A stretch of 64,000 bases of DNA, taken from assembly GCA_028285585.1 (NCBI GenBank), contig JANQOU010000006.1, positions 496,001 to 560,000 on the forward strand, given 5' to 3'. Positions 1-64,000 of the stretch are shown here, in pieces. This stretch comes from Acidimicrobiia bacterium (GTDB taxonomy: Bacteria > Actinomycetota > Acidimicrobiia > Spongiisociales > ZC4RG35). The position numbers and the translations under genes were made by a program. Positions within the stretch are counted from its first letter, which is position 1; every line of letters begins with the position of its first letter. The notes beneath the pieces were generated by a model. That model did not search any database, was not told the origin of the DNA, and saw only the letters and a program-made list of their open reading frames with translations.

Positions 1-337
1 ACGTCTCTTCCACCGACGACAGGTTTCGGAACACGTAGGCGCTGAACACCCCGTCGAAGACGCCGTCACGAAGCGGGATTCGCTCGCCAACGGCGGCCAC
101 GCGCGACCGGACCGGACTAAGTTGGAGCATCTCGACTACCGGGTCGAGACCGACCACGAGGCGGTCACCAAAGTCGGTGTCTCCGGTGCCGCAACCCAGG
201 TCGAGAACTATCCCGTCTGACAGCATGTCGATCCCGCGGGCGCGCCACTTTCTCTCTTGACCAAGCGACAGGATCCTGTTGATTCGGTCGTAGCGGTGGG
301 CGATCTTGGCGAAGATCGGATCCGAGACGTCGCTCAC
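1..337 (-). CDS. UbiE/MenG-type methyltransferase (partial, N-terminal part)
   Basis: The gene runs off the left edge, leaving about 112 N-terminal residues. It is a class I SAM-dependent methyltransferase. The glycine-rich SAM motif LDLGCGTGDT is visible, as is an early DPIFAKIAHRYDRINRILS segment, and YVFRNLSSVEE near the edge resembles the FRN motif of UbiE/MenG. That family methylates demethylmenaquinone or the ubiquinone precursor. The GTG start overlaps the serS stop in a GTGA, so the two genes are probably translated together. Assignment to menaquinone rather than another C-methylation is inference, because the C-terminal half is missing. Confidence 0.8.
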   Translation of the reverse strand, partial: MSDVSDPIFAKIAHRYDRINRILSLGQERKWRARGIDMLSDGIVLDLGCGTGDTDFGDRLVVGLDPVVEMLQLSPVRSRVAAVGERIPLRDGVFDGVFSAYVFRNLSSVEET

Positions 338-1581
338 GGCTCGATGATGTCGAACCCCGTGTAAGGGCGCAGCGCCTCGGGGATCACCACCGAGCCGTCT
401 GGCTGCTGATGGTTCTCGAGGATGGCGAGGATGGTGCGGCCCACCGCACAGGCGGTCCCGTTCAGTGTGTGTAGAACCCGATTTCCCGTCTCGCCACGAA
501 CCCGGATCTTCAGACGTCTCGCCTGGAAGTCCGTGGTGTTCGAGCAAGAGGTGATCTCGCGAAAGGCCTGTTCGCCGGGGAACCAGGCTTCGATGTCATA
601 TTTCTTGGCTGCCGAGGCACCCAAGTCGCCGGCAGCGACGTTGACGACGCGGTAGGGGACGTCGAGCTGTTGGACAAGCGCCTCTTCCACGGAGAGAAGC
701 CGGTCATGCTCCTCAACCGAGTCTTCGGGATCGGTGAACACGAACATCTCCACCTTGTCGAACTGGTGGACGCGGAAGATCCCCGCCGTGTCCTTGCCGT
801 ACGTCCCTGCTTCGCGCCGGAAGCAGGTCGAGAAGCCGGCGTAACGCATCGGCAACTCTTCAACGTCGAGGATCTCGTCACCGTGATAGGCGGCAAGGGG
901 GACCTCGGCGGTGCCCACCAGAAACAGCTCGTCTTTGGGGATCTCGTACACCTGCTCGCGCGCCTCGGGGAAGAACCCCGTGCCCTCGAGCGCATGCTCC
1001 CGGACGAGTACGGGTGGGATCATCGGGGTGAAGCCCTCGTTGACCAAGTGATCCATCGCCCAGCGGACGAGAGACAACTCGAGCATGGCCCCTTTCCCCT
1101 TGAGGTATCCGAAGCGGGAGCCGGAGACTTTTACTCCTCGCTCGGTGTCGATGATGTCGAGCGACTCTCCAAGCTGGGCGTGGCTCGTTCCCTCCGTGGC
1201 CGGATCGCCGATTCGCTTGATCTCGACGGCATCGTCTTCGGTGAGCCCGTCAGCCGCAGTCGGATCGACGAGGTTGGGGAGGTCGAGCCATGCCAACCGG
1301 AATCGCTCGGCGAGCTCATCGGCCCGGGAGGCAGCCGTCTTCTGCGCTCCGGCCAGCTCCGAAACCTGGTCTATCGCCGCCTGTTTGGCTTCACCATCGA
1401 GAGTGGCGATCTCTTTGCCTGCTTCCTTCTGCCTCGACCTGAGCTCCTCCGCCTCCTGAAGAGCGGATCGATAATCACGGTCGAGATCTGCGAGGGCACC
1501 AAGGTCTATCGACGAGCCCCGCCGCGCCAGCGATTCGGCGATGAGGTCGGGGTTGTCGCGAAGCAGCCTGGGGTCGAGCAT
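334..1581 (-). CDS. serS: Seryl-tRNA synthetase
   Basis: This enzyme charges tRNA-Ser with serine in the cytoplasm. The N-terminal part is the helical tRNA-binding arm, rich in charged residues. The class II core follows, with motif 2 (FSTCFRREAGTYGKDTAGIFR) and motif 3 (GRTILAILENHQ) near the C-terminus. I chose the ATG giving MLDPRLLRDNP, the usual start of the family (415 aa); a TTG ten codons upstream is also open but adds unconserved residues. The gene is followed by the methyltransferase gene with a 4-bp overlap. Confidence 0.95.
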   Translation of the reverse strand: MLDPRLLRDNPDLIAESLARRGSSIDLGALADLDRDYRSALQEAEELRSRQKEAGKEIATLDGEAKQAAIDQVSELAGAQKTAASRADELAERFRLAWLDLPNLVDPTAADGLTEDDAVEIKRIGDPATEGTSHAQLGESLDIIDTERGVKVSGSRFGYLKGKGAMLELSLVRWAMDHLVNEGFTPMIPPVLVREHALEGTGFFPEAREQVYEIPKDELFLVGTAEVPLAAYHGDEILDVEELPMRYAGFSTCFRREAGTYGKDTAGIFRVHQFDKVEMFVFTDPEDSVEEHDRLLSVEEALVQQLDVPYRVVNVAAGDLGASAAKKYDIEAWFPGEQAFREITSCSNTTDFQARRLKIRVRGETGNRVLHTLNGTACAVGRTILAILENHQQPDGSVVIPEALRPYTGFDIIEP

Positions 1582-1622
1582 GGCGAGATGGTAACGACGG
1601 GGCCTCTCCAAGCCCTATCGAG

Positions 1623-2621
1623 TTATTCGTCGTTGATCGTGAACTGAACGGAGATCATGTTGTCGGAGAAGTCGGAGTCGTTCTCCGAGATCGCAAGAGC
1701 CGCAGCCACCTCGTACACGCCTCCTGGCACGACGTCGACTGCCTCCGCGACGATTGTCACCTGTTGGCCGGGCTCCAGGGGGTCGATCGAGATCTGCTGT
1801 CTCACCGGCTCGGAACCGCCCGTCAACGTGATGACAAGCTGGTCGACGACGCTTGCCACGTTGCCCTTGTTGTTGATCACCACGGAGAAAACAACAGAGT
1901 TGGTGGCTGGGATGACTGCCTGGTTGGAGATGTCGACCTGCCAGGCAGGGTCCGAAGTGACCATGGCCACGGCCAGCCCGGGTCGAAGTGCAAGTTCGTT
2001 GTTAGGTGAGCGGGCGGAGTCGATGTAGGCACCGGCGAGGCTCCAGATATTGCCGCCGGCGGGCATCAGAGTGACAGCCACCATCGGCGCTGGGGGTTGC
2101 GGCAAGTCAGGAGACGCCATGACTTCGACGAGGTCGGCATAGAGAGAGTCGCCCGCCCTTATCTCCGCCAACGCAGACGCCATCACGTCGGTCACCGCGA
2201 AACTCTGCGGCTGATCGGCGGCAAGCAGAACGGCATCGCGGTAACCGGTGATACCACTCTGCCATGTGACGAGTGCCTGCTTGTAGACAGACCTGACCGA
2301 CTCGTAGCGCTCCGTCGGCGGCTCACCCTCTACGAAGGCGAGCCCGGTCTCGATGTCTCTCGAGACGCTTTCGATGACGGTGACGAATTCGTCACGGCCA
2401 AGCCGTTGCAGTCTGGACAACACGTCGCGAAAGGCGTCGCCCGCTCGCGCCAACTCCATGCTTTGAGCCTGGATGGTGTCGATGTACTCGAACTCCGCTC
2501 CGGTGTCATCGCCTGCCGCTGAGACAAGAAGGGCAAAGGCGATCGCCACGACGAGGAGCAAGGGCCAGATCAACCTGGCAATTCGGCGGCGACGTGACGT
2601 TTGGGGTGGGTCGAATACCAA
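1623..2621 (-). CDS. Membrane-anchored hypothetical protein with CARDB-like C-terminus
   Basis: The function is unknown. The 332-residue protein has a short basic N-terminus and one hydrophobic segment at about residues 17-36, so most of it should lie outside the membrane. A helical region follows (about 45-170). The C-terminal part (about 225-330) has the alternating hydrophobic pattern of a CARDB/immunoglobulin-like adhesion domain: ATNSVVFSVVINNKGN, then LEPGQQVTIVAEAVDV and DNMISVQFTI. The start is TTG, and no better start is evident. It lies upstream of serS in the same direction, 41 bp away. The domain call is by pattern only. Confidence 0.75.
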   Translation of the reverse strand: MVFDPPQTSRRRRIARLIWPLLLVVAIAFALLVSAAGDDTGAEFEYIDTIQAQSMELARAGDAFRDVLSRLQRLGRDEFVTVIESVSRDIETGLAFVEGEPPTERYESVRSVYKQALVTWQSGITGYRDAVLLAADQPQSFAVTDVMASALAEIRAGDSLYADLVEVMASPDLPQPPAPMVAVTLMPAGGNIWSLAGAYIDSARSPNNELALRPGLAVAMVTSDPAWQVDISNQAVIPATNSVVFSVVINNKGNVASVVDQLVITLTGGSEPVRQQISIDPLEPGQQVTIVAEAVDVVPGGVYEVAAALAISENDSDFSDNMISVQFTINDE

Positions 2622-2695
2622 TGGCGACCGGCGGTTCGGGGATTCCGGTCAACAAGGTAGCCCCTGTTCGCGGCGAGCGGGCCCACCATCCCTCG

Positions 2696-2707
2696 TTGCT
2701 ATAGCAA
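2696..2707. repeat. TTGCTATAGCAA palindrome, copy 1
   Basis: A perfect 12-bp palindrome at the end of the AraC remnant. The same 12 bases occur twice near 50.16-50.21 kb. With its flank the shared string is CGCCTTGCTATAGCAAC (17 bp). It may be a regulator site or part of a small repeat family. Confidence 0.7.
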
Positions 2708-2870
2708 GGCGTCACTGACTCGTCTGGCTGTATTGGGTGGGCGTGAACCCATGCGCTCCCGAAAGCCGATGGAGAAGTGAGCACGACTGGCGAAACCGAC
2801 CTCACCGCAGATGGCAACCACACCCTTGTTGGTGTCCTAAAAAAAGGGGCGGCCGCCTAGCAGGACCTGC
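2699..2870 (-). pseudogene. Remnant of an AraC-family regulator C-terminal HTH
   Basis: Read leftward, this stretch encodes AICGEVGFASRAHFSIGF followed by RERMGSRPPNTARR. That is the second helix-turn-helix of AraC-family activators (typical pattern GFASxSHFSRxFRxxxGxxPxxYR). A preceding LLGGRP segment is in another frame, across a run of seven A (seven T on this strand), which indicates a frameshift. No N-terminal half or start is visible. The reading ends at a TAG inside the palindrome TTGCTATAGCAA. I read it as a decayed gene end. Confidence 0.55.
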
Positions 2871-2899
2871 GCCGCGGATCTGGTTCTGGAGAAGTGCAC

Positions 2900-3004
2900 A
2901 TGCCCGTGACCTTCGCTCTGACCGACCCTCAGATCACGAAGGCCAAGATCCTGCTGTGCCACGCACAGCCGACCACTGAGCGAGTAGAAGCGGCGACCAA
3001 CTAG
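2900..3004 (+). CDS. Possible small ORF (34 aa), unknown
   Basis: An ATG ORF preceded by GGAGAAG at suitable spacing. It starts MPVTFALTDPQITKAKIL and ends two bases before the Shine-Dalgarno sequence of the next small ORF. I recognise no family. It lies beside a pseudogene remnant, so it may be chance; the ribosome-binding site and the tandem arrangement are the only support. Confidence 0.3.
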   Translation: MPVTFALTDPQITKAKILLCHAQPTTERVEAATN

Positions 3005-3013
3005 GAGAAATTA

Positions 3014-3187
3014 ATGATCAACCAGCAAGACAACGGCAGAGCCATCGAAGCGAGGAAGTTCCCGGCCCTCGACGCGGCCGTGATGGTCGCGTTGTGGATC
3101 GCCGTGGGTCTCGGTCAGCTTTGGATGTTTGGAGTCCTCTTCGTGTTCTGGGCTACCGGGTCATCATCATGGGATGGACACATCTGA
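3014..3187 (+). CDS. Possible small membrane protein (57 aa)
   Basis: An ATG ORF with AGGAG seven to eight bases upstream. The protein has a charged N-terminal third and one strongly hydrophobic segment (about residues 22-47, from AAVMVALWIAVGLG to VLFVFWATG), so it would be a single-span or hairpin membrane peptide. It directly follows the 34-aa ORF. I know no family for it. The good ribosome-binding site and the hydrophobic run favour a real gene, but composition here is unlike the core genes. Confidence 0.4.
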   Translation: MINQQDNGRAIEARKFPALDAAVMVALWIAVGLGQLWMFGVLFVFWATGSSSWDGHI

Positions 3188-3300
3188 TCGGCGACATCGC
3201 AGCCAGCGATCAACCAATCCTGTCCTGGACATCTGCGTGCGTCCATAGGCCACGTGTCTGGACATCTCTTGCAGCTTCCTGTCTGACACCATGTCACTCC

Positions 3301-3717
3301 CTACTGAAACAGGTCAGGGTCGTACCAAAGCCATATGCCCCAACTTCCCTCATCACCTCCACCCCTGTCCCAGCCTCCAACAAGCTGGCCCTTCATCGCC
3401 ACCAACTTGTCATCCTCCTGAGCCTGAATCTTCAGACACGTCTTCTGGACCCACCCCGCATCGTCACGATTGATGTAGCCGACCAGAAGACCACTCACGA
3501 ACACCTTGACTGCGTTGGAGTCATACGGGTTGTAAGGGTCAGGCTCCAAATAGGCCACCACATCGGGCGCACCACCTTCCTCAGTCTTCGGCCCAGCGAT
3601 GCGTTCAAGAGCCTTCTGATAGGTGGCCTCACCCTTCACCTCAATGGCTTTGCCATCACCGCCGCAGTCAATGAGGGTGATCGTCTTGGGCTGCTGCCTT
3701 CTTCTGAAGATGGCCAT
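3301..3717 (-). CDS. HIRAN-domain protein
   Basis: A 138-residue protein that appears to be little more than one HIRAN domain (about residues 25-110). The core pattern EPDPYNPYDSNAVKVFVSGLLVGYI matches the family signature (EPxNPYDxNAVxV...GYl). HIRAN domains bind DNA ends or single-stranded DNA, usually fused to helicases or nucleases. Here no helicase is attached or adjacent, so the role is unclear. The gene sits in an accessory stretch next to tRNA-Leu. The ATG start is preceded by AGGG. Confidence 0.75.
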   Translation of the reverse strand: MAIFRRRQQPKTITLIDCGGDGKAIEVKGEATYQKALERIAGPKTEEGGAPDVVAYLEPDPYNPYDSNAVKVFVSGLLVGYINRDDAGWVQKTCLKIQAQEDDKLVAMKGQLVGGWDRGGGDEGSWGIWLWYDPDLFQ

Positions 3718-4045
3718 AAGTCAACCCTACGAGTAAATAGCGCTCACACCTCTACTAACCCCTGGGCTTTCGCTTTTGGAGTGATGTAGTGACCCGACTT
3801 AGTCGCTCTTTTCTTCTTCGTCCCGTACAGACAGAGGTGGTTAGTGCTGGCTGGGACAAGACCCTTCAAAGCACTCCTGGGGCCGCTCCGTTGACACCTT
3901 GCTTACACTTGCTGGTGCGCTGCTGCGGCGCCCTTGAGACGGAGTGCCTTGACCCGGCCCCTGGGTAGCCAATAGCCAAGGCCATCTGGGGTTTCATGGT
4001 GCAGAAGTGGCCTGCCAAGTCACTAGGGCAATTGATTGGGCCCGG
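3718..4045. other. Intergenic stretch with no recognisable gene
   Basis: Between the HIRAN gene and tRNA-Leu I see no supported coding region on either strand. A TTGACA at about 3893 is promoter-like, but I found no convincing partner for it. Open frames here are short and antisense to one another. Confidence 0.5.
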
Positions 4046-4129
<84 letters not shown>

Positions 4130-4209
4130 GGATCGAGCCGGAATCGTACTGTCCACCCGGTTCTTCTGGAAGCCGGGCGCCGCTCAGGGCGGCATGACCC
4201 TTAACCTCC

Positions 4210-4863
4210 ATGCCCGTGAATGTGGTTCGAGGTCTCGAGCGCCGTCTGGAGAAGCTTCTCGAAGGAGTTGCCGGTCGTGTCTTCTCCGGCCGGCTCCATC
4301 CCGCTGAGATAGCCGGCAAGCTGGCTCGCGAAGCCGACTTCGCCCGCTTCGAGACCGACGCCGGGCCAGCTACCGCCAACGCCTTCACACTGCTTGTGAA
4401 CCCGAAGGACTTGGCGATTGAACCGGCAACTCTCGAGGCCGAGTTGGCCGAAGAAGTCAGCAACTACACGGCTGAGGAAGGCCTCCGCCTCGAAGGTCCG
4501 GTGCTGATCAGCATCCAGCCGTCTCAGGAGGTGGCGCCGGGTGGCGTGATCTGTCATGTCGAGGTCTCCCCAGGACCGCCCTCTGCATGGGCAAGGCTGG
4601 TCGGCGAAGAAACGACAGACGTCGGCCGGAACCGTGTCCTCGTGGGACGAGCTCCCGAATGTGACGTCGTGATCGACCGGAGCGACGTCAGCAGGGTCCA
4701 TGCCCACCTCTGGCGCGAGAAAGGAACGTCGTGGCTTCGCGACGCGGGATCGTCAAACGGCACCTTCCTCGACGGATCCCCTGTCGATGTCTCGCCGCGA
4801 GAGATCCAATTCGGTTCGGTCGTCGCCTTCGCAAGCAACGAATACCGCTTCACCGGTGCCTGA
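4210..4863 (+). CDS. fhaA: FhaA-like protein (DUF3662 + FHA domain)
   Basis: This phosphothreonine-reading adaptor belongs to the actinobacterial Ser/Thr-kinase and cell-wall cluster. Residues 1-115 form the DUF3662 domain (VNVVRGLERRLEKLLEG...GRVFSGRLHPAEIA). Residues about 140-215 form an FHA domain with the hallmark VLVGRAPECDVVI, VSRVHAHL and SSNGTFLDG. At 217 aa it lacks the long low-complexity linker of mycobacterial FhaA. Its stop overlaps the next start (TGATG), so it heads an operon of growth-control genes. In mycobacteria FhaA binds phosphorylated MviN; the same role here is inference. Confidence 0.9.
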   Translation: MPVNVVRGLERRLEKLLEGVAGRVFSGRLHPAEIAGKLAREADFARFETDAGPATANAFTLLVNPKDLAIEPATLEAELAEEVSNYTAEEGLRLEGPVLISIQPSQEVAPGGVICHVEVSPGPPSAWARLVGEETTDVGRNRVLVGRAPECDVVIDRSDVSRVHAHLWREKGTSWLRDAGSSNGTFLDGSPVDVSPREIQFGSVVAFASNEYRFTGA

Positions 4864-5273
4864 TGCCTGACGTCATACTCGCTCTGCTCAGGATCATCTT
4901 TCTCGGCTTGGTGTACCTGTTCGTCTGGCAGGTCGCTCGGGCCATCGGCTCCCACCTGGGCATCTCCGTCCGTCGGCAACGTAAGGAGGGCACCAAGGTG
5001 CTGTTCGTCCGGTCCGAGGAACAGCAAGGCTTGGAGGTCGAGGTCAACGACGTGACGGTGCTGGGAAGGTCCGCTGAATCAGATGTTGTCCTAACCGATC
5101 CCTACGCTTCCGAGTTCCACATGCGGCTGGTCGCTCAGGACGAAGGGATGATGCTTCACGACCTCGGGAGCACGAATGGCACATACGTCAACGGCCGGAG
5201 AGTGACCGCACCGACGCAGTTGCGCAGGGGAGATTCGATACAGATCGGCAAGACAGCCATGGAAGTCCGATGA
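4863..5273 (+). CDS. fhaB: FhaB-like FHA-domain protein
   Basis: A 136-residue protein with an N-terminal hydrophobic segment (ILALLRIIFLGLVYLFVWQ, about 5-23) and a C-terminal FHA domain (about 60-136) carrying VTVLGRSAESDVVL, SEFHMRL and GSTNGTYVNG. It is the second FHA adaptor of the PknB/PstP cluster (FhaB/FipA type) and likely acts at the membrane. I chose the ATG overlapping the fhaA stop; a longer open frame upstream only reads through fhaA. Its last codons overlap the pstP start in an ATGA. Confidence 0.9.
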   Translation: MPDVILALLRIIFLGLVYLFVWQVARAIGSHLGISVRRQRKEGTKVLFVRSEEQQGLEVEVNDVTVLGRSAESDVVLTDPYASEFHMRLVAQDEGMMLHDLGSTNGTYVNGRRVTAPTQLRRGDSIQIGKTAMEVR

Positions 5274-5980
5274 GATACAAGTGGGCAGTCGCCAGTCATC
5301 AGGGGATGACCCGGCAGAACAACGAAGACTCAATGTTCCCGACGTCATCAGGCGAGTCGGATGACGGTGCCATCCTGATAGTCGCCGACGGGATGGGCGG
5401 GCATGTGGCCGGAGAGGTCGCTTCACGACTGGCGGTCAATGCTGCTTCGTCCGCCGTTGACCTGAACCCAGGTGATCGGGTGGCAGCCGGCAATCGGGCG
5501 ATCCGCGAGGAAGTCGCTCGTGACCCGTCGCTCGAAGGCATGGGCACAACCATGACCCTGGTCGAGCTAGGAGCCGACGGAACCGCGACGCTAGGTCATG
5601 TCGGCGACAGCCGTGCCTACCTGTTCAACGAGCCTTCGATGGCACAGCTGACCAAAGACCACACCGTCGCCGCGGAGTACGTCGCGCTGGGCCAGATCTC
5701 CGAAGACGAAGCGGCCACCCACCCACAGCGTCACATGTTGACTCGGACGCTCGGCCTGACCCGGTTCGTGAACGTGGACGAGTTCCAGGTGAAGCTGGAG
5801 CCGGGTGACCGTCTTCTCCTCTGCTCCGACGGGCTGAACGAGATGGTCAGCGACGATCTGATCAAGGAAACCCTCGGCGAGGGCACCGTCGAAGAGACGA
5901 CATGGCGCCTGGTCGAGCTTGCCAACGAGGCCGGGGGTGTCGACAACATCACGGTGATCGTCGTCGACGTCACCGACTGA
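5270..5980 (+). CDS. pstP: PP2C-family Ser/Thr protein phosphatase PstP
   Basis: This enzyme removes phosphate from Ser/Thr residues phosphorylated by the PASTA kinase. PP2C motifs are visible: GMTRQNNEDS, VADGMGGHVAGEVAS, GTTMTL, GHVGDSRAYLF, LLCSDGLNEMV and GGVDNITVIVV, with their metal-binding aspartates. At 236 aa it is only the catalytic domain. The membrane segment and extracellular tail of mycobacterial PstP are absent, so this version should be soluble. It overlaps fhaB by 4 bp and is followed closely by rodA. Confidence 0.93.
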   Translation: MRYKWAVASHQGMTRQNNEDSMFPTSSGESDDGAILIVADGMGGHVAGEVASRLAVNAASSAVDLNPGDRVAAGNRAIREEVARDPSLEGMGTTMTLVELGADGTATLGHVGDSRAYLFNEPSMAQLTKDHTVAAEYVALGQISEDEAATHPQRHMLTRTLGLTRFVNVDEFQVKLEPGDRLLLCSDGLNEMVSDDLIKETLGEGTVEETTWRLVELANEAGGVDNITVIVVDVTD

Positions 5981-5983
5981 CCC

Positions 5984-7279
5984 ATGACCCGGAGCACCGA
6001 GGGTCTCATCGTCGCCACGGCCTCGGCGTTGGCTGCGTTCGGGGTGACCCTGGTCAACTTCGCGAGGGGCGACGGTGTCGACGTGCAGACCGGGCTGACC
6101 TTCCTCGTTTTTTTGATCGCCTTCGGGGGCCTGTACCTGGCCATCCGAACCTGGGGACACAAGGCCACTCCCCTCCTGCTGGCTCCGGTCGCCGCGCTCA
6201 CCTCTATCGGGTTCTTCGAGGTGTACCGGCTCAGCACAGTGAGGGGTGGGTTGCAGAGATGGTGGCTGCTGATTGCCGCGGCCCTGGCGGTTGGAGCGCT
6301 GGCTCTTCTCTCTCGCCACGGCACCTCGGTGTTGCGCCGCTACCGGAATCTGATCCTTCTCGTCTCGGTGGCGCTGCTCCTGCTGCCCAACCTGCCAATG
6401 GATTGGGGATTCCCGATGAGGGGACTACAGCTCAACGGGTCACGTCTCTGGGTGCTGATCGACGTCGGGTTCACGGAGATGCAGTTCCAGCCGGCGGAGC
6501 TGGCCAAGCTCGGCTTGGTCACATACGTCGCCTCCTACCTGGCCGACCATCAGCGGGCTCTGCGTGAGGCCCACCGTCGCGTCGGGCCCTTCACTTTCTC
6601 GGAGCCGCGCCAGCTCATCCCTCTGCTCGTTGTTTGGAGCGGAAGCGTCCTCATCCTCGTCTGGCAACGCGACCTCGGTGCCTCCCTTCTCCTGTTCGCG
6701 GGGTTCGTCCTCCTCCTCTATGCCGCCACCGGCGCCAGCGGCTATCTGGTCGCCGGAGGCCTGCTGGCCGTGGTGGCGGGCATCACCTCCTATCTGGCGT
6801 TTGATCATGTGCAACGTCGTGTGATCGCCTGGCTGTCGCCATTCGAGCACTACCAGGACGAAGGCTTCCAGATCGCCCAGGGCCTCTTCGCTCTCGGCTC
6901 AGGAAGCCTGTCGGGAGCGGGCCCGGGGCTGGGTCGTCCCGACCTGATCCCCAACGCCTCGACCGACTTCATGTTTGCCGCGGTCGGTGAGGAGCTTGGC
7001 TTCGCCGGCTCCGTAGCCGTCCTCGCCTTGTTCGCCCTGGTCATCGCGGTTGGGCTTGGTATCTCGTTCCGTAGCCGCGACACCTTCAGGAAGCTCCTCG
7101 CCGCCGGCCTGACCCTTGTGTTCGCCGTCCAGGTGTTCCTCATCGTTGGAGGAGTCCTCAGACTGGTGCCTCTCACCGGGATCACCCTCCCCTTCATGTC
7201 CTACGGCGGCTCGGCACTCGTTGGAAACATGCTCCTGCTCGCGCTGTTGGTCCGGATAAGTCACGAGGAAGCGTCATGA
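5984..7279 (+). CDS. rodA: RodA/FtsW-type peptidoglycan glycosyltransferase
   Basis: A SEDS-family membrane enzyme that polymerises lipid II into glycan strands during elongation. The 431-residue protein is almost entirely transmembrane helices. The family's conserved C-terminal stretches are present: SLSGAGPGLGRPDLIPNASTDFMFAAVGEELGFAG and GITLPFMSYGGSALVGNM. It overlaps the start of its partner transpeptidase gene by 4 bp, the usual RodA/class B PBP pairing. FtsW cannot be excluded by sequence alone, but the position next to pbpA favours RodA. Confidence 0.93.
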   Translation: MTRSTEGLIVATASALAAFGVTLVNFARGDGVDVQTGLTFLVFLIAFGGLYLAIRTWGHKATPLLLAPVAALTSIGFFEVYRLSTVRGGLQRWWLLIAAALAVGALALLSRHGTSVLRRYRNLILLVSVALLLLPNLPMDWGFPMRGLQLNGSRLWVLIDVGFTEMQFQPAELAKLGLVTYVASYLADHQRALREAHRRVGPFTFSEPRQLIPLLVVWSGSVLILVWQRDLGASLLLFAGFVLLLYAATGASGYLVAGGLLAVVAGITSYLAFDHVQRRVIAWLSPFEHYQDEGFQIAQGLFALGSGSLSGAGPGLGRPDLIPNASTDFMFAAVGEELGFAGSVAVLALFALVIAVGLGISFRSRDTFRKLLAAGLTLVFAVQVFLIVGGVLRLVPLTGITLPFMSYGGSALVGNMLLLALLVRISHEEAS

Positions 7280-8730
7280 ACGGCCCTATTCGCAGGCTGG
7301 CGATCGGTGTCTTCGCTGCGATGGCTTCGCTGCTGGTGGCCGTCACCTGGTTCCAGGTCGTTCGCGCCGACGACTTAAAAACGGATCCGCGCAATCCCCG
7401 CCCTGCACTGAGCGAACAGGCCAAGGAGCGCGGAGTGATCGTCGCACGGGACGGCACGATCGTGGCTCGCTCGATTCAAGAAGAGGGCTCCCGTGCCTTC
7501 GAGCGGCAGTACCCGCTCGGGCCGGCCATGGCACACGTCGTCGGTTACTCGTCTTTCCTCGTCGGTGACACGGCCCTCGAGGCCGCCTACTCATCAGAGC
7601 TGAGGTCGAAGCGGGACCTGACCATCAGCGACCTCATCTCGGCGATCCTCGGCCGCGATCTCCGGCCGCAGAACCTCGAGATCACCATCGACCCCACGCT
7701 CCAGGGCGCGGCCCTCGAAGCACTCGGCGACAACAGAGGTGCGATCGTCGCACTCGATCCGGCAACCGGTGCTGTGTTGGTGTCGGTGTCGACGCCCTCG
7801 TTCGACCCTGCTTCGTTGCTCGGTTCCGATGCTGCAGGCCAGTGGGAACGGCTCCTCACCGACCCGGCCTCCCCGCTCTCCGACCGTGCCACCCGAGAGA
7901 TATACGCACCCGGCTCGACCTTCAAGACGATCGTGACCGCGACGGGCCTCGACACGGGGATGGTTGAGCCTGGTTCTGTCTATCCGGATCCGATCGAGCT
8001 GGGGTTGCCCGGATCGGAGGCGACCATCTCGAACTTCGGAGACCGACCCTGCAACGACGGTGACCCGGTAACGCTGCTCGAGGCCTTCGTCCGAAGCTGC
8101 AACACCACCTTCGCGTCACTGGCGATGGAGCTGGGCGCGTCCGAGATCGGGATCACGGCCGACGCCATCGGCTTCAACCAGGACATCGGCTACGAGTGGA
8201 CGGTCCCCCAGGCGGTGTGGAAGACAGCCGAGTTGAGCGACGATGATGCCGCCCTCGCCCAGAGTGGGATCGGGGAACGCAACGTGAGGGCCACGCCGTT
8301 GCATATGGCGATGGTTGCCGCAGCAGTAGCAAACAACGGTGTCGCCGCCCGGCCTTATCTGGTCGAGAGGGTCTTCGATGCCGACGGGGAGACCCTGTCT
8401 TCAGCGGAGGTTTCCGAGATAGGCCGTGCGATGGCACCCGAGACCGCCTCTGTGCTCGCGCAAATGATGGAACGGGTGGTCACCGAAGGGACTGGGCGCA
8501 GGGCCGCGGTGCCGGGGGTAAGGGTCGCCGGGAAGACCGGGACGGCCACCGGATCGGGAGGGTTCTCCAACCCGTGGTTCATCGGCTTCGCCCCAGTGGA
8601 CAACCCCACAATCGCTCTTGCGGTCTTCATCGAAGGAAGCAGCATGTCCGGAGAATCGGCGACTGGGGGAACCACAGCGACACCGATAGCGTCAACTCTC
8701 ATCGAGACTTGGATGGCCCGGGGTAACTGA
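7276..8730 (+). CDS. pbpA: Class B penicillin-binding protein (transpeptidase)
   Basis: This enzyme cross-links peptidoglycan as partner of RodA. An N-terminal membrane anchor (about residues 8-24) is followed by the dimerisation region and the transpeptidase domain. All three catalytic motifs are seen: S214-T-F-K217 (SxxK), S274-C-N276 (SxN) and K420-T-G (KTG). The 484-aa length fits PbpA of the actinobacterial cluster. The start overlaps the rodA stop (ATGA). The pknB gene follows after 39 bp. Confidence 0.94.
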   Translation: MNGPIRRLAIGVFAAMASLLVAVTWFQVVRADDLKTDPRNPRPALSEQAKERGVIVARDGTIVARSIQEEGSRAFERQYPLGPAMAHVVGYSSFLVGDTALEAAYSSELRSKRDLTISDLISAILGRDLRPQNLEITIDPTLQGAALEALGDNRGAIVALDPATGAVLVSVSTPSFDPASLLGSDAAGQWERLLTDPASPLSDRATREIYAPGSTFKTIVTATGLDTGMVEPGSVYPDPIELGLPGSEATISNFGDRPCNDGDPVTLLEAFVRSCNTTFASLAMELGASEIGITADAIGFNQDIGYEWTVPQAVWKTAELSDDDAALAQSGIGERNVRATPLHMAMVAAAVANNGVAARPYLVERVFDADGETLSSAEVSEIGRAMAPETASVLAQMMERVVTEGTGRRAAVPGVRVAGKTGTATGSGGFSNPWFIGFAPVDNPTIALAVFIEGSSMSGESATGGTTATPIASTLIETWMARGN

Positions 8731-8769
8731 GGGTTGCCTCAGGCCTCTCCCTAACATTCTTCGAATCGC

Positions 8770-10710
8770 ATGGACCTCCCACACGAACTGAACGAGCGCT
8801 ACGTCGCCGCTGCCCACCTCGCCAGAGGTGGGATGGCCGACGTCTATCAAGGCACAGACACGCTGCTCAACCGCAGTGTTGCCATCAAGATCCTGCACTC
8901 GCAGTACTCCTCTGATGAGGCATTCGTCAAGAGGTTCCGCCGGGAAGCACAGGCCGCCGCCAACCTGAGCCATCCCAACATCGTTGGCATCTTCGATTGG
9001 GGCCAGGCCGAAGGCACCTACTTCATCGTCATGGAGCTGGTCGACGGACGGTCGCTTCGCGACGTGCTCAGGTCGGAGGGGGCGTTGCTGCCACGCCGGG
9101 CCACCGAGATCGCCGCCGAGACCGCCGCTGCTCTCAGCGTCGCCCATCAGGGCGGGGTCATCCACCGCGACGTGAAGCCGGGCAACATACTTCTCGCCAA
9201 AGACGGCACGGTGAAGGTGACCGACTTCGGCATAGCTCGCGCCTGGGACGACAGCCAGGAGCTGACTCGGACCGGAGCCGTGATCGGGACCGCCACCTAC
9301 TTCAGCCCGGAGCAGGCACAGGGTGCCGCGGCCGACGCAAGGAGCGACGTCTACTCACTGGGAGTGGTGCTCTACGAGATCCTCACGGGACGGCCGCCGT
9401 TCACCGGCGACAGCCCGATGTCGGTGGCCTTCCAGCATGTCTCGGCGGAGGCTCCGGCACCATCGTCGCTTAATCCCGACGTGCCCGCGTCCTTGGACGC
9501 GGTAGTGATGAAAGCTCTGCGGAAAGATCCGGCCGGGCGGTATCAGAGTGCCGAAGAGATGCGTCAGGACTTGCTGGCGGTGTTGAAAGGCGACCCAGTT
9601 GTTGTCCCCCCCTTGGGTGCGGTAGCTCCAGCAGCAGGGAGCCACGAAGCGACCCAGGTCATGTCGCAGATGCCACCCGCCACCGTCCCGCCCGACGAGG
9701 TCTACAGACAGATCGAAGAGGAGCCAACGAGCCAATTGCCGTTCATGTTCACCGCGTTTGGCTTGCTGGCGGCACTCGCCATCCTCCTGTTTTTCTTGTT
9801 CGACCTGGCCGGCGGCGACGAGCCCGACTCGGAGTTGGTCGACATTCCCCAACTGTCAGGTGTGCTGTTCCAGGACGCCGAGCGCGCATTGCAAGCCCAA
9901 GGCTTCGAACTCACCACCATCTTCGAGTCGAGCGATGAGTTCGACCCGAGGACGGTGATCCGAACCAACCCGGCCGGCGGCACCCAAGCCGAGCGCGGAA
10001 GCGTGGTCCAGATATTCGTCTCCTCGGGGGCTGAAGAGATCGCGGTGCCTCCTGTGGTGGGCCAGGACATCGACGATGCGCGGGCCGAGATCGAAGCTGC
10101 GGGTCTGACCGTCGGCAGCGTCGAGACCAGGCCAGACGCCGACTTCGACATCAACGTCGTCATCGAGCAGAACCCCGGCCCGGGAGTTGAGGTGGGTCTC
10201 GGCGCTCCGGTCAACTTGATTGTCTCCACCGGTCCCGAAGTGATTGACCTGCCCGACATGTCAGGCAAGACGGAACGTCAAGCAACCACGGAACTGGCAA
10301 CACTCGGCCTTCTGTTCGCCGTGGAAGAAGAGTTCAGCACCGACGTCCCGAACGGTGAGGTGATCAGGACCGACCCCGAGGCAGGGAGTCAGGTGCTCTC
10401 CGGCGACACCATCCTCCTCGTGGTTTCGAAGGGCCCGGAGCCGGTGGAAGTGCCGCCTTTGATCGGCCTAACCGAAGCCGAAGCCCGTGCCGAGGTCGAA
10501 GCGGTCGGCCTCGTGCTCAACGTGGCCGCTTCAACCCAGCCGGTGGCCGACCCGGCTCAGGACGGATTGGTAGTGGATCAAATCCCGACGGACGGCCAAA
10601 CCGCACTGCCCGGTGACGTTGTCACGGTGACCTTGGGCAAGTTCACACCCCCCTCGACGACGACATCCACCACGTCGACCACCTCAACTACCTCAACCAC
10701 CATCCCCTGA
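8770..10710 (+). CDS. pknB: PASTA-domain Ser/Thr protein kinase PknB
   Basis: A transmembrane sensor kinase for growth and peptidoglycan synthesis. The kinase domain (about 8-275) shows VAIKIL, HRDVKPGNILL and DFGIAR. One membrane helix lies at about 324-343, followed by four PASTA repeats, each starting with a pattern like VPPVVG or LPDMSG, which in this family bind muropeptides or lipid II. The tail is a Ser/Thr-only low-complexity stretch built from ACC/TCG-type codons. The usual companion kinase PknA is missing from this cluster, so this may be its only kinase. The stop codon lies at the left boundary of an inverted-repeat element. Confidence 0.95.
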   Translation: MDLPHELNERYVAAAHLARGGMADVYQGTDTLLNRSVAIKILHSQYSSDEAFVKRFRREAQAAANLSHPNIVGIFDWGQAEGTYFIVMELVDGRSLRDVLRSEGALLPRRATEIAAETAAALSVAHQGGVIHRDVKPGNILLAKDGTVKVTDFGIARAWDDSQELTRTGAVIGTATYFSPEQAQGAAADARSDVYSLGVVLYEILTGRPPFTGDSPMSVAFQHVSAEAPAPSSLNPDVPASLDAVVMKALRKDPAGRYQSAEEMRQDLLAVLKGDPVVVPPLGAVAPAAGSHEATQVMSQMPPATVPPDEVYRQIEEEPTSQLPFMFTAFGLLAALAILLFFLFDLAGGDEPDSELVDIPQLSGVLFQDAERALQAQGFELTTIFESSDEFDPRTVIRTNPAGGTQAERGSVVQIFVSSGAEEIAVPPVVGQDIDDARAEIEAAGLTVGSVETRPDADFDINVVIEQNPGPGVEVGLGAPVNLIVSTGPEVIDLPDMSGKTERQATTELATLGLLFAVEEEFSTDVPNGEVIRTDPEAGSQVLSGDTILLVVSKGPEPVEVPPLIGLTEAEARAEVEAVGLVLNVAASTQPVADPAQDGLVVDQIPTDGQTALPGDVVTVTLGKFTPPSTTTSTTSTTSTTSTTIP

Positions 10711-10862
10711 CCCCCCTTCCAGCAACCTCAGGTAATACGGCCCAGATACGGGCTCTATAGCCTCAGCTTGAGAGACGCTCTCACGCGCCACATTCAAACT
10801 GGAGGCCATAGTGCCCAGATACGGTCGCTATTACCTGAGGTTCGCGGTAGCGGGGGTTGAGG
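10708..10862. repeat. Long inverted-repeat element, copy 1 (between pknB and crgA)
   Basis: The whole gap between two convergent genes is an imperfect palindrome. The outer arms carry AACCTCAGGTAATA and TATTACCTGAGGTT, then CAGATACGG blocks, then ATAGCCTC and GAGGCCAT near a non-palindromic centre. The ends read TGACCCCCCTTCC and GCGGGGGTTGA. A second copy with the same blocks lies at 51976-52116, again between convergent genes. It could act as a bidirectional terminator or be a small mobile/REP-like element. Confidence 0.85.
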
Positions 10863-11102
10863 TCAGCGGTAGTTGGTGGTCATGAGGAAGCCACCGGCGA
10901 TCGCGACAAGGCCGGCGAGCAGAACCCACTGATCCCAGTCCATGATGAACCTGAGCAGGACCAGGATGACACCGAGCCCCATCAGGCCGGCCATCAGTGC
11001 CACATACCAGGTGGGACTGGGGTCTTTGGCCTTGGCTGCTGCGGCTACCGCTGCTTTAGATTGAGGGCGGTTCTTTGGTTTGCGGCGTTTCGACTCGGGC
11101 AT
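10863..11102 (-). CDS. crgA: Cell division protein CrgA
   Basis: A small actinobacterial membrane protein that recruits division proteins to the septum. The 79 residues begin MPESKRRKPKNR, followed by the conserved PSPTWYVALMAGLMGLGVIL and two transmembrane helices, ending GGFLMTTNYR. I placed the start at the ATG giving MPESK, the usual CrgA beginning; the open frame extends 21 codons upstream. It lies convergently to pknB, a common place for crgA near this kinase cluster. Confidence 0.9.
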   Translation of the reverse strand: MPESKRRKPKNRPQSKAAVAAAAKAKDPSPTWYVALMAGLMGLGVILVLLRFIMDWDQWVLLAGLVAIAGGFLMTTNYR

Positions 11103-11204
11103 CCGTCGGCGAGAGTAGTCGGTTCGTTTCGCCCGATTTTGCCTTACCAGACTGAGTTTTCCCACAAACTGTGGACAAACTCTTGGAAAACTACACGCGT
11201 GTGA

Positions 11205-12137
11205 TTAGTCCTCGAAGGTGACCGGGGACAGCCTGGTTCGATCGACTTTGACGTCGATGACGTCGCCCCGGAAGTAGTGCCCGGCAGGGTCGAAGTTTTG
11301 CCGCTCCCCGCGAACCCTCTCGACGTCGATATCGGCCATCACCAGCTTCTCCTCGCTGTCGACCGGCTCGACCAACCACTTCCCGTCGGGCCCGGCTATC
11401 GCCGACCCGCCGTTGTAGAGAACTCCATCATCGTCACCGAGGGAGGCGTCCCGAGCCGGGAACTCGCCGGGGATCGAGTCGGCCCGGAGCAGCGAGCCGG
11501 CAGAGAGGACGTAACAACGACCCTCCATGGCGATGAACCGTGTGATGTGCTTGGTCAAGCCCACCGCACCTGGCCAGGAAGCAACATGAAGCTGTGTCCC
11601 TTGCGCATACATGGTGTGCCTGATCGTGGGCACCCAGTTCTCCCAGCAGTTGAGGCCCGAGACCTTGAAGTCGCCGACCTCATGCACCCGCAGACCGTGG
11701 CCGTCACCTATGCCCCAAGCCATCCGCTCGTCATAGGTGGGCATCATCTTCCGATGTGAGCTGAGGATCCCCCGGTCGGGGTCGATGGCCACATAGCTCG
11801 CGTAGACGGTCCCGCCGCTGTCACTGCGCTCGGTGATCCCCAAATAGGTGAACACACCGTGGTCGCGGACCGCTTCCACCACCTCGTTCATCTCGGGACC
11901 GTCGATCGCGACAGCCGAGCCCAGGTAGAAGGCGTAGGCCTCTTTCTGATCCGGCGCGTTCCATCTCGCCGCGTCGGTCCGCGCCATCCAGTAGGGGTAG
12001 CCAGACATGAAAGTCTCCCCGAAGGCGAGCAACTCGACACCCTCGTTTGCGGCACGACCGATCCAGTCGGTGACGATCTTCTTGGTCGAGTCGGGATCAC
12101 CCCAGGCGGGTGCTGTCTGTGCGGCGGCGATTCTCAC
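11205..12137 (-). CDS. Nitrilase-family carbon-nitrogen hydrolase
   Basis: The family hydrolyses nitriles (or amides) to carboxylic acids with a Glu-Lys-Cys triad. Here E41 (FGETF), K130 (HRKMMPT) and C164 (LNCWENWVP) are visible. The Cys-Trp-Glu context is that of true nitrilases rather than amidases. The 310-aa length is normal and the start is GTG. The substrate cannot be told. The next gene downstream in genome order is crgA, without obvious functional link. The upstream neighbour is a small zinc-ribbon protein. Confidence 0.9.
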   Translation of the reverse strand: MRIAAAQTAPAWGDPDSTKKIVTDWIGRAANEGVELLAFGETFMSGYPYWMARTDAARWNAPDQKEAYAFYLGSAVAIDGPEMNEVVEAVRDHGVFTYLGITERSDSGGTVYASYVAIDPDRGILSSHRKMMPTYDERMAWGIGDGHGLRVHEVGDFKVSGLNCWENWVPTIRHTMYAQGTQLHVASWPGAVGLTKHITRFIAMEGRCYVLSAGSLLRADSIPGEFPARDASLGDDDGVLYNGGSAIAGPDGKWLVEPVDSEEKLVMADIDVERVRGERQNFDPAGHYFRGDVIDVKVDRTRLSPVTFED

Positions 12138-12146
12138 GACACCAAC

Positions 12147-12404
12147 TTAGGCCGGCCGCCAGACGGGCACCATGTCCTCACGGCAATGACGTGGTGGTTT
12201 GTCCTCCATGGCGTTCACCGCCTTCATGGTCACCTCGGCACCGCAGACAGAGCACTTGTAGTCCTGATCGACGAGCACGATGTCCTCGGGGTCGATCTCC
12301 GGTGGCGGCGTCGACAACATGCGGATGACAGCGATCGAGGCTCGCCAGATCAGCAGCCCGATGACGAGCGCAAGAAGAACGTCGAGGAACGTGTTGCCGG
12401 TCAT
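12147..12404 (-). CDS. Small membrane protein with zinc-ribbon-like Cys motif
   Basis: An 85-residue hypothetical protein. An N-terminal membrane helix (about 5-26) is followed by a cytoplasmic segment with CSVCG and, about 20 residues later, PRHCREDMVPVW. These can form a small metal-binding ribbon. I chose the ATG with GAGGAG just upstream (MTGNTFLD); the frame is open further upstream but without a ribosome-binding site. The function is unknown. Its stop is 9 bp from the nitrilase start. Confidence 0.75.
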   Translation of the reverse strand: MTGNTFLDVLLALVIGLLIWRASIAVIRMLSTPPPEIDPEDIVLVDQDYKCSVCGAEVTMKAVNAMEDKPPRHCREDMVPVWRPA

Positions 12405-12435
12405 GTCTCTCCTCTTCGAGGAGAGCTCCGCATCC

Positions 12436-13614
12436 TTACAGTCTCTCGATGATGGTGGCGTTTGCCATGCCACCGCCCTCGCACATCGCCTGGAGCCCGT
12501 ACTTGCCGCCGGTTCGCTCCAGCTCCCACACCAGTGAGCTCATGAGACGCCCGCCCGAGGCCCCAAGCGGGTGGCCAATGGCGATGGCTCCGCCGTTGAC
12601 GTTGGTGCGATCCCAGAGCGCCATCGGGTCTGTACCGCCGTGCTCCATCCTCCAGGCCACGGTGACCGATGCGAAAGCCTCGTTGATCTCGAAGAGATCG
12701 ATGTCGTCGATGCCGAGACCGGCGCGGTCAAGCACCTTCTCGGTCGCCGGTATCGGGCCGGTGAGCATGATCACCGGGTCGACACCCGCCATCGCCATGG
12801 TGTGGACGCGAGCCTTCGGGGTGAGTCCGAGCTGTTCGGCCCTGTCCTCGTCCATGATCAAGATCGCCACGGCACCGTCGGAAATCTGAGACGAGTTCCC
12901 TGCCGTGACCTTGCCGTCCGACTGGAAGGCAGGTTGTAGGGAGGCGAGCTTCTCGAGTGATGTGTCCCAGCGGATTCCCTCGTCTTTGGTGGTCATCTCG
13001 GTCGACCCGTCGTCACGTGTGACTTCGACAGGGATGATCTGGCCTTCGAGGCGACCTTCCTCGGTGGCCCTTGCGGCCCTGCGGTGCGACTCGAGTGAAA
13101 GCTCGTCCAGCTCCTCGCGGGAGATCCCCCACTTCTCGGCGATCATCTCCGCCGAGATCCCCTGGGGGACCAGGCCGTTGGCATAGCGCTCGAGCATCTT
13201 GGCGCCGAACGGAAGGCCTGGGCCTTGCTGTGCTGTGATCCCCATGGGGACCCGCGTCATGTTCTCGACACCTGCGGCGATCACGACGTCTTGGACACCG
13301 GCCATCACCGCCTGGGCTGCGAAATGCACCGACTGCTGCGACGAACCGCACTGCCGGTCGATGGTGACGCCAGGCACCGACTCGGGGAGCCCTGCTGCCA
13401 GCGCGGCGTTGCGGCCCACGTTGTATGACTGCTCACCGGTCTGGGAGACGTTGCCCATGATGACGTCCTCGATCAGCTCGGGATCGAGGTCGTTTCTCTT
13501 GACGATCGCCTCGAGGGGAATGGCGGCCAGATCGACCGGATGGAGATCCTTGAAGGCCCCGTTGCGACGCCCGATCGGAGTCCGTACTGCATCGACGATT
13601 ACTGCGCTTCTCAT
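12436..13614 (-). CDS. Thiolase family protein (acetyl-CoA acyltransferase)
   Basis: This enzyme catalyses thiolytic cleavage or Claisen condensation of acyl-CoA thioesters. The nucleophilic cysteine is C89 (DRQCGSSQQ). The C-terminal GHPLGASGGR and MCEGGGMAN motifs supply the catalytic His and second Cys. At 392 aa it is a normal single-domain thiolase. The substrate could be acetoacetyl-CoA or a longer acyl chain in fatty-acid or steroid breakdown. No beta-oxidation partner is adjacent; an enoyl-CoA hydratase lies far away at 49.3 kb. Confidence 0.93.
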   Translation of the reverse strand: MRSAVIVDAVRTPIGRRNGAFKDLHPVDLAAIPLEAIVKRNDLDPELIEDVIMGNVSQTGEQSYNVGRNAALAAGLPESVPGVTIDRQCGSSQQSVHFAAQAVMAGVQDVVIAAGVENMTRVPMGITAQQGPGLPFGAKMLERYANGLVPQGISAEMIAEKWGISREELDELSLESHRRAARATEEGRLEGQIIPVEVTRDDGSTEMTTKDEGIRWDTSLEKLASLQPAFQSDGKVTAGNSSQISDGAVAILIMDEDRAEQLGLTPKARVHTMAMAGVDPVIMLTGPIPATEKVLDRAGLGIDDIDLFEINEAFASVTVAWRMEHGGTDPMALWDRTNVNGGAIAIGHPLGASGGRLMSSLVWELERTGGKYGLQAMCEGGGMANATIIERL

Positions 13615-13658
13615 CCTGCTCCTTGTCTACCCGATCCCAACAGCGACAGCGGCTCCCG

Positions 13659-13706
13659 TGTTCCCCTCACCAACGCCGGTCCGCGGCCAAGGCGTGAGGG
13701 GGAACA
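13659..13706 (-). terminator. Hairpin downstream of tRNA-Ala
   Basis: The sequence TGTTCCCCTCAC pairs with GTGAGGGGGAACA 24 bases later, with one bulged base and a GC-rich loop that can fold further. It begins four bases past the tRNA 3' end, so it probably ends the tRNA transcript. Confidence 0.6.
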
Positions 13707-13709
13707 GCG

Positions 13710-13782
13710 TGGAGACGATGGGACTCGAACCCACGACCCCCGGCTTGCAAAGCCGGTGCTCTTCCAGCTGAGCTACGTCCCC
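13710..13782 (-). tRNA. tRNA-Ala (anticodon TGC)
   Basis: Read leftward, GGGGACGTAGCTCAGCTGG opens the acceptor and D arm. The anticodon loop is CCGGC-TTTGCAA-GCCGG, giving TGC. The T arm is GTGGG-TTCGAGT-CCCAT. The third acceptor pair is G:U, the alanine identity element. The discriminator is A and CCA is not encoded. Confidence 0.96.
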
Positions 13783-13843
13783 GCGAGAGTCAATTCTCGC
13801 AGGGATCGAGCGATTCTGCGAGACACGATCTGGCGTCAGCCGG

Positions 13844-15621
<1,778 letters not shown>

Positions 15622-15633
15622 CTATCTGTTGAA

Positions 15634-16662
15634 TCAGCGGACGGTGACCACCAACTTGCCTTTGGCATGCCCGGCGGCGAGATGGTCGAACGCCTCCATC
15701 GCACCCTCGAGTGAGTAGGTGCGCTGGATCGCTGGGGTCAGGCTGCCGTCGGCCACCCAGGAGACAAGGTCGGACATGTCCTGGTCGTCTGCCTCCGCGG
15801 TGAACACCGACAGCTTCTGGTCTCCTTTACGGAAAGCGAGCTTTGCCCTCGCAAACCTCGCCGCCCATGTGGGCATGTTGCCCTTGGGCCCACCGATGTA
15901 GAGATAGGTACCGGAGGGAGCGAGGATCGACTTCATCACCTTGATCGGTTGGCTGCTGGCCAGGTCGAGGATCACGTCGAACCCGGACCCGACATCGCCG
16001 AAACTCTGCGTCTTGTAGTCGACCACGTGGTCGGCACCGAGATCCCGCGCCTGCTGGACGTTCCCGGTGCTGCACACCGCCGTCACTTCGGCTCCGAGGA
16101 TCTTGGCTATCTGCACCGCGAAGGTGCCGACTCCTCCGGAGGCGCCGTTGACCAGAACACGCTGCCCGGGCTGAACCCCACCGTGGGTCCTCAGCGCCTG
16201 AATCGCGGTGAGCCCGGCGATGGGCAAGGCTCCGGCTTCGGCGAAGCCAACCGTCTCGGGGAAGGCGACCAGATTGGCCTCGTTGCTGACCGCGTACTCG
16301 GCGAAACCGCCGCCGGGGATGTTGCCCACAACACGATCGCCCAATGCGAACCGCGTTGCCTCCGGGCCCTTTGCGACGACGACGCCTGCGGCGTCACCAC
16401 CAGGGGTCTTCCTCTTAGGTGTGCGCAGTCCCATCTGGAGCCTGACGAACGAGGGGTAACCAGTGCTGATGTGCCAGTCGGCAGCGTTCACGGACGAGGC
16501 GTGAACCTCGATGAGAACCTGCTTCCCCTCCACCTCCGGAACCGGCAAGTCGACGAGATCGAAGACTTCGCTGGTTCCGTATCGCCCCTGGACCCAGGCT
16601 CGCATCGTGGCCGGGACACTCCCCGACTTCACTTCCGATGCTTGATTCTCAGCAGTTTCCAT
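15634..16662 (-). CDS. NAD(P)-dependent quinone oxidoreductase / zinc-free alcohol dehydrogenase family
   Basis: A 342-residue medium-chain dehydrogenase/reductase. A GroES-like N-terminal domain (VLIEVHASSVNAADWHIS) is followed by a Rossmann domain with NGASGGVGTFAVQIAK. The catalytic zinc cysteines of alcohol dehydrogenases are absent, as in quinone reductases. I placed the start at the ATG preceded by GGGAGAAA; the frame is open further upstream, but through the promoter. Two operator-like repeats sit in that promoter and a divergent TetR gene follows, so it is probably repressed by that regulator and induced by a reactive or toxic compound. Confidence 0.9.
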   Translation of the reverse strand: METAENQASEVKSGSVPATMRAWVQGRYGTSEVFDLVDLPVPEVEGKQVLIEVHASSVNAADWHISTGYPSFVRLQMGLRTPKRKTPGGDAAGVVVAKGPEATRFALGDRVVGNIPGGGFAEYAVSNEANLVAFPETVGFAEAGALPIAGLTAIQALRTHGGVQPGQRVLVNGASGGVGTFAVQIAKILGAEVTAVCSTGNVQQARDLGADHVVDYKTQSFGDVGSGFDVILDLASSQPIKVMKSILAPSGTYLYIGGPKGNMPTWAARFARAKLAFRKGDQKLSVFTAEADDQDMSDLVSWVADGSLTPAIQRTYSLEGAMEAFDHLAAGHAKGKLVVTVR

Positions 16663-16684
16663 TGGATTTCTCCCTGTTCTCTCA

Positions 16685-16736
16685 TACAATGTAAGGGGAC
16701 AATCGGAAACATACTCATACGTTGTAAGGTTGTCAA
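16685..16736 (-). promoter_or_regulatory. Promoter with two TetR-type operators (oxidoreductase)
   Basis: Read leftward: TTGACA (16731-16736), a 17-bp spacer and TATGTT. The palindromic site TTACAACGTA (16718-16727) lies inside the spacer, and a second, TTACATTGTA (16685-16694), lies downstream. Both match TTAC-N3-GTA sites in the ABC transporter promoter at 17.53 kb. Occupation would block RNA polymerase. The regulator is inferred to be the adjacent TetR protein. Confidence 0.75.
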
Positions 16737-16762
16737 CCAAGAGCCGCTAAGATCAGGATCGA

Positions 16763-17473
16763 ATGGCAATCGAAGCCGACCCCAAAGCCAAGACCAGAGT
16801 CCCACTCACCAAGGAGCGGGTGCATGAGGCCGCGGTCGAACTCGCCGACCGGGAGGGCCTCAAGGCGCTGACGATGCGGGCCCTCGCCCAGGAGCTCGGC
16901 GTCGAAGCGATGTCCCTCTACTACCACGTCGCCAACAAGGAGGCCGTCCTCGACGGGGTGCTCGAGGCGATCATGGCCGAGATCGGGGAAGAGATCGGCG
17001 GGTTCAGCGTCCCCGAACCGGTCGACGACTGGAAGGCTGTCCTCAGGGATCGAATCCTGGCGGCCCGACGAGTCATGCTTCGTCATCCTTGGGCACCGGA
17101 CGTCTTCGAGAGCCGCACCAACATGGGCGTATCCATCATCCTCTACTTCGAGTCGATCCTGGGGACGATGAGGGAAGGCGGGATGTCCTACGACCTCGCT
17201 CATCACGGTCTCCATGCCCTGGGAAGCAGGGCGCTCGGGTTCTCCCAGGAGCTATTCAGGCCCGACACACCCGAGCAGGATCAGGCCTCAGCTGAGATGT
17301 TCGACTGCATCAAAGACCAGCTCCCCTACCTCACCGGGATGCTCACCGAGATCACCCACGACGGCCCCGAGGAGACCCTGGGCTGGTGCGACGACCAGAC
17401 CGAGTTCGAGTTCGCACTCGACGTGCTCCTCGAAGGCCTGGAACGACTCCGCATCGCCGAAACCTCAGCCTGA
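16763..17473 (+). CDS. TetR/AcrR family transcriptional regulator
   Basis: A 236-residue repressor. The N-terminal helix-turn-helix is clear: ALTMRALAQELGVEAMSLYYHVANKEAVLDGV, about residues 35-66. The larger C-terminal ligand domain is of the TetR_C type, with PWAPDVFESRTNMG and HHGLHALGSRALGF. It lies between a divergent oxidoreductase gene and a co-directional ABC exporter. Both neighbouring promoters carry copies of one operator motif, so it likely controls both and responds to a compound the exporter removes. Confidence 0.93.
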   Translation: MAIEADPKAKTRVPLTKERVHEAAVELADREGLKALTMRALAQELGVEAMSLYYHVANKEAVLDGVLEAIMAEIGEEIGGFSVPEPVDDWKAVLRDRILAARRVMLRHPWAPDVFESRTNMGVSIILYFESILGTMREGGMSYDLAHHGLHALGSRALGFSQELFRPDTPEQDQASAEMFDCIKDQLPYLTGMLTEITHDGPEETLGWCDDQTEFEFALDVLLEGLERLRIAETSA

Positions 17474-17521
17474 CGGCCACGCGGTTCTAGGCACCTTCTC
17501 GATCTTTCTTCACTTTCTCCC

Positions 17522-17573
17522 TTGACAGCCTTACCTTGTAGGGCTTATCTTACGCCGTACGACTTACAACGTA
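17522..17573 (+). promoter_or_regulatory. Promoter with three TetR-type operators (ABC exporter)
   Basis: TTGACA (17522-17527), an 18-bp spacer and TATCTT (17546-17551) form a good promoter. Three sites TTACCTTGTA (17531-17540), TTACGCCGTA (17550-17559) and TTACAACGTA (17564-17573) overlap the spacer, the -10 and the start region. They share TTAC-N3-GTA with the two sites at 16.69-16.73 kb. Confidence 0.78.
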
Positions 17574-17604
17574 CGAATTGCGTTGAGTGAAGAAAGGCAA
17601 GGAA

Positions 17605-17694
17605 ATGCAAGGTTTGAGCACGACAGCATTGGGGTTGGCCCGCATCGAGCAACTCAGCGGGACCACCCAGGCCAACGGAAGCAACTCTCGATGA
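17605..17694 (+). CDS. Small leader ORF (29 aa) coupled to the ABC ATPase
   Basis: An ATG ORF preceded by AGGCAAGGAA. It encodes a 29-residue peptide starting MQGLSTTALGLARIEQL, and its TGA overlaps the ATG of the ABC ATPase gene in an ATGA. It is the first ORF after the operator-bearing promoter. No family is known. It could be a translational-coupling leader that delivers ribosomes to the ATPase start, which has only a weak ribosome-binding site of its own. Real translation is inference from the ribosome-binding site and the overlap. Confidence 0.5.
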   Translation: MQGLSTTALGLARIEQLSGTTQANGSNSR

Positions 17695-18662
17695 GCAACA
17701 TCATCGAAGCCACCGGCCTGGTCAAGCGCTACGGGGACGTGGTCGCTCTCAACGGAGTTGATCTAGCAGTGCCCGAGGGGTCAGTACTCGGTGTGCTCGG
17801 GCCCAACGGAGCTGGGAAGACGACAGCAGTGTCGATACTCACCACGCTGATCACACCCGACGAAGGCTCGGCTTGAGTGGCAGGTCACGACGTGACCGCC
17901 GATCCGGCAGCCGTCCGCGCCAAGATCGGCCTCTCCGGCCAGTACGCGGCAGTGGACGAGCATCTCACCGGCTACGAGAACCTGGACATGATCGGTCGTC
18001 TCTATCGGCTCGGTGCCCGGGTGGCTAAGACCCGAGCTCGGAGCCTGCTGGAGAGATTCAGCCTCGAGTATGCGGCCGACCGGCCGGTGAAGACCTATTC
18101 CGGAGGGATGCGGCGACGGCTCGACCTCGCCGGTGCCCTGATCGCCGAGCCACCCGTGCTCTTCTTGGACGAGCCAACAACCGGGCTCGACCCGAGAAGC
18201 CGGATCGAGTTGTGGCAGGTGATCCGCGACTTGGTGAGCAAAGGAACCTCCCTGCTCCTGACCACCCAATACATGGAAGAGGCCGACCAGCTCGCCGACG
18301 ACATCCTGGTCATCGATCACGGCAAAGAGATAGCCCACGGCACCGCCGACGAGTTGAAGACCCAGGTCGGAGGCCAGCGCATCGAGGTGACAGTGCGAGA
18401 CAAAGCGTCGTTCGACGAAGCCTGCCGCGTTCTATCGGGAGTCGCCGTCGGGGAGTTGTTTGTCGAGGACCTCAAGGTGGTGGCGCCGATATCTGGAGGG
18501 GCCGACACCCTGGCCGAGGCACTTCGCCTGATGAGGGGCAGAGACGTTGCGATCGCCGACGTCGGATTGCGCAAACCCACGCTGGACGACGTTTTCCTGG
18601 GGCTCACCGGTCATGTCGCCGCAACCAACGCTCAAGTCCCGGCACTCGAGGAGGTGGCCTGA
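17691..18662 (+). pseudogene. DrrA-like ABC transporter ATPase interrupted by an in-frame TGA
   Basis: This is the ATPase of a drug/antibiotic-type ABC-2 exporter. The first 61 codons hold Walker A (GPNGAGKTT). A TGA at 17874-17876 interrupts DEGSA-stop-VAGHDV, then the same frame continues for 262 codons with YSGGMRRRLDLAGAL (signature), FLDEPTTGLDPRSR (Walker B) and the H-loop TTQYMEEAD. Homologues usually have Arg here (SARVAGHD), so a CGA to TGA change is the simplest reading. The rest is intact and the permease follows with overlap, so the lesion looks recent. GTG directly follows TGA, so reinitiation could make the second half, but without Walker A it would not hydrolyse ATP. Confidence 0.8.
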
Positions 18663-19468
18663 TGCAGAACATCGCCTACGCCTTCGGTGATGGCTTCGCC
18701 ATCACCAAACGCAACGTCATCAAGATCGTCCGTGTGCCGGAGATCCTGTTTGCGGTGCTGATCACACCTCTGGTCTTCGTGGTGCTGTTCGCCTACGTGT
18801 TCGGCAGCTCGATCGAGATCCCAGGAGGGTCGTATCGGGAGTTCCTGATCGGCGGCACGTTTGCGCTGACCCTCGTCTTCGGCGCGGTCTTCACCGGAGC
18901 CGGGCTGGCGGAGGACATGCAGAAAGGGATCATCGACCGGTTCCGCTCCCTGCCGATGTCACGGTCGGCTGTGGTGTTCGGGAGGACCGCAAGCGACGTG
19001 ATCTACAACATCCTCTCGCTGGTGGTGATGGCCGGGGCCGGCTTGCTGGTGGGCTGGAGGATCAACAACGGGATCGGCAGCGCGCTGGTCGGGTTCGGCT
19101 TGCTTCTGCTGTTCGCTTACGCGATGTCGTGGGTGATGGCGTATGTCGGACTGATGGTTCCCAGCCCGGAGGTGGTTAACAACGCCTCCTTCCTGGTCAT
19201 TTTCCCGATGACGTTTGTCGCCAACACCTTCGTGCCGGCCGAGAACCTGCCTGGCCCGTTGAAGACCTTCGCCGAGTGGAACCCGGTCTCGGCCATGACC
19301 CAAGCGGCCCGCGAACTGTTCGGGAACATCCCACCCGGCTCCCCGGAACCTGCCGTCTGGCCACTCCAGAACGCCGAGATCTACACGCTGATCTGGATCG
19401 TGGCCCTCATCGGTGTCTTCGCACCGCTGGCCACACGCCAATACAAGAGAGCCAAGACCAAGACCTGA
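18662..19468 (+). CDS. ABC-2 type transporter permease (DrrB-like)
   Basis: The membrane half of the exporter, 268 residues with about six transmembrane helices. It carries the family pattern around residues 90-110 (LAEDMQKGIIDRFRSLPMSRSAVVFGR). Near the C-terminus, NTFVPAENLPGPLKTFAEWNPVS is typical of DrrB-type daunorubicin or drug exporters. The start overlaps the ATPase stop (TGATG). Export can work only if the split ATPase is still made or is replaced by another. Confidence 0.92.
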   Translation: MQNIAYAFGDGFAITKRNVIKIVRVPEILFAVLITPLVFVVLFAYVFGSSIEIPGGSYREFLIGGTFALTLVFGAVFTGAGLAEDMQKGIIDRFRSLPMSRSAVVFGRTASDVIYNILSLVVMAGAGLLVGWRINNGIGSALVGFGLLLLFAYAMSWVMAYVGLMVPSPEVVNNASFLVIFPMTFVANTFVPAENLPGPLKTFAEWNPVSAMTQAARELFGNIPPGSPEPAVWPLQNAEIYTLIWIVALIGVFAPLATRQYKRAKTKT

Positions 19469-19475
19469 GCCTGAT

Positions 19476-19498
19476 GGGGCAGAGGTGGCCTCTGCCCC
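19476..19498 (+). terminator. Hairpin after the ABC exporter operon
   Basis: GGGGCAGAGG pairs perfectly with CCTCTGCCCC around a TGG loop, starting 8 bp after the permease stop. There is no clear T-tract, but position and stem strength suggest a terminator. Confidence 0.65.
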
Positions 19499-19538
19499 GC
19501 TTGACTTCAACTGTGGTTGAGGTCGTAACTTGGTGGTG

Positions 19539-20348
19539 ATGACTTCTGTCAACCACCCCATCCGCATCGCCGTCCAGATCCACCCCCAGCACGCCGACTA
19601 CGCGGCCATCCGCGACGCCGTGGTTCGCGCCGAGGAGATGGGTGCCGACATCGTCTACAACTGGGACCACTTCTACCCGCTGTACGGGGACGCCGACGGC
19701 AAGCACTTCGAGGCGTGGACGATGCTCGGGGCTTGGGCGGAGCAGACCTCGACGATCGAGATCGGGTGCCTGGTCACCTGCAACTCGTATCGGAATCCCG
19801 ACCTCCTCGCCGACATGGCGCGGACCGTCGACCACATCAGCGGCGGCCGGCTGGTGTTTGGCATCGGCTCGGGCTGGTTCCAGCGTGACTACGACGAGTA
19901 CGGCTACGAGTTCGGCACCGCCGGGTCACGTCTCGATGCGCTGGGTGAGGCCCTTCCGAGGATCCGATCGAGGTGGGACCACCTGAATCCGCAGCCGACC
20001 CGGGAGATTCCCATCCTCATCGGTGGCACGGGACCGAAGAAGACGATGCGGCACATCGCCAATCACGCATCGGGCTGGCATGCCTTGTTCCCGGATCGAC
20101 CCGATCAGCTCACCCCGGCGATCGACGCTCTCGAGAAGTGGTGTGGCGAGATCGGCCGCGATCCGCACGACATCGAATGGGGTCTCGGCCTAGAGCCAGG
20201 AGGCGCCATCGACGTTCTCACCGAGCACGCCGAGACCTACGTGGAGATGGGGTTCACCCAGTACACCTTCGGTACCAACGGGCCCGACTACTCCCTGGCC
20301 GGTTTGGAAGATTGGCTCTCGTGGCGAGACCAACTGAACGGGTCCTGA
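19539..20348 (+). CDS. LLM-class F420-dependent oxidoreductase
   Basis: A luciferase-like monooxygenase-fold protein of the actinobacterial F420-dependent type, about 269 aa. Visible family features are IRIAVQIHPQHADYAAIRD at the N-terminus, YNWDHFYPLYG, the GCLVTCNSYRNPDLLADMARTVDHISGGRLVFGIGSGW block and EIPILIGGTGPKKTMRHIA. Substrates of these enzymes vary and cannot be read from sequence. I prefer the ATG at 19539; a TTG nine bases upstream is also possible. It is a single gene followed by tRNA-Ile. Confidence 0.9.
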   Translation: MTSVNHPIRIAVQIHPQHADYAAIRDAVVRAEEMGADIVYNWDHFYPLYGDADGKHFEAWTMLGAWAEQTSTIEIGCLVTCNSYRNPDLLADMARTVDHISGGRLVFGIGSGWFQRDYDEYGYEFGTAGSRLDALGEALPRIRSRWDHLNPQPTREIPILIGGTGPKKTMRHIANHASGWHALFPDRPDQLTPAIDALEKWCGEIGRDPHDIEWGLGLEPGGAIDVLTEHAETYVEMGFTQYTFGTNGPDYSLAGLEDWLSWRDQLNGS

Positions 20349-20404
20349 TAGAGATCCGACTTACACAACCGTCCACCCGCCCTCTAAACTCCGTCGTTCG
20401 TTTG

Positions 20405-20479
20405 GGGCCCATAGCTCAGCCCGGTTAGAGCGCATCCCTGATAAGGATGAGGTCCGTGGTTCAAGTCCACGTGGGCCCA
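20405..20479 (+). tRNA. tRNA-Ile (anticodon GAT)
   Basis: The acceptor stem is GGGCCCA with TGGGCCC and discriminator A. The D arm is AGCTCAGCCCGGTTAGAGCG. The anticodon loop is ATCCC-TGATAAG-GATGA, giving GAT (one weak pair). The T arm is CGTGG-TTCAAGT-CCACG. No CCA is encoded. A degraded integrase lies directly downstream and points at this tRNA, so it is the likely integration target. Confidence 0.95.
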
Positions 20480-20519
20480 CTTCCGAACTCCAACCGTGCT
20501 TGGGAGCTTTCACTGTCTG

Positions 20520-21660
20520 GTGGGTAGCTGGACGATGTCGGAACCGGAGCGAACCCCCAGCCGGGTTGCGCCAGGACTCGTCGAGGCGATCCGCGACAGC
20601 CTCGTCAAGGCCGTCGAAGGTATGACCGTAGGTGTCCAGCGTTGGCTTGATCGAGGCGTGGCCGAGTCTCTCCTGGATGACCCTTCGGGTGTTCTCCCTA
20701 AGCCATGAGAAGCGCTGCGTGCGTGTGACGAAGGTCGTGGAGCGTGCACGGCTCGCCGACTGAAGACTTCATGGCCGGGTTCCAGATTCTGCGCCGGAAG
20801 TTGGTGCGTCGGATCGGTTCGCCTTGTGGAGTAGTGGAGACGAGTCCCGACGTGTCAGGATACGTCGCAAGGTGTTGCACAATCCCCTCGACAAGGAAGC
20901 CCGGGATCGACACGGTTCGTAGAGAAGCGTTGGACTTCGGTGCCTTGAAGATGAACTCACCGCCCACTTCCGAGACGTTCTTGTCGACACGCACCGTCTT
21001 TCGTAGGGCGTCGAACCGGTCATTTCGGAGGACGCACAACTCGCCGAAGCGAAGACCCGAGTACGCGGCGATCAGGATCATCGCTCCGTAGAGCGGCTCA
21101 ACCTCCTCAGCGAGGAGCCTGATCTCAACGGAATCGAAGACCCGCATCTCCGACTTCTCAAGGCGCGGGAACTCCACGTTCCGACACCGCGTACATCAGA
21201 GCTGACGACAGGAGCTGGTAGGTCTTCCTTGTCGTCGCTGGTGCGAGGCCCTTGGCGTCGAGACTGGCCGCCCGCTGGGACACATTTCTGGCTGGATCTG
21301 CCCAATCGGAACGTTGCCCGGATCGGAGATGATGGTTGCGGATCGAGGCCTCTTCGCGCACGCCCGGGCCGAACTCAGGTTGGTTCTGTGGCCTGCCACT
21401 TCGTGAGCCAGTCGACGAGCTTTTGACTTGCCAAGACGCGGATCGGCGTACCTGCCCCAGAGCATATCGGATTCCAGGCTCGCGAGATAGCGCTCGGCGT
21501 CGACCTTGCGCGAGAATTCGTCGCTCGCTCGATGCCGGCACGCTCCAGCGATGAAGCGCAGATCGATCCTGGATGCTCAAAGGCGCAACCACGCCGGTGT
21601 CCTGGGGCGTTTCCCGACGCGCTGGCCCCGCTGAGCTAAAGGTCACTGAGGCCACCCCTA
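20520..21660 (-). pseudogene. Tyrosine recombinase (phage-type integrase), multiply frameshifted
   Basis: Pieces of one integrase are found in order but in changing frames. The arm-binding region has DAERYLASLESDMLWGRYADPRLG. The core-binding region has LDAKGLAPATTRKTYQLLSSALMYAVSERG. The catalytic domain has AAYSGLRFGEL (first Arg) and LHDLRHTHAALLMA (His-Arg-His). A final segment in yet another frame has VIQERLGHASIKPTLDTYGHTF with the nucleophilic Tyr. At least three shifts are needed, so the gene is dead. It ends close to tRNA-Ile, the classic place for a site-specific integrase. Confidence 0.85.
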
Positions 21661-21710
21661 TGTGGGACTATCGATGACGCGATCTTGTCACACCCCTTCC
21701 CTACCCTTGG

Positions 21711-22997
21711 GTGAACGGCACGCAATCAGGACAGACAATCGGCATGCAGCTGACAATCCCAGAACTCAGACAAGCTAGAAATCCGACGACCTTCGTCGAC
21801 AACATGCGGCTTCCAGTCCATCGGTGGTTCCGCTATTCAGCCGGGTTCTCAGCGGAATTCGTCCGCTCGCAACTTGAGGATGTCGACGAAGCAACCGTCC
21901 TTGATCCCTTTGCCGGATCGGCAACAACCCTCCTAGCGACACAGTTCGGCGGATGGGAGTCGATCGGCGTCGATCCCCATCCGTTTGTCTCCAGGGTTGC
22001 TGAGGCGAAGCTCTCCTGGACGGCTGATGTCTCCGAGTTCGAGAGCGCCTCTTCTCTGATCGCTTCGACGGCACGTCCCAAGGAGCTACCAGCTGAACTG
22101 CCATCGCTCTTAACCAAGGCATACCCTCGAGAGACCCTCAAGGAGTTGCTCGGTTTTTTGGCTGCGGTCGAGTCCGTTGATGCCAGTGAAGAAGTCCGAA
22201 GACTGCTCTGGCTCGCATTCGTTGCCATCGTCCGCCCGACGTCTCCGGTTGGAACAGCGCAGTGGCAGTACGTACTACCCAACCGCACCAAGGCGACATC
22301 GATGACTCCGGCCGACGCTTGGATGGTCCAGACGACCATGATGGCTGCTGACATGGCCGAGATGCAGGCGACTAGACGCGTTGTCCCACCTGCACGGTTT
22401 CTCGCGGAGGATGCACGGCTGGAAAGGCCCGAGATCCCGGACGCATGGGCGAGCCACGTGATCACATCACCCCCCTATGCGAACAACTACGACTACGCAG
22501 ATGCGACCCGGCTCGAACAGTCCGTCCTAGGAGAGGTGTCTGGGTGGTCCGACCTCAAGGAGATTCGGAAAGACCTCGTTCATGCATGTAGCCAACACAT
22601 GAGCGGGTATGACACTGATGAGGCATTGGCTCACAAGGCGCTAGACCCCATCCGCGACGAACTCCTGCCCCCCTACAGGAGGCTCTCAGAGTTGCGCCTC
22701 GAACGGGGCGGAAGAAAGGCGTACCACTCCATGATCGTCGCCTACTTCCTAGACCTCGCGCTCGTCTGGCAACAGCTGCGACGCGTCGTAGCCGAAGGCG
22801 GAACAGCCTGCTACGTGGTCGGGGACTCCGCTCCGTACGGGGTCCACATCCCAGTAGAAAGGTGGCTTGGAGCCCTCGCAGTGGATGCAGGATTCGCTGA
22901 TCCTCGATTCGAGAAGACCCGCGATCGAAACACAAAGTGGAAAAACCGGAAGCACAGAGTTCCACTCCACGAAGGCTATCTTTGGTTGAGGGGATGA
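21711..22997 (+). CDS. DNA modification methyltransferase (TSPPY type)
   Basis: A site-specific amino-methyltransferase (N4-cytosine or N6-adenine). SAM-binding motif I is D65-PFAGS-ATT and the catalytic motif IV is T252-SPPYANNY. A C-terminal segment AYFLDLALVWQQLRRVVAEGGTACYVVGDS is typical of these enzymes. The 428-aa protein starts at GTG, with an internal ATG at 21744 as alternative. The next gene starts two bases after the stop and looks like a nuclease, so this is probably a restriction-modification pair carried by the degraded island. Confidence 0.85.
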   Translation: MNGTQSGQTIGMQLTIPELRQARNPTTFVDNMRLPVHRWFRYSAGFSAEFVRSQLEDVDEATVLDPFAGSATTLLATQFGGWESIGVDPHPFVSRVAEAKLSWTADVSEFESASSLIASTARPKELPAELPSLLTKAYPRETLKELLGFLAAVESVDASEEVRRLLWLAFVAIVRPTSPVGTAQWQYVLPNRTKATSMTPADAWMVQTTMMAADMAEMQATRRVVPPARFLAEDARLERPEIPDAWASHVITSPPYANNYDYADATRLEQSVLGEVSGWSDLKEIRKDLVHACSQHMSGYDTDEALAHKALDPIRDELLPPYRRLSELRLERGGRKAYHSMIVAYFLDLALVWQQLRRVVAEGGTACYVVGDSAPYGVHIPVERWLGALAVDAGFADPRFEKTRDRNTKWKNRKHRVPLHEGYLWLRG

Positions 22998-22998
22998 C

Positions 22999-23859
22999 TT
23001 GGCCGAAGCACCAGGACATCGACTTGGGCAGATAATCGGCGACACCCTTGAGGCGTCGGTGGAACCGGTGCTTAGGGAGTTGGCCGAGGAACACGGGTTG
23101 TATCTGGATAAGCAAGGATATCGGCCCGTTCGGCGGGGAAAAAAGGTGACCTGGGTTGACGATCGTGGCAACAGCCACGATCTCGACTTCGTGCTTGAGC
23201 GTGGCGGAACTGATGAGAAGCTGGGCACGCCGGCCGCATTCATCGAGATTGCCTGGCGTAGATACACGAAGCATTCCAAGGCGAAAGCTCAGGAGATCCA
23301 AGGTGCAGTCGAGCCCATGCTGGCGAGGTTTGCGGAGGTTCGACCATTCGCCGGTGCGGTAGTCGCTGGGGTCTGGACCGGGAATGCTCTGACTCAGCTG
23401 GAAAGCTCGGGCTTCACACTCCTCAAGATCGAGTACGCCGAGATCATCGCCGCCTTCCGTAGCGCCGGAATCGACGTTGACTACGACGAATCGACAAGCG
23501 ACGGCCACCTGCAACTACAGGTCGATCGATTCGATCAGCTGACCGACGCTGAACGCGATGCCCTGAGTGCGACACTCAGAACTCTTGCGCCTGACGAGTA
23601 CGAACGCTTCATCGCTGACCTGAACTCTGCGATTGTCCGAACCATCACCCGAATCACGGTGCTCCCCCTCCACGGGACCGAACTCCAGTTCGGCACGGTA
23701 AGTGATGCCACGACTGCAATCGCTAGCTACGACAAGACTTCAGGCAACGGCGACTTTCAACGGATCGAAGTCGCTATTCGATTCAGCAACGGAGACAGCA
23801 TCGAGGCTTCGTTCCGAGATCGGACAGACGCCGTCGCCTTCCTTTGGACGTTCGACTAG
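22999..23859 (+). CDS. Putative restriction endonuclease paired with the methyltransferase
   Basis: A 286-residue protein with a PD-(D/E)xK-like core. D61-L-D63-FVLE is followed after about 20 residues by FIE83-IAWRRYTKHSKAKAQEIQ, a layout used by nuclease active sites. A central GAVVAGVWTGNALTQLESSGFTLLKIEY region and a C-terminal beta-rich part follow. It starts with TTG two bases after the methyltransferase stop, with GAGGGG as ribosome-binding site, so the two are coupled. Nuclease activity and recognition site are inference. The metal-binding motif is not canonical (E-I-A rather than E-x-K). Confidence 0.6.
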   Translation: MAEAPGHRLGQIIGDTLEASVEPVLRELAEEHGLYLDKQGYRPVRRGKKVTWVDDRGNSHDLDFVLERGGTDEKLGTPAAFIEIAWRRYTKHSKAKAQEIQGAVEPMLARFAEVRPFAGAVVAGVWTGNALTQLESSGFTLLKIEYAEIIAAFRSAGIDVDYDESTSDGHLQLQVDRFDQLTDAERDALSATLRTLAPDEYERFIADLNSAIVRTITRITVLPLHGTELQFGTVSDATTAIASYDKTSGNGDFQRIEVAIRFSNGDSIEASFRDRTDAVAFLWTFD

Positions 23860-23889
23860 CGGGCGCTAGCACGCTCGCCCCATCCCGGA

Positions 23890-24049
23890 TCAAAGCGATT
23901 TCGCGACGAGGCACTTGAAGACCTCGTGGCGGAGAAACCAGAACTTGCAGCCTCCCGGTTTGCATGCGCAGGAAGGAGTTCCTCACGCACCCACACTCGA
24001 ACGATCTGCTCATTCGTGCTCAAGAGTTCGGCAGCCGCTTGGTGTCCAT
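23890..24049 (-). pseudogene. Excisionase/MerR-like HTH remnant, frameshifted
   Basis: Read leftward: AAELLSTNEQIVRVWVREELLPAH, a helix-turn-helix of the excisionase/MerR type. A second frame then gives KPGGCKFWFLRHEVFKCLVAKSL and a stop, which is the usual C-terminal wing of such proteins. A likely ATG (MDT) lies upstream in a third frame. Two frameshifts break it. Next to the dead integrase, it is a plausible excisionase or element regulator. Confidence 0.6.
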
Positions 24050-24198
24050 GACGGCCGGTACTTCCGGATACCACCGGTCATAGTCGATCGTGCCTAGTCC
24101 TCTTCCGCGCGGCTGGGCGCATCTTCTGAACCTGACTGGCGGTTAGACAGGACCACCTCATCAACGAGCTGGCTGCGGGGGACCTCCTTGCCAATAAC

Positions 24199-24603
24199 GT
24201 GACCCCGTTTAGCTCGATATTCGAGATCGCTCGTTCACAACCGCTATCGACATCTGCGCTACAACTCGGAGGCAACATCCTTTTGCTGTTGCCATTGGGA
24301 TTCCTGTTGCCATTGCTCTTCGATCGGTTCGAGCGCCCTGGCGCTGTCGTCGTTGCTGGTCTGAGTGTTTCGTTGGGGATCGAGCTTGTGCAGGTCTTGA
24401 CCTCGTCCGTGCTCGGGTTCACCTACAAGGTCTTCGATGTGGACGACCTCATCTTGAACACGATTGGGGTGGTGGTTGGTTGGGTCCTGTGGAGGATCGT
24501 TGTGCTAGCACTCGGACCGACAGTCCTTAACTCCTTTCGGCTCTCGCGGACATATCGCCGTCGCGGTCACCGAACCGCAGACTCGGCAACCTTCGAAAGC
24601 TAG
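24199..24603 (+). CDS. VanZ-like membrane protein (short)
   Basis: A 134-residue protein with three or four hydrophobic segments. LGGNILLLLPLGFLLPLLF, SLGIELVQVLTSSVLGF and FDVDDLILNTIGVVVGW match the VanZ-like domain, a membrane family of unknown biochemical role linked to teicoplanin resistance in VanZ itself. It starts with GTG and is shorter than usual; the first transmembrane helix may be missing. An in-frame stop lies about 60 bases upstream, so the gene may be truncated at its 5' end. It lies within the decayed island. Confidence 0.75.
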   Translation: MTPFSSIFEIARSQPLSTSALQLGGNILLLLPLGFLLPLLFDRFERPGAVVVAGLSVSLGIELVQVLTSSVLGFTYKVFDVDDLILNTIGVVVGWVLWRIVVLALGPTVLNSFRLSRTYRRRGHRTADSATFES

Positions 24604-24799
24604 AAGGCTCCTCCGGTTAGACAGTGCAGCATGTCGGCGGGATGGCCGAACAGAGCGGAGAACCCCCATACCCTCGACGCAAGCCACCGTTCTCGAGGCA
24701 ACTCTGACCACGGCCAACGACAAATCTGACCGGCCTTCCCGCGAATAGGAACGGGTTTCTTCACAAATAGTCCCATGAAGCGAGGCTGAAGGAGAAGCG

Positions 24800-25144
24800 A
24801 TGTCGGTGTTGGCCCAAACCGGTGGAGACAGCTTGCTACGCCTGTTGGTATTTGGAGGAGCAGCACTCGGCGTTTTTGCCCTCATCTACGTCCTGCACCG
24901 TTTTCGGACGAAGAAGAACACCTTCAATATCACGTTCGCCCGCCTCTACGGCCTCTTGGTGCTGGCCATCCTCGCTACCGGACTGGCCTTCGCCGATATT
25001 AAGGGCGAGACACTGACAGCGGCCTTCACCCTGCTCGGAACCATCGCTGGCTATCTCGCTGGAGCCAGACCATCCGAAGCCGCGGTCAGACAAGAAGAGG
25101 ATTCGTCACCCATCAAGGGCTACCAGACCGAATCAGTTCTCTAG
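24800..25144 (+). CDS. Small two-helix membrane protein, unknown
   Basis: 114 residues, with an ATG preceded by GGAGAAG. The first hydrophobic segment is about 12-32 (LRLLVFGGAALGVFALIYVL), followed by a basic loop RFRTKKN. A second hydrophobic segment is about 47-67, and a third, weaker one carries TLLGTIAGYLAGARPSE. The tail is charged. I recognise no family. The clean ribosome-binding site and membrane pattern support a real gene. It stands alone in the accessory region. Confidence 0.65.
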   Translation: MSVLAQTGGDSLLRLLVFGGAALGVFALIYVLHRFRTKKNTFNITFARLYGLLVLAILATGLAFADIKGETLTAAFTLLGTIAGYLAGARPSEAAVRQEEDSSPIKGYQTESVL

Positions 25145-25196
25145 CGGCAGGACCCTGAGCCCTCGTTTTGACGGCACGGGGCTCGTTCCGCTGTAC

Positions 25197-25394
25197 TCAC
25201 TGCCACAAGACGCGCTCATCTAGAGCGGCTGAGGGACAGGCCCTGCGAAGCCGCGGCAACCGAGCTACCCACGGTGCCAATGCCTGATCGATGAGACAGC
25301 CAAAGGGCGGGTTCTCCCGTTCGCGGCGCTCAACCAAGAGCGCGTAAGACACAGCGAGCGAAAGGAGAACAAGGATGGAGTTGTCGATCCCCAT
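25197..25394 (-). CDS. Doubtful 65-aa ORF, possible C-terminal fragment of an acyltransferase-3 protein
   Basis: The stretch SILVLLSLAVSYALLVERRERE resembles the last helix of membrane acyltransferases (which end ...SYxLVERPFR), followed by an unconserved tail. There is no convincing ribosome-binding site, and the rest of such a protein is not found nearby. It may be a relic or chance. Confidence 0.25.
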   Translation of the reverse strand: MGIDNSILVLLSLAVSYALLVERRERENPPFGCLIDQALAPWVARLPRLRRACPSAALDERVLWQ

Positions 25395-25480
25395 CAGATT
25401 GGGGGCGCTGTGCGCCCCGACCCATCGATGTCCGATGTCATCCGGCTGAGCCGGAACTCTCGCCCAGATAACGACATCAC

Positions 25481-25498
25481 ACCGCTCATGAGAGCGGT
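25481..25498 (+). other. Hairpin just upstream of the osmC-like gene
   Basis: ACCGCTC and GAGCGGT (7 bp, loop ATGA) form a perfect stem about 20 bases before the OsmC-like start. Another small stem, TCCGGC-TGA-GCCGGA, lies at about 25440. They could affect mRNA stability or translation; nothing more can be said. Confidence 0.4.
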
Positions 25499-25518
25499 CC
25501 TCGAAAGGACATCAAACA

Positions 25519-26037
25519 ATGACCACTACAAGCCACACGCTGAACGACGTCGACCTAAACGCCGTAGGAGCTCTCGTCGAGGCCATCCAGAACGATCCCG
25601 GCAAAGCCGGCACCACCTGGAAGTCGACCGTGGAATGGCACGGAGGATTCCGCTCGGCGTCGCGTAGCCGCGATTTCGCACCGGCCGAATCCGATGAGCC
25701 CGTCGCACTCGGCGGTGAGGACACCGCACCGAACCCCGTCGAACAGCTCCTCGGGGCGCTGGGGAACTGCTTGGCGGTCGGCTACGCGGCCAACGCCACC
25801 GCTGCCGGCATCGAGTTGAAGGATCTGCGGATCGAGTTGGAAGGCGAGCTCGACCTGCACACGTTCCTCGGGCTCACAGACGGCAACGCCGGCTACGAGA
25901 CGATCCGGGCCAACGTTTCCATCGACTCCGACGCAGACTCTGAGACCCTTCAAAACCTGCACGAGAAGGTGATCTCCACCTCACCCGTAGGCCACACCCT
26001 CTCCAGAGCGGTGCCGGTCGAGGTAGCGCTCGCTTAG
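25519..26037 (+). CDS. OsmC-family protein
   Basis: A 172-residue member of the OsmC/Ohr fold. The first family cysteine is present in LGALGNCLAVGYAANATAAG, within the long central helix. At the place of the second (resolving) cysteine the sequence reads ISTSPVGHTL, so the two-cysteine peroxidase site is incomplete. This suggests a non-peroxidase subfamily member. An ATG with AAAGGAC upstream is the start. A strong terminator hairpin follows. Confidence 0.88.
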   Translation: MTTTSHTLNDVDLNAVGALVEAIQNDPGKAGTTWKSTVEWHGGFRSASRSRDFAPAESDEPVALGGEDTAPNPVEQLLGALGNCLAVGYAANATAAGIELKDLRIELEGELDLHTFLGLTDGNAGYETIRANVSIDSDADSETLQNLHEKVISTSPVGHTLSRAVPVEVALA

Positions 26038-26065
26038 AAGAAGCAGGTCTCGAGAGACCTTCCAA

Positions 26066-26114
26066 GCCTCGTGCCGGCCTCCAGCAAACGCTGAATCAGA
26101 GGCCGGCACGAGGC
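26066..26114. terminator. Bidirectional terminator hairpin between osmC-like gene and hisD
   Basis: GCCTCGTGCCGGCCTC pairs perfectly (16 bp) with GAGGCCGGCACGAGGC across a 17-base loop. It sits between the convergent OsmC-like gene and the end of the his operon, so it can stop transcription from both sides. Confidence 0.85.
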
Positions 26115-26142
26115 CTCACCACTCAAGGCGCTGAACAAGCTC

Positions 26143-27390
26143 TCAAGAATCCCGCACATCTACCGCGCGGGCGTGGGCTTCCAACCCTTCCAGGCGGGCG
26201 AACTCGACCACATCACCTGCGATCTGTGACGAATCCTCGATCCGCAGCCACGTCGGCGACTTCAAGAAGGTGAGCGGAGACAGCCCAGACTGAAAGCGGG
26301 CGGTTCCCCCGGTCGGCAGCACGTGGTTCGGGCCGATGCCGTAGTCACCATGAGCCTCAGTTGTCGCGTCGCCGATGAACAGCGACCCGAACGAGTTGAA
26401 CCGCTTTGCCTCCTCCTCGGCGTTGACAATGTGGAGGGAGAGATGCTCCGGTGCAAGCTGGTCACAAGCCTCGGCGGCTTCCTCGATGTCAGACGTCACC
26501 ACGCAAAACGCACTGTCAAGCGACCGACCAGCAGTATCCGCGGTCGGCAGATCTTCGAGCTGGTGTCCAAGTCCCTCATTGACCTGGTCAGGAAGGCTTG
26601 GGTCTGTGGTGACCAACCCGACACGTGCGTCGGGATCGTGCTCCGCCTGAGCCAGCAAATCGGCCGCGATCAACGTCGGATCCGCGGAGTGGTCGGCGAC
26701 AACAACGACTTCCGAAGGCCCAGCAAGACCGTCGATGCCGATCTCCCCATACAGGTGCTTCTTGGCCGCGGTGACCCATCGGTTGCCCGGGCCGACAACC
26801 ATGTCACAGGGAGAGCAACCAACCCCGAACGCCAGAGCGGCAATCGCCTGTGCTCCTCCGATCACCAACAGTTGGTCAGCCCCAGCGACATGGGCCGCGG
26901 CCAAGGTTGTCGGGTGGGGACGGGGGGAGGCCACGATGATCCTGTCGACACCCGCCACCCGGGCCGGGATCACGGTCATCAGCACCGAAGACGGCAGAGG
27001 GTGCCGCCCACCAGGTGCATAGGCACCAACTGTGCGCACTGGGACCAGCCGGTGTCCGGCCCAACCGCCATCGACCTGCATCTCCATCGTGGAGAGAGAG
27101 CTCTTCTGCATCTCCGCGAAAGCCCGGATTCGCTCTGCCGCCCGGCTCAGCACCTTTTGTGTCTCCGCGGACAGAGACTCGAAAGCTGTCGCCATCTCAT
27201 CCCGGCCTATGACAAAGGACTGGCCAGGAGACAAATCGCCGAATTGCTCGCCATACCTCCGCAGAGCCTTCTCGCCTCGCTGTCGGACGTCTTCGACGAT
27301 GGCGGCCGCTTCGGCGAGGGCGGATGAGTCGACCGGTGCTCGGCGCACCAGCGACATCTCATCCCAAGACATTGGCGTCAGATAGCTCAC
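26143..27390 (-). CDS. hisD: Histidinol dehydrogenase
   Basis: This enzyme catalyses the last two steps of histidine synthesis (histidinol to histidine, NAD-dependent). Recognisable stretches are VGPGNRWVTAAKKHLYG, GPSEVVVVAD, LLAQAEHDPDARVGLVT, the zinc/catalytic EHLSLHI and GPNHVLPTGGTARF. It is the last gene of the his operon and overlaps the hisA-I-E fusion by 4 bp. The 415-aa length is normal. A strong hairpin follows the gene. Confidence 0.95.
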   Translation of the reverse strand: MSYLTPMSWDEMSLVRRAPVDSSALAEAAAIVEDVRQRGEKALRRYGEQFGDLSPGQSFVIGRDEMATAFESLSAETQKVLSRAAERIRAFAEMQKSSLSTMEMQVDGGWAGHRLVPVRTVGAYAPGGRHPLPSSVLMTVIPARVAGVDRIIVASPRPHPTTLAAAHVAGADQLLVIGGAQAIAALAFGVGCSPCDMVVGPGNRWVTAAKKHLYGEIGIDGLAGPSEVVVVADHSADPTLIAADLLAQAEHDPDARVGLVTTDPSLPDQVNEGLGHQLEDLPTADTAGRSLDSAFCVVTSDIEEAAEACDQLAPEHLSLHIVNAEEEAKRFNSFGSLFIGDATTEAHGDYGIGPNHVLPTGGTARFQSGLSPLTFLKSPTWLRIEDSSQIAGDVVEFARLEGLEAHARAVDVRDS

Positions 27391-28643
27391 GATGGCTCCT
27401 TCGCCGTCATCCCGCGACGCGTCACCAGCTGCTCACGTCGTTCAAGCTCGAGTTCGACATCTCTCAGTGATGCCCCGGCCGACGCCAGCTTGACCAGGGT
27501 GAAGTAGACAAGGTCGGCTGCTTCCTCGACGACCCGACCGGCACTCCCCTCGGCCGCCAGCTCCCCGGCTTCCTCTATCAGCTTCGCCGCCAGCAGCTCA
27601 CCGTCGGCGAGAAGTCGGGCGGTGTTGCCGGCGGTACCCGCGACAGCAATGTCGCGAAGTCGTCTGTCGAGCCGCTGCAATCCCTGGTCCTCGCCCCAGC
27701 AAGTCCGAGCCGCGGTGTGGCAGAAGCCGTCCTCCTGCCGAACGGTGAAGCGAAGCGTGTCCCGGTCGCAGTCGACGTCGACCGCTATCAACTGCTGAGT
27801 CGCTCCGGACGTCTCGCCTTTGAGCCAACGCCCCCGTTTCCGGCTGTGATACACACCAACTCTGGCCTCTATCGCCTCGGCGAGTGTTTCACCACTCGAA
27901 TACGCAAGACCCAAGGCGGCACCCGACTCGTCAGTGACAACGGTGGGCCAGAGCCCGTCGTTCCGATCTGTTGTCAGGGGAGCAGCAAAAGCCTCTGCCA
28001 GAGAGAGCCGGCCGGTGTAGAGGGCCATCCCGACTTGGGCATCAGCCCCGATGTCGTCCAATGACGCGATCTCCTCGGCTGTGGTGATTCCGCCGGCGAT
28101 CACCACAGGAGTTCCGTCCGCTGCCGCAACCACCTCCCCTGCGCGAGACATGTCAGTACCCCGGAGACCACCTTCAAGCTCAACAAACGTGACCAGGAAC
28201 CCGCCGCACAAGTCTCTGAGCCGGCGCACCTGGTCGATCAGGTCGAGATCCGTCTGAACACGCCATCCGTGAGTGGCGACCTTGCCTTCCCTGGCATCGA
28301 GAGCGACGACCACCCTTTCCTTGGGCAGCTCAGCGAGAAGCTCCGGCGTGGCAGTAGTGCCGAGGATGATCTTGTCAGCGCCCGAGTCCAGCCACTCCAT
28401 TGCCGTGGCCAAGTCCCTGATACCGCCGCCGACCCTGACCCGGCCCATGGCACATAGCTCTTTGATCAGGTCTGCGTTGTTGCCCTCGCCGCGGGCGGCG
28501 TCGATGTCGATGACGGCCACCTCACCGACCACGGAGAAGCGCTCCATGATGGGTCTCGGATCACCGGCTTCCACGGCAACCGATTCGCCTCTCACGAGCT
28601 GGACAGCAATGCCGCCGCTGATGTCGATGGAGGGAACGATCAT
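27387..28643 (-). CDS. HisA-HisI-HisE fusion protein
   Basis: One continuous 418-residue frame carries three histidine enzymes. Residues 1-225 are the HisA (ProFAR isomerase) barrel, with D7 (VPSIDI), VGGGIRDL, D116 (VALDAREGKVATHGW) and AGGITTAEEI. Residues 231-320 are HisI (PR-AMP cyclohydrolase), with HSRKRGRWLKGETSG, the metal-binding DVDCDRD, and the zinc cysteines FCHTAARTCW. Residues 325-405 are HisE (PR-ATP pyrophosphatase), with LAAKLIEEAGELAAEG and VVEEAADLVYFTLVKL. HisI-HisE fusions are common; the added HisA is unusual. The HisA Thr that normally precedes the acidic residue after strand 6 is Val154 here. Overlaps of 4 bp join it to hisF and hisD. Confidence 0.92.
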   Translation of the reverse strand: MIVPSIDISGGIAVQLVRGESVAVEAGDPRPIMERFSVVGEVAVIDIDAARGEGNNADLIKELCAMGRVRVGGGIRDLATAMEWLDSGADKIILGTTATPELLAELPKERVVVALDAREGKVATHGWRVQTDLDLIDQVRRLRDLCGGFLVTFVELEGGLRGTDMSRAGEVVAAADGTPVVIAGGITTAEEIASLDDIGADAQVGMALYTGRLSLAEAFAAPLTTDRNDGLWPTVVTDESGAALGLAYSSGETLAEAIEARVGVYHSRKRGRWLKGETSGATQQLIAVDVDCDRDTLRFTVRQEDGFCHTAARTCWGEDQGLQRLDRRLRDIAVAGTAGNTARLLADGELLAAKLIEEAGELAAEGSAGRVVEEAADLVYFTLVKLASAGASLRDVELELERREQLVTRRGMTAKEPS

Positions 28644-29392
28644 GGCCGCACCCCTACACCCTCATCGGCGAGAGCCCATTTGAGCTGACCCACCGTGAAC
28701 TCGCCGTCGTGGAGCATCGAGGCCACCAGCACGGCAGTCGATCCGGCTCCGATCGCATCGACGAGGTGTCCCGGCTGCGAAGCCCCACCCGAGGCGATCA
28801 CCGGCACAGAAACCGATCCAGCCACCGCTTCGACCAGCGGCAAGTCGTATCCGTCGCCGGTTCCGTCACGGTCCCAGGAAGTGAGAAGGATCTCACCCGC
28901 CCCAAGCTCGACCACCTGTCGGGACCAGCCGACCACATCCAGGCCGGTACGCACCTGACCGCTGGCAACGACCACTTCCCATCCTTCGCCGTTCTGAGCG
29001 GCGTCGACCGAGACCACAGTGCACTGGGCTCCGAAACGCTCGGCCAGCTCCGTGACGAGCTGCGGGCGGTCGACGGCCGCGGTGTTGACCCCCACTTTGT
29101 CGGCACCGGCCTCCAGAAGTCTTTCTGCATCCGAAACTGAGCGGACCCCGCCACCGACGGTGAGCGGGATCGGCAGCTCTGCCCGCACCTTGCGGACGGT
29201 GTCGACGGCATGGGAACGGCCCTCGGGTGTCGCCGAGACGTCGAGCAGCACGATCTCGTCCCCGCCTTGCTCCTCGTAGGCAGCCGACGCCTCCACCGGA
29301 TCTCCAGCGTCTCTCAACTGCTGGAACTGGACACCCTTGACCACCCTGCCATCACGAATGTCGAGACAAGGGATCACCCTCACGCTTGTCAT
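28640..29392 (-). CDS. hisF: Imidazole glycerol phosphate synthase, cyclase subunit HisF
   Basis: Together with HisH it converts PRFAR and ammonia to IGP and AICAR. The barrel shows VIPCLDIRDGRVVKG with the catalytic Asp, VGGGVRSVSDAERLLEAGADKVGVNT, GAGEILLTSWDRDGTGDGYD with the second catalytic Asp, and VIASGGASQP. I took the ATG overlapping the hisH stop (ATGA), giving 250 aa; the frame is open further upstream inside hisH. Confidence 0.96.
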   Translation of the reverse strand: MTSVRVIPCLDIRDGRVVKGVQFQQLRDAGDPVEASAAYEEQGGDEIVLLDVSATPEGRSHAVDTVRKVRAELPIPLTVGGGVRSVSDAERLLEAGADKVGVNTAAVDRPQLVTELAERFGAQCTVVSVDAAQNGEGWEVVVASGQVRTGLDVVGWSRQVVELGAGEILLTSWDRDGTGDGYDLPLVEAVAGSVSVPVIASGGASQPGHLVDAIGAGSTAVLVASMLHDGEFTVGQLKWALADEGVGVRP

Positions 29393-29997
29393 GGGTTCGC
29401 CTCCTCTGTCGCAAGGAGCCACCGTTCGAGCAACGCCGCGCCCCAGCGCCCCGAAAGCTCGGGGTGGAACTGGCATGCCAGCATGTCGCCCTTCTCGATG
29501 GCTGCGACGAAGGACCCTCCGTATTCGGCTGACGCCCCGAGCCAGCCGGCGGGTGCTGTGTCGAGCCGAAACGAGTTGGCGAAGTAGGCCCAGCCAGGAG
29601 TGACGAATCGCGAATTCTCGGACGGGACCACCTGATTCCAGCCGAGTTGAGGAACCGGCAGCTCGGTCGAGAATTGGCCCAACTGATCGGCGAAAATGCC
29701 CAGCCCTCTGGCACCCGGGCTCTCCTCGCTGCCGGCAGCAAGGAGTTGCATCCCGACACAGATGAGCAGGGTGGGACGTCCGTCGCTGATCCTCTCAACC
29801 AGTGGCTGTCGGAAGCCGGCCGTGTCGAGGCTCTCCGTTGCCGAGCCGAAAGAGCCCACGCCGGGGACAACAACTCTCGAAGCGGCGGCGACCTCTGTCA
29901 CCTCCTCAACGATCGAAGTGGTGACACCGGCGCGGGTGAAAGCGGCAGTTACCGAGGCGATGTTGGCTGTGCCGGTCGGCACGATGGCCACACTCAC
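29389..29997 (-). CDS. hisH: Imidazole glycerol phosphate synthase, glutamine amidotransferase subunit HisH
   Basis: It supplies ammonia from glutamine to HisF. The class I amidotransferase features are GVGSFGSA (oxyanion region), the nucleophile in LLICVGMQLLAAGSEES and the catalytic His-Glu in CQFHPELSG. The 202-aa length is normal. It overlaps hisF and hisB by 4 bp on each side, in keeping with stoichiometric production of the HisHF complex. Confidence 0.95.
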   Translation of the reverse strand: MSVAIVPTGTANIASVTAAFTRAGVTTSIVEEVTEVAAASRVVVPGVGSFGSATESLDTAGFRQPLVERISDGRPTLLICVGMQLLAAGSEESPGARGLGIFADQLGQFSTELPVPQLGWNQVVPSENSRFVTPGWAYFANSFRLDTAPAGWLGASAEYGGSFVAAIEKGDMLACQFHPELSGRWGAALLERWLLATEEANP

Positions 29998-30578
29998 GTC
30001 AGGCTCCCCTTCGTCGACGGCACTCCCCCGTCCCGCGGGGCCACCGCCTGAGAGAGCGCCAAAGCCAACGCCTTGAACGCGGATTCGGCGACGTGATGGT
30101 TGTTGAAGCCGCGTAGTGAGTCGACATGGAGGGTCATGCGCGCCTCCACCGCCAACGAGGTGAGGAAGTGGATGAGATTCTCCGTGGCGACATCACCAAC
30201 CATCTCTCTGGTGAAGGGCAGATCGACCTCGGCCCACCCCCGCCCCGAAAGGTCGACGACGACCCTGGTCAGGGCCTCGTCCAACGGTGCATAGGCTTGC
30301 CCGAAGCGAGCTATTCCTGATCGGTCGCCGAGAGCCTCGTCGAGCCCACGACCCAAGACGATGGCCGCGTCCTCCATCACGTGATGGTCGTCGACATGAA
30401 GGTCTCCGGTGATGTCGAGCTCGATTTCGAAACGGGAGTGCTTGGCAAGGGCACTCAACATGTGGTCGAGAAAGCCGAGACCGGTATCGACTCGCGCTTC
30501 TCCAGAACCACGCAGATCCAATGACCCGGTGATCTCGGTCTCCCCTGTCTTTCTTCTCAACGTGATAGGGGAACTCAT
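29994..30578 (-). CDS. hisB: Imidazoleglycerol-phosphate dehydratase
   Basis: This enzyme dehydrates IGP to imidazole acetol phosphate. The two metal-binding motifs of the repeat fold are present: DDHHVMEDAAIVLG and NNHHVAESAFKALALAL, plus the early GLGFLDHML. The 194-aa protein has only the dehydratase domain. The histidinol-phosphatase part of enterobacterial HisB is absent, and a HAD domain is instead fused to HisC upstream. ATGA overlaps link it to its neighbours. Confidence 0.95.
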   Translation of the reverse strand: MSSPITLRRKTGETEITGSLDLRGSGEARVDTGLGFLDHMLSALAKHSRFEIELDITGDLHVDDHHVMEDAAIVLGRGLDEALGDRSGIARFGQAYAPLDEALTRVVVDLSGRGWAEVDLPFTREMVGDVATENLIHFLTSLAVEARMTLHVDSLRGFNNHHVAESAFKALALALSQAVAPRDGGVPSTKGSLT

Positions 30579-32239
30579 GGCAACAACCTCCTCAGGTCTT
30601 CGACACGCTCGAGAACAACCGCCGCTTCGGCCAGGTGTCTTCTCACCAGGCCGGGGTCATCTCCAGGAGCGACCACCCCTATCGGCACCACCCCGGCGGA
30701 AGTGGCAGCGCTGACATCATCTGGGGTGTCACCGAGCATCCAGGCCCGGCTCACACCGAGACGTTGCAGAGCGAGACGTACCGGGCCGGGATCGGGTTTC
30801 AACGGTGCGTCTTCCCTGGTCACGACCGTCGACACCAGCTCGCCGAGATCGAAACGGTCGAGGAACTCCTCAGCATCTGCACGAGGCCGTCCGGTCACAA
30901 CCCCGATCGGAAACTGACTTGCCCATTCCTCCAACTGGGATCGATCCACGGTCAGAGACTCGGCCGCCTTCAACCCGACGGCTCCTTCCCCTTGGTAGTG
31001 AGATTCGTAGGATCGGGTCACCTCTTCGATGGCCACGTCGACACCGGCGTCAGCGCAGAGACGGCGAGTCAGCTCCCAGTCATCATTGGCGTCGCCCTGG
31101 GCCTTGGCGGAAGCGATGTCCTCCTGGCCGATCGTCACGCCGAACTCGTCAGCGGCGGCGACGATCGCCTTCGTTTGCGACTCGGACACATCGGCAAGCA
31201 CGCCGTCCATGTCGAAGAGCAGGGCCTCAGGCTCGAGGGCAGAGCGAAAGACATGGAGCAGCCTCTCGAACTCTGGCTCCGAGCCAGGCAACGTGACCCG
31301 GACGCTCTGTTCCAAGTCGGGCCGTCCGGGGAACCAGCGCAAGCCAACTCCCAATGACCGGGCCGCCGAGACCACCCAACTCGCATCGTCGAACTCGGCA
31401 AGCACGAAATTCGCCTGAGATGGGATCGTCGTCGCACCAGCGTTGGTCAGCATCTCCGACAACAAGTCCCGCTGCTGACGCACCCGTCCTACAGCGGCTG
31501 ACATCTCGTCGGGACATGACAACACGGCGGCAGCGATCGACGCGGAGACTCCCGAGACCGGGAAAGGGCTGCCGAACCCCGAGATCTCCTCGATCAGCGA
31601 CGCAGGCCCGACGGCGTATCCGACGCGAAGCCCGGCCAGGCCCCATGCCTTGGACAGTGTCCGCAGGACAACGACGTTGCCCAACTCGAGGGCAGCTTCG
31701 GTCAGGGGGTCGTCGGCAAACTCCTCGTAGGCGGCATCGAGGACCAGCAGCGGGACCGCCTCGGCCACCTCTTGGAGCTGGTCGCGGTTGATGCTCGCTC
31801 CCGTCGGGTTGTTTGGAGAAACCACGATCGCCAGGTCGGCGTCTTCTGCCAGAGCCAAGTACTTCGCTGTCGGGAAGCCATCCGCAAACCACCCGACGCT
31901 CTCCAGCTTCGTCCCCGCCTGGTGTGCGTAGACCCCGACCATCTCAAATGTCGGGGTCGTGGCGACTGCGCACTTGCCGTCTCTGGCGAAAGCGCGAAGA
32001 CAGCGGAACAAGGCGTCGTCCGCCCCAGCGGTGACCAAGACCTGTTCTTCCTTGACACCCAGCCGGGCAGCGAGATCACGACGAAGCAGGGTGGTGTCCG
32101 GATAGGAACTCACCAGCCTGTTGTCCTCGATCGAGTTGGCCACAAGCTCAGCCGGAGGCGGTTGGCCCTCGTTGCGCGAGAGATCAAGATCGACTGCTGG
32201 GCCTACAAGTGGCGGTGCGTAGCGGGTGGAACTGCTCAT
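30575..32239 (-). CDS. HisC-HAD fusion: histidinol-phosphate aminotransferase with C-terminal HAD phosphatase domain
   Basis: One 554-residue frame. Residues 1-335 are a class I aminotransferase of the HisC type, with SPNNPTGA, the PLP lysine K197 in TLSKAWGLAGLRVGYAVG, and SVRVTLPG. Residues 338-554 are a HAD-superfamily phosphatase with D343-MD345-GVL, VVTGRPR, KPDPGP and LGDTPDDV. No other histidinol-phosphatase (HisN or PHP type) is present in the operon. The HAD domain is therefore the best candidate for that step, acting directly on the aminotransferase product. The phosphatase specificity is inference. Confidence 0.9.
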   Translation of the reverse strand: MSSSTRYAPPLVGPAVDLDLSRNEGQPPPAELVANSIEDNRLVSSYPDTTLLRRDLAARLGVKEEQVLVTAGADDALFRCLRAFARDGKCAVATTPTFEMVGVYAHQAGTKLESVGWFADGFPTAKYLALAEDADLAIVVSPNNPTGASINRDQLQEVAEAVPLLVLDAAYEEFADDPLTEAALELGNVVVLRTLSKAWGLAGLRVGYAVGPASLIEEISGFGSPFPVSGVSASIAAAVLSCPDEMSAAVGRVRQQRDLLSEMLTNAGATTIPSQANFVLAEFDDASWVVSAARSLGVGLRWFPGRPDLEQSVRVTLPGSEPEFERLLHVFRSALEPEALLFDMDGVLADVSESQTKAIVAAADEFGVTIGQEDIASAKAQGDANDDWELTRRLCADAGVDVAIEEVTRSYESHYQGEGAVGLKAAESLTVDRSQLEEWASQFPIGVVTGRPRADAEEFLDRFDLGELVSTVVTREDAPLKPDPGPVRLALQRLGVSRAWMLGDTPDDVSAATSAGVVPIGVVAPGDDPGLVRRHLAEAAVVLERVEDLRRLLP

Positions 32240-33117
32240 GGGACGATTTGCTCCAGCTGCGACACGACGATGTCGGTTGCTCCCCGTTCTTTGAGCTTGG
32301 GGATGAGACCTGGCAGGTCAGGACGGGGCACGGCAGCTTTGACCGCCAACCCCTCTTCACCGTGCAACGAGGAGATGGTGGGCTCTCGCATCCTGGGGAG
32401 CACGGCGATCACTCCCTCCAGAAGAGACGCCGAGATGTTCAGCTCGACCATCACTCTGCGCCGCGCCTCCAGCACGGACTCCAACCCGAGGACAAGAGAT
32501 TCGATGGCGACCTTCTTCTCTGGAGTAGCCATCGCCTGCCAGCTGGCGTAGAGCCGTGTCGAGGACCCCATCAGCTGATCGACCACGGTGAGGCCGTTGG
32601 CCGAGAGAGTCTCACCGGTGGCCTTGATGTCGACGATGACATCGGCGTCCTCGGGCGGGAACACCTCGGTGGCTCCATAAGAGCGAACGAAGTCAGCCGT
32701 CAGGCTGCGACGCTCGATCCAGGACAGCGACAATCGCTGGTATTCGCTGGCAACGGTGAGTCGTCGCTCTGGAAGGGCACCGTCGCTCAGCAACGATCCC
32801 GGAGCAGCGGCCACCAGCTCCACGGCGTCGAGGCCGGTGTCGAGCAGCTCGACGAGGTCGGCATCCTTCTCGGCCACCCAGTCTGCGCCGGCGAATCCGA
32901 CATCTCTGCTGCCGGCGGCGAGCATCTCGACGATGTTCTGCGGCTTCAGGAGCTTGACCTCGAACCCGGGTACCGGGAGGTGGGGCCGATAGCTGCGGCC
33001 TCCGCTGCGGACGGCCAGTCCAGCATCGGACATGAGGTCGAGCACACCCTGTTCGATCCGGCCCTTGGGCAGGGCAAGGTGGATGATGTCTGTCTGGTTT
33101 GTGTCGGTGTAGGTCAC
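32236..33117 (-). CDS. hisG: ATP phosphoribosyltransferase, long form
   Basis: HisG commits ATP and PRPP to histidine synthesis. The protein starts near IIHLALPKGRIEQGVLDL and contains GFAGADWVAEK and DVIVDIKATGETLSANGL (PRPP site). A C-terminal domain of about 75 residues (ISSLHGEEGLAVKAAVPRPDLPGLIPKLKERGATDIVVSQLEQIVP) is the regulatory ACT-like domain of the long form, which binds histidine as feedback inhibitor. I prefer the GTG at 33117, five bases from GGGAAGGG. An upstream GTG at 33150 abuts its ribosome-binding site. It is the first structural gene after the attenuator. Confidence 0.92.
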   Translation of the reverse strand: MTYTDTNQTDIIHLALPKGRIEQGVLDLMSDAGLAVRSGGRSYRPHLPVPGFEVKLLKPQNIVEMLAAGSRDVGFAGADWVAEKDADLVELLDTGLDAVELVAAAPGSLLSDGALPERRLTVASEYQRLSLSWIERRSLTADFVRSYGATEVFPPEDADVIVDIKATGETLSANGLTVVDQLMGSSTRLYASWQAMATPEKKVAIESLVLGLESVLEARRRVMVELNISASLLEGVIAVLPRMREPTISSLHGEEGLAVKAAVPRPDLPGLIPKLKERGATDIVVSQLEQIVP

Positions 33118-33159
33118 GGGAGCCCTTCCCGCTGGCCTCTCGGCCGACACCTCCTGTCA

Positions 33160-33190
33160 GGAAACAGAAACGCCGGCCTGCCGGCCGGCG
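33160..33190 (-). terminator. his attenuator hairpin
   Basis: On the coding strand of the operon, CGCCGGCC pairs with GGCCGGCG (8 bp, loop GGCA), followed by TTTCTGTTT. The 5' arm can instead pair with GGTCGGC at the end of the leader peptide ORF (33227-33233), giving an antiterminator. This is the standard leader-peptide attenuation layout, 43 bases before the hisG start. Confidence 0.8.
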
Positions 33191-33223
33191 TGGTGTGGTT
33201 GTCTTCGCTCTAGAAAGGCACCA

Positions 33224-33277
33224 TCAGCCGACCCGTTGAGGGTGGTGATGATGAACGTGGGCGAAAACCGCTGACAT
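33224..33277 (-). CDS. hisL: his operon leader peptide (17 aa, 5 His codons)
   Basis: An ATG ORF encoding MSAVFAHVHHHHPQRVG, with five histidines, four consecutive (CAT CAT CAC CAC). It ends with TGA 33 bases before the terminator stem. When charged tRNA-His is scarce, the ribosome should stall at the His run and leave GGTCGGC free to pair with the 5' arm of the terminator. It has no Shine-Dalgarno sequence; the promoter places the transcript start only a few bases upstream, so translation may be leaderless. Such peptides are well known in enterobacteria. I infer the same function here from the arrangement. Confidence 0.85.
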   Translation of the reverse strand: MSAVFAHVHHHHPQRVG

Positions 33278-33287
33278 GTTGAATGGC

Positions 33288-33316
33288 AACGTACGCGCTC
33301 AACCCATGGCCGTCAA
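33288..33316 (-). promoter_or_regulatory. his operon promoter
   Basis: Read leftward: TTGACG (33311-33316), a 17-bp spacer and TACGTT (33288-33293). The leader ATG begins 10 bases after the -10 box, so transcription should start within a few bases of it. Confidence 0.7.
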
Positions 33317-33346
33317 CCCAGGGATGTGATGGCTGAGGCTTCTCGT

Positions 33347-34354
33347 CTAGGCCAATGAGTCAGAGTCGGCATACCAATAGGCGACACTTGTCACATCGTC
33401 TTCGAGAACCCGGTAGCGGCGGTCGTCGTGCCATCCGAGGGCCTGCACGGTCACCCGCAAGGCCGATTTGAAGTGAATCGGATCGGGAATATGGAATCGA
33501 TACATCGTGTGTCGCCCTCCCCTCCGCTCGTTTTGGCCTTCGACCGTGGCAAACCCGAGGAAAGGTGAGGTGAAACCGCCACCGGTGAAGTTCCAAGCGC
33601 CGCCGAAATAGTCTTCTGTGCCCGTTGAGGTGATCGTTGGGTACTCAACATCACCATCGAGGTAGAACTTCAGCTCGCCTTCCCCCCACCAGCCATCACT
33701 GTGCTGCTGCCAAGTCATGAAAGTCCCCACGTACGAGCCGGCTGACGTCACACCGTCGAGGATTGTGTGAACGCCGTCCTCAACGGGAGTGGATTCTCGA
33801 TAGGCCGCATGGAGATAGCGCTCCTCTTCAGCAACGTCCTCCAACGTGTAATCGATAGCCCAATAGACAGGTGTGGTCCGCTGGCCCCGATTGGTGAGCT
33901 CGATCTTCACGGCTGACCGAAACGGCATTGGCAAGTAGCTGTTCAGTCCGCCGTTGGTGCCAACTGAGATAGCCATCCCGGAGATGGGAACAGCCCGCCA
34001 CGCACTACAGAAGAAATCACCGACTGGGACTTCGATGGCGGGCGATCCTCCGTCGTAGGAGACCGTCAGTGTGCAGTCCCTGTACATGGACGGATCGAGA
34101 GTCAGCCAGATGTGCCGGATCACACCAGATCCCTCAATGTCGGCCAACACAAATGACTCCCCTGCACCCACCTCGACAGCCGGAGAGACCTTCCAACCGA
34201 CCCCAAGATGCTCAGCTGCCCGTGCCGCGTGAGGGTTGAGAGGGTCAGGTGCATCGGGCCGCGCCATGCATGCAGCCCCGGGCTCTCCGGTCAGGTTCTC
34301 CGGGGTGATGGTTCGCGACTCACGCTGTACCGGTCGGTAGAGGTCTTCCAGCAT
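33347..34354 (-). CDS. DUF2961 / GH172-type glycoside hydrolase
   Basis: A 335-residue beta-rich protein of the DUF2961 family. The diagnostic stretches are GSGVIRHIWLTL, VGDFFCSAW, NRGQRTTPVYWAIDYTL, WWGEGELKFYLDGD and ITSTGTEDYFGGAWNF. Members of this family (GH172) have been shown to act on alpha-fructofuranosides or D-arabinofuranosides. No signal peptide is seen, so it would act in the cytoplasm on imported oligosaccharides. It is divergent from an FGGY kinase and LacI pair, suggesting one sugar-catabolic locus. The actual substrate is not known. Confidence 0.88.
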   Translation of the reverse strand: MLEDLYRPVQRESRTITPENLTGEPGAACMARPDAPDPLNPHAARAAEHLGVGWKVSPAVEVGAGESFVLADIEGSGVIRHIWLTLDPSMYRDCTLTVSYDGGSPAIEVPVGDFFCSAWRAVPISGMAISVGTNGGLNSYLPMPFRSAVKIELTNRGQRTTPVYWAIDYTLEDVAEEERYLHAAYRESTPVEDGVHTILDGVTSAGSYVGTFMTWQQHSDGWWGEGELKFYLDGDVEYPTITSTGTEDYFGGAWNFTGGGFTSPFLGFATVEGQNERRGGRHTMYRFHIPDPIHFKSALRVTVQALGWHDDRRYRVLEDDVTSVAYWYADSDSLA

Positions 34355-34820
34355 CTATCCAGTCCTTTGTTGCCGCGGTGAGCCCACCAGAGATCAAGTA
34401 CACCTGGGGTGACGATAGACCCCGTCCGGTGAGCTGCCGTGCGGCGATGTGGCAAGGCGGCTCACTAGAGAGAGGGCTCCACCGCGGGACGATTAGAAAT
34501 CGATTTCAGACTAACGTGAACCACTGGCCCGGCAGTGTGTTCATAGCACTTTTGTATGCTGGGGCTTTGAAGACAGAAATAGCCTATCTGGGTAGGTCTA
34601 GAAAACGATTCGCCATCCAGCAAGGAGCCCGGACGTCGGATCCTCGCGTGGGGGGCCACCGCACTGACAGAACGTCACATCGTCCTGTAGGAGTCCGGTG
34701 ACTTGATCTGGTCCCGCACTATTGCTGCCTTGGCCGACACCGAGATAGCCCGAGAGATTGGCTTCAACGTAACTATGAGTTCTGAGGTATCGGTGTTCAT
34801 GTGTGTGATCGAGGTGAACT
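34355..34820. promoter_or_regulatory. Divergent intergenic region with LacI-type operator candidates
   Basis: No gene is supported in these 466 bases between the GH172-type gene and the kinase gene. At 34496-34507 lies GAAATCGATTTC, a perfect palindrome with the central CG typical of LacI-family operators. A related half-matching site GAAAACGATT lies at 34601-34610. The LacI gene at 36.4 kb is the likely reader. Confidence 0.55.
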
Positions 34821-36329
34821 GTGCCTGAGCTGTTTCTTGGCATCGACATCGGCACAGCCAGTTCAAAAGCGGTGGTTACGGACATTGCTGGCTCGGTTTT
34901 GGAGACAGCAACCGTGCAGCACGAGACGAGCCGCCCGAGGCCGGGGTGGCACGAGCACGATGCAGACCAGATCTGGTGGTCCGACACCGTGTCGTTGTGT
35001 CAAGCGGTGCTGCGGTCAAGCCGTTTCAAAGCAAGAGATATCGCGGGTTTGGCAGTGTCGGCCATCGGGCCCTGCCTGCTTCCGCTCGACAGCCACGACC
35101 GCCCACTTCGACCCGGCATCCTCTACGGAGTCGATACGAGAGCGGCCAAGCAGGTGGCCAGCCTCACGGAGCAAATCGGCAGTGCCGAAGTCGGGGCGTG
35201 GAGTGGGATGCAGTTCTCCAGCCAGGCGATCGGACCCAAGATCTTGTGGTTGCACGAAGAGGAGCCAGAGGTCTGGTCTTCAACACGGCGACTAACCACC
35301 GCCTCGTCTTACATCGTCCTGAAGCTCACGGGTGAACATGTGATCGACCGGCACACGGCGGCTCACTCAATGCCCTTCATGGACGCCCACTCGCTCGAAT
35401 GGGACGATCGTTACGCCGACCTCATACCCGGGTTTGAGATGCTGCCCCGGTTGGGGTGGCCGGCGGAGGTGGCGGGCACCGTCACTTCTGAAGCCGCCGA
35501 AGCAACCGGGCTGAGCGTTGGCACCCCGGTCGCGGTAGGCACGGTCGATGCAGCCAGCGAGGCGTTGAGTGTTGGGGTCCGCGAGCCCGGTGACCTCATG
35601 ATCATGTACGGAAGCACGATGTTCTTCATCCTCGTTACAACAGATGTCACGACTGTGCCCGGGGCATGGCTCGTCGGAGGCCTCGAGCCGGGGCAATACA
35701 ACGTGGCTGCCGGCATGGCCGCGACAGGATCCATCACAGACTGGTTTCGAGAGTTGACTGCCGGATCAGACAGAGATCTCGGTCACGAGGCGCTCTTCAC
35801 AGAAGCCGCAACTGTTGCACCCGGTTCTGAGGGATTGACGATGCTCCCTTACTTCGAGGGAGAGCGCACTCCTATCAACGATCCCGACGCCGCCGGAGTG
35901 ATGCTTGGCCTCACTTTGCGACACGGTCGCTCCCACATCATGAGGGCAATCCTGGAGGGCGTGGCGTACGGCGCCCGCCACAACTTGTCGACTCTCACCA
36001 CCGACTCGATGCCAATCCGCCGGCTGGTAGCAGTAGGTGGCGGCACAACATCCGACCTGTGGATGCAGATCGTAAGTGATGTCTCAGCGATGCCTCAGGA
36101 GGTTCCTGAGGAGCGCATCGGAGCCTCCTACGGAGATGCATTCATCGCCGCTGTCGCCACTGGCCGGGTTCAGACCCAAGCGATCAAGTCATGGGCGACG
36201 ATCGACCGCATCATCGAGCCCGATCCGTCAGTGGCCGAAGCATACGATCGAGGCTTCGATCGTTATCTGCGGCTGTACGAGCAAACGAAGGACCTCCAAC
36301 ACGAGGCTTCGGCTCGGTCACGTGAATGA
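34821..36329 (+). CDS. FGGY-family carbohydrate kinase (xylulokinase-like)
   Basis: A sugar kinase of 502 aa. The N-terminal ATPase-fold motif is FLGIDIGTASSKAVVTD. VDTRA, MIMYGSTMFF, GMAATGSITDWFREL, LPYFEGERTPINDPDA and the C-terminal VAVGGGTTSDLWMQIVSD follow the FGGY pattern. Xylulokinase or a related ketose/pentitol kinase is most similar in layout. The start is GTG. It probably forms an operon with the LacI gene 29 bp downstream, and the regulator likely senses the same sugar. Confidence 0.9.
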   Translation: MPELFLGIDIGTASSKAVVTDIAGSVLETATVQHETSRPRPGWHEHDADQIWWSDTVSLCQAVLRSSRFKARDIAGLAVSAIGPCLLPLDSHDRPLRPGILYGVDTRAAKQVASLTEQIGSAEVGAWSGMQFSSQAIGPKILWLHEEEPEVWSSTRRLTTASSYIVLKLTGEHVIDRHTAAHSMPFMDAHSLEWDDRYADLIPGFEMLPRLGWPAEVAGTVTSEAAEATGLSVGTPVAVGTVDAASEALSVGVREPGDLMIMYGSTMFFILVTTDVTTVPGAWLVGGLEPGQYNVAAGMAATGSITDWFRELTAGSDRDLGHEALFTEAATVAPGSEGLTMLPYFEGERTPINDPDAAGVMLGLTLRHGRSHIMRAILEGVAYGARHNLSTLTTDSMPIRRLVAVGGGTTSDLWMQIVSDVSAMPQEVPEERIGASYGDAFIAAVATGRVQTQAIKSWATIDRIIEPDPSVAEAYDRGFDRYLRLYEQTKDLQHEASARSRE

Positions 36330-36358
36330 GCAGTTGAGCTCACAGTGTTGAGAGCCTC

Positions 36359-37348
36359 ATGACAACGATTCGTGATGTCGCCGACCACGCAGGCGTCTCC
36401 CCTGCAACCGTCTCGCGAGTGATCAACGGAAGAAGCGAAGTCGATCCATCGCTTGCAGCCAGAGTCAGAGATTCCATAGCGCACCTCGACTACCGGCCAA
36501 GCCGGGTTGCCCGGTCTCTACGCTCACAAAGGTCGATGGTCTGGGGTCTCATCATCTCAGACATCAGAAACCCATTCTTCACAGACATGGCTAGAGGGGT
36601 GGAGGACACAGCAGCCGACGAGGGTTACTCGGTGGTGCTCTGCAATGCAGACGAAGACGCTGCGAAGGAGCAGCGATACATCGAGTTGATCTTGGACGAG
36701 CGGATGGCCGGGTGCATCATCACACCCGCCCATACGAGCGACTCCAACGTGGGGGCACTTCTCGAGGCGGGCATTCCTGTCGTCGCCGTCGATCGGGAGG
36801 TCCAGAGCGCCGCCATCGACGTGGTCCGTCTCGACAACCAGGAGGCTGCTGCTCACGCCACCCGTCACCTTCTCGAACAGGGCTACCAACGTCCAGCATG
36901 TATCTCGGGGCCTGCGTCCACGAGTACCGGTGCCGATCGTGCGGCCGGATATCTCGAGGCGCTCGGCGGCCGAGAGCCTCTCCTTCGATATGCCGACTTC
37001 AAAGTCGCTGGTGGCTATGACGCAACACAGGCACTACTCCGGCTAGCGGCACCTCCCGACGCCATCATGGTCGCCAACAATCTCATGACTATTGGCGCTC
37101 TCCGAGCGATCGACAACGCAGGCCGGTCGGCACACGAAGTCGGCCTCATCAGCTTCGATGAACTGCCATGGGCCGACTTGGTCGAACCTGCGCTGAGCAC
37201 CATCGGCCAGCCCACCTACAAGATCGGAGAAGCCGCTTCGAAACTGCTGATGAAGCGAATCCGGGGCCGGACCGATCCTCCCGAGATACTGACACTGGAA
37301 TCGAAGCTGCGGGTTCGTCAGTCCAGCCTTCGCGACGCCATCCGCTGA
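36359..37348 (+). CDS. LacI-family transcriptional regulator
   Basis: A 329-residue repressor. The N-terminal HTH is TIRDVADHAGVSPATVSRVINGRSEV, followed by the hinge DYRPSRVARSLRSQRS. The periplasmic-binding-protein-like sugar domain then follows: MVWGLIISDIRNPFFTDMARG, VDREVQS, GLISFDELPWADLVEPALSTIGQP. It lies downstream of the FGGY kinase and convergent to the aldolase/dehydrogenase fusion. A palindrome with central CG upstream of the kinase gene is a candidate operator. Confidence 0.94.
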   Translation: MTTIRDVADHAGVSPATVSRVINGRSEVDPSLAARVRDSIAHLDYRPSRVARSLRSQRSMVWGLIISDIRNPFFTDMARGVEDTAADEGYSVVLCNADEDAAKEQRYIELILDERMAGCIITPAHTSDSNVGALLEAGIPVVAVDREVQSAAIDVVRLDNQEAAAHATRHLLEQGYQRPACISGPASTSTGADRAAGYLEALGGREPLLRYADFKVAGGYDATQALLRLAAPPDAIMVANNLMTIGALRAIDNAGRSAHEVGLISFDELPWADLVEPALSTIGQPTYKIGEAASKLLMKRIRGRTDPPEILTLESKLRVRQSSLRDAIR

Positions 37349-37350
37349 AG

Positions 37351-39393
37351 TCAGCGCGGAAAGGCCGCCGGGAGACCGCCGTCCACTGCGATCAATTGGC
37401 CGGTTGATCTCGACAACTCGCCGCCCACCAACACAAACACTGCGGCTGCGACATGGTCGGGGAGCACCTCTTCTTTGAGCAGGGTTCGATTGGCATAGAA
37501 CTTGCCGAGATCATCACGATCGACTCCGTGGACATCCGCACGACGACGTCCCCACTCCCCTGCAAAGAGGCCGGACCCTTGAACGACGCCATCCGGGTTG
37601 ACTCCGTTGACACGAATACCGCTGGAGCCGAGTTCCGCCGCCAGCAGTCGCACCTGATGGGCCTGGCTGGCCTTCGCCGAGCCATAAGCAATGTTGTTCG
37701 GACCGCCGACGAGGGCGTTCTTACTAGCTACATAGATGATGTCTCCGCCGGAGCCCTGGTTGACCATGGCCTTCACTGCATGCTTGGCCATCAGAAACGA
37801 CCCACGAGCCATCACGTCATGCTGGCGATCCCAGTCTTCGATCGACGTTTCGACGAGTGGGCTGGACGCAGACAGGCCGGCGTTGTTGACCAGGATGTCG
37901 ACGCCCCCAAAGCGACTCACGACGGTTGCAATGGCTTCCATCACGGCTTCTTCTGACACCACATCAGCTTCGACAGCCAACGCTGTGTCGGAGTCACCGA
38001 GAGCACCTGCCGTCTCTCGCACTCCATCACCATTGAGGTCGACCAGGGCCACCACTGCGCCTTCGCTGTGAAGCCTCGAGGCAACCGCCTTGCCGATGCC
38101 GGAGGCGGCACCCGTAACGACGGCCACCCGTCCTGACAACGCTCGTGGCGGAGGGCGACGACGCAACTTCTCCTCTTCTAGATCCCAATACTCGACCCGG
38201 AACTTCTCGGCATCGGAGATCGGCTCATAGGACGAGATCGTCTCAGCACCCATCATCACGTTGATTGCGTTCACGTAGAACTCCCCGGCCACTCGTGCGG
38301 TTTGGGCATCCGCACCAAAGCTGAACATTCCGACGCCAGGAACCAAGAAGATGGCCGGATCTGCGCCACGCATTGGTGGTGTTGACTCGTCTGCAAACCG
38401 CTCGTAGTACTCGGTGTACTCGGTGCGGTACTCGTCGTGTAGTTCGACTGCGCGATCGGTCAGCTCGCCGACTGGGGTATCGCTAGGCAAGTCGATGAGA
38501 AGAGGGCGCACCTTGGTTCGAATGAGGTGATCGGGACACGATGTCCCAAGTTGGACGAGGTCAGGGGCCTTCTTGCTCGCCAGGAACTCGAGAACAACCT
38601 CATCATCGCGCCAGTGACCGATCATCGCTCGGTCGGTTGACGCGAGGCCCCGCAAAGTCGGAAAGAGAGCAACGGCCCGATCTCGACGCTCTGCCTCAGC
38701 AGAGGGCCCGTATCCTGGTCTGGGCCCTCCAAACGGATCCTCTGTGCGTTGCTTCTCGATGAAGGTGGACGCACGTTCGATTAGATCGAGTGAACGGGCC
38801 TGGCACTCCTCCGAGGTCGAGCCCCACGTGGTCAACCCGTGGCCGCCAAGAACAACACCCTTCAAGTCGGGGTTGGTCTCGATCAGATCTCTCACGACCA
38901 GAGCAAGCTCGAAGCCCGGCCGCATCCATTGAATCCACCCCACCTCCCCTTTGAAGCAGTCTTCGACCAGCTTCTCTCCATCGCTAGCGGTGGCGAAAGC
39001 GATAACGGAATCCGGGTGTAGGTGATCGACGTGGGGAGAGGCGATTAACGCGTGCATGGTGGTGTCGATCGACGGCGCTGCTCCCGAGCCGAAGGCGCAA
39101 TGACCCAACTTTCTGTGGATCTCGTCTTCATCTTCGGGCCCGCGATACGACTTTTCGAGGGCATGAACTCGGTGGAGGTCCAGCCCTGCGAGCCCATCCG
39201 TGGTCAAGGTGCCCAGGTCGCCGCCGGAGCCCTTTATCCACATGACCTCAAGTGCCTCACCGGTCGCGGGGTCTTCAGCATCGTCCTTGACAGAGGTGTT
39301 CCCGCCGCCGTAATTGGTGTTCCGTGGGTCGGAGCCGAGTGCACGCGAACGAGCGATCAGTGATCTGATGCTCGGGGTTGGATCAACGGGCAA
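37351..39393 (-). CDS. Bifunctional rhamnulose-1-phosphate aldolase / short-chain dehydrogenase
   Basis: A 680-residue two-domain enzyme. The N-terminal half (about 1-410) is a class II aldolase domain with NYGGGNTSVK, TMHALIASPHVDHLHPDSV (metal histidines) and VVLGGHGLTTWG. The C-terminal half (about 427-680) is a short-chain dehydrogenase with GRVAVVTGAASGIGKAVA, DILVNNAGLSASSPL, and a catalytic region with IAYGSAKASQAHQ. The known fusion cleaves L-rhamnulose-1-phosphate and oxidises the resulting L-lactaldehyde. It faces away from a DeoR-type gene and rhamnulokinase, which supports rhamnose use. Confidence 0.92.
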   Translation of the reverse strand: MPVDPTPSIRSLIARSRALGSDPRNTNYGGGNTSVKDDAEDPATGEALEVMWIKGSGGDLGTLTTDGLAGLDLHRVHALEKSYRGPEDEDEIHRKLGHCAFGSGAAPSIDTTMHALIASPHVDHLHPDSVIAFATASDGEKLVEDCFKGEVGWIQWMRPGFELALVVRDLIETNPDLKGVVLGGHGLTTWGSTSEECQARSLDLIERASTFIEKQRTEDPFGGPRPGYGPSAEAERRDRAVALFPTLRGLASTDRAMIGHWRDDEVVLEFLASKKAPDLVQLGTSCPDHLIRTKVRPLLIDLPSDTPVGELTDRAVELHDEYRTEYTEYYERFADESTPPMRGADPAIFLVPGVGMFSFGADAQTARVAGEFYVNAINVMMGAETISSYEPISDAEKFRVEYWDLEEEKLRRRPPPRALSGRVAVVTGAASGIGKAVASRLHSEGAVVALVDLNGDGVRETAGALGDSDTALAVEADVVSEEAVMEAIATVVSRFGGVDILVNNAGLSASSPLVETSIEDWDRQHDVMARGSFLMAKHAVKAMVNQGSGGDIIYVASKNALVGGPNNIAYGSAKASQAHQVRLLAAELGSSGIRVNGVNPDGVVQGSGLFAGEWGRRRADVHGVDRDDLGKFYANRTLLKEEVLPDHVAAAVFVLVGGELSRSTGQLIAVDGGLPAAFPR

Positions 39394-39480
39394 TCTTCTG
39401 CCTCCAAGTGAGGTGTCTATGTGCGCTAGCGTGCAATCTATCGCGACGTGACATCACCGGGCAAGCTGCCCGCTATGGCG

Positions 39481-40239
39481 TCATATGACCTCGGTGATCT
39501 CGCGATAGGGATCGAGCCTGGAGTCAGACGGGTCGAGCTCGGTGGCCAGAATGTCTATCTGTCGAAGGGCCAAGCCAGGTGCTACTGCGCGGCGATCCAG
39601 CTTGGAGGAGTCGATGGCGACGACGACTTCGCCAGCCGAGGCCGCGAACGCCTGTTTCACCTCAGCGTCCTCGAGACATGCCTCGCTGGTTCCCAAGGTT
39701 GCATCGATGGCTGCCGCCGAAAGAAAGTAGCGGCCGAGCAGCAGCCCCTGGGCAGCGCGGACGGCCAGAGGCCCAACGAGACTGCCAGTGCGCGGGTCGG
39801 TGTACCCGCCTGTGATCAGGGGCGCCAGGCCCACTCGCCCGCGCAAGACCTCAAATGTCTCTACCGAGTTGGTCAGCACGGTCAGATCCTGATGTCCTTG
39901 GACGAGAGACGCCAAGCGGAGAACGGTGGTGGAAGCGTCGAGACCGACCGCTCCGGATTCGGGGATCAATCGCTTCAGTTTTAATGCAATTGCCGCTTTG
40001 GCTTGTGCGTTGATCAGCTTTCGCTCGTCGAACCCGATTGGCCTGATCGCCACAGCTCCGCCTCTGACCCGACGAGCGAACCCCATCGCCTCCAACTCGG
40101 CCAGGTCCCGTCGGATGGTCATCTGACTGACCTCAAAACGCTCCGCTGCCTCGGAGATCCTGATCGCACCAACCTCGCGGAGCTGCCCTCTGAGGTCTTC
40201 GAGGCGCGCTTGAGCGTCGACGCTGCTAGTCGTGGCCAT
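39481..40239 (-). CDS. DeoR-family transcriptional regulator
   Basis: A 252-residue sugar-phosphate-responsive repressor. The N-terminal HTH is RISEAAERFEVSQMTIRRDLAELEAMGFARRVRGGA, and the C-terminal sensor domain shows VGLDASTTVLRLASLV and KLDRRAVAPG. It is divergent from the rhamnulokinase gene, separated by 122 bp that contain inverted repeats. It probably regulates the rhamnose/fucose genes on both sides. Confidence 0.92.
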   Translation of the reverse strand: MATTSSVDAQARLEDLRGQLREVGAIRISEAAERFEVSQMTIRRDLAELEAMGFARRVRGGAVAIRPIGFDERKLINAQAKAAIALKLKRLIPESGAVGLDASTTVLRLASLVQGHQDLTVLTNSVETFEVLRGRVGLAPLITGGYTDPRTGSLVGPLAVRAAQGLLLGRYFLSAAAIDATLGTSEACLEDAEVKQAFAASAGEVVVAIDSSKLDRRAVAPGLALRQIDILATELDPSDSRLDPYREITEVI

Positions 40240-40296
40240 GCCGCCGACCTTACTGGCGCGCCGTGCACACCTGTTAGCCGGTTTCTCATCTCGGAG

Positions 40297-40353
40297 TGTG
40301 ATTACGTGTGCACATCACATGTATTGACACTCTCTCGATTTCCGGCCTAGCGT
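40297..40353 (+). promoter_or_regulatory. Rhamnulokinase promoter with inverted repeat
   Basis: TTGACA (40324-40329) and TAGCGT (40348-40353) are spaced by 18 bp. Just upstream, TGTGAT and ATCACA (40297-40302 and 40314-40319) flank GTGTGCAC. A related CGTGCACAC lies at 40263. These are candidate operator sites for the divergent DeoR-type regulator. Confidence 0.5.
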
Positions 40354-40361
40354 GAGGCTGG

Positions 40362-41885
40362 ATGCCGTTCGCGTCTCATCTCGAAAGCGGAGCAATAGGT
40401 GCATCTGAAACAGCCCAAACGGTGCATCGAACCTACCTAGCCGTGGATCTAGGCGCCTCGAGTGGTCGCGTGACAGCTGTTCATTTTGATGGAGACGCAA
40501 TCACGATGAATCTTGTGACGCGATTCCCCAACCACCCCATCGAGGCTCACGACGGCTCGCTCAGATGGGACTTCCCACGTCTCGTGAGCCAGGTTCAGGA
40601 AGGCATAACCACTGCAGTCGACATGCACCCAGACACTGTGGTTTCGGTTGCCGTGTCAGGGTGGGGCGTGGACTACGGGCTTGTCGACCGATCGGGTGGT
40701 CTCGTCGAGCCACCCTTCAGCTATCGGGACGGACGAACCTCTTCGACTCCAAGCAAGTTCTTCGACTCATTCGATGAGTACCAGTGGTACCGCACTACCG
40801 GAGTGGCCACCATGCCGATCAACACGCTCTTCCAGCTGATGTGGGCGGTGGAACACCAACACGAGACGCTTGATCGAGCTCATCATCTCCTACTGATACC
40901 GGACCTCGTGAGTCGCGAGTTGTCTGGAGAGGCGGTCACGGAGCGGACCATCGCAAGCACAAGCCAGATGCTCGATATCAGAAGTGGTTCTTGGCATCGT
41001 GAGGAACTCTCAACCCTTGGCATTCCCGGCGAGATTCTCAGCGAGCCCTGTCCATCGGGAACAGTCGTGGTGGGACCTGACTCTCCTATCGGTCGTTTGA
41101 CGGGGCGCGGCATGGCTGTGGTGGCGGCAGCGAGTCACGACACGGCATCAGCCTTTGTCGGGTCTGGCGCCGGCACTGGCGAAGCTGTGCTCAGTTCCGG
41201 AACATGGGCACTCATGGGTGTCCTCGGAGCGCCGCAAACCAGCGAGTTGGCATTCGCTTCCGGTATCAGCAATGAATACGGAGCAGATGGTCAGATCAGG
41301 ACCCTTCGCAACCTCACGGGCCTCTGGATCGTGCAGGAGTGTCTTCGTGTGTGGCGTGAAGACACTCAGAATCTCGACTTCGACACGCTGATGGCAGAAG
41401 CCACAGCGGCCACGCCTTTCCTTGCCGTCATTGACACAAATGACCCTCGGTTTGCCGTCCCTGATGACATGCCGGCCAAGATCCAGGACTACTGCCGGCT
41501 ATCCGGTCAGCCAGTTCCGGAGACGAGAGGCGAGCTGACCAGGATTGTGCTCGAGAGCCTGGCCATCCAGTTCAGACGCACCCTCCGCACTCTCGAGCAG
41601 ATCACGGGCGACCCTTTCCGCGTGATCCGGGTTGTCGGGGGCGGAACCCATCACGACCTTCTCAACACCCTCACAGCCTCCGCAACGGGAGTGCCGGTCA
41701 CGTTGGGTCATCCGGAGGCGACAACACTCGGCAATGCCTTGGTGCAGATGGTGGCAACCGGTGCCATCGACAACTACGCCGAAGCCCGTGAACTTGTCGG
41801 TGGCCTGTCCGGTGAGACATACCAACCGACGAACGAGGGCGATTGGGAAGCGGCTGAGAAGCGACTGGACACGGTGGCGGCATGA
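40362..41885 (+). CDS. rhaB: Rhamnulokinase
   Basis: It phosphorylates L-rhamnulose (or L-fuculose) at C1. FGGY-family motifs: YLAVDLGASSGRVTAV, SVAVSGWGVDYGLVD, PINTLFQLMWA, SHDTASAFVG, SSGTWALMGV and VVGGGTHHDLLNTLTASATG. The 507-aa length is right for RhaB. The ATG start lies very close to the predicted transcript start. It overlaps the class II aldolase gene by 4 bp, and fucose-type genes follow, so fuculokinase activity is also possible. Confidence 0.92.
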   Translation: MPFASHLESGAIGASETAQTVHRTYLAVDLGASSGRVTAVHFDGDAITMNLVTRFPNHPIEAHDGSLRWDFPRLVSQVQEGITTAVDMHPDTVVSVAVSGWGVDYGLVDRSGGLVEPPFSYRDGRTSSTPSKFFDSFDEYQWYRTTGVATMPINTLFQLMWAVEHQHETLDRAHHLLLIPDLVSRELSGEAVTERTIASTSQMLDIRSGSWHREELSTLGIPGEILSEPCPSGTVVVGPDSPIGRLTGRGMAVVAAASHDTASAFVGSGAGTGEAVLSSGTWALMGVLGAPQTSELAFASGISNEYGADGQIRTLRNLTGLWIVQECLRVWREDTQNLDFDTLMAEATAATPFLAVIDTNDPRFAVPDDMPAKIQDYCRLSGQPVPETRGELTRIVLESLAIQFRRTLRTLEQITGDPFRVIRVVGGGTHHDLLNTLTASATGVPVTLGHPEATTLGNALVQMVATGAIDNYAEARELVGGLSGETYQPTNEGDWEAAEKRLDTVAA

Positions 41886-42634
41886 CTTCGACACCAGATA
41901 GCCGGCTCATCACCCTCTCTCGCGATCTCGCCGCACAGAACCTCGTTGTGCTCGCCGAGGGCAACACGAGCACTCTCGATGGGGCCGGGTTCTGGGTGAA
42001 GGCGTCGGGCCGCCGCCTCGGCGACGCCGAAGCCGGCGACTTCGTACACGTGGACCTCGATGACGCCGAGGCCGCAATCGAAAGCAGCACCACGGACGAC
42101 TTCTTCGCTGCCGACGACAATGGGCTCAAGCCCAGCGTTGAGGCCTTGATGCATGCGGTGTGTCTCACCGACGGTGGCGCCACTTGGGTGGCGCACACCC
42201 ATCCACCTTCCGTCTTGGGCCTTGTTGCCAGCGAAGCGGGGGTTGATGCCTTTCGCCGACACATCTACCCGGATGCCATAGTTGTGTGCGGGCTCCACGT
42301 GGCAACTGTGCCGTATGTCTCACCCGGCCGCGACCTGGCCTTGGCGACAAGACAAGAGATACATCGCTTTTCCGGCGAACATGGACAACTGCCGAAGACC
42401 ATCTTGTTGGCCAATCATGGTCTCGTCGCTCTCGGCGCCACCCCAACCGAAGCGCTGAACATCTCGATAATGGCAAACAAATGGGCCACGGTTCTCCATG
42501 CTTCACTGGCAGCTGGGGGCGCTCGCTACTTGTCCGACACCGAGGCCAACGACATCGACCGACGACCCGACGAGCATCATCGACGCAGTGAACTCCTGCG
42601 CTCAACCAAGGAGAAGAGGAACGAACATGACTAA
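41882..42634 (+). CDS. Class II aldolase/adducin family protein (fuculose-phosphate aldolase-like)
   Basis: A 250-residue zinc aldolase domain protein. VVLAEGNTSTLDGAGFWVKASG is the substrate-phosphate region. VAHTHPPSVLG carries metal-binding histidines, and LLANHGLVALGATPTEALN carries the third. The family cleaves fuculose-1-phosphate, rhamnulose-1-phosphate or similar sugar phosphates. Its ATGA overlap with the kinase and the fucI/fucU sequences just downstream point to L-fucose breakdown. Confidence 0.88.
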   Translation: MTSTPDSRLITLSRDLAAQNLVVLAEGNTSTLDGAGFWVKASGRRLGDAEAGDFVHVDLDDAEAAIESSTTDDFFAADDNGLKPSVEALMHAVCLTDGGATWVAHTHPPSVLGLVASEAGVDAFRRHIYPDAIVVCGLHVATVPYVSPGRDLALATRQEIHRFSGEHGQLPKTILLANHGLVALGATPTEALNISIMANKWATVLHASLAAGGARYLSDTEANDIDRRPDEHHRRSELLRSTKEKRNEHD

Positions 42635-42777
42635 CACGTGGCGTTGGCAAGGATCCCCGCCCGCAATCGGCATCGGACCCACGATCGACGGCCGTCGCGG
42701 CGAAGCCTCAGAGTCGCTGAGACACCACATGACGGCGCTCGCCCGCTGGCGCCGCATATGGACCGCTCTACCGATGA
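42627..42777 (+). pseudogene. fucI (L-fucose isomerase) with almost complete internal deletion
   Basis: The ATG ORF starts with AIGIGPTIDGRRGEASESL, the conserved N-terminus of FucI (IGIRPxIDGRRxGVRESL). After about 40 codons a different frame reads AAYGPLYR followed by TGA (42754-42777), which matches the conserved C-terminal end of FucI. Almost the whole gene, normally nearly 600 codons, is gone and the junction is out of frame. In the original frame the ORF ends at 42791. Fucose isomerisation cannot come from this gene. Confidence 0.8.
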
Positions 42778-42784
42778 CTGCTCC

Positions 42785-43213
42785 ATGTTGAAGGGAATCT
42801 CGCCCTTCATCTCGTCCGATCTGCTCGTCGCGCTCCATCGCATGGGGCATGGCGATCAAATTGTGCTGGCCGATGCCTTCTTCCCGGCCCACAGCGTCGG
42901 CCCGCCGGTGATCGAGGCGGCCGGGGTCGAGATCGTCGATCTTCTTGGAGGGATCCTTCCTTTGTTCACGCTTGACCAGTACGTGGATGAGCCGCTGACG
43001 ATGATGCAGGCAGTCGAGGGCGACGCTCTAGATCCGACAGTGGCCGAGGGATACGAGACGGTGGTGAAGCAGTATGAGCCCGACCGGGCTCACATCCGAT
43101 ACATCGATCGCTTCGGCTTCTATGAGGAGGCAGCTTCCGCCTTCGTGGTCGTGCTGACGGCCACCACCAAGACCTACGCCAATGTGATGCTGGCCAAAGG
43201 CGTCACCACTTAG
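42785..43213 (+). CDS. fucU: L-fucose mutarotase (FucU/RbsD family)
   Basis: It interconverts alpha and beta anomers of L-fucose. The 142-residue protein starts MLKGISPFISSDLLVALHRMGHGDQIVLADAFFPAHS, with the conserved GHGD. It ends YANVMLAKGV, as usual for FucU. The start lies 8 bases after the fucI-end TGA. The catalytic tyrosine and histidine regions (FGFYEEA, HRMGHGD) appear intact. Confidence 0.92.
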   Translation: MLKGISPFISSDLLVALHRMGHGDQIVLADAFFPAHSVGPPVIEAAGVEIVDLLGGILPLFTLDQYVDEPLTMMQAVEGDALDPTVAEGYETVVKQYEPDRAHIRYIDRFGFYEEAASAFVVVLTATTKTYANVMLAKGVTT

Positions 43214-43400
43214 CCGGACAGCGGACTCCGAGAGGTCGACTCAGGCCAACGAATACCAAGCCCCTTTCCGTCATAGAAGAGCTATCACGCTCCTCTGTGC
43301 TGTAGCGTTGCACGTCTAAGCATGACCGTTTCTGGACGGCGATGTCAGGGGGCCTCGCAGCCAGAGCTACTGCAGCTTGCAGAAACTCGAGTTAGTGGCA

Positions 43401-43820
43401 ATGAACTCCACGATCCGGCGGAATCTGAACGCTTTCGCAGCAGTCCTGTTCGTGGCGATCCTGACGATCGTCGCACTGAACGGGCCCAATCGGCCGCTCG
43501 ACGGTCGCTGGAACCTGACCCTGATCGAGCTGCCCAGTGGGTCATTGACACCGACCCAGCCGTCGTGGATCGAAATCGACGGCAACTACCTGACAGGTGT
43601 GGCGGAATGCATGGGCATGAACGGAACCATCACGGCAGCCGAAAACGGCTTCTCATCGGAGATCGAATTCCAGGAGGTGGGCAACTGTGAGCCCACAGCG
43701 ATCGACTCCGCATACATGGAGGACTTCTGGGCCCTGACCGTTGCGGATCGACGCCCATCCGGCCTGACCCTTCAATCGGAGTGGGCCGAGGTCGAGTTCA
43801 ACTACGAGATGGCGGGCTAG
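43401..43820 (+). CDS. Secreted or membrane-anchored META/HslJ-like protein
   Basis: A 139-residue protein. A short basic N-terminus and one hydrophobic segment (about 10-26) act as signal anchor. The exported part LDGRWNLTLIELPSG...PSWIEIDGNYLTGVAECMGMNGTIT resembles the META/HslJ fold, which has a W near the start and a glycine/Cys-Asn-like turn. I placed the start at ATG MNSTIRRN; the frame is open 8 codons upstream. The family call is moderate and the function unknown. The next gene is convergent. Confidence 0.65.
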   Translation: MNSTIRRNLNAFAAVLFVAILTIVALNGPNRPLDGRWNLTLIELPSGSLTPTQPSWIEIDGNYLTGVAECMGMNGTITAAENGFSSEIEFQEVGNCEPTAIDSAYMEDFWALTVADRRPSGLTLQSEWAEVEFNYEMAG

Positions 43821-43831
43821 TCGAGCCTGGC

Positions 43832-43856
43832 GGGGAGAGCCAAGAGTCGACTCCCC
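43832..43856. terminator. Weak hairpin between convergent genes
   Basis: GGGGAG pairs with CTCCCC across a 13-base loop, in the short gap between the META-like gene and the DUF4349 gene. Stem and loop are modest. Confidence 0.35.
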
Positions 43857-43873
43857 CCAACTCGGCCAGTGAT

Positions 43874-45202
43874 TTAGGAGTCTTCTGCTGTCCTGTTTCG
43901 TGACCGCACGACCAGACGCCACAAGAAGTAGAGACCAGCCGGCACCCAGATGAATGGCAGCAACGCTCCAGCCAGCAACAGCACTATCTGACCCAAGCCG
44001 AGCAGCCATTCCCAGCTGGTTTGCAGACCGTCCACAAACGTGGGAATGCCACCTGGATCGAAAGCCTCCAGAAAGAAGATCGATGTTCGGGTCGCCGGCG
44101 CCCCGTCGATGGCAGTGCCGTCATCGTTGACCGGCTGAGCGGTGATCGTGCTTTGAATGCGCAGGTCACGGTCGACCAAAACCTCAGTTGCCAGCATCAG
44201 CGAAGCGCCCGGCTCCAGCGGCTCGTCGAGATCCCCGTAGACGAGGGTCATGTCGCCGATCTCCAGGTCGAGCACCGGATCACGCAGCTCGAAGTCGCGA
44301 AGCAGCGTGTCGCCGATGTTGGTGACCTCGTAGCAAAGAGTCGCTCGGTCCCCGACCTCAATGTGGAGCGCTTCATACTCACCGGGGCAGCCTGCACCAC
44401 TGTCGCCAACAGAAGACAGGGCGGTGACCACCAGATCGATCTCGGGATTGCTGGCGTCCCTGGTGATGGTCATCACGATCGTGGCAAGCGCCACTTGGTC
44501 TTCCAGGGTGCGCAGCCGGCCACGGAGCGACTCGAGTTGTGTCTCACGAGCGACTAGCTCTGCCTCGAGGGCCACAACTTCTTTGATGTCGGTGGCCTCC
44601 GCGAGAAGGGCTCGCAGCCGCTCGACGCTGGCTGCCGAAGTCGCGATCTGACTGCGTAGATCAACCACACGATCGGTGACATCGGTTGCGGTCACCTTCT
44701 GGGTTCGCACCTCACCGATCGAGCTCAAGTCATTGAGAACCTCGTGAAAGCGGTCGGGATCCACCTTGAACGTGAGGATGCTGACCGACTCGAGGCCGCC
44801 GGTTGTCTCCTGGCCGAAGAGGAACCCACCGGCAAGGGCCACCACTCGCCCCGCTTCTGCACTGGCAGCGCCGACGTCGGGCACTGCGACTCTGATGTCC
44901 GCAGTGAAGATGATGTCTCTACCCGGAGGCGATGCCTGGAAGGCGACAGGTGTGGTCGCGCCATCGCCAAACACTGTCTTGTCCTCATCAGCGGTATCGG
45001 TATCGGTGGCGGCTCCCTCAACCTCGCCGCTCTCTCCCGAATCTCTGGATGTCGCGGCTGTTGTCACCGCAGGTGCACCATCACCCCCTCCGTCCAGACT
45101 CGAGCTGATGTCCATGAAGGTCTCCATCGAGTCGCTGGCCGCGCAGGCAGCCAGGACCATCACAAACACCAACAAGACGCTGACAAATCTTCCCCTATTC
45201 AC
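43874..45202 (-). CDS. DUF4349-domain lipoprotein
   Basis: A 442-residue envelope protein. The signal sequence ends in a lipobox (VLAAC), so it is probably lipid-anchored. A low-complexity linker is followed by a DUF4349 domain (about 95-265) with IIFTADIRVAVPDVG, the KVTATDVTDRVVDLRSQI repeat and a coiled-coil stretch AELVARETQLESLRGRLRTLEDQV. A beta-rich domain (about 275-380) follows, then a C-terminal membrane helix (about 405-430). The function of DUF4349 is unknown. It is divergent from the large BNR protein across a perfect inverted repeat. Confidence 0.88.
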   Translation of the reverse strand: MNRGRFVSVLLVFVMVLAACAASDSMETFMDISSSLDGGGDGAPAVTTAATSRDSGESGEVEGAATDTDTADEDKTVFGDGATTPVAFQASPPGRDIIFTADIRVAVPDVGAASAEAGRVVALAGGFLFGQETTGGLESVSILTFKVDPDRFHEVLNDLSSIGEVRTQKVTATDVTDRVVDLRSQIATSAASVERLRALLAEATDIKEVVALEAELVARETQLESLRGRLRTLEDQVALATIVMTITRDASNPEIDLVVTALSSVGDSGAGCPGEYEALHIEVGDRATLCYEVTNIGDTLLRDFELRDPVLDLEIGDMTLVYGDLDEPLEPGASLMLATEVLVDRDLRIQSTITAQPVNDDGTAIDGAPATRTSIFFLEAFDPGGIPTFVDGLQTSWEWLLGLGQIVLLLAGALLPFIWVPAGLYFLWRLVVRSRNRTAEDS

Positions 45203-45214
45203 AATCCCTCCAAT

Positions 45215-45252
45215 CGATTGCGTGGAGTTTGGACGATCACTCCACGCAATCG
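45215..45252. repeat. 14-bp perfect inverted repeat in a divergent promoter region
   Basis: CGATTGCGTGGAGT and ACTCCACGCAATCG, separated by 10 bases. It lies in the 122-bp gap between the divergent DUF4349 and BNR genes. It could be an operator serving both promoters or a hairpin. Confidence 0.7.
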
Positions 45253-45324
45253 GTTCCTCATGAGCTCAGAGTCGGCTGCCCGGCTACGCTCGGAAGCCCT
45301 TTGTCTAGACACGAGAGGTAACAG

Positions 45325-48300
45325 GTGACCGAGAGGCTGCTCGACGAACCGCTGGCGCAAAGTCTGCTGAACACGATGACCTTCCGTTGCATCGGCCCAC
45401 CTCGTGGCGGGCGGACGGTCGCCGTCGCCGGAGACCCGTCGGATGCGGGCCGCTACTACTTCGGAGCCGTCGCAGGGGGAATCTGGAAGACAGAAGACGC
45501 CGGCACCACCTGGATCAACGTCAGTGACGGCTTCCTGGAGACGTCCTCGGTCGGGGCCATCGCAGTGTCCGAATCCGATCCCGCTGTCATCTACGCAGGC
45601 ATGGGCGAGAGCACCATCCGCCTCGACGTCTCCCACGGCAACGGGGTCTACCGCTCCGGCGACGGTGGCCAGACTTGGGTTCATTGCGGGCTCGACGACA
45701 CCCGACACATCGGCGAGATCCGGATTCACCCGAAGAACCCCGACCACGTCATGGTCGCAGCCCTCGGCCACGCCTTCGGGCCCAACGAGGAACGAGGCCT
45801 CTTCAGGTCTCTCGACGGCGGGAAGAACTGGGAGAAGATCCTGTACGTGAGCGACCGCGCCGGGGCCGTCGATGTTTCCTTCGACCCGCGAAGCCCGCAA
45901 GTGATCTACGCCACCATCTGGCAGACACATCGCAACTTCTGGGAACTGAGCAGCGGCGGGCCCGACTGCGGCCTCTGGAAGTCGACCGACGGAGGAGACA
46001 CCTGGGAGAACATCACCAGCAACGAAGGCCTCCCCCAAGATGCGATCCTCGGCAAGATCGGAGTGACAGCCTCACCCGTCAAAGCAGGAAGGGTCTGGGC
46101 ACTGATCGAAGCCTCCGAGGGCGCCGGGTTGTACCGGAGCGAGGACTTCGGCGAAAGCTGGAAGCTGCTCAACTCCGACATCAAGCTGCGATACCGGCCC
46201 TGGTACTACATGCACGTCTTCGCCGACACCCAGGATGCCGACACCGTCTACGTAAACAACCTCGACATGTGGAAGTCGACGGACGGTGGCAAGAGCTTCG
46301 ACCGGATCGCCACACCGCACGGTGACAACCACGATCTCTGGATCGACCCCAATGACAACCGCCGCATGGTCCAGGGCAACGACGGCGGGGCCAACGTCAG
46401 CCTCAACGGAGGCGAGACCTGGAGCACGGTGTACAACCAGCTCACCGCCCAGCTCTACACGGTCACAACCGACAACCGCGAGCCCTACTACCACGTGTAC
46501 GGGACACAGCAGGACAACTCGAGCATCGCCGTGCCCAGCGGTGCCAACGACGGCGCCATCACCTGGAGTGACTGCTACGCGGCGGGCTCCGGCGAAAGCG
46601 GGTTCATGGCAGTCGACCCCGATGACGACGACGTCGTGTTCGTCGGAGCCGTGGGCAGCTCACCCGGAGGTGGAGGGGCCTTGCAGCGCTACGACCACAA
46701 GACCGGTCAGATCCAGCTCGTCAACGTGTGGCCGGAGCATCACGGAGGCATCGGGCCCAAGGAGCTGACCTACCGATTCCCCTGGACTTTCCCCATCCTG
46801 TTCTCACCACACGACTCCGACGTGCTCTACACGGCGGGCAACCACGTGTTCCGCAGCAGGGACCACGGTCACAGCTGGGAAGACATCAGCCCCGACCTGA
46901 CCCGCAACGACCCCGAGAAGCTGGCCGCCTCAGGCGGGCCGATCACCAAGGACACCAGCGGAGCCGAGCACTACTGCACCATCGCGACGATGCGCGAGTG
47001 CCCGGTCGAGCCAGGAGTCCTCTGGGCTGGTAGTGACGACGGGTTGGTTCACGTGAGCCGAGACAACGGCGAGAACTGGGTCGATGTCACCCCACCGGAT
47101 CTGCCGGAGTGGAGTTTCGTGCGAACCGTCGAGCCGTCACCACACCAAGCGGGCACGATCTACGTCGCCGCCACCCGGTACAAGCTCGACGACAACACCC
47201 CCTACCTCTACCGAAGCTCCGATTACGGGGAGACCTGGGAGGACATCACCGGCACAGGAGATGGCGCGATCCCGGGCGACGACTTCGTGAGAGTCATCAG
47301 ATGCGACCCGTCGCAGGAAGGCCTCCTCTACGTGGGCACCGAGACCGGGCTCTACATCTCCACCGACGACGGTGGGTCGTGGGCACGCTGGGAGTCGAAC
47401 CTCCCGGTCACCCCGGTGTACGACCTGACCATCAAGGGAACCGACCTCGTGGTGGCGACTCACGGCCGCTCGTTCTGGATCATGGACGATCTCGCGCCGA
47501 TTTATCAGCTGATGGAACAGCCGGCTGGTGATGAGGCCAGGCTGTTCGAGCCACGCCGCACCTGGCGGATCTTGCCCGACCTGTTCTCTCCGTGGATTGC
47601 CACGGAGGGCCGCGACTACTGGGTCTCGCTGGGGAAAGAGGCGGTCTTCGACGCCGAAAGTGACAAGAGCGGCCAGGTAGTTCGGAAGCACCTCGGCGCG
47701 GGGACCTCAGCCCGCCTCGGAGCCATGATCACCTACACGGTCGGTGATCTCAGTGATGGCGACACCGTGTCACTCGAGCTCTACGACTCCGATGGAGAGT
47801 TGGTGCGTTCGATCGCTCCGAAGCCCGACGGGTACGACGACCTGAGCGACGACGAGAAGGGCCTCAACCCGGCCCCCTGGCTTCCCGTCCACGAAGGTGT
47901 GTGTCGATTCCTCTGGGATCTCCGGCACCCTGGGTCGACCCGGGTGAAAGGGAACAAGCTGGCAAGCGAAGCCAACCTCGGGCCGCTGGTCGTTCCCGGC
48001 ACCTACGAGGTGAGGCTGGTGATCACCGATGGTGACGGGACCAAGCAGGAGCTCAGCCAGAGTTTCGAGGTCGTCAACGACCCCCGGCCCAACATCAGCC
48101 AGGAGGACCTCGAGGCACAGCTCGAAACCCTGCTGTCGATCCGGGACAAGATCTCCGAGGCGCACGAAGGCATCAACAAACTGCGCGAGACCCGGGGGCA
48201 GGTCGAGGCATGGACCGCGCGGCCCGATCTCGGGGACGAAGCTGAGGAGTCGGCCAAGGCACTGCTGGAGAAACTGCACTCCATAGAAGACCAGCTGATT

Positions 48301-48555
48301 GTCCCCGGTGACCACAAGGACACCTTCGGGCTCAACGAGCGAGCACGGCTCAATGAGAAGCTGTCTTCGGTGATCAGCGTGGTGGCGAGCGCGGACTCAA
48401 AGCCGACCACCCAATCCACCAAGATCGCCGAGATGTACGGAAGTGAGATCGATGAGCAACTGGCCTTGTTGGACCAGGTGTTCAACGAGGAATTGGTTCA
48501 CTTCAATGAGGCGATCCGGTCTCTGGATCTCCCGGCGGTCTCGCCCCAAACTTGA
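45325..48555 (+). CDS. Large BNR/VPS10-type beta-propeller protein
   Basis: A 1076-residue protein built from Asp-box (BNR) repeats, seen many times as SxDGGxTW variants: KTEDAGTTW, RSGDGGQTW, RSLDGGKNW, KSTDGGDTW, RSSDYGETW and STDDGGSW. These form one or two beta-propellers over about residues 20-730, as in the sortilin/VPS10-like family. A C-terminal part (about 780-960) is beta-sandwich-like, and the end is a helical, charged region. No signal peptide is seen, so it is probably cytoplasmic or exported by another route. The enzymatic role, if any, is unknown. Confidence 0.88.
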   Translation: MTERLLDEPLAQSLLNTMTFRCIGPPRGGRTVAVAGDPSDAGRYYFGAVAGGIWKTEDAGTTWINVSDGFLETSSVGAIAVSESDPAVIYAGMGESTIRLDVSHGNGVYRSGDGGQTWVHCGLDDTRHIGEIRIHPKNPDHVMVAALGHAFGPNEERGLFRSLDGGKNWEKILYVSDRAGAVDVSFDPRSPQVIYATIWQTHRNFWELSSGGPDCGLWKSTDGGDTWENITSNEGLPQDAILGKIGVTASPVKAGRVWALIEASEGAGLYRSEDFGESWKLLNSDIKLRYRPWYYMHVFADTQDADTVYVNNLDMWKSTDGGKSFDRIATPHGDNHDLWIDPNDNRRMVQGNDGGANVSLNGGETWSTVYNQLTAQLYTVTTDNREPYYHVYGTQQDNSSIAVPSGANDGAITWSDCYAAGSGESGFMAVDPDDDDVVFVGAVGSSPGGGGALQRYDHKTGQIQLVNVWPEHHGGIGPKELTYRFPWTFPILFSPHDSDVLYTAGNHVFRSRDHGHSWEDISPDLTRNDPEKLAASGGPITKDTSGAEHYCTIATMRECPVEPGVLWAGSDDGLVHVSRDNGENWVDVTPPDLPEWSFVRTVEPSPHQAGTIYVAATRYKLDDNTPYLYRSSDYGETWEDITGTGDGAIPGDDFVRVIRCDPSQEGLLYVGTETGLYISTDDGGSWARWESNLPVTPVYDLTIKGTDLVVATHGRSFWIMDDLAPIYQLMEQPAGDEARLFEPRRTWRILPDLFSPWIATEGRDYWVSLGKEAVFDAESDKSGQVVRKHLGAGTSARLGAMITYTVGDLSDGDTVSLELYDSDGELVRSIAPKPDGYDDLSDDEKGLNPAPWLPVHEGVCRFLWDLRHPGSTRVKGNKLASEANLGPLVVPGTYEVRLVITDGDGTKQELSQSFEVVNDPRPNISQEDLEAQLETLLSIRDKISEAHEGINKLRETRGQVEAWTARPDLGDEAEESAKALLEKLHSIEDQLIVPGDHKDTFGLNERARLNEKLSSVISVVASADSKPTTQSTKIAEMYGSEIDEQLALLDQVFNEELVHFNEAIRSLDLPAVSPQT

Positions 48556-48590
48556 CGCCTTGTCGATAGCCCGGCTTGGGTGACAACTGA

Positions 48591-49313
48591 GTGGAGCCCC
48601 TGGTCGTAATCCCTGTCTTGATCGCCGTTGTCGCGGCGTTCATGCTGTCCGCTTCTGCTGGGCTAGGGGGATCCCTGATCCTCGTTCCGACGCTGGCCCT
48701 GGTTCTCGGAACCAAAGAGGGCGTCGCCCTGGCCGCACTCCTGCTGGCAGCGAACAACGTGGTCAAGGTTCTCGCCTACCGCCGAACACTGCCCTTCCGG
48801 AAGGCCTTGGTGGTGATCATCTTGATCTCGTTGGGTGCTCTGGTGGGGGCCAGGTTGCTCGTCGCCGCCCCCGAGAGTCTCGTGACCATCGCGGTGATCG
48901 TCAGCTTTGCTGCTGCTCTGGTCGCCGAGCGAATGGACTTGGGCAAGGTCCGAACTGTCGGTGGGCCGATGCTTGCCTTTGCCTCAGGCGCGACCTCCGG
49001 ATTCTCAGGAACATCGGGGCCGCTCAAGGGGATGGCCATCCGTCAGCTCAGTCTCGACCGGGCCCACTTCGTCGGAGCGGCTTCGCTGGCTTCCCTCGCG
49101 GGAGACGCAACCAAGGCAGCCGTGTTCGCCGAGGCCGGGCTTCTGAGAGATGACAGTCTGATCATCGCTCTACTGGCGGCACCGCTCATGTTCATGTCGA
49201 CGTTCGCCGGGAGGTACATCAACACCCGGATCGGTGAGACTGGATACACCTGGCTCTTCTGGGCGGTGATGGCCGGCTACACCCTCAGGCTCATCCTGGG
49301 ACTTGTCGCCTGA
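48591..49313 (+). CDS. TauE/SafE-family membrane permease (TSUP)
   Basis: A 240-residue integral membrane protein with about seven or eight helices. The glycine-rich N-terminal block (SASAGLGGSLILVPTLALVLG) and the internal repeat around GATSGFSGTSGPLKG are characteristic of the sulfite exporter TauE/SafE family. Such carriers move sulfite, sulfoacetate or other small organosulfur anions; the substrate here is unknown. The GTG start lies 36 bp after the BNR gene, so co-transcription is possible. Confidence 0.88.
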   Translation: MEPLVVIPVLIAVVAAFMLSASAGLGGSLILVPTLALVLGTKEGVALAALLLAANNVVKVLAYRRTLPFRKALVVIILISLGALVGARLLVAAPESLVTIAVIVSFAAALVAERMDLGKVRTVGGPMLAFASGATSGFSGTSGPLKGMAIRQLSLDRAHFVGAASLASLAGDATKAAVFAEAGLLRDDSLIIALLAAPLMFMSTFAGRYINTRIGETGYTWLFWAVMAGYTLRLILGLVA

Positions 49314-49319
49314 ACCCAG

Positions 49320-50099
49320 TCAGTCGTCGCCTTTGACCGAATCGAGATAGGCAGAGAAGGCCTCCTCGAACTCCGGCGACGAGGTGACCGCCAGGAAGCC
49401 TTCACCGTCCATGTGATGACCGATCCGAGCCGACATGGCCTTGCTCACAGAATTGACCTGGTCTTTCGTGATGAGCACGGGCAGCGGCGGCATCCCTTTG
49501 ATCCGTGTGACCAGCTCCTCGATCTCGTCGTCTAGCCGATCGTCAGCAACCACTCGGTTGAGGAAACCAGCTGCGCGTGCCTCATCCGGGGAGAACTCCC
49601 GACAAGTGATCACCAGCTCCTTGGTCAGGGCTGGACCAATCTCACGGACCAGGCTCGGGATCCCGGCCCAGTTCAACGGTATGCCCAGCTCGACCTCGGG
49701 GATCTTGAAGCGAGCGCTCTTGGTCGCGACACGGAGATCGCACGCAGCGGCGATCACGACACCACCGCCGACCACCCAGCCATTGAGCCGGGCAACGGTG
49801 ATGGCCCGCATCTCCTCCAAAGCTGTCGCCATCTTCCCACCCAGCATGGCTTGCTCACGGCGGACGACAGTGTTCTCTGGCTTGTCCCCAAACGCGTCGA
49901 GGTCATACCCGGCGCAGAAGGAGTCGCCGGTGCTGGCTACGACAACAACCCTGACTTCAGTCTGTTGATCGAACCATCTCGCCGCCTCGATCAACTCCTC
50001 GAGGACTCCGGGTGTGAGTGCATTCAGCCGCTCCGGCCGATTGAGCGTGATCCTGCCGACATCATCGGCGACGTCAACCAAGATCTGCTCGAAGGCCAT
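49320..50099 (-). CDS. Enoyl-CoA hydratase/isomerase family protein
   Basis: A 259-residue crotonase-fold enzyme acting on acyl-CoA thioesters. The oxyanion-hole regions DSFCAGYDLDAFGD and GWVVGGGVVIAAACDLRVAT are clear, followed by FKIPEVELGIPLNWAGIPSLVREIG, the region of the catalytic glutamates in hydratases. The exact reaction (hydratase, isomerase or hydrolase) is open. It stands alone, convergent to the TauE gene. Confidence 0.9.
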   Translation of the reverse strand: MAFEQILVDVADDVGRITLNRPERLNALTPGVLEELIEAARWFDQQTEVRVVVVASTGDSFCAGYDLDAFGDKPENTVVRREQAMLGGKMATALEEMRAITVARLNGWVVGGGVVIAAACDLRVATKSARFKIPEVELGIPLNWAGIPSLVREIGPALTKELVITCREFSPDEARAAGFLNRVVADDRLDDEIEELVTRIKGMPPLPVLITKDQVNSVSKAMSARIGHHMDGEGFLAVTSSPEFEEAFSAYLDSVKGDD

Positions 50100-50138
50100 G
50101 CGGCGAGGCTAACGGTGCAACGGTCGCGCGTGCACAGC

Positions 50139-50190
50139 GTCGCGCTGACCGACACGCCTTGCTATAGCAACCTGTGTCGCTCAGCGCGAC
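50139..50190. repeat. 52-bp near-perfect palindrome centred on TTGCTATAGCAA (copy 2)
   Basis: The arms are GTCGCGCTGACCGACACGCC and CCTGTGTCGCTCAGCGCGAC, mismatching at only a few positions, with TTGCTATAGCAA (50159-50170) at the centre. It lies in the divergent promoter region between the enoyl-CoA hydratase gene and the selenoprotein operon. Confidence 0.8.
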
Positions 50191-50193
50191 GGG

Positions 50194-50205
50194 TTGCTAT
50201 AGCAA
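50194..50205. repeat. TTGCTATAGCAA palindrome, copy 3
   Basis: The third copy of the perfect 12-bp palindrome, 35 bp centre-to-centre from copy 2 and 47 bp before the GTG start of the selenoprotein gene. Two copies in one promoter suggest a regulator binding site. Confidence 0.75.
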
Positions 50206-50251
50206 CAACGGCCGGTCCCGAAGGGATGCGGGCGGAGCTAACTTCTGCGAC

Positions 50252-51220
50252 GTGTCCAAGCTCCTGGAAGCTCCGGTGCATCCGCGGCCCGACGCAGTCG
50301 CCGCCGCAAGAGCGCAGTTCGACTACCTGGCTTCCCCGGGAGCGGTCCTCACAGGCGAGCAGCGCGTTGCCCTCGCCGAAGCTGCCCGCAACGGCGATCC
50401 GGGCGACCAGCTCCAGACACTGGCTCATCACCTCTACACGGAGCCCGCCACGGTCCACGAAGAGCATGTCAGGGCAGCGGCCGACTTCCACGGCGACCCT
50501 GGCACCGTAGAGGCGGTTGGGATCGTCGCCCGTCTCTCTTCGGTCGACAGGATTCACAACGTGCTCGGTGTCGAACTGGAGCATCTGCCTGAGCCGAGCC
50601 ACGGCGAGCCGACCGGTGACATCGCCTCTGGGTTGAAACGACGCAGAGGGTTCCTGCCCAAGCCACCCGGCGAGATCCCTGTGACCCTTGACCTCGTCCC
50701 CGCTGAAGGAGATGCTTTGCGGGCGATGTTCGGCCCGATGTACATGACCGAGGAAGAGATGGGCGACCCCTTCTTCGGCCGTGACCTAGGTCTCAACACG
50801 CCTCAACTCGAGACTGTCGCAGCCAGGATCTCCCTGCTGAACCAATGCTTCTACTGAGTGTTCAGTCATGCCAGGCGGCTCAGTTGGAGCGGCGAGGAAC
50901 TCGGGTACGACATCGATATCGCTGCGCTGGGTGGTGAAGACGTCGACCTGGGAGTGCCGGGTGGCAAAGCACTGATCGATCTGGTCGACGCATTCTTCGA
51001 CGGGGCGCCCGAAAACCAAGAAGAAGCCCGGCGACAGGTTCTCGAAGAACTGGGCCCGGAATCACTGTTCGACACCGCCACCGTGTACGGCAACTTTGAG
51101 ATGATGAACCGAGTGGCGGAGGGCACCGGGATAGGCATCCCGAAACAGTGGGTCGAGCGATGGCAGTGGATGGTCGACGCCCTCAACCTCCGGGACGTCA
51201 TGAAAAGCCAGCAGAGTTAG
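50252..51220 (+). CDS. Predicted AhpD-like selenoprotein (CxxU), read through TGA at 50855-50857
   Basis: Reading TGA as selenocysteine joins two frames into one 322-residue protein of the AhpD/carboxymuconolactone decarboxylase fold. The segment ETVAARISLLNQC199-FY-U202-VFSH206 matches the AhpD active site CxxCxxxH, with Sec in place of the second Cys; the His is at the expected spacing. The downstream part begins without a ribosome-binding site and stays in frame for 121 codons. After TGA the RNA can fold as TTCAGT/GTTGGA, a 3x3 internal loop and GCC-AGGC-GGC, a SECIS-like stem. The start is GTG; a longer frame upstream reads through a palindromic repeat. The likely role is thiol/selenol peroxidase or redox enzyme. 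Sec-synthesis genes are not in this window. Confidence 0.82.
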
Positions 51221-51229
51221 GGTGATTCC

Positions 51230-51349
51230 GTGAAGCGCTACTCCCCTCTGATCCTGATCGTTGCCGCGATCGCATTGATCGCCGCCTTGCGCAAGGCCGA
51301 CAGCGACTCCTTGCCAGAGGAGACCTGGACGCCAGTCGAGCCTTCGTGA
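51230..51349 (+). CDS. Small membrane protein (39 aa) in the selenoprotein operon
   Basis: A GTG ORF encoding VKRYSPLILIVAAIALIAAL and an acidic tail of 19 residues. It is a basic N-terminus, one transmembrane helix and a short outward or cytoplasmic tail. It starts 9 bp after the selenoprotein stop, and its TGA overlaps the next start (GTGA). No family is known. The tight packing argues that it is real. Confidence 0.6.
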   Translation: MKRYSPLILIVAAIALIAALRKADSDSLPEETWTPVEPS

Positions 51350-51978
51350 GAGTTGGGGTTCTCGTAACAGGGGACATCGCAGTTCGGGCGGCACACTCCC
51401 TCGCGGCCGACCCATTGGTGGACGAGGTCGTCGTCATCGGGCCGGCCAGAAGCAAGTCATTTGCCGTAGTCGACTCGGCCGATGAATGCGACCTGCTGAT
51501 AGGCAACGGATCCGATGCACCCAAGCGGGCACGCAAGCTCGGAGTGCCGCTGGTCTGGGATGGGGAAGAGGCAGAGGAAGGTGTTCATGTCTGGGGGGCC
51601 AGCCCGCAAGGCCTGACTCTGGCTCTCGCCGCTCGCGAGTCGGATCCGAGGCTCGTCGCGGTGGCACATCCCGACCTGGATTCGGGCTCAGACCACCAAG
51701 CGCGCTTTCCCGACCCAATCGGCCGGCTCGATGTGACTGACGGTGTGTATGCCGGTCAAAGGCTTGCTTCAGCCTCATCTCCAGACGCGTTCGCCGCCGC
51801 GTTGGCGGTTGGCGCCGACAGACGGGTGACCCTGGTTGACCACGGAGCGTTCATGTCGGGTGTGGCCCTAGCCGCAGGTGTCGCCGTAGCCGGCGAGTCA
51901 CCCGCTCCGGTGTGGGACGACGCCCTCACTTATCTCAAAGCTGCCACCGCCATGGGCCTAGTCATGGCCGAAGACTGA
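51346..51978 (+). CDS. Unknown Rossmann-like protein of the selenoprotein operon
   Basis: A 210-residue protein. The N-terminus MRVGVLVTGDIAVRAAHSLAADPLVDEVVVIG looks like a dinucleotide-binding beta-alpha-beta unit. Further on are CDLLIGNGSDAPKRARKLGVPLVWDG and a C-terminal helical region with VDHGAFMSGVALAAGVAVAG. I recognise no family. It is coupled to the preceding small membrane protein by GTGA. Its stop codon lies at the left edge of the second inverted-repeat element. Confidence 0.7.
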   Translation: MRVGVLVTGDIAVRAAHSLAADPLVDEVVVIGPARSKSFAVVDSADECDLLIGNGSDAPKRARKLGVPLVWDGEEAEEGVHVWGASPQGLTLALAARESDPRLVAVAHPDLDSGSDHQARFPDPIGRLDVTDGVYAGQRLASASSPDAFAAALAVGADRRVTLVDHGAFMSGVALAAGVAVAGESPAPVWDDALTYLKAATAMGLVMAED

Positions 51979-52116
51979 CCCCCCTTCCACGAACCTCAGG
52001 TAATAACGACCGTATCTGGTCGCAATGGCCTCAAGTTGGCGATGGGCTTCTCGAACTCGAGGCCATAGAACCCGTATCTGGTCGTTATTACCTGAGGTTG
52101 CAGGTTGGGGGGGTTA
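51976..52116. repeat. Long inverted-repeat element, copy 2
   Basis: Built like the element at 10708-10862. The ends are TGACCCCCCTTCC and GGGGGGGTTAA. The arms are AACCTCAGGTAATAACGACC and its complement, with CCGTATCTGG blocks and ATGGCCTC/GAGGCCAT near the centre. It fills the gap between the convergent unknown gene and the DUF3566 gene and includes both stop codons. Confidence 0.85.
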
Positions 52117-52635
52117 AGGGTCGGTGGGGACGGGTTCGGTTTGCTCGGTGGGGATGTCGGCGTGGTCCTCGGGCGGGATCACCGCTCCCGACGGACCGGC
52201 ACCGTTGCCGTTGCGATAGTCCGCCGGCGGGTGAAGCACCGGGGCCGGTGCCTGGATCGGGGTGGGGTTGAGAGTCTCCTCGAGGACAACAACCTCGAGC
52301 CCTCCAACCACGTCCGAGACCAGGTTGTAGACGATGGCACCTGCCACGGACATCCCGGTCATAAGAACCCACCACACGACCGAAGAGAAGATCAGGAACC
52401 GAAGGAACTGCTCGGTGTTGGCAAACGGGTTCGAGCCTTCGTCGATCAGAGTGATCTCCACCATGAAGTCGACGAGCTGAGCCGGAATCCCGGCACGATC
52501 GAGAACAGACCAGAAGATCACGATTCCCAGCGTGATGCCGAGAGCCATGACAGCCCAGACCACCGCCGATACCTTCAGCGCGGTCCAAGGGTCGATTTTT
52601 CTGATGATGCGTCTGACGCGACGGACAGTTGCCAT
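52114..52635 (-). CDS. DUF3566 membrane protein
   Basis: A 173-residue protein with two membrane helices separated by an amphipathic region. RKIDPWTALKVSAVVWAVMALGITLG, GSNPFANTEQFLRFLIFSSVVWWVLMTGMSVAGAIVYNLVSDVVGGLEVVV is the DUF3566 domain, an actinobacterial protein usually encoded directly after gyrA. Its C-terminal 50 residues are a proline-rich tail. The function is unknown. Two short hairpins lie between it and gyrA. Confidence 0.9.
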   Translation of the reverse strand: MATVRRVRRIIRKIDPWTALKVSAVVWAVMALGITLGIVIFWSVLDRAGIPAQLVDFMVEITLIDEGSNPFANTEQFLRFLIFSSVVWWVLMTGMSVAGAIVYNLVSDVVGGLEVVVLEETLNPTPIQAPAPVLHPPADYRNGNGAGPSGAVIPPEDHADIPTEQTEPVPTDP

Positions 52636-52715
52636 TAGATGGGCTCCTGGGTATGGGATGAGTCTACGAGACAGCCCAGCTAGACCAACGCCACCTAGTC
52701 CCGGATAGTTTCACG

Positions 52716-52752
52716 CTTGTCCTTCGGACAAGTTGGAGTTTGCCTCGCAAAC
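52716..52752 (-). terminator. Two tandem short hairpins after gyrA
   Basis: CTTGTCC-TTC-GGACAAG (52716-52732) and GTTTGC-CTC-GCAAAC (52738-52752) follow the gyrA stop on its downstream side. They may terminate or attenuate transcription before the DUF3566 gene, although no T-run is evident. Confidence 0.45.
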
Positions 52753-52779
52753 ATCCCCGCTCGTCCCAGCAGACGAACG

Positions 52780-55218
52780 CTAGATGACGTCTTCGTCGGA
52801 AACGATCGAGGCGGCCGAGAGGTCATTGCCCTCGCCGACATCGATCACCTTGACTCCGGTGCTGTCCCGCTTCTGACGGCTGATCTTCGACACCGGGGTG
52901 CGGATCCCCACACCTGCCGATGAGATGAGGAAGACCTCGTCCTCGTCTTGGACGGCCATCGCAGCAACCAGGTTCCCGCGAACCCGGGTGATCTTGAAGG
53001 CCTTGACGCCGATGCCACCGCGAGTCTGGCGGCGGAACTCGTCCATCTCGGTGCGTTTCCCGTAGCCACCCGAAGTCAGCAGCAGCACTCTGTCGCCGTC
53101 GACGTTGGAAGCGGCAGCAACCACCTGGTCGCTCTCACGGAGCTTGATGCCCCGGACGCCCTGGGTGCCACGGCCCATTGAGCGCAGGTCTTCCTCTTTG
53201 AACCTGATGCCCATCCCGTCGCGGGTGAAGATCAGGATGTCGTTCTGGCCGTTGCTCGTCTTGACCGTCACCAGCTCGTCATCATCGGCCAGCTTGATCG
53301 CGACCAGAGTCTGGTTGCGGGAGTCGTACTCCTTGAACTCCGTCTTCTTCGCCTGGCCCTTCTTGGTGACCATCACCAGGTAACGGCCGGTCTCATAGTC
53401 CCTGGTGTCGATGATGGCCTGCACGGTCTCTTCCGGCCCGAGGGGTAACACCGACTGGGCGAGCACACCTTTGGCAGTGCGGGACTGACGCGGGATGGCG
53501 TGCGCCTTCACACGGTGGACCAGGCCCTTGTTGGTGAAGAAGAGCAGGTAGGCGTGAGCGGTGGTGTGAACCAGGTGGCGAATCACGTCGTCACCCTTCA
53601 CCTCGGCTGCCTTCACTCCCCTGCCGCCCCGAGACTGGGTCCGGTAGGTGGACGCCGGGACCGACTTCACATAGCCGGCCTGGGAGACGGTGATGATCAG
53701 CTCGTCGTCGGCTATCAGGTCTTCGAGGCTGAGGTCACCCTCGTCGGGGACGATCCGGCTCCGCCGCTCGTCGGCAAATGACTCGCGGACTTCGCCAATC
53801 TCCTCTTTGATGATCGCCCAGCGCTTCTTGGGGTCGGCGAGGATGCCTTCCAGCTCCTTGATCGTCTCCTGAAGCTGGGCCAGCTCGGTCCTGAGCTTGT
53901 CCACCTCGAGAGCAGTGAGCCGCCGCAGCGGCATATCGAGGATGGCGTTTGCCTGGATCTCGCTGAGGTCGAAGGTCTCGATCAGGTTGGCGCGGGCTTC
54001 GGCCGTGTCAGCCGACCCTCGAATGATCTTGATGACCTCGTCGATGTTGTCGACGGCAATGATGAGGCCTTCGAGGATGTGGGCCCGGGCCTGGGCCTGG
54101 TCGAGGCGGAACTGAGTCCTTCGCTCGATGACCTCCATCTGATGATCGAGGTAGTAGCCGATCATCTCGGACAGGTTCAGCGTCCGCGGCACACCGTCGA
54201 CGAGGGAGACCATGTTGTACCCGAAGCTGTCCTGGAGCGGCGTGTTCTTGTAGAGCTGGTTGAGGACCACCTGGGGGACGGCGTCCTTCTTCAGCTCGAT
54301 CACCAGCCTTGTGCCCACCCTGTCGGACGACTCGTTGCGAACCTCGGCAATCCCGCCCATCTTCTTGGCGTCGACCAGGTCTTTGATCTTGGCGATGATC
54401 CTCTCGATGGACACCTGATAAGGAAGCTGGGTGACCACGATGGCGGTGCGCCCCTTGCGAACCTCTTGGACGTCACAGACCGCGCGGATCTTGACCGACC
54501 CGCGGCCCGTGGTGAGAGCGTCTTTGATCCCGGCCGTGCCCACCAGGAACCCGCCTGTGGGGAAGTCGGGGCCCTTGACGAATTGAAGAAGCTCCTCCGA
54601 AGTGGCGTCGGGGTTGTCGATCACGTGAAGGGCGGCGTCGATCACCTCGCCGAGGTTGTGTGGTGGGATGTTGGTGGCCATCCCCACCGCGATCCCCTGG
54701 GACCCGTTGACCAGCAGGTTGGGGAACCGGCTGGGCAGGACCGACGGCTCCTGGAGCTCGCCGTTGTAGTTCTCGACGAAGTCGACCGTGTCCTCGTTGA
54801 TCCCGTCGAGCAGGCGGGTGGACAGCTTGGTGAGACGACACTCCGTGTAACGGGCGGCGCCTGGCGGATCGTCGACGGTCCCGAAGTTGCCCTGAGGGTC
54901 GATGAGCAGCTGTCTCATCGAGAAGTCCTGTCCCATCCTGACCAGGGCGTCATAGATGGCTTGGTCGCCATGGGGGTGGTAATTGCCCATCACGTCACCG
55001 ACCACCTTTGAGCACTTGCGGTGGGCAGAGCTGGGGCTGATGTTGTTCTCGAACATCGAGTAGATGATCCGGCGCTGCACCGGCTTGAGCCCATCTCTGA
55101 CGTCGGGTAGCGCCCTGGAGACGATCACCGACATCGCGTAGTCGATGAAGCTGGCCTCCATCTCGGTGGTGATCTCGATCTCGGGCGCGCTGCCCATGGC
55201 CCTCTGCTCGTCGGTCAT
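52780..55218 (-). CDS. gyrA: DNA gyrase subunit A
   Basis: The breakage-reunion subunit of gyrase, 812 aa. The active-site tyrosine is Y124 (GAARYTECR). A GyrA-box-like SRGGRGVKA in the C-terminal wrapping domain supports gyrase rather than topoisomerase IV. The quinolone region reads [15 protein letters not shown]: Gln86 stands where Escherichia coli has Ser83, while Asp90 (E. coli Asp87) is kept. The ATG start lies 21 bp after gyrB. GyrA and GyrB together introduce negative supercoils. Confidence 0.97.
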
Positions 55219-55239
55219 CGGTCTCCCAACTCTCCTAAC

Positions 55240-57255
<2,016 letters not shown>

Positions 57256-57294
57256 TTACTCGATGATGGGCCCGAGAACTAATCCATCGCGGTC

Positions 57295-57603
57295 TCAACC
57301 ACGCCCGGGTGGAACCACCTCTACCCCTTCGATTTCCCTTGTTCCATAACGGTTTTTGAGGTTCTCAACAAGACTCGACTCGCCGTACCTGAGAAAAGCC
57401 ACCATCGACGGAGACTGGGCCTCCACAACGAGGGTCCTGCCCCTCACGTAGAGCGGTTTCGAGCGCCCCACCCATGGGCTCCCGGCTAGCTCTTCCCAAT
57501 CGGCAACGATCTTCGACATGAGCACCGGGTCGGGAAGCCCGAGCTTCTTGAAAACGTCGTCGATCGTCTCGTTGAAAGGCTCCAGGTCACCTCTGTCAGT
57601 CAT
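57295..57603 (-). CDS. DciA-like protein (DUF721)
   Basis: A 102-residue DUF721 protein, placed between recF and gyrB as in many actinobacteria. DVFKKLGLPDPVLMSKIVADWEELAGSPWVGRSKPLYVRGRTLVVEAQSPSMVAFLRYGESSLVENL is the family core. DciA proteins load or assist the replicative helicase. I took the ATG overlapping the recF stop (ATGA); the frame is open nine codons further upstream inside recF. Confidence 0.88.
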   Translation of the reverse strand: MTDRGDLEPFNETIDDVFKKLGLPDPVLMSKIVADWEELAGSPWVGRSKPLYVRGRTLVVEAQSPSMVAFLRYGESSLVENLKNRYGTREIEGVEVVPPGRG

Positions 57604-58691
57604 CTCACAGCCCCGTCGGCCACCTGCCACGATCTGCCCGAGACAGGCACGTCCTCGGGTCTGGCAGACGAGATGATGGTTTGGGTGCCCGCCGGCAGCG
57701 CTACGCCGAGAGCGGACGATCTCTTGGCATCCAACTCGGAGAACACATCGTCCAGAAGCAGCACGGGCGCCTCACCTGTTGCATCCGCTATCGACCGATG
57801 CGCAGCGAGCTTCACCGCAAGTGCCATCGTTCTCTGCTCACCCTGACTCCCATGTGTTCTCGCCTCGTGCCCGTCGATCGCAAATCCCGGCTCGTCGCGA
57901 TGAGGGCCCACTGACGTTGCCCTTCTTTCGTGATCGTGCCGCCGCGAGGCTTCAAGACCCTTGGCGATCAGCTCGGCGTAGTCGGCGGCGCCGGCCGAGC
58001 CCAGTTCGACATCCCAAGTGGGCCGGTAGGTGAACACCGCCTCGGCGGCTTCACCGGCGATCTCTGCATAGGCGGCGCTCAGAGCGGGTGTGACGGTCTC
58101 GACGACACGTGCTCGCCGCGCCACCACTCTCCCGCCGGCCTGTGCAAGACGAGAGTCCCAAACGGAGAGGGTGACGTCGTCGCGATCGCCGGCTTTGAGA
58201 AAGGCGTTCCGCTGACGCAGAGAGCGCTCGTACTCGGCTTGGTCTAGGTGAGCCGCCGGCCAGAGCTGCACGGCGATGTCGTCGAGAAGGTCACGACGAT
58301 ACGCAGGCCCCCGCTTCACCAAATCGAGGTCTTCGGGCAGGAAGGCGACAACGCGGATCACACCGAGGAGGTCCGCAGTGCGCTTGAGGCGGGTCTTGTC
58401 CACCTGGGTCCTCCGGGATCCCTGGGACGGGATTTCGATCTCGATCAGGCGGTCCCTCTCCTCACTCGTGATGCCAGATCGAATCACCGCGGCGTCTGTC
58501 TCGTCGGCTATCAGAGCGGCGTCAGGAACCGATCGGAACGATTTGAGCGTCGACAGGTAGGCGATGGCCTCGAGAAGGTTGGTCTTCCCGGCTCCGTTGG
58601 AGCCGATGAGGAGATTCACGCCCGGTTCGGGGCTCCATTCGAGTGTGTGATAAGACCGGTAATCGAGCAGTGAGAGCCAGTCGACTCTCAT
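57600..58691 (-). CDS. recF: DNA replication and repair protein RecF
   Basis: An SMC-like ATPase that helps load RecA at gaps. The Walker A motif is IGSNGAGKTNLLEAIAYLSTLKSFR. The signature and Walker B are in THGSQGEQRTMALAVKLAAHRS and VLLLDDVFSELDAKRS. The 363-aa length is normal. Its ATG directly follows the dnaN stop, and it overlaps the DUF721 gene by 4 bp. Confidence 0.95.
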   Translation of the reverse strand: MRVDWLSLLDYRSYHTLEWSPEPGVNLLIGSNGAGKTNLLEAIAYLSTLKSFRSVPDAALIADETDAAVIRSGITSEERDRLIEIEIPSQGSRRTQVDKTRLKRTADLLGVIRVVAFLPEDLDLVKRGPAYRRDLLDDIAVQLWPAAHLDQAEYERSLRQRNAFLKAGDRDDVTLSVWDSRLAQAGGRVVARRARVVETVTPALSAAYAEIAGEAAEAVFTYRPTWDVELGSAGAADYAELIAKGLEASRRHDHERRATSVGPHRDEPGFAIDGHEARTHGSQGEQRTMALAVKLAAHRSIADATGEAPVLLLDDVFSELDAKRSSALGVALPAGTQTIISSARPEDVPVSGRSWQVADGAVR

Positions 58692-59774
58692 TCAAACCCG
58701 GACGGGCATCAGCAGATAGAGGAAGTCTCCTTCGCTGCCGGTGTCGATGACACTTGGCTTATACGAGTCGATCACCTGGATGCGGATCTTGTCGCCTGGC
58801 ATAGCGGCGACACCGTCCTGCAAGTAACGGGGATTGAAAGCGATAGATACTTCTTCGTCCGAGCCGCTGTACTCCCCGGGCAGGTGCTCGGTCTCCCCAC
58901 CGACATCCTGTCTGCTCACCGCGACCTCGACCCCGCCATCCATCATCTTCAGCTTCACCGGGATGTGATCTTCGGCAACCAGCGTCACCCGGCCCAGAGC
59001 CTCCAGCAAAGCCTCCTTGTCGAGGATCACCTGATTCGGGTAGGCGTCCGGCAGCAACGACTGGTACTTGGGGAAGTTCCCGTCGATGAGCCTCAGGCGG
59101 AGTGTCCCCCGATCTGACGTGAACACGGCCTCTCGATCACGCAGCTGTGCCGTCACCTTGGGAGCGCCGATTGTGCGAGGCAGTTCCCGTAATCCACGAG
59201 CAGGGACCAAGCCGGTTCCCTCGAGGCCTACACCACTGAGATCGCGCTTGGCCAGGCGGTAGGAATCCGTGGCCACCATCCTCAGGCCATCGTCGGAAGT
59301 CTCGAAGAGGACACCGGTGAGGATGGGGCGGGCACCGTCACCCGATGCGGCGATGGTCACCTGGCCGACAGCTTCAGCCAAAGCCTCGCCGTCCACCTCC
59401 ACGCCGTCCGAAACCAGATCTTCCTGAACCGGGAAGTCATCGACCGTGAGCGGGCGAAGTGTGAACTTGGGCCCGTTGCCTTGGATCTCGATGTCTGTCT
59501 CAGTCACCCCGATCGTCACCTGCCCCGGTGGCATCTTGCGCACTGCCTCTGAGAGCAGCCGCCCCGGAATCACAGCTCGACCCTCTTCGAGCACCTCGAC
59601 TTCCGCCTGGGTTCGAACGGTCATGTCGAGATCGGTCCCGGTCACTCTGAGCGTTGTGCCCGCAACTTCACAGAGAAGACCCTGGAGGACCGGGAGAGCA
59701 GTTCTGGTGCCAACAGCCCGATTGGCTCTGGCGAGCACATCAGCGAGGTCATCTCGTTGAGCTCGGATTCTCAC
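58692..59774 (-). CDS. dnaN: DNA polymerase III beta subunit (sliding clamp)
   Basis: A ring-shaped processivity clamp. The three-repeat fold is recognised from the N-terminal LADVLARANRAVGTRTALPVLQGLLCEV, the central DSYRLAKRDL and the C-terminal hydrophobic binding pocket region ending FLYLLMPVRV. The 360-aa protein is slightly shorter than usual. It lies 171 bp after dnaA and is directly followed by recF. Confidence 0.96.
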   Translation of the reverse strand: MRIRAQRDDLADVLARANRAVGTRTALPVLQGLLCEVAGTTLRVTGTDLDMTVRTQAEVEVLEEGRAVIPGRLLSEAVRKMPPGQVTIGVTETDIEIQGNGPKFTLRPLTVDDFPVQEDLVSDGVEVDGEALAEAVGQVTIAASGDGARPILTGVLFETSDDGLRMVATDSYRLAKRDLSGVGLEGTGLVPARGLRELPRTIGAPKVTAQLRDREAVFTSDRGTLRLRLIDGNFPKYQSLLPDAYPNQVILDKEALLEALGRVTLVAEDHIPVKLKMMDGGVEVAVSRQDVGGETEHLPGEYSGSDEEVSIAFNPRYLQDGVAAMPGDKIRIQVIDSYKPSVIDTGSEGDFLYLLMPVRV

Positions 59775-59970
59775 AGGTAGCTGTCCCTTCTTCTGTTGTT
59801 ATGAAGTTTCATTGAAGAGTATTAGTTGTAGTAGGGAGTTGTGAATCTGTGGACTTCGTTGTTTTCACTTGGTAGTTCTTAGCGATTTGGCTGGGGAATG
59901 TCATGTGGACGGTATCTGGGCAACCGGGGTAATCCAGGGGATAACTCAGGATGCTGTGGAAACACCACCA
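59775..59970. other. oriC: Probable origin of replication (dnaA-dnaN gap)
   Basis: The 171-bp gap is richer in A/T than its surroundings (about 59790-59890). It holds DnaA-box-like sequences TGTGGACTT (59848-59856) and TGTGGACGG (59904-59912), and TGTGGAAAC (59955-59963) at the dnaA end. The dnaA-dnaN gap is the usual actinobacterial oriC. The boxes are imperfect and few, so the upstream cluster at 61.35-61.57 kb may also contribute. Confidence 0.5.
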
Positions 59971-61325
59971 CCTTTCCTCAGCTCCTGTGTGAGTTGATTC
60001 ACCCTGTCGAACACGGCCCGGTCCGATCTGAGGATGCGCTTCACCTTCTCCACCGAGTGGAGGACCGTGGTGTGGTCTCTGTTGAAGTGCTCGCCGATCT
60101 TGGGAAGCGAGAGGTCGGTGAGCTCGCGGCACAAGTACATGGCGATCTGCCGGCACAACACGAGAGGCTGGCGCCGACTCGAGCTGAGCACGTCTTCGAC
60201 GCTGAACCCGAAGGCTTGGGCTGTGGTCCGGATGATGGTCTCGGGGCCGAGGGGAACCAGCTCGTCGGTGGTGACGATGTCCTGGAGAACCCGCTCGGCT
60301 GTGTCGAGGTCGATGTCTCGCCGGTTCAGCGCCGACCAAGCCGTCACTCGGGTCAGTGCACCTTCGAGCTCCCGGATGTTGTCCGAGACGAGCCCCGCGA
60401 TGTACTCCAGGACCTCGAGCGGCACGGGCCGCGGCGCGAACTCGGCGTTCCTCTTCAAGATGGCCAGTCGGGTCTCCACGTCTGGCGGCTGGATGTCGGT
60501 CAAGAGGCCCCATTCGAAGCGGCTCCTCAGCCGGTCTTCCAACGTTGACAGGTTTCGGGGATGACGATCGGAGCTGATCACCATTTGCTTGCCCGACTCG
60601 TACAGCGAGTTGAAGGTGTGGAAGAACTCTTCGAGGATCTGCTCCTTGCCTTCGAAGAACTGGACGTCGTCGAGGAGGAGGATGTCGACGCTGCGGTAGC
60701 GGGCCTTGAAATCGTCGGGCCGCTTCCGCCTGATGGAGTCGATGAAATCGTTCAGGAAGTTCTCGGAAGACACATAGCGAACCACCAGGTCGGGGTACAT
60801 CTCCAAGGCCTGGTGGCCGACGGCGTTGAGCAGGTGGGTTTTCCCGAGGCCTGCGCCGCCATAGATGAACAACGGGTTGTAGTGGGCGCCGGGCTGTTCG
60901 GCGACCGCCATCGCCGCGGCCCACGCGAATCGGTTCGACTGGCCGACGACGAAGCTCTCGAACCGGTATCGCGTGATCAGGTTGGTCGCCTTGGTGCCAG
61001 TGGATGCGTCGGGAACGGAGGGCTTCTCCGTCGGCTCCTCGCCAAGGGGCAAAGGCTGTTCCGCCGGGGTGACGTCGCTCACCCGGTATTGGGGCAATGC
61101 CTGGCTGTCGAAAGCCGTCCGATACGCCTCTGTCACCAGGTCGCCGTGTTTGTCGCGAACCCAGCGCAGGTGGAACTCTGTGGGTGCCACGAGGACCACT
61201 TCGTCCCCGTCGAAGTCGGGCTCCAGTCTCGAGAGCCAGGTCTCCCAATTGCTCTGCGAGACACCGACACGCAGAAACTCGCGAAAATCGGTCCAGCTGT
61301 CGGTTGCTTTTTGTGCCTGAGTCAA
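59946..61325 (-). CDS. dnaA: Chromosomal replication initiator protein DnaA
   Basis: An AAA+ initiator. Walker A is GGAGLGKTHLLNAVG, Walker B is ILLLDDVQFFEG, and the C-terminal DNA-binding signature is HFNRDHTTVLHSVEKV. I chose the TTG at 61325 because GGAGGAG lies seven bases upstream, giving 459 aa. The frame is open to a GTG at 61412, but that extension reads through a cluster of DnaA boxes and lacks a ribosome-binding site. Confidence 0.95.
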   Translation of the reverse strand: MTQAQKATDSWTDFREFLRVGVSQSNWETWLSRLEPDFDGDEVVLVAPTEFHLRWVRDKHGDLVTEAYRTAFDSQALPQYRVSDVTPAEQPLPLGEEPTEKPSVPDASTGTKATNLITRYRFESFVVGQSNRFAWAAAMAVAEQPGAHYNPLFIYGGAGLGKTHLLNAVGHQALEMYPDLVVRYVSSENFLNDFIDSIRRKRPDDFKARYRSVDILLLDDVQFFEGKEQILEEFFHTFNSLYESGKQMVISSDRHPRNLSTLEDRLRSRFEWGLLTDIQPPDVETRLAILKRNAEFAPRPVPLEVLEYIAGLVSDNIRELEGALTRVTAWSALNRRDIDLDTAERVLQDIVTTDELVPLGPETIIRTTAQAFGFSVEDVLSSSRRQPLVLCRQIAMYLCRELTDLSLPKIGEHFNRDHTTVLHSVEKVKRILRSDRAVFDRVNQLTQELRKGGGVSTAS

Positions 61326-61350
61326 AGGCCCACTCCTCCCGCCGGCGCCG

Positions 61351-61563
61351 TTGTCCACAGATAGATCCACACCTGTGGAAAGGACTGTGAACATCTCAGA
61401 GCCGGTCTTCACTTGCTACGTGGGGCGGCGTCGTCATCCAGCAAGGACAAAGGGAAGTTGGCACGCTCCCAGGTTCTAGACGGGCGAGTATCGGATGACC
61501 AAAAAAACGAGTCAAGATCGCGAGAATCGGCGGTGTGGATGAGTTTGCCTCTTCCTTTCCACA
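61351..61563. promoter_or_regulatory. DnaA-box cluster upstream of dnaA
   Basis: TTGTCCACA (61351-61359), AGATCCACA (61363-61371) and the inverted TGTGGAAAG (61374-61382) lie within 32 bp. TGTGGATGA (61534-61542) and CTTTCCACA (61555-61563) lie farther up. They could mediate dnaA autoregulation or form part of a bipartite origin. The 61326-61777 gap has no supported gene and must hold the divergent dnaA and rpmH promoters. Confidence 0.6.
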
Positions 61564-61777
61564 GCGAAATCCCAGGTAGAAAGGGTTTTCGGTTTCTGAG
61601 AATTCTGGAGACCGGGCTCAGAATCGACCGATCCGGCTTGGGCATCTTTTCGCGACCTTGCCGATTTCTTCGCGACTTCCCGGTGAACCTGCTGCCAAAT
61701 CGGCGTGCCCGGCTTTGACATAGCAAAATGCCGATCCGTAACCTGTAACTCTCCCCTCCTTCTACCGATTGTTTGTC

Positions 61778-61912
61778 ATGAAGAGGACCTACCAACCAAA
61801 AGTACGTCGCCGTAAGCGTCGTCATGGCTTCCGTCACCGAATGCAGACCCGTGCTGGCCGCGCCACTCTCCGTTCGCGCCGTCAGAAGGGTCGGAAGCGT
61901 CTCGCTGCCTGA
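61778..61912 (+). CDS. rpmH: 50S ribosomal protein L34
   Basis: A 44-residue, very basic protein: [19 protein letters not shown], then the conserved [21 protein letters not shown] ending in AA. It is the first gene to the right of the origin. No clear Shine-Dalgarno sequence precedes the ATG. The rnpA reading frame begins inside its second half. Confidence 0.96.
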
Positions 61913-62231
61913 TTTCGAATCCCTCCGTAGCTCTAAGGATTTCCGTAGAGTTCTCTCGAAGGGACGACGACGACGCCAGGGCGCCATCGTCATGGTCACC
62001 TCGCCAGGAAGACCAGGACCTCCTCGGCTCGGGCTCGTTGTTTCCCGGAGCAGCGGAAACGCTGTCACCCGGAACCGAATCAAGAGACGGCTCAGGCATG
62101 CGGCTGCCGTCTCGCCACTACAACCAGGAATTGACTACGTGATCATCGCCAATAGCCAGGTGGCCGAGGTTTCCTTCGCCCGTCTTCAGGGTTGGTTGGA
62201 CCGCGCCTTGTCGGAGGCCACGGATGCTTGA
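61824..62231 (+). CDS. rnpA: Ribonuclease P protein component
   Basis: The protein cofactor of RNase P, which matures tRNA 5' ends. The conserved core runs from [22 protein letters not shown] to [22 protein letters not shown] (the RNR motif) and DYVIIAN. No ATG, GTG or TTG lies near the usual family start (MLPxxxRLRxSxDF). The only ordinary starts in frame are ATG 61824 and GTG 61851, both inside rpmH in another frame; a CTG at 61905 matches the family start better. The overlap with rpmH is up to 89 bp. Confidence 0.88.
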
Positions 62232-62469
62232 GTTGTTGAGACCGCGGTCCTGGGTGGTGGGGCTGATAAGGACCTACCAAAAATTGGTAAGTTCCAACAT
62301 GTCGCCGAACTGTCGCTATCAGCCAACCTGCTCGTCATACGCCGCGGAGGCAGTTGGCCGCTACGGGATCTTGCGTGGCGGATGGCTCGGGATCAGGCGG
62401 ATCGGCCGCTGCCACCCCCTTCGCGAGGGTGGATACGACCCGGTCCCGGACCAATGGAGGACGCAGTAG
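62224..62469 (+). CDS. yidD: Membrane protein insertion efficiency factor YidD
   Basis: An 81-residue protein with the conserved [62 protein letters not shown] core, including its conserved cysteines. It overlaps the rnpA end and is directly followed by yidC. It assists insertion of inner membrane proteins. Confidence 0.95.
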
Positions 62470-63354
62470 ATGGGTGCGCTATTCGACTCACTGATCAGCC
62501 TTTTGGGAACCGTTCTCAGTTTTTTCTACGACCTGCTGGTTCCTGCACTCAGTTCTGGTCTCGGGTATGGGTTATCGATCATCCTCCTCACGATTGCGAT
62601 CAACATCGTGGTCTTCCCGCTGACCTTGAAGCAGACCAGGGCAACTCGGGCATTCACCGCCCTCCAGCCGACGATCAAGAAGATCCAGGCGGAGTACAAA
62701 GAAGATCCCCAGGAGATGCAACGTCAGCTGATGGCGGCGCAGAAAGAAGCCGGCGCCACACCGGGTGGGTGCCTCCTCCCGCTTCTCGTGCAGATGCCCA
62801 TCTGGTTCGCTTTGTTCCGTTTGCTGCGAGACCCCCTGAATGCCGGTGGCAGCACGCCGTACGTCGATCCGGCGAGTGCATTGGGTCTGTCGATCGCCGA
62901 CGACGGAGGAAGCTCGTTCCTGGGGATGATGCTCGGCATCTCGCCGTCGCAAGCCATGGCCAATGGCATTACCTACGCACTCCCCTACCTGATCATGATC
63001 GCCCTGATGGTTGCGACTCAGTACATCCAGCAGTGGCATGCCACCTACGGGCAAGACCGGCCCAACCAGCCGGGTGCCGGGGCCCAGCAGGCGATCACCC
63101 GGATAATGCCTTTGTTCATTGGGTTTATTAGCTGGAACTTCCCGGCAGGGCTCGTGCTCTACTGGGCCACGTCAAACCTGTTCCGGTTGGGCCAGCAAGT
63201 GTTGATCTTTCGTATAGACGGACGCCCTCAGGCACCAGGCACAGCAGCATCTGAGCCGGAATCGGCACCAGACCCCGATCAGGACGGTGAGTCGACGCCG
63301 AAGAAGCCACAGCAGGGCGCCGCCGACAAGCGTCGTAGACGCAGGAGGAGATGA
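62470..63354 (+). CDS. yidC: Membrane protein insertase YidC/Oxa1
   Basis: The 294-residue insertase of the short, Gram-positive type without the large periplasmic domain. Oxa1 features: GYGLSIILLTIAINIVVFPLTLKQTRATRAFTALQP, the basic cytoplasmic hairpin with QRQLMAAQKEAGATPGGCLLPLLVQMPIWFALFRLLRD, and LVLYWATSNLFRLGQQ. The C-terminus is a highly basic tail. It overlaps khpB by 4 bp. Confidence 0.95.
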   Translation: MGALFDSLISLLGTVLSFFYDLLVPALSSGLGYGLSIILLTIAINIVVFPLTLKQTRATRAFTALQPTIKKIQAEYKEDPQEMQRQLMAAQKEAGATPGGCLLPLLVQMPIWFALFRLLRDPLNAGGSTPYVDPASALGLSIADDGGSSFLGMMLGISPSQAMANGITYALPYLIMIALMVATQYIQQWHATYGQDRPNQPGAGAQQAITRIMPLFIGFISWNFPAGLVLYWATSNLFRLGQQVLIFRIDGRPQAPGTAASEPESAPDPDQDGESTPKKPQQGAADKRRRRRRR

Positions 63355-64000
63355 CGTTGAGTTACGTCGAGATCGAAGTGAAGGCAAAAACCGTCGACCT
63401 AGCGGTCGAGGCTGCGATGCAGGAGCTGGGTATCGAAGATCGAGATCAGCTTTCTGTTGAGGTGGTCACCGAGCCCGTCAAGGGTTTTCTTGGCATGGGT
63501 GGGCAGGATGCGGTAGTCCGAGTGAAGCGTCGCAAGAAACAGCGACGCCGCGGCAACCGGCGCAAGGGCGGTTCACAGTCGACAGAGAAGCGGCCCAGTT
63601 CCTCACAACCCAAGAATCCACAGCGCGACCGTCAGAAGTCGGCTAAGAATGGGGGCGAACGGGGGTCAAAGGCCAAGAGCTCCAAACCCAGGGCTCCGGA
63701 GAAGAAAGAGAAGACAGTGAGTGACGATCGACCCGTTCTCCCAGTCGAAGAACAAGCACAGATCGCCAAGGACTTCCTTGAAGGGCTCGTGGATGTGTAT
63801 GGGCTCGAGGGCACGGTCACCACTGAGGTCGAAGACGACGTGATCGTGGCTGATGTCTCCGGAGATCAAACCGAAGCTCTGGTCGGCGTTCGTGGCTCGG
63901 TGAGGTCGGCTATCCACGAATTGACCCGTACCGTCTTGCAAAAACACGCCCAAGACACTGCAAGATTCCGGCTTGACATCGCCGGCTATGCGGAGCGTCG
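63351..64000 (+). CDS. khpB: RNA-binding protein KhpB (Jag), partial
   Basis: The gene runs off the right edge. It starts at an ATG overlapping the yidC stop, with GGAGGAG directly upstream. Residues about 4-55 are the Jag_N domain, including VVTEPVKGFLGMGGQDAVVRV. A long Lys/Arg/Ser-rich linker (about 57-120) follows, then the KH domain (about 138-215) with ALVGVRGSVRSAIHELTRTVLQ. The R3H domain should follow outside the window. It is linked to cell elongation and RNA binding in other bacteria. Confidence 0.92.
   Translation, partial: MTLSYVEIEVKAKTVDLAVEAAMQELGIEDRDQLSVEVVTEPVKGFLGMGGQDAVVRVKRRKKQRRRGNRRKGGSQSTEKRPSSSQPKNPQRDRQKSAKNGGERGSKAKSSKPRAPEKKEKTVSDDRPVLPVEEQAQIAKDFLEGLVDVYGLEGTVTTEVEDDVIVADVSGDQTEALVGVRGSVRSAIHELTRTVLQKHAQDTARFRLDIAGYAER

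Follow-up and report, generated by a model that had tools for sequence, protein, structure and literature searches.

A REPIN-like family of hairpin repeats at gene 3' ends in a group of uncultured actinobacteria

A family of hairpin repeats lives in a group of uncultured actinobacteria. Its copies are dispersed, keep their base pairing, lie against stop codons and are present or absent at homologous sites within one genus. In anatomy the elements are REPIN-like, by the defining tests they are not RAYT-REPs, and they behave as expected of a mobile hairpin. The explanation that we consider reasonably probable is a family of non-autonomous, REPIN-like mobile hairpins. Elements would originate when the hairpin, or a copy of it, inserts, would be retained where they are least harmful, directly behind stop codons, and would be homogenised in sequence within each genome by ongoing copying or gene conversion. 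Their movement would depend on some enzyme other than PF01797 (RAYT / IS200-IS605 TnpA) proteins, of which none was found. Counting for mobility are the dispersed copies, the covariation of the units, a stretch shared by the loci L015 and L032, a ~58-nt insert at seven places, empty sites, patchy presence and the bias towards 3' ends; counting against it are the failure of the search to find a mobilising enzyme and the occupation of the same three gaps in different genera. The co-occurrence of filled and empty sites, strong covariation and stop-codon placement where the RAYT family is undetectable makes two questions testable in one system: what moves REP-like hairpins without RAYT, and whether placement at gene ends reflects targeting, selection or function.

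The window, a stretch of 64,000 nucleotides, contains two copies. Copy 1, a palindromic element of ~146 bp (10711-10856), separates crgA from the stop codon of a PASTA-domain Ser/Thr kinase gene and is found where an earlier note had placed a palindrome of ~150 bp. Directly after the kinase stop codon (TGA, 10708-10710, plus strand; gene 8770-10710) comes the outer end, a C-run (10711-10716) and connector reading CCCCCCTTCCAGC (10711-10723). The left unit then comprises the outer arm AACCTCAGGTAATA (10724-10737, plus), the block CCAGATACGG (10742-10751, plus), which is a direct repeat, and the inner arm TATAGCCTCAGCTT (10756-10769, plus). After a variable spacer (10770-10796), longer than in most copies, follow the right inner arm AACTGGAGGCCATA (10797-10810, plus), the right CCAGATACGG block (10815-10824, plus), the right outer arm (10829-10842, minus; TATTACCTGAGGTT on the plus strand) and a connector with G-run (10843-10856). 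The crgA stop codon, TCA on the plus strand, is at 10863-10865. The outer arms, 14 nt each, pair perfectly, and complementarity of the arms over 54 nt is 74%. As RNA, copy 1 folds at -79.9 kcal/mol (z = -7.37), equalled by none of 200 shuffles.

Copy 2 (51979-52113), some 41 kb away, has the same plan, as the earlier note had seen, and fills its gap from stop codon to stop codon. A C-run directly after a TGA stop codon (51976-51978) and a connector (together 51979-51991) lead into the left outer arm AACCTCAGGTAATA (51992-52005, plus); the left block (52010-52019, minus), the right block (52072-52081, minus), the right outer arm (52086-52099, minus) and a connector with G-run (52100-52113) follow. 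Both blocks read CCGTATCTGG on the plus strand, the element being in the other orientation. The stop codon of a DUF3566 gene, TTA on the plus strand (52114-52116), follows the G-run directly; this gene adjoins gyrA, and the neighbour on the other side is an unassigned ORF. Common to both copies are outer arms of 14 nt that pair perfectly, inner arms of 14 nt and the CCAGATACGG block. The outer-arm 14-mer, allowing up to 2 mismatches, has 4 matches in the window against 0.01 expected. Rfam covariance models gave no match up to E 1 in window positions 10000-12000. Two other convergent gaps of the window, 26037-26143 and 43820-43874, contain unrelated GC-rich inverted repeats, seen by eye, and element-free gene ends may be served by other hairpins such as these.

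Counted genome-wide, as the earlier note had proposed, the outer-arm 14-mer occurs 43 times (20 + 23) in the 2.59 Mb of the own genome and its reversed control not once. A covariance model built from 14 full copies of this genome and run over both strands returned 78 rows at E <=10, giving 38 places below E 0.8. With places above E 0.8 and two copies at contig ends left out, 36 copies were judged, 21 of them full and 15 single-unit, truncated or composite; a composite copy near L013, seen by eye, was not added. The basic unit is a palindrome of ~46 nt of the form CG-AACC...GGTT-CG, and a full element consists of two such units in inverted array, with a short spacer between them and C-rich/G-rich ends. 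The spacer is near-constant in length and variable in sequence. Element length is 108 nt in 8 of 14 exact copies and 99, 99, 107, 110, 118 and 119 nt in the rest, and all 14 fold more stably as a whole than as a pair of separate hairpins. Mean pairwise identity, taken over 11 copies of 107-108 nt, is 0.98 and 1.00 in the outer arms, in part through selection, since exact 14-mers at the two ends were what identified 9 of the 11; it is 0.87 and 0.85 in the blocks, 0.79 and 0.86 in the inner arms and 0.40 in the spacer. The two blocks of an element lie on the same strand in 13 of 14 elements, with one tie, so that the element has an orientation. The inner CAGATACGG blocks are thus not flipped in some arms, as had been supposed: the block forms a direct repeat nested in an inverted one, and it is the orientation of the whole element that varies between copies.

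L015 and L032 have ~146 bp in common, with 2 differences; outside this stretch similarity is lost abruptly and the surroundings are unrelated. At L032 the stop codons of both neighbours fall within the shared stretch, and at L015 neither neighbour uses the stop codons contained in it. An insert of ~58 nt with three small hairpins, perhaps another hairpin repeat lodged inside this one, is near-identical in seven elements (L001, L012, L013 near 2241, L014, L109, L117 and L037 near 3950), at exactly the same spot of the outer arm. The spacers of these seven are unrelated, and that spacers differ even between copies with a near-identical insert is odd for simple copy-and-paste.

A stop codon of a protein gene lies within 25 nt of 24 of the 36 own copies and of 16 of the 21 full ones. 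That near to a 3' end are 14% of intergenic positions, which for the full copies gives p ~2e-10, by our own simple gene caller and with copies treated as independent. The other 12 copies include 2 full ones by tRNA 3' ends, L017 and L010, at distances of ~10 and 13 nt. By gap type the 36 divide into 15 convergent, 15 codirectional and 6 divergent. Convergent gaps hold 10 of the 21 full copies and make up 9.6% of intergenic length; the convergent test for all copies was run as 15/39, and the gap-type run also took in three weak places (E > 0.8) and both contig-end copies. The elements prefer gene 3' ends as such, not convergent ends specifically. The idea of a non-autonomous element aimed at convergent 3' ends therefore survives in part: dispersed copies, two filled/empty pairs and the 3'-end bias speak for such an element, whereas the gap types do not single out convergent ends, and the placement fits either targeting of 3' ends or selection against other insertions.

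Element ends consist of the connector and then the C-run/G-run. A run of at least 4 G within 22 nt is found on 26 of the 31 sides that have a gene 3' end no more than 25 nt away and, among intact sides with no gene 3' end near, on 16 of 20; the G-run belongs to the element because it is kept on both. It is in direct contact with the stop codon on 13 of the 31 gene-end sides. The stop codon as a fixed part of the element end was considered and rejected for the own genome, since on sides away from gene ends the G-run is kept and mostly other triplets stand next to it.

The family extends to relatives, so the case of two copies only, with nothing in relatives, which the earlier note had allowed for as chance duplication, does not apply. 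Of 34 genomes in the bacterial family, the own one counted, a first model, R1, matched 11 at E 0.01. A second, R2, was based on single units, 25 in number, from eight genomes (27 units folded, 25 aligned, L118 and L127 left out); it matched 12 of the 34 at E 0.001 and left 22 with no match. Across the order R2 matched 20 of 138 genomes at E 1e-4: 9 belong to this family and score strongly, and 11 are candidates from four other families, with lower scores. One query each with the element against viral contigs, phages and plasmids gave no match. Sequences are lineage-specific on the same fold (AACCTCCGG..., AACCCAGGG..., AACCTGAGG..., AACCCGGGG...). In the unit alignment 89.3% of cells pair, versus 80.1 shuffled, and both sides have changed in 13 of 22 pairs (52 cells versus 21.5 shuffled, with 0 of 500 shuffles as high); sliding the partner position along the alignment destroys the signal. 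The pairing of units is kept by compensatory base-pair changes.

In eight relatives 70 elements comprise 60 single units and 10 doubles, L064 (G032) and L067 (G020), which have no R2 match at E 0.01, not being among them. By gap they are 33 convergent, 26 codirectional, 8 divergent and 3 at contig edges, and a gene 3' end is within 25 nt in 57 of the 70, counting 10 sides with the stop codon inside the arm. At L085 (G032) a fragment, AACCTCAGGTAATACGGCCCCC, behind a codirectional gene resembles a decayed half-element.

Presence is patchy within the genera g11, g4 and g18. Among three genomes of g11 the family is present in G019 alone. At the L062 site the homologous convergent genes meet as TGATCA, with gap 0, in G017 (80% protein identity) and G018 (78%), and in G019 the TGA and the TCA directly flank a stretch of 138 nt. 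At this one clean filled/empty site no target-site duplication above 1 nt is seen. At a second, codirectional site the distance from TGA to a conserved CTTGCACA motif is 64 nt in G019, 6 nt in G017 and 4 nt in G018. The filled/empty pairs are two sites in one genus, compared between species, and absence in G017 and G018 could be loss of the element. If insertions persist where harm is least, placement at stop codons would need no targeting, the clearest case being the zero-length gap of G017 and G018. The elements may plausibly serve in a second role as 3' hairpins of mRNA; tolerated at gene ends, they are perhaps useful there. In genus g14, at two places, G024 has two units and G025 a single one. 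L128 2509-2629 (G024) is a tandem duplicate of the unit, and L137 2509-2558 (G025) a single identical unit in the same convergent gap.

Placement at gene 3' ends, direct contact of G-run and stop codon, compensatory changes and conserved arms (0.98-1.0, versus 0.40 in the spacer) would also be expected of a structure selected at 3' ends, a bidirectional terminator or mRNA-protecting hairpin that is vertically inherited and homogenised by gene conversion or a shared binding factor. This we regard as a rather unlikely account. It draws on the same convergent gaps being occupied in several genera, pair A in G000, G013 and G015, pair B in G000 and G013, and pair C in G015, G023, G024, G025 and G013, of which vertical inheritance under selection would be the simpler account. 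As proof of descent this positional conservation is weakened, the positional partner being mostly no closer than other elements: orthologous identity exceeds every non-orthologous comparison in only 2 of 10 cross-genus same-gap pairs, mean element identity inside the own genome is 0.88, and in the close pair G024/G025 orthologous units are identical at 2 of 4 sites compared. Either the same gaps may be repeatedly hit or sequences may be homogenised within genomes. Against selection stand the 22 family genomes with no match, the homologous gene pair that G017 and G018 manage with gap 0, and the 12 of 36 own copies more than 25 nt from a protein-gene stop codon.

Intrinsic bidirectional terminators are hairpins shared by two converging genes, and a hairpin between converging genes is present here, as the earlier note's alternative of a specialised bidirectional terminator had it. 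No T-tract is found behind the hairpin at either window copy, however, so it is not a canonical terminator, and the high identity between copies is something that a terminator does not need.

A further reading, which we think improbable, is that a RAYT-independent hairpin inserts precisely behind stop codons, choosing its site via the end of translation or mRNA 3' ends, re-occupying the same convergent junctions across genera and following in sequence each genome's consensus. If true, site choice would rest on no DNA target sequence.

The proposed mobile hairpin can be compared with known repeats. REPINs, or REP doublets, are described as two inverted palindromic repeats with a spacer that form one long or two local hairpins, are extragenic, occur as doublets and singlets and are regarded as mobile DNA of a non-autonomous kind; RAYT transposases are credited with moving REP-like elements elsewhere (Bertels and Rainey 2011, PMC3116915). 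Dispersed extragenic palindromes, as singlets and inverted doublets with a spacer, are found here also. Unlike REPINs as described there, the present elements have symmetric unit ends, number tens of copies rather than hundreds, belong to a different phylum and occur with no PF01797 in 34 genomes. GTAG and CGTC repeats, in the account of PMC3733652, whose main text does not contain the word 'actinobacteria', lie at 3' ends, form dimers and in some families have spacers of like length and varying sequence, all of which is seen here, and CGTC families are apparently without a dedicated transposase. Their tetranucleotide tags do not characterise the present elements: in the 8 nt outside an arm, GTAG is found at 4 of 56 units from relatives and at 3 of 14 own copies, and CGTC at 7 of 56 and 0 of 14. 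A search of an open-access library gave no paper on this hairpin family.

The search for a mobilising enzyme covered the transposase families PF01797 and PF04986. PF01797 (RAYT, Y1 transposase), the REP-type enzyme that the earlier note had envisaged, is found in 0 of 34 family genomes, the own genome among them, with the control positive in 5 of 14; the 34 are drafts of 59 to 98% completeness. PF04986 (Y2/IS91 transposase) is also found in 0 of 34, an uninformative absence since the control was silent in all 14 genomes. An autonomous carrier was considered at C11 and C13 of the own genome, where elements are 1.1-1.3 kb apart, and rejected; the genes there look ordinary, with no transposase recognised by eye in ORF lists. 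For a related autonomous IS, one DNA pattern scan of genome contigs returned a single contig.

An ordinary MITE of a DDE-type insertion sequence, its terminal inverted repeats moved in trans by the transposase, is an explanation that we consider improbable. Terminal inverted repeats are present and long, C/G-runs are found also on the 16 of 20 intact sides away from gene ends, and the ~146-bp moved unit is discrete. Against this, target duplication at the clean filled/empty site is at most 1 nt, single half-elements are common (60 of the 70 elements in relatives) and the interior consists of further palindromes, a second set, where an IS remnant would be expected.

Enterobacterial BIMEs are paired imperfect palindromes at gene 3' ends, for which gyrase/IHF sites have been described; the form is shared and the sequence here is unrelated. 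That the elements are binding sites for a topology or chromosome protein, set where supercoils build up from convergent transcription, agrees with strict conservation of arms and CCAGATACGG block while the spacer drifts and with the convergent bias (10 of 21 full copies versus 9.6%), but we give it very little credence, the sequences being lineage-specific and absent from most related genomes, and no factor is known to bind such elements. Integron attC sites, considered for the AAC...GTT ends, were set aside, the copies being scattered and the core-site consensus a poor fit. Two contigs start within an element (G000:C13:29-70, L113, and G000:C14:14-55, L114), and the repeat therefore probably breaks assembly.

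Follow-up and report, generated by a model that had tools for sequence, protein, structure and literature searches.

The window, by which we mean the whole 64,000-nucleotide stretch of DNA that was analysed, contains two open frames that together resemble an AhpD-like protein and are separated by one in-frame TGA. The question raised by this locus is whether the TGA terminates translation or is read as selenocysteine (Sec). The reading frame has the following features.

50252 to 51220, plus strand: predicted AhpD-related selenoprotein gene, 322 aa with Sec as residue 202, GTG start and TAG stop
50855 to 50857, plus strand: predicted Sec-encoding TGA codon, in the context C199-F-Y-U202-V-F-S-H206; TGA in 36 of 37 loci read and TGC in the other

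The GTG at 50252 is a putative start, chosen by homology and position. Reading of the frame from this codon to the TAG at 51218-51220 detected a single stop, the TGA at 50855-50857, and the read-through peptide around it (LNQCFY-U-VFSHARR) carries the motif CFYUVFSH, or C-x-x-U-x-x-x-H. When listed as separate ORFs, the first half is 227 aa long, counted from an earlier GTG at 50174, and the second is 120 aa long. The initial annotation had proposed that both frames form a single AhpD-like protein, that the TGA sits at the position of the second redox Cys, that a His follows at the AhpD spacing and that the second frame has no ribosome-binding site of its own. The last point agrees with the sequence upstream of GTG 50858, the first codon of the 120-aa half, where no purine-rich ribosome-binding site was found; the other three were borne out by homologues. 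The mid-gene stop codon is almost certainly read as selenocysteine, judging from the sequence comparisons, and the gene would then be a genuine further case of a selenoprotein family already on record.

A survey of 296 genomes of the class was performed with the curated cut-off of NCBIfam family NF041238 (175 bits). Matches over this cut-off were present in 45 genomes, with exactly one in-frame TGA in 44 of these and none in genome G245. The G245 locus and 36 non-redundant TGA loci, with that of the window counted among them, were read directly. All 36 had the TGA at the same codon, within C-[FH]-[YF]-U-x3-H, which excludes chance as its source, and G245 had TGC at this site. Relatives were 23 to 60% identical to the window protein, and identity was similar upstream and downstream of the TGA, the two closest giving 0.57/0.60 and 0.56/0.59. 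In alignment A1 (35 sequences), C199, U/C202 and H206 were invariant, with the His four residues past U202. Inspection of position 202 for Cys, a check suggested at the outset, detected this residue in seven relatives in all (L052 and L079-L084); six of these were further relatives in named genomes, including Marinomonas sp. MED121, an uncultured Acidimicrobiales and an uncultured Bermanella, retrieved with a search pattern that demanded Cys at the site, and for the last three of the six the match is confined to the AhpD core. A single-protein scan of the genome contigs and a plasmid search each returned no match.

The capacity of the window's genome (G000; 2.59 Mb in 14 contigs, 96.9% complete) for Sec insertion was then evident from four genes.

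C4:427785-428864: selA, 348 bits
C4:428912-430657: selB, directly after selA, 347 bits
C14:80024-80953 (L018): selD, 374 bits
C13:95901-95992: tRNA-Sec, anticodon TCA (UCA)

The presence of selA, selB, selD and tRNA-Sec, all four of which had been anticipated from the window alone, indicated that the genome is equipped for making selenoproteins. The active-site codon of selD is an in-frame TGA (HGAGUGCK), so that selD is itself a selenoprotein gene, and a hairpin, GGCUCAG-GUU-CUGAGCC, lies downstream of this TGA. Across the class, SelA matches were detected in 206 of 296 genomes (~70%), 203 of them over the curated cut-off; the count of 206 is slightly too high, because the matches in G134, G149 and G163 are weak (E ~3e-4 to 5e-4) and are probably to other PLP enzymes. 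SelA was found in 43 of the 44 TGA genomes compared with 163 of 252 other genomes (Fisher p = 7e-7), and the single TGA genome with no SelA match (G232) is an assembly that is 90% complete. The initial annotation had described selenoproteins as rare in actinobacteria; for this class that view does not hold, the machinery being common, and Sec use is not exceptional here, contrary to belief.

Two further observations concern Sec use outside this locus. Many genomes of ~1 Mb (family f12, genus g53) have a shorter AhpD-like gene with a frame of ~190 to 200 aa and exactly one TGA, and most of these genomes also have SelA, which suggests that small genomes of the class use Sec widely. Furthermore, the window's genome contains a second AhpD-like gene outside the window (C4:659190-659570, L086), a 194-residue open frame with one in-frame TGA, the motif NDCHY-U-VTHH and then a strong CCGGCGCGGUCUGCGCCGG hairpin; this gene is probably another selenoprotein.

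The sequence downstream of the window TGA was examined for a bacterial Sec insertion element (bSECIS).

50878 to 50890, plus strand: likely bSECIS core hairpin, GCUC-AGUUG-GAGC, with G at loop position 2 and 24 nt between TGA and loop
50871 to 50897, plus strand: extended stem around the core, -13.3 kcal/mol by RNA folding, outer pairs partly conserved

A hairpin of the form GCUC-N-G-NNN-GAGC, with a five-base loop, was present 21 to 33 nt after the TGA in all 36 TGA genes, one of which has G-U as its outermost pair. All four GCUC/GAGC pairs and the loop G were kept in 35/35 distinct sequences, and none of the seven Cys homologues had this hairpin. The codons of the hairpin were also fixed: Leu +8 was encoded by CTC in 36/36 genes (44% elsewhere), Ser +11 by AGC in 35/36 (21% elsewhere) and Ser +9 by AGT in 12/12 (4% of all Ser codons of these genes), with the proviso that the sequences are related and multiplied codon frequencies overstate the odds. 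With identities of 23 to 30%, shared ancestry alone is an unlikely cause of the fixed codons. As the codons are fixed even at synonymous sites, the hairpin at 50878-50890 is likely to be the SECIS. The core stem is almost invariant and hence indicates synonymous constraint rather than compensatory covariation. The 51-nt fold from the TGA onward was not more stable than shuffled sequence (z = 0.18), and the case for a SECIS therefore rests on conservation and position, not on energy.

The published bSECIS model has a loop of 3 to 9 nt with G in positions 1-2, located 16 to 37 nt after the UGA, an upper stem of 4 to 16 bp and an MFE of at most -7.5 kcal/mol (PMC13188914). The window hairpin falls within these limits, with the loop AGUUG, a spacing of 24 nt and a core of 4 bp, and with -13.3 kcal/mol once the extended stem is included. 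The initial annotation was right to place a SECIS-capable stem-loop after the TGA but drew a different hairpin (UUCAGU/GUUGGA plus GCC/GGC). Checked one pair at a time, the drawn hairpin was not conserved, its individual pairs being retained in between 9 and 35 of the 35 distinct sequences, and it was rejected; it and the conserved one are mutually exclusive, because both use the same GUUGG bases. An Rfam search of 50800-51000 gave no meaningful match. A genome-wide scan for a TGA followed by the hairpin pattern gave 15 matches and its reversed control 17; on its own, therefore, the pattern does not pick out selenoproteins. Of the 15, the window gene is the only one in which two long frames are joined and a CxxU motif is present. 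Codon bias and the hairpin were also used to look for additional Sec candidates in the window; none was convincing, and this result is not evidence of absence, because the filter misses the known gene too. The near-fixed core with its unusual synonymous codons is a lineage-specific feature that can be used in judging candidate members of the family.

These data bear on two readings in which selenium has no part. The TGA would be a true stop if the locus were a pseudogene, contained a sequencing error or comprised two separate genes, and no stop codon is commoner in the window than TGA, which ends 35 of 49 long ORFs there, with the GTG of the C-terminal ORF following directly. This reading, to which we give practically no credence, is refuted by the 36 loci with TGA at the same codon, some of them only 23% identical. 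The C-terminal half is also conserved as well as the N-terminal half, and the two halves were apart in none of the homologues read. Furthermore, in the AlphaFold model a helix of residues 200-217 spans the TGA site and carries U202 and H206, so that a product ending at the TGA would lack the larger part of the catalytic helix, its His and all that follows. Conservation of the frame would equally be expected if genome-wide recoding or nonsense suppression put Trp, Cys or some other selenium-free residue at the TGA. This second reading is very improbable, since TGA otherwise acts as an ordinary stop in the window, all of the Sec machinery, tRNA-Sec among it, is encoded in the genome, the sole non-TGA locus over the cut-off has Cys, and the conserved hairpin agrees with the bSECIS model. 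Annotation that is unaware of Sec would split this gene inside its active site, and a true Sec codon can be recovered by reading the raw sequence.

We conclude with very high confidence, on sequence grounds, that the locus encodes one 322-residue AhpD-related selenoprotein, predicted to be made by SelB- and hairpin-driven Sec insertion at the UGA and likely to be a redox enzyme. SelB carrying Sec-tRNA(UCA) would bind the hairpin downstream of the UGA, and Sec would be put in at this codon instead of termination. Sec would occupy the second position of an AhpD-type redox pair (C199-x-x-U202), and the proton relay would likely be H206. Given this arrangement, the most likely reaction is reduction of a peroxide or other oxidised substrate, and from the family of the protein we infer a selenenylsulfide cycle between C199 and U202, with peroxide as the likeliest substrate.

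The AlphaFold model of the read-through protein, with Sec modelled as Cys, had a mean pLDDT of 96.2. A profile search of the PDB matched AhpD-type peroxidase-related proteins over the C-terminal half (6k40, E 5e-14; 2pfx, E 9e-14). With Foldseek, AhpD entries were detected at a probability of 1.00 but an E of only 0.06, and single-domain AhpD proteins aligned over ~125 to 175 columns. The best PDB fold match by E-value was Sestrin2, a two-lobed AhpD relative, whose alignment spanned the two halves of the protein (347 columns, probability 0.95) in a match that was weak (E = 0.05, TM 0.44, rmsd 11). Two ORFs lie downstream of the selenoprotein gene.

51230 to 51349, plus strand: small ORF, 39 aa, with one hydrophobic segment; its stop codon and the GTG of the following ORF overlap
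51346 to 51978, plus strand: 210-aa ORF, in the same direction as the selenoprotein gene

The 39-aa ORF is a possible operon partner. The 210-aa ORF had no Pfam match and was 62% identical to L054:4705-5337, which lies beside the selenoprotein homologue in genome G013, where the 210-aa gene, DUF3566 and gyrA occur in the same order beside the selenoprotein gene. At the remaining loci examined, of which many have short flanks only, these neighbours were not detected.

The Sestrin2 alignment over both halves raises an alternative for the function alone, one that can hold together with Sec insertion: a selenoprotein that is not a peroxidase but a bi-lobed AhpD-fold protein acting in sestrin-like sensing or in another redox role. 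We regard this as unlikely, as the weak match may reflect only the shared helical AhpD fold. More doubtful again is a specific form of it, in which the protein would be a sestrin-like tandem AhpD-fold selenoenzyme that keeps its redox site, with Sec, in the C-terminal lobe only and acts with the 39-aa and 210-aa neighbours in a redox pathway, rather than a plain alkyl hydroperoxidase.

The AhpD-type selenoenzyme that we prefer can be compared with three known systems. The C-terminal half aligns with the peroxidase-related AhpD-like family TIGR01926 (PDB 6k40, 2pfx, 2oyo and 2prr), which has CxxC and a His four residues on; in the solved proteins compared here, Cys takes the place of Sec and there is no counterpart of the additional N-terminal ~145 residues of the window protein, whose match to TIGR01926 is below that family's cut-off. 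The window hairpin resembles the bSECIS model (PMC13188914) in its small apical loop, early G, spacing and stem of at least 4 bp, and nothing notable differs, the GCUC/GAGC core being nearly fixed across the class. The closest likeness is to the equivalog NF041238 (AhpD_rel_CFYUT, 'alkylhydroperoxidase-related (seleno)protein'), which the whole protein matched near full-length at 195.2 bits against the cut-off of 175, and with which it shares the CxxU motif, the CFYU core and Sec at the same place. This family was first reported in 2005 as 'hypothetical protein 1' of the Sargasso Sea selenoproteome, with a CxxU motif and SECIS (PMC1088965), and is listed as an AhpD-related protein in a 2026 review (PMC13188914); the family is therefore not new. 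The window protein differs in having V rather than T after the Sec (V in 15 of the 36 loci read), and otherwise by ordinary divergence. As predicted from these comparisons, the window gene is a solid selenoprotein call and a further member of this known family.
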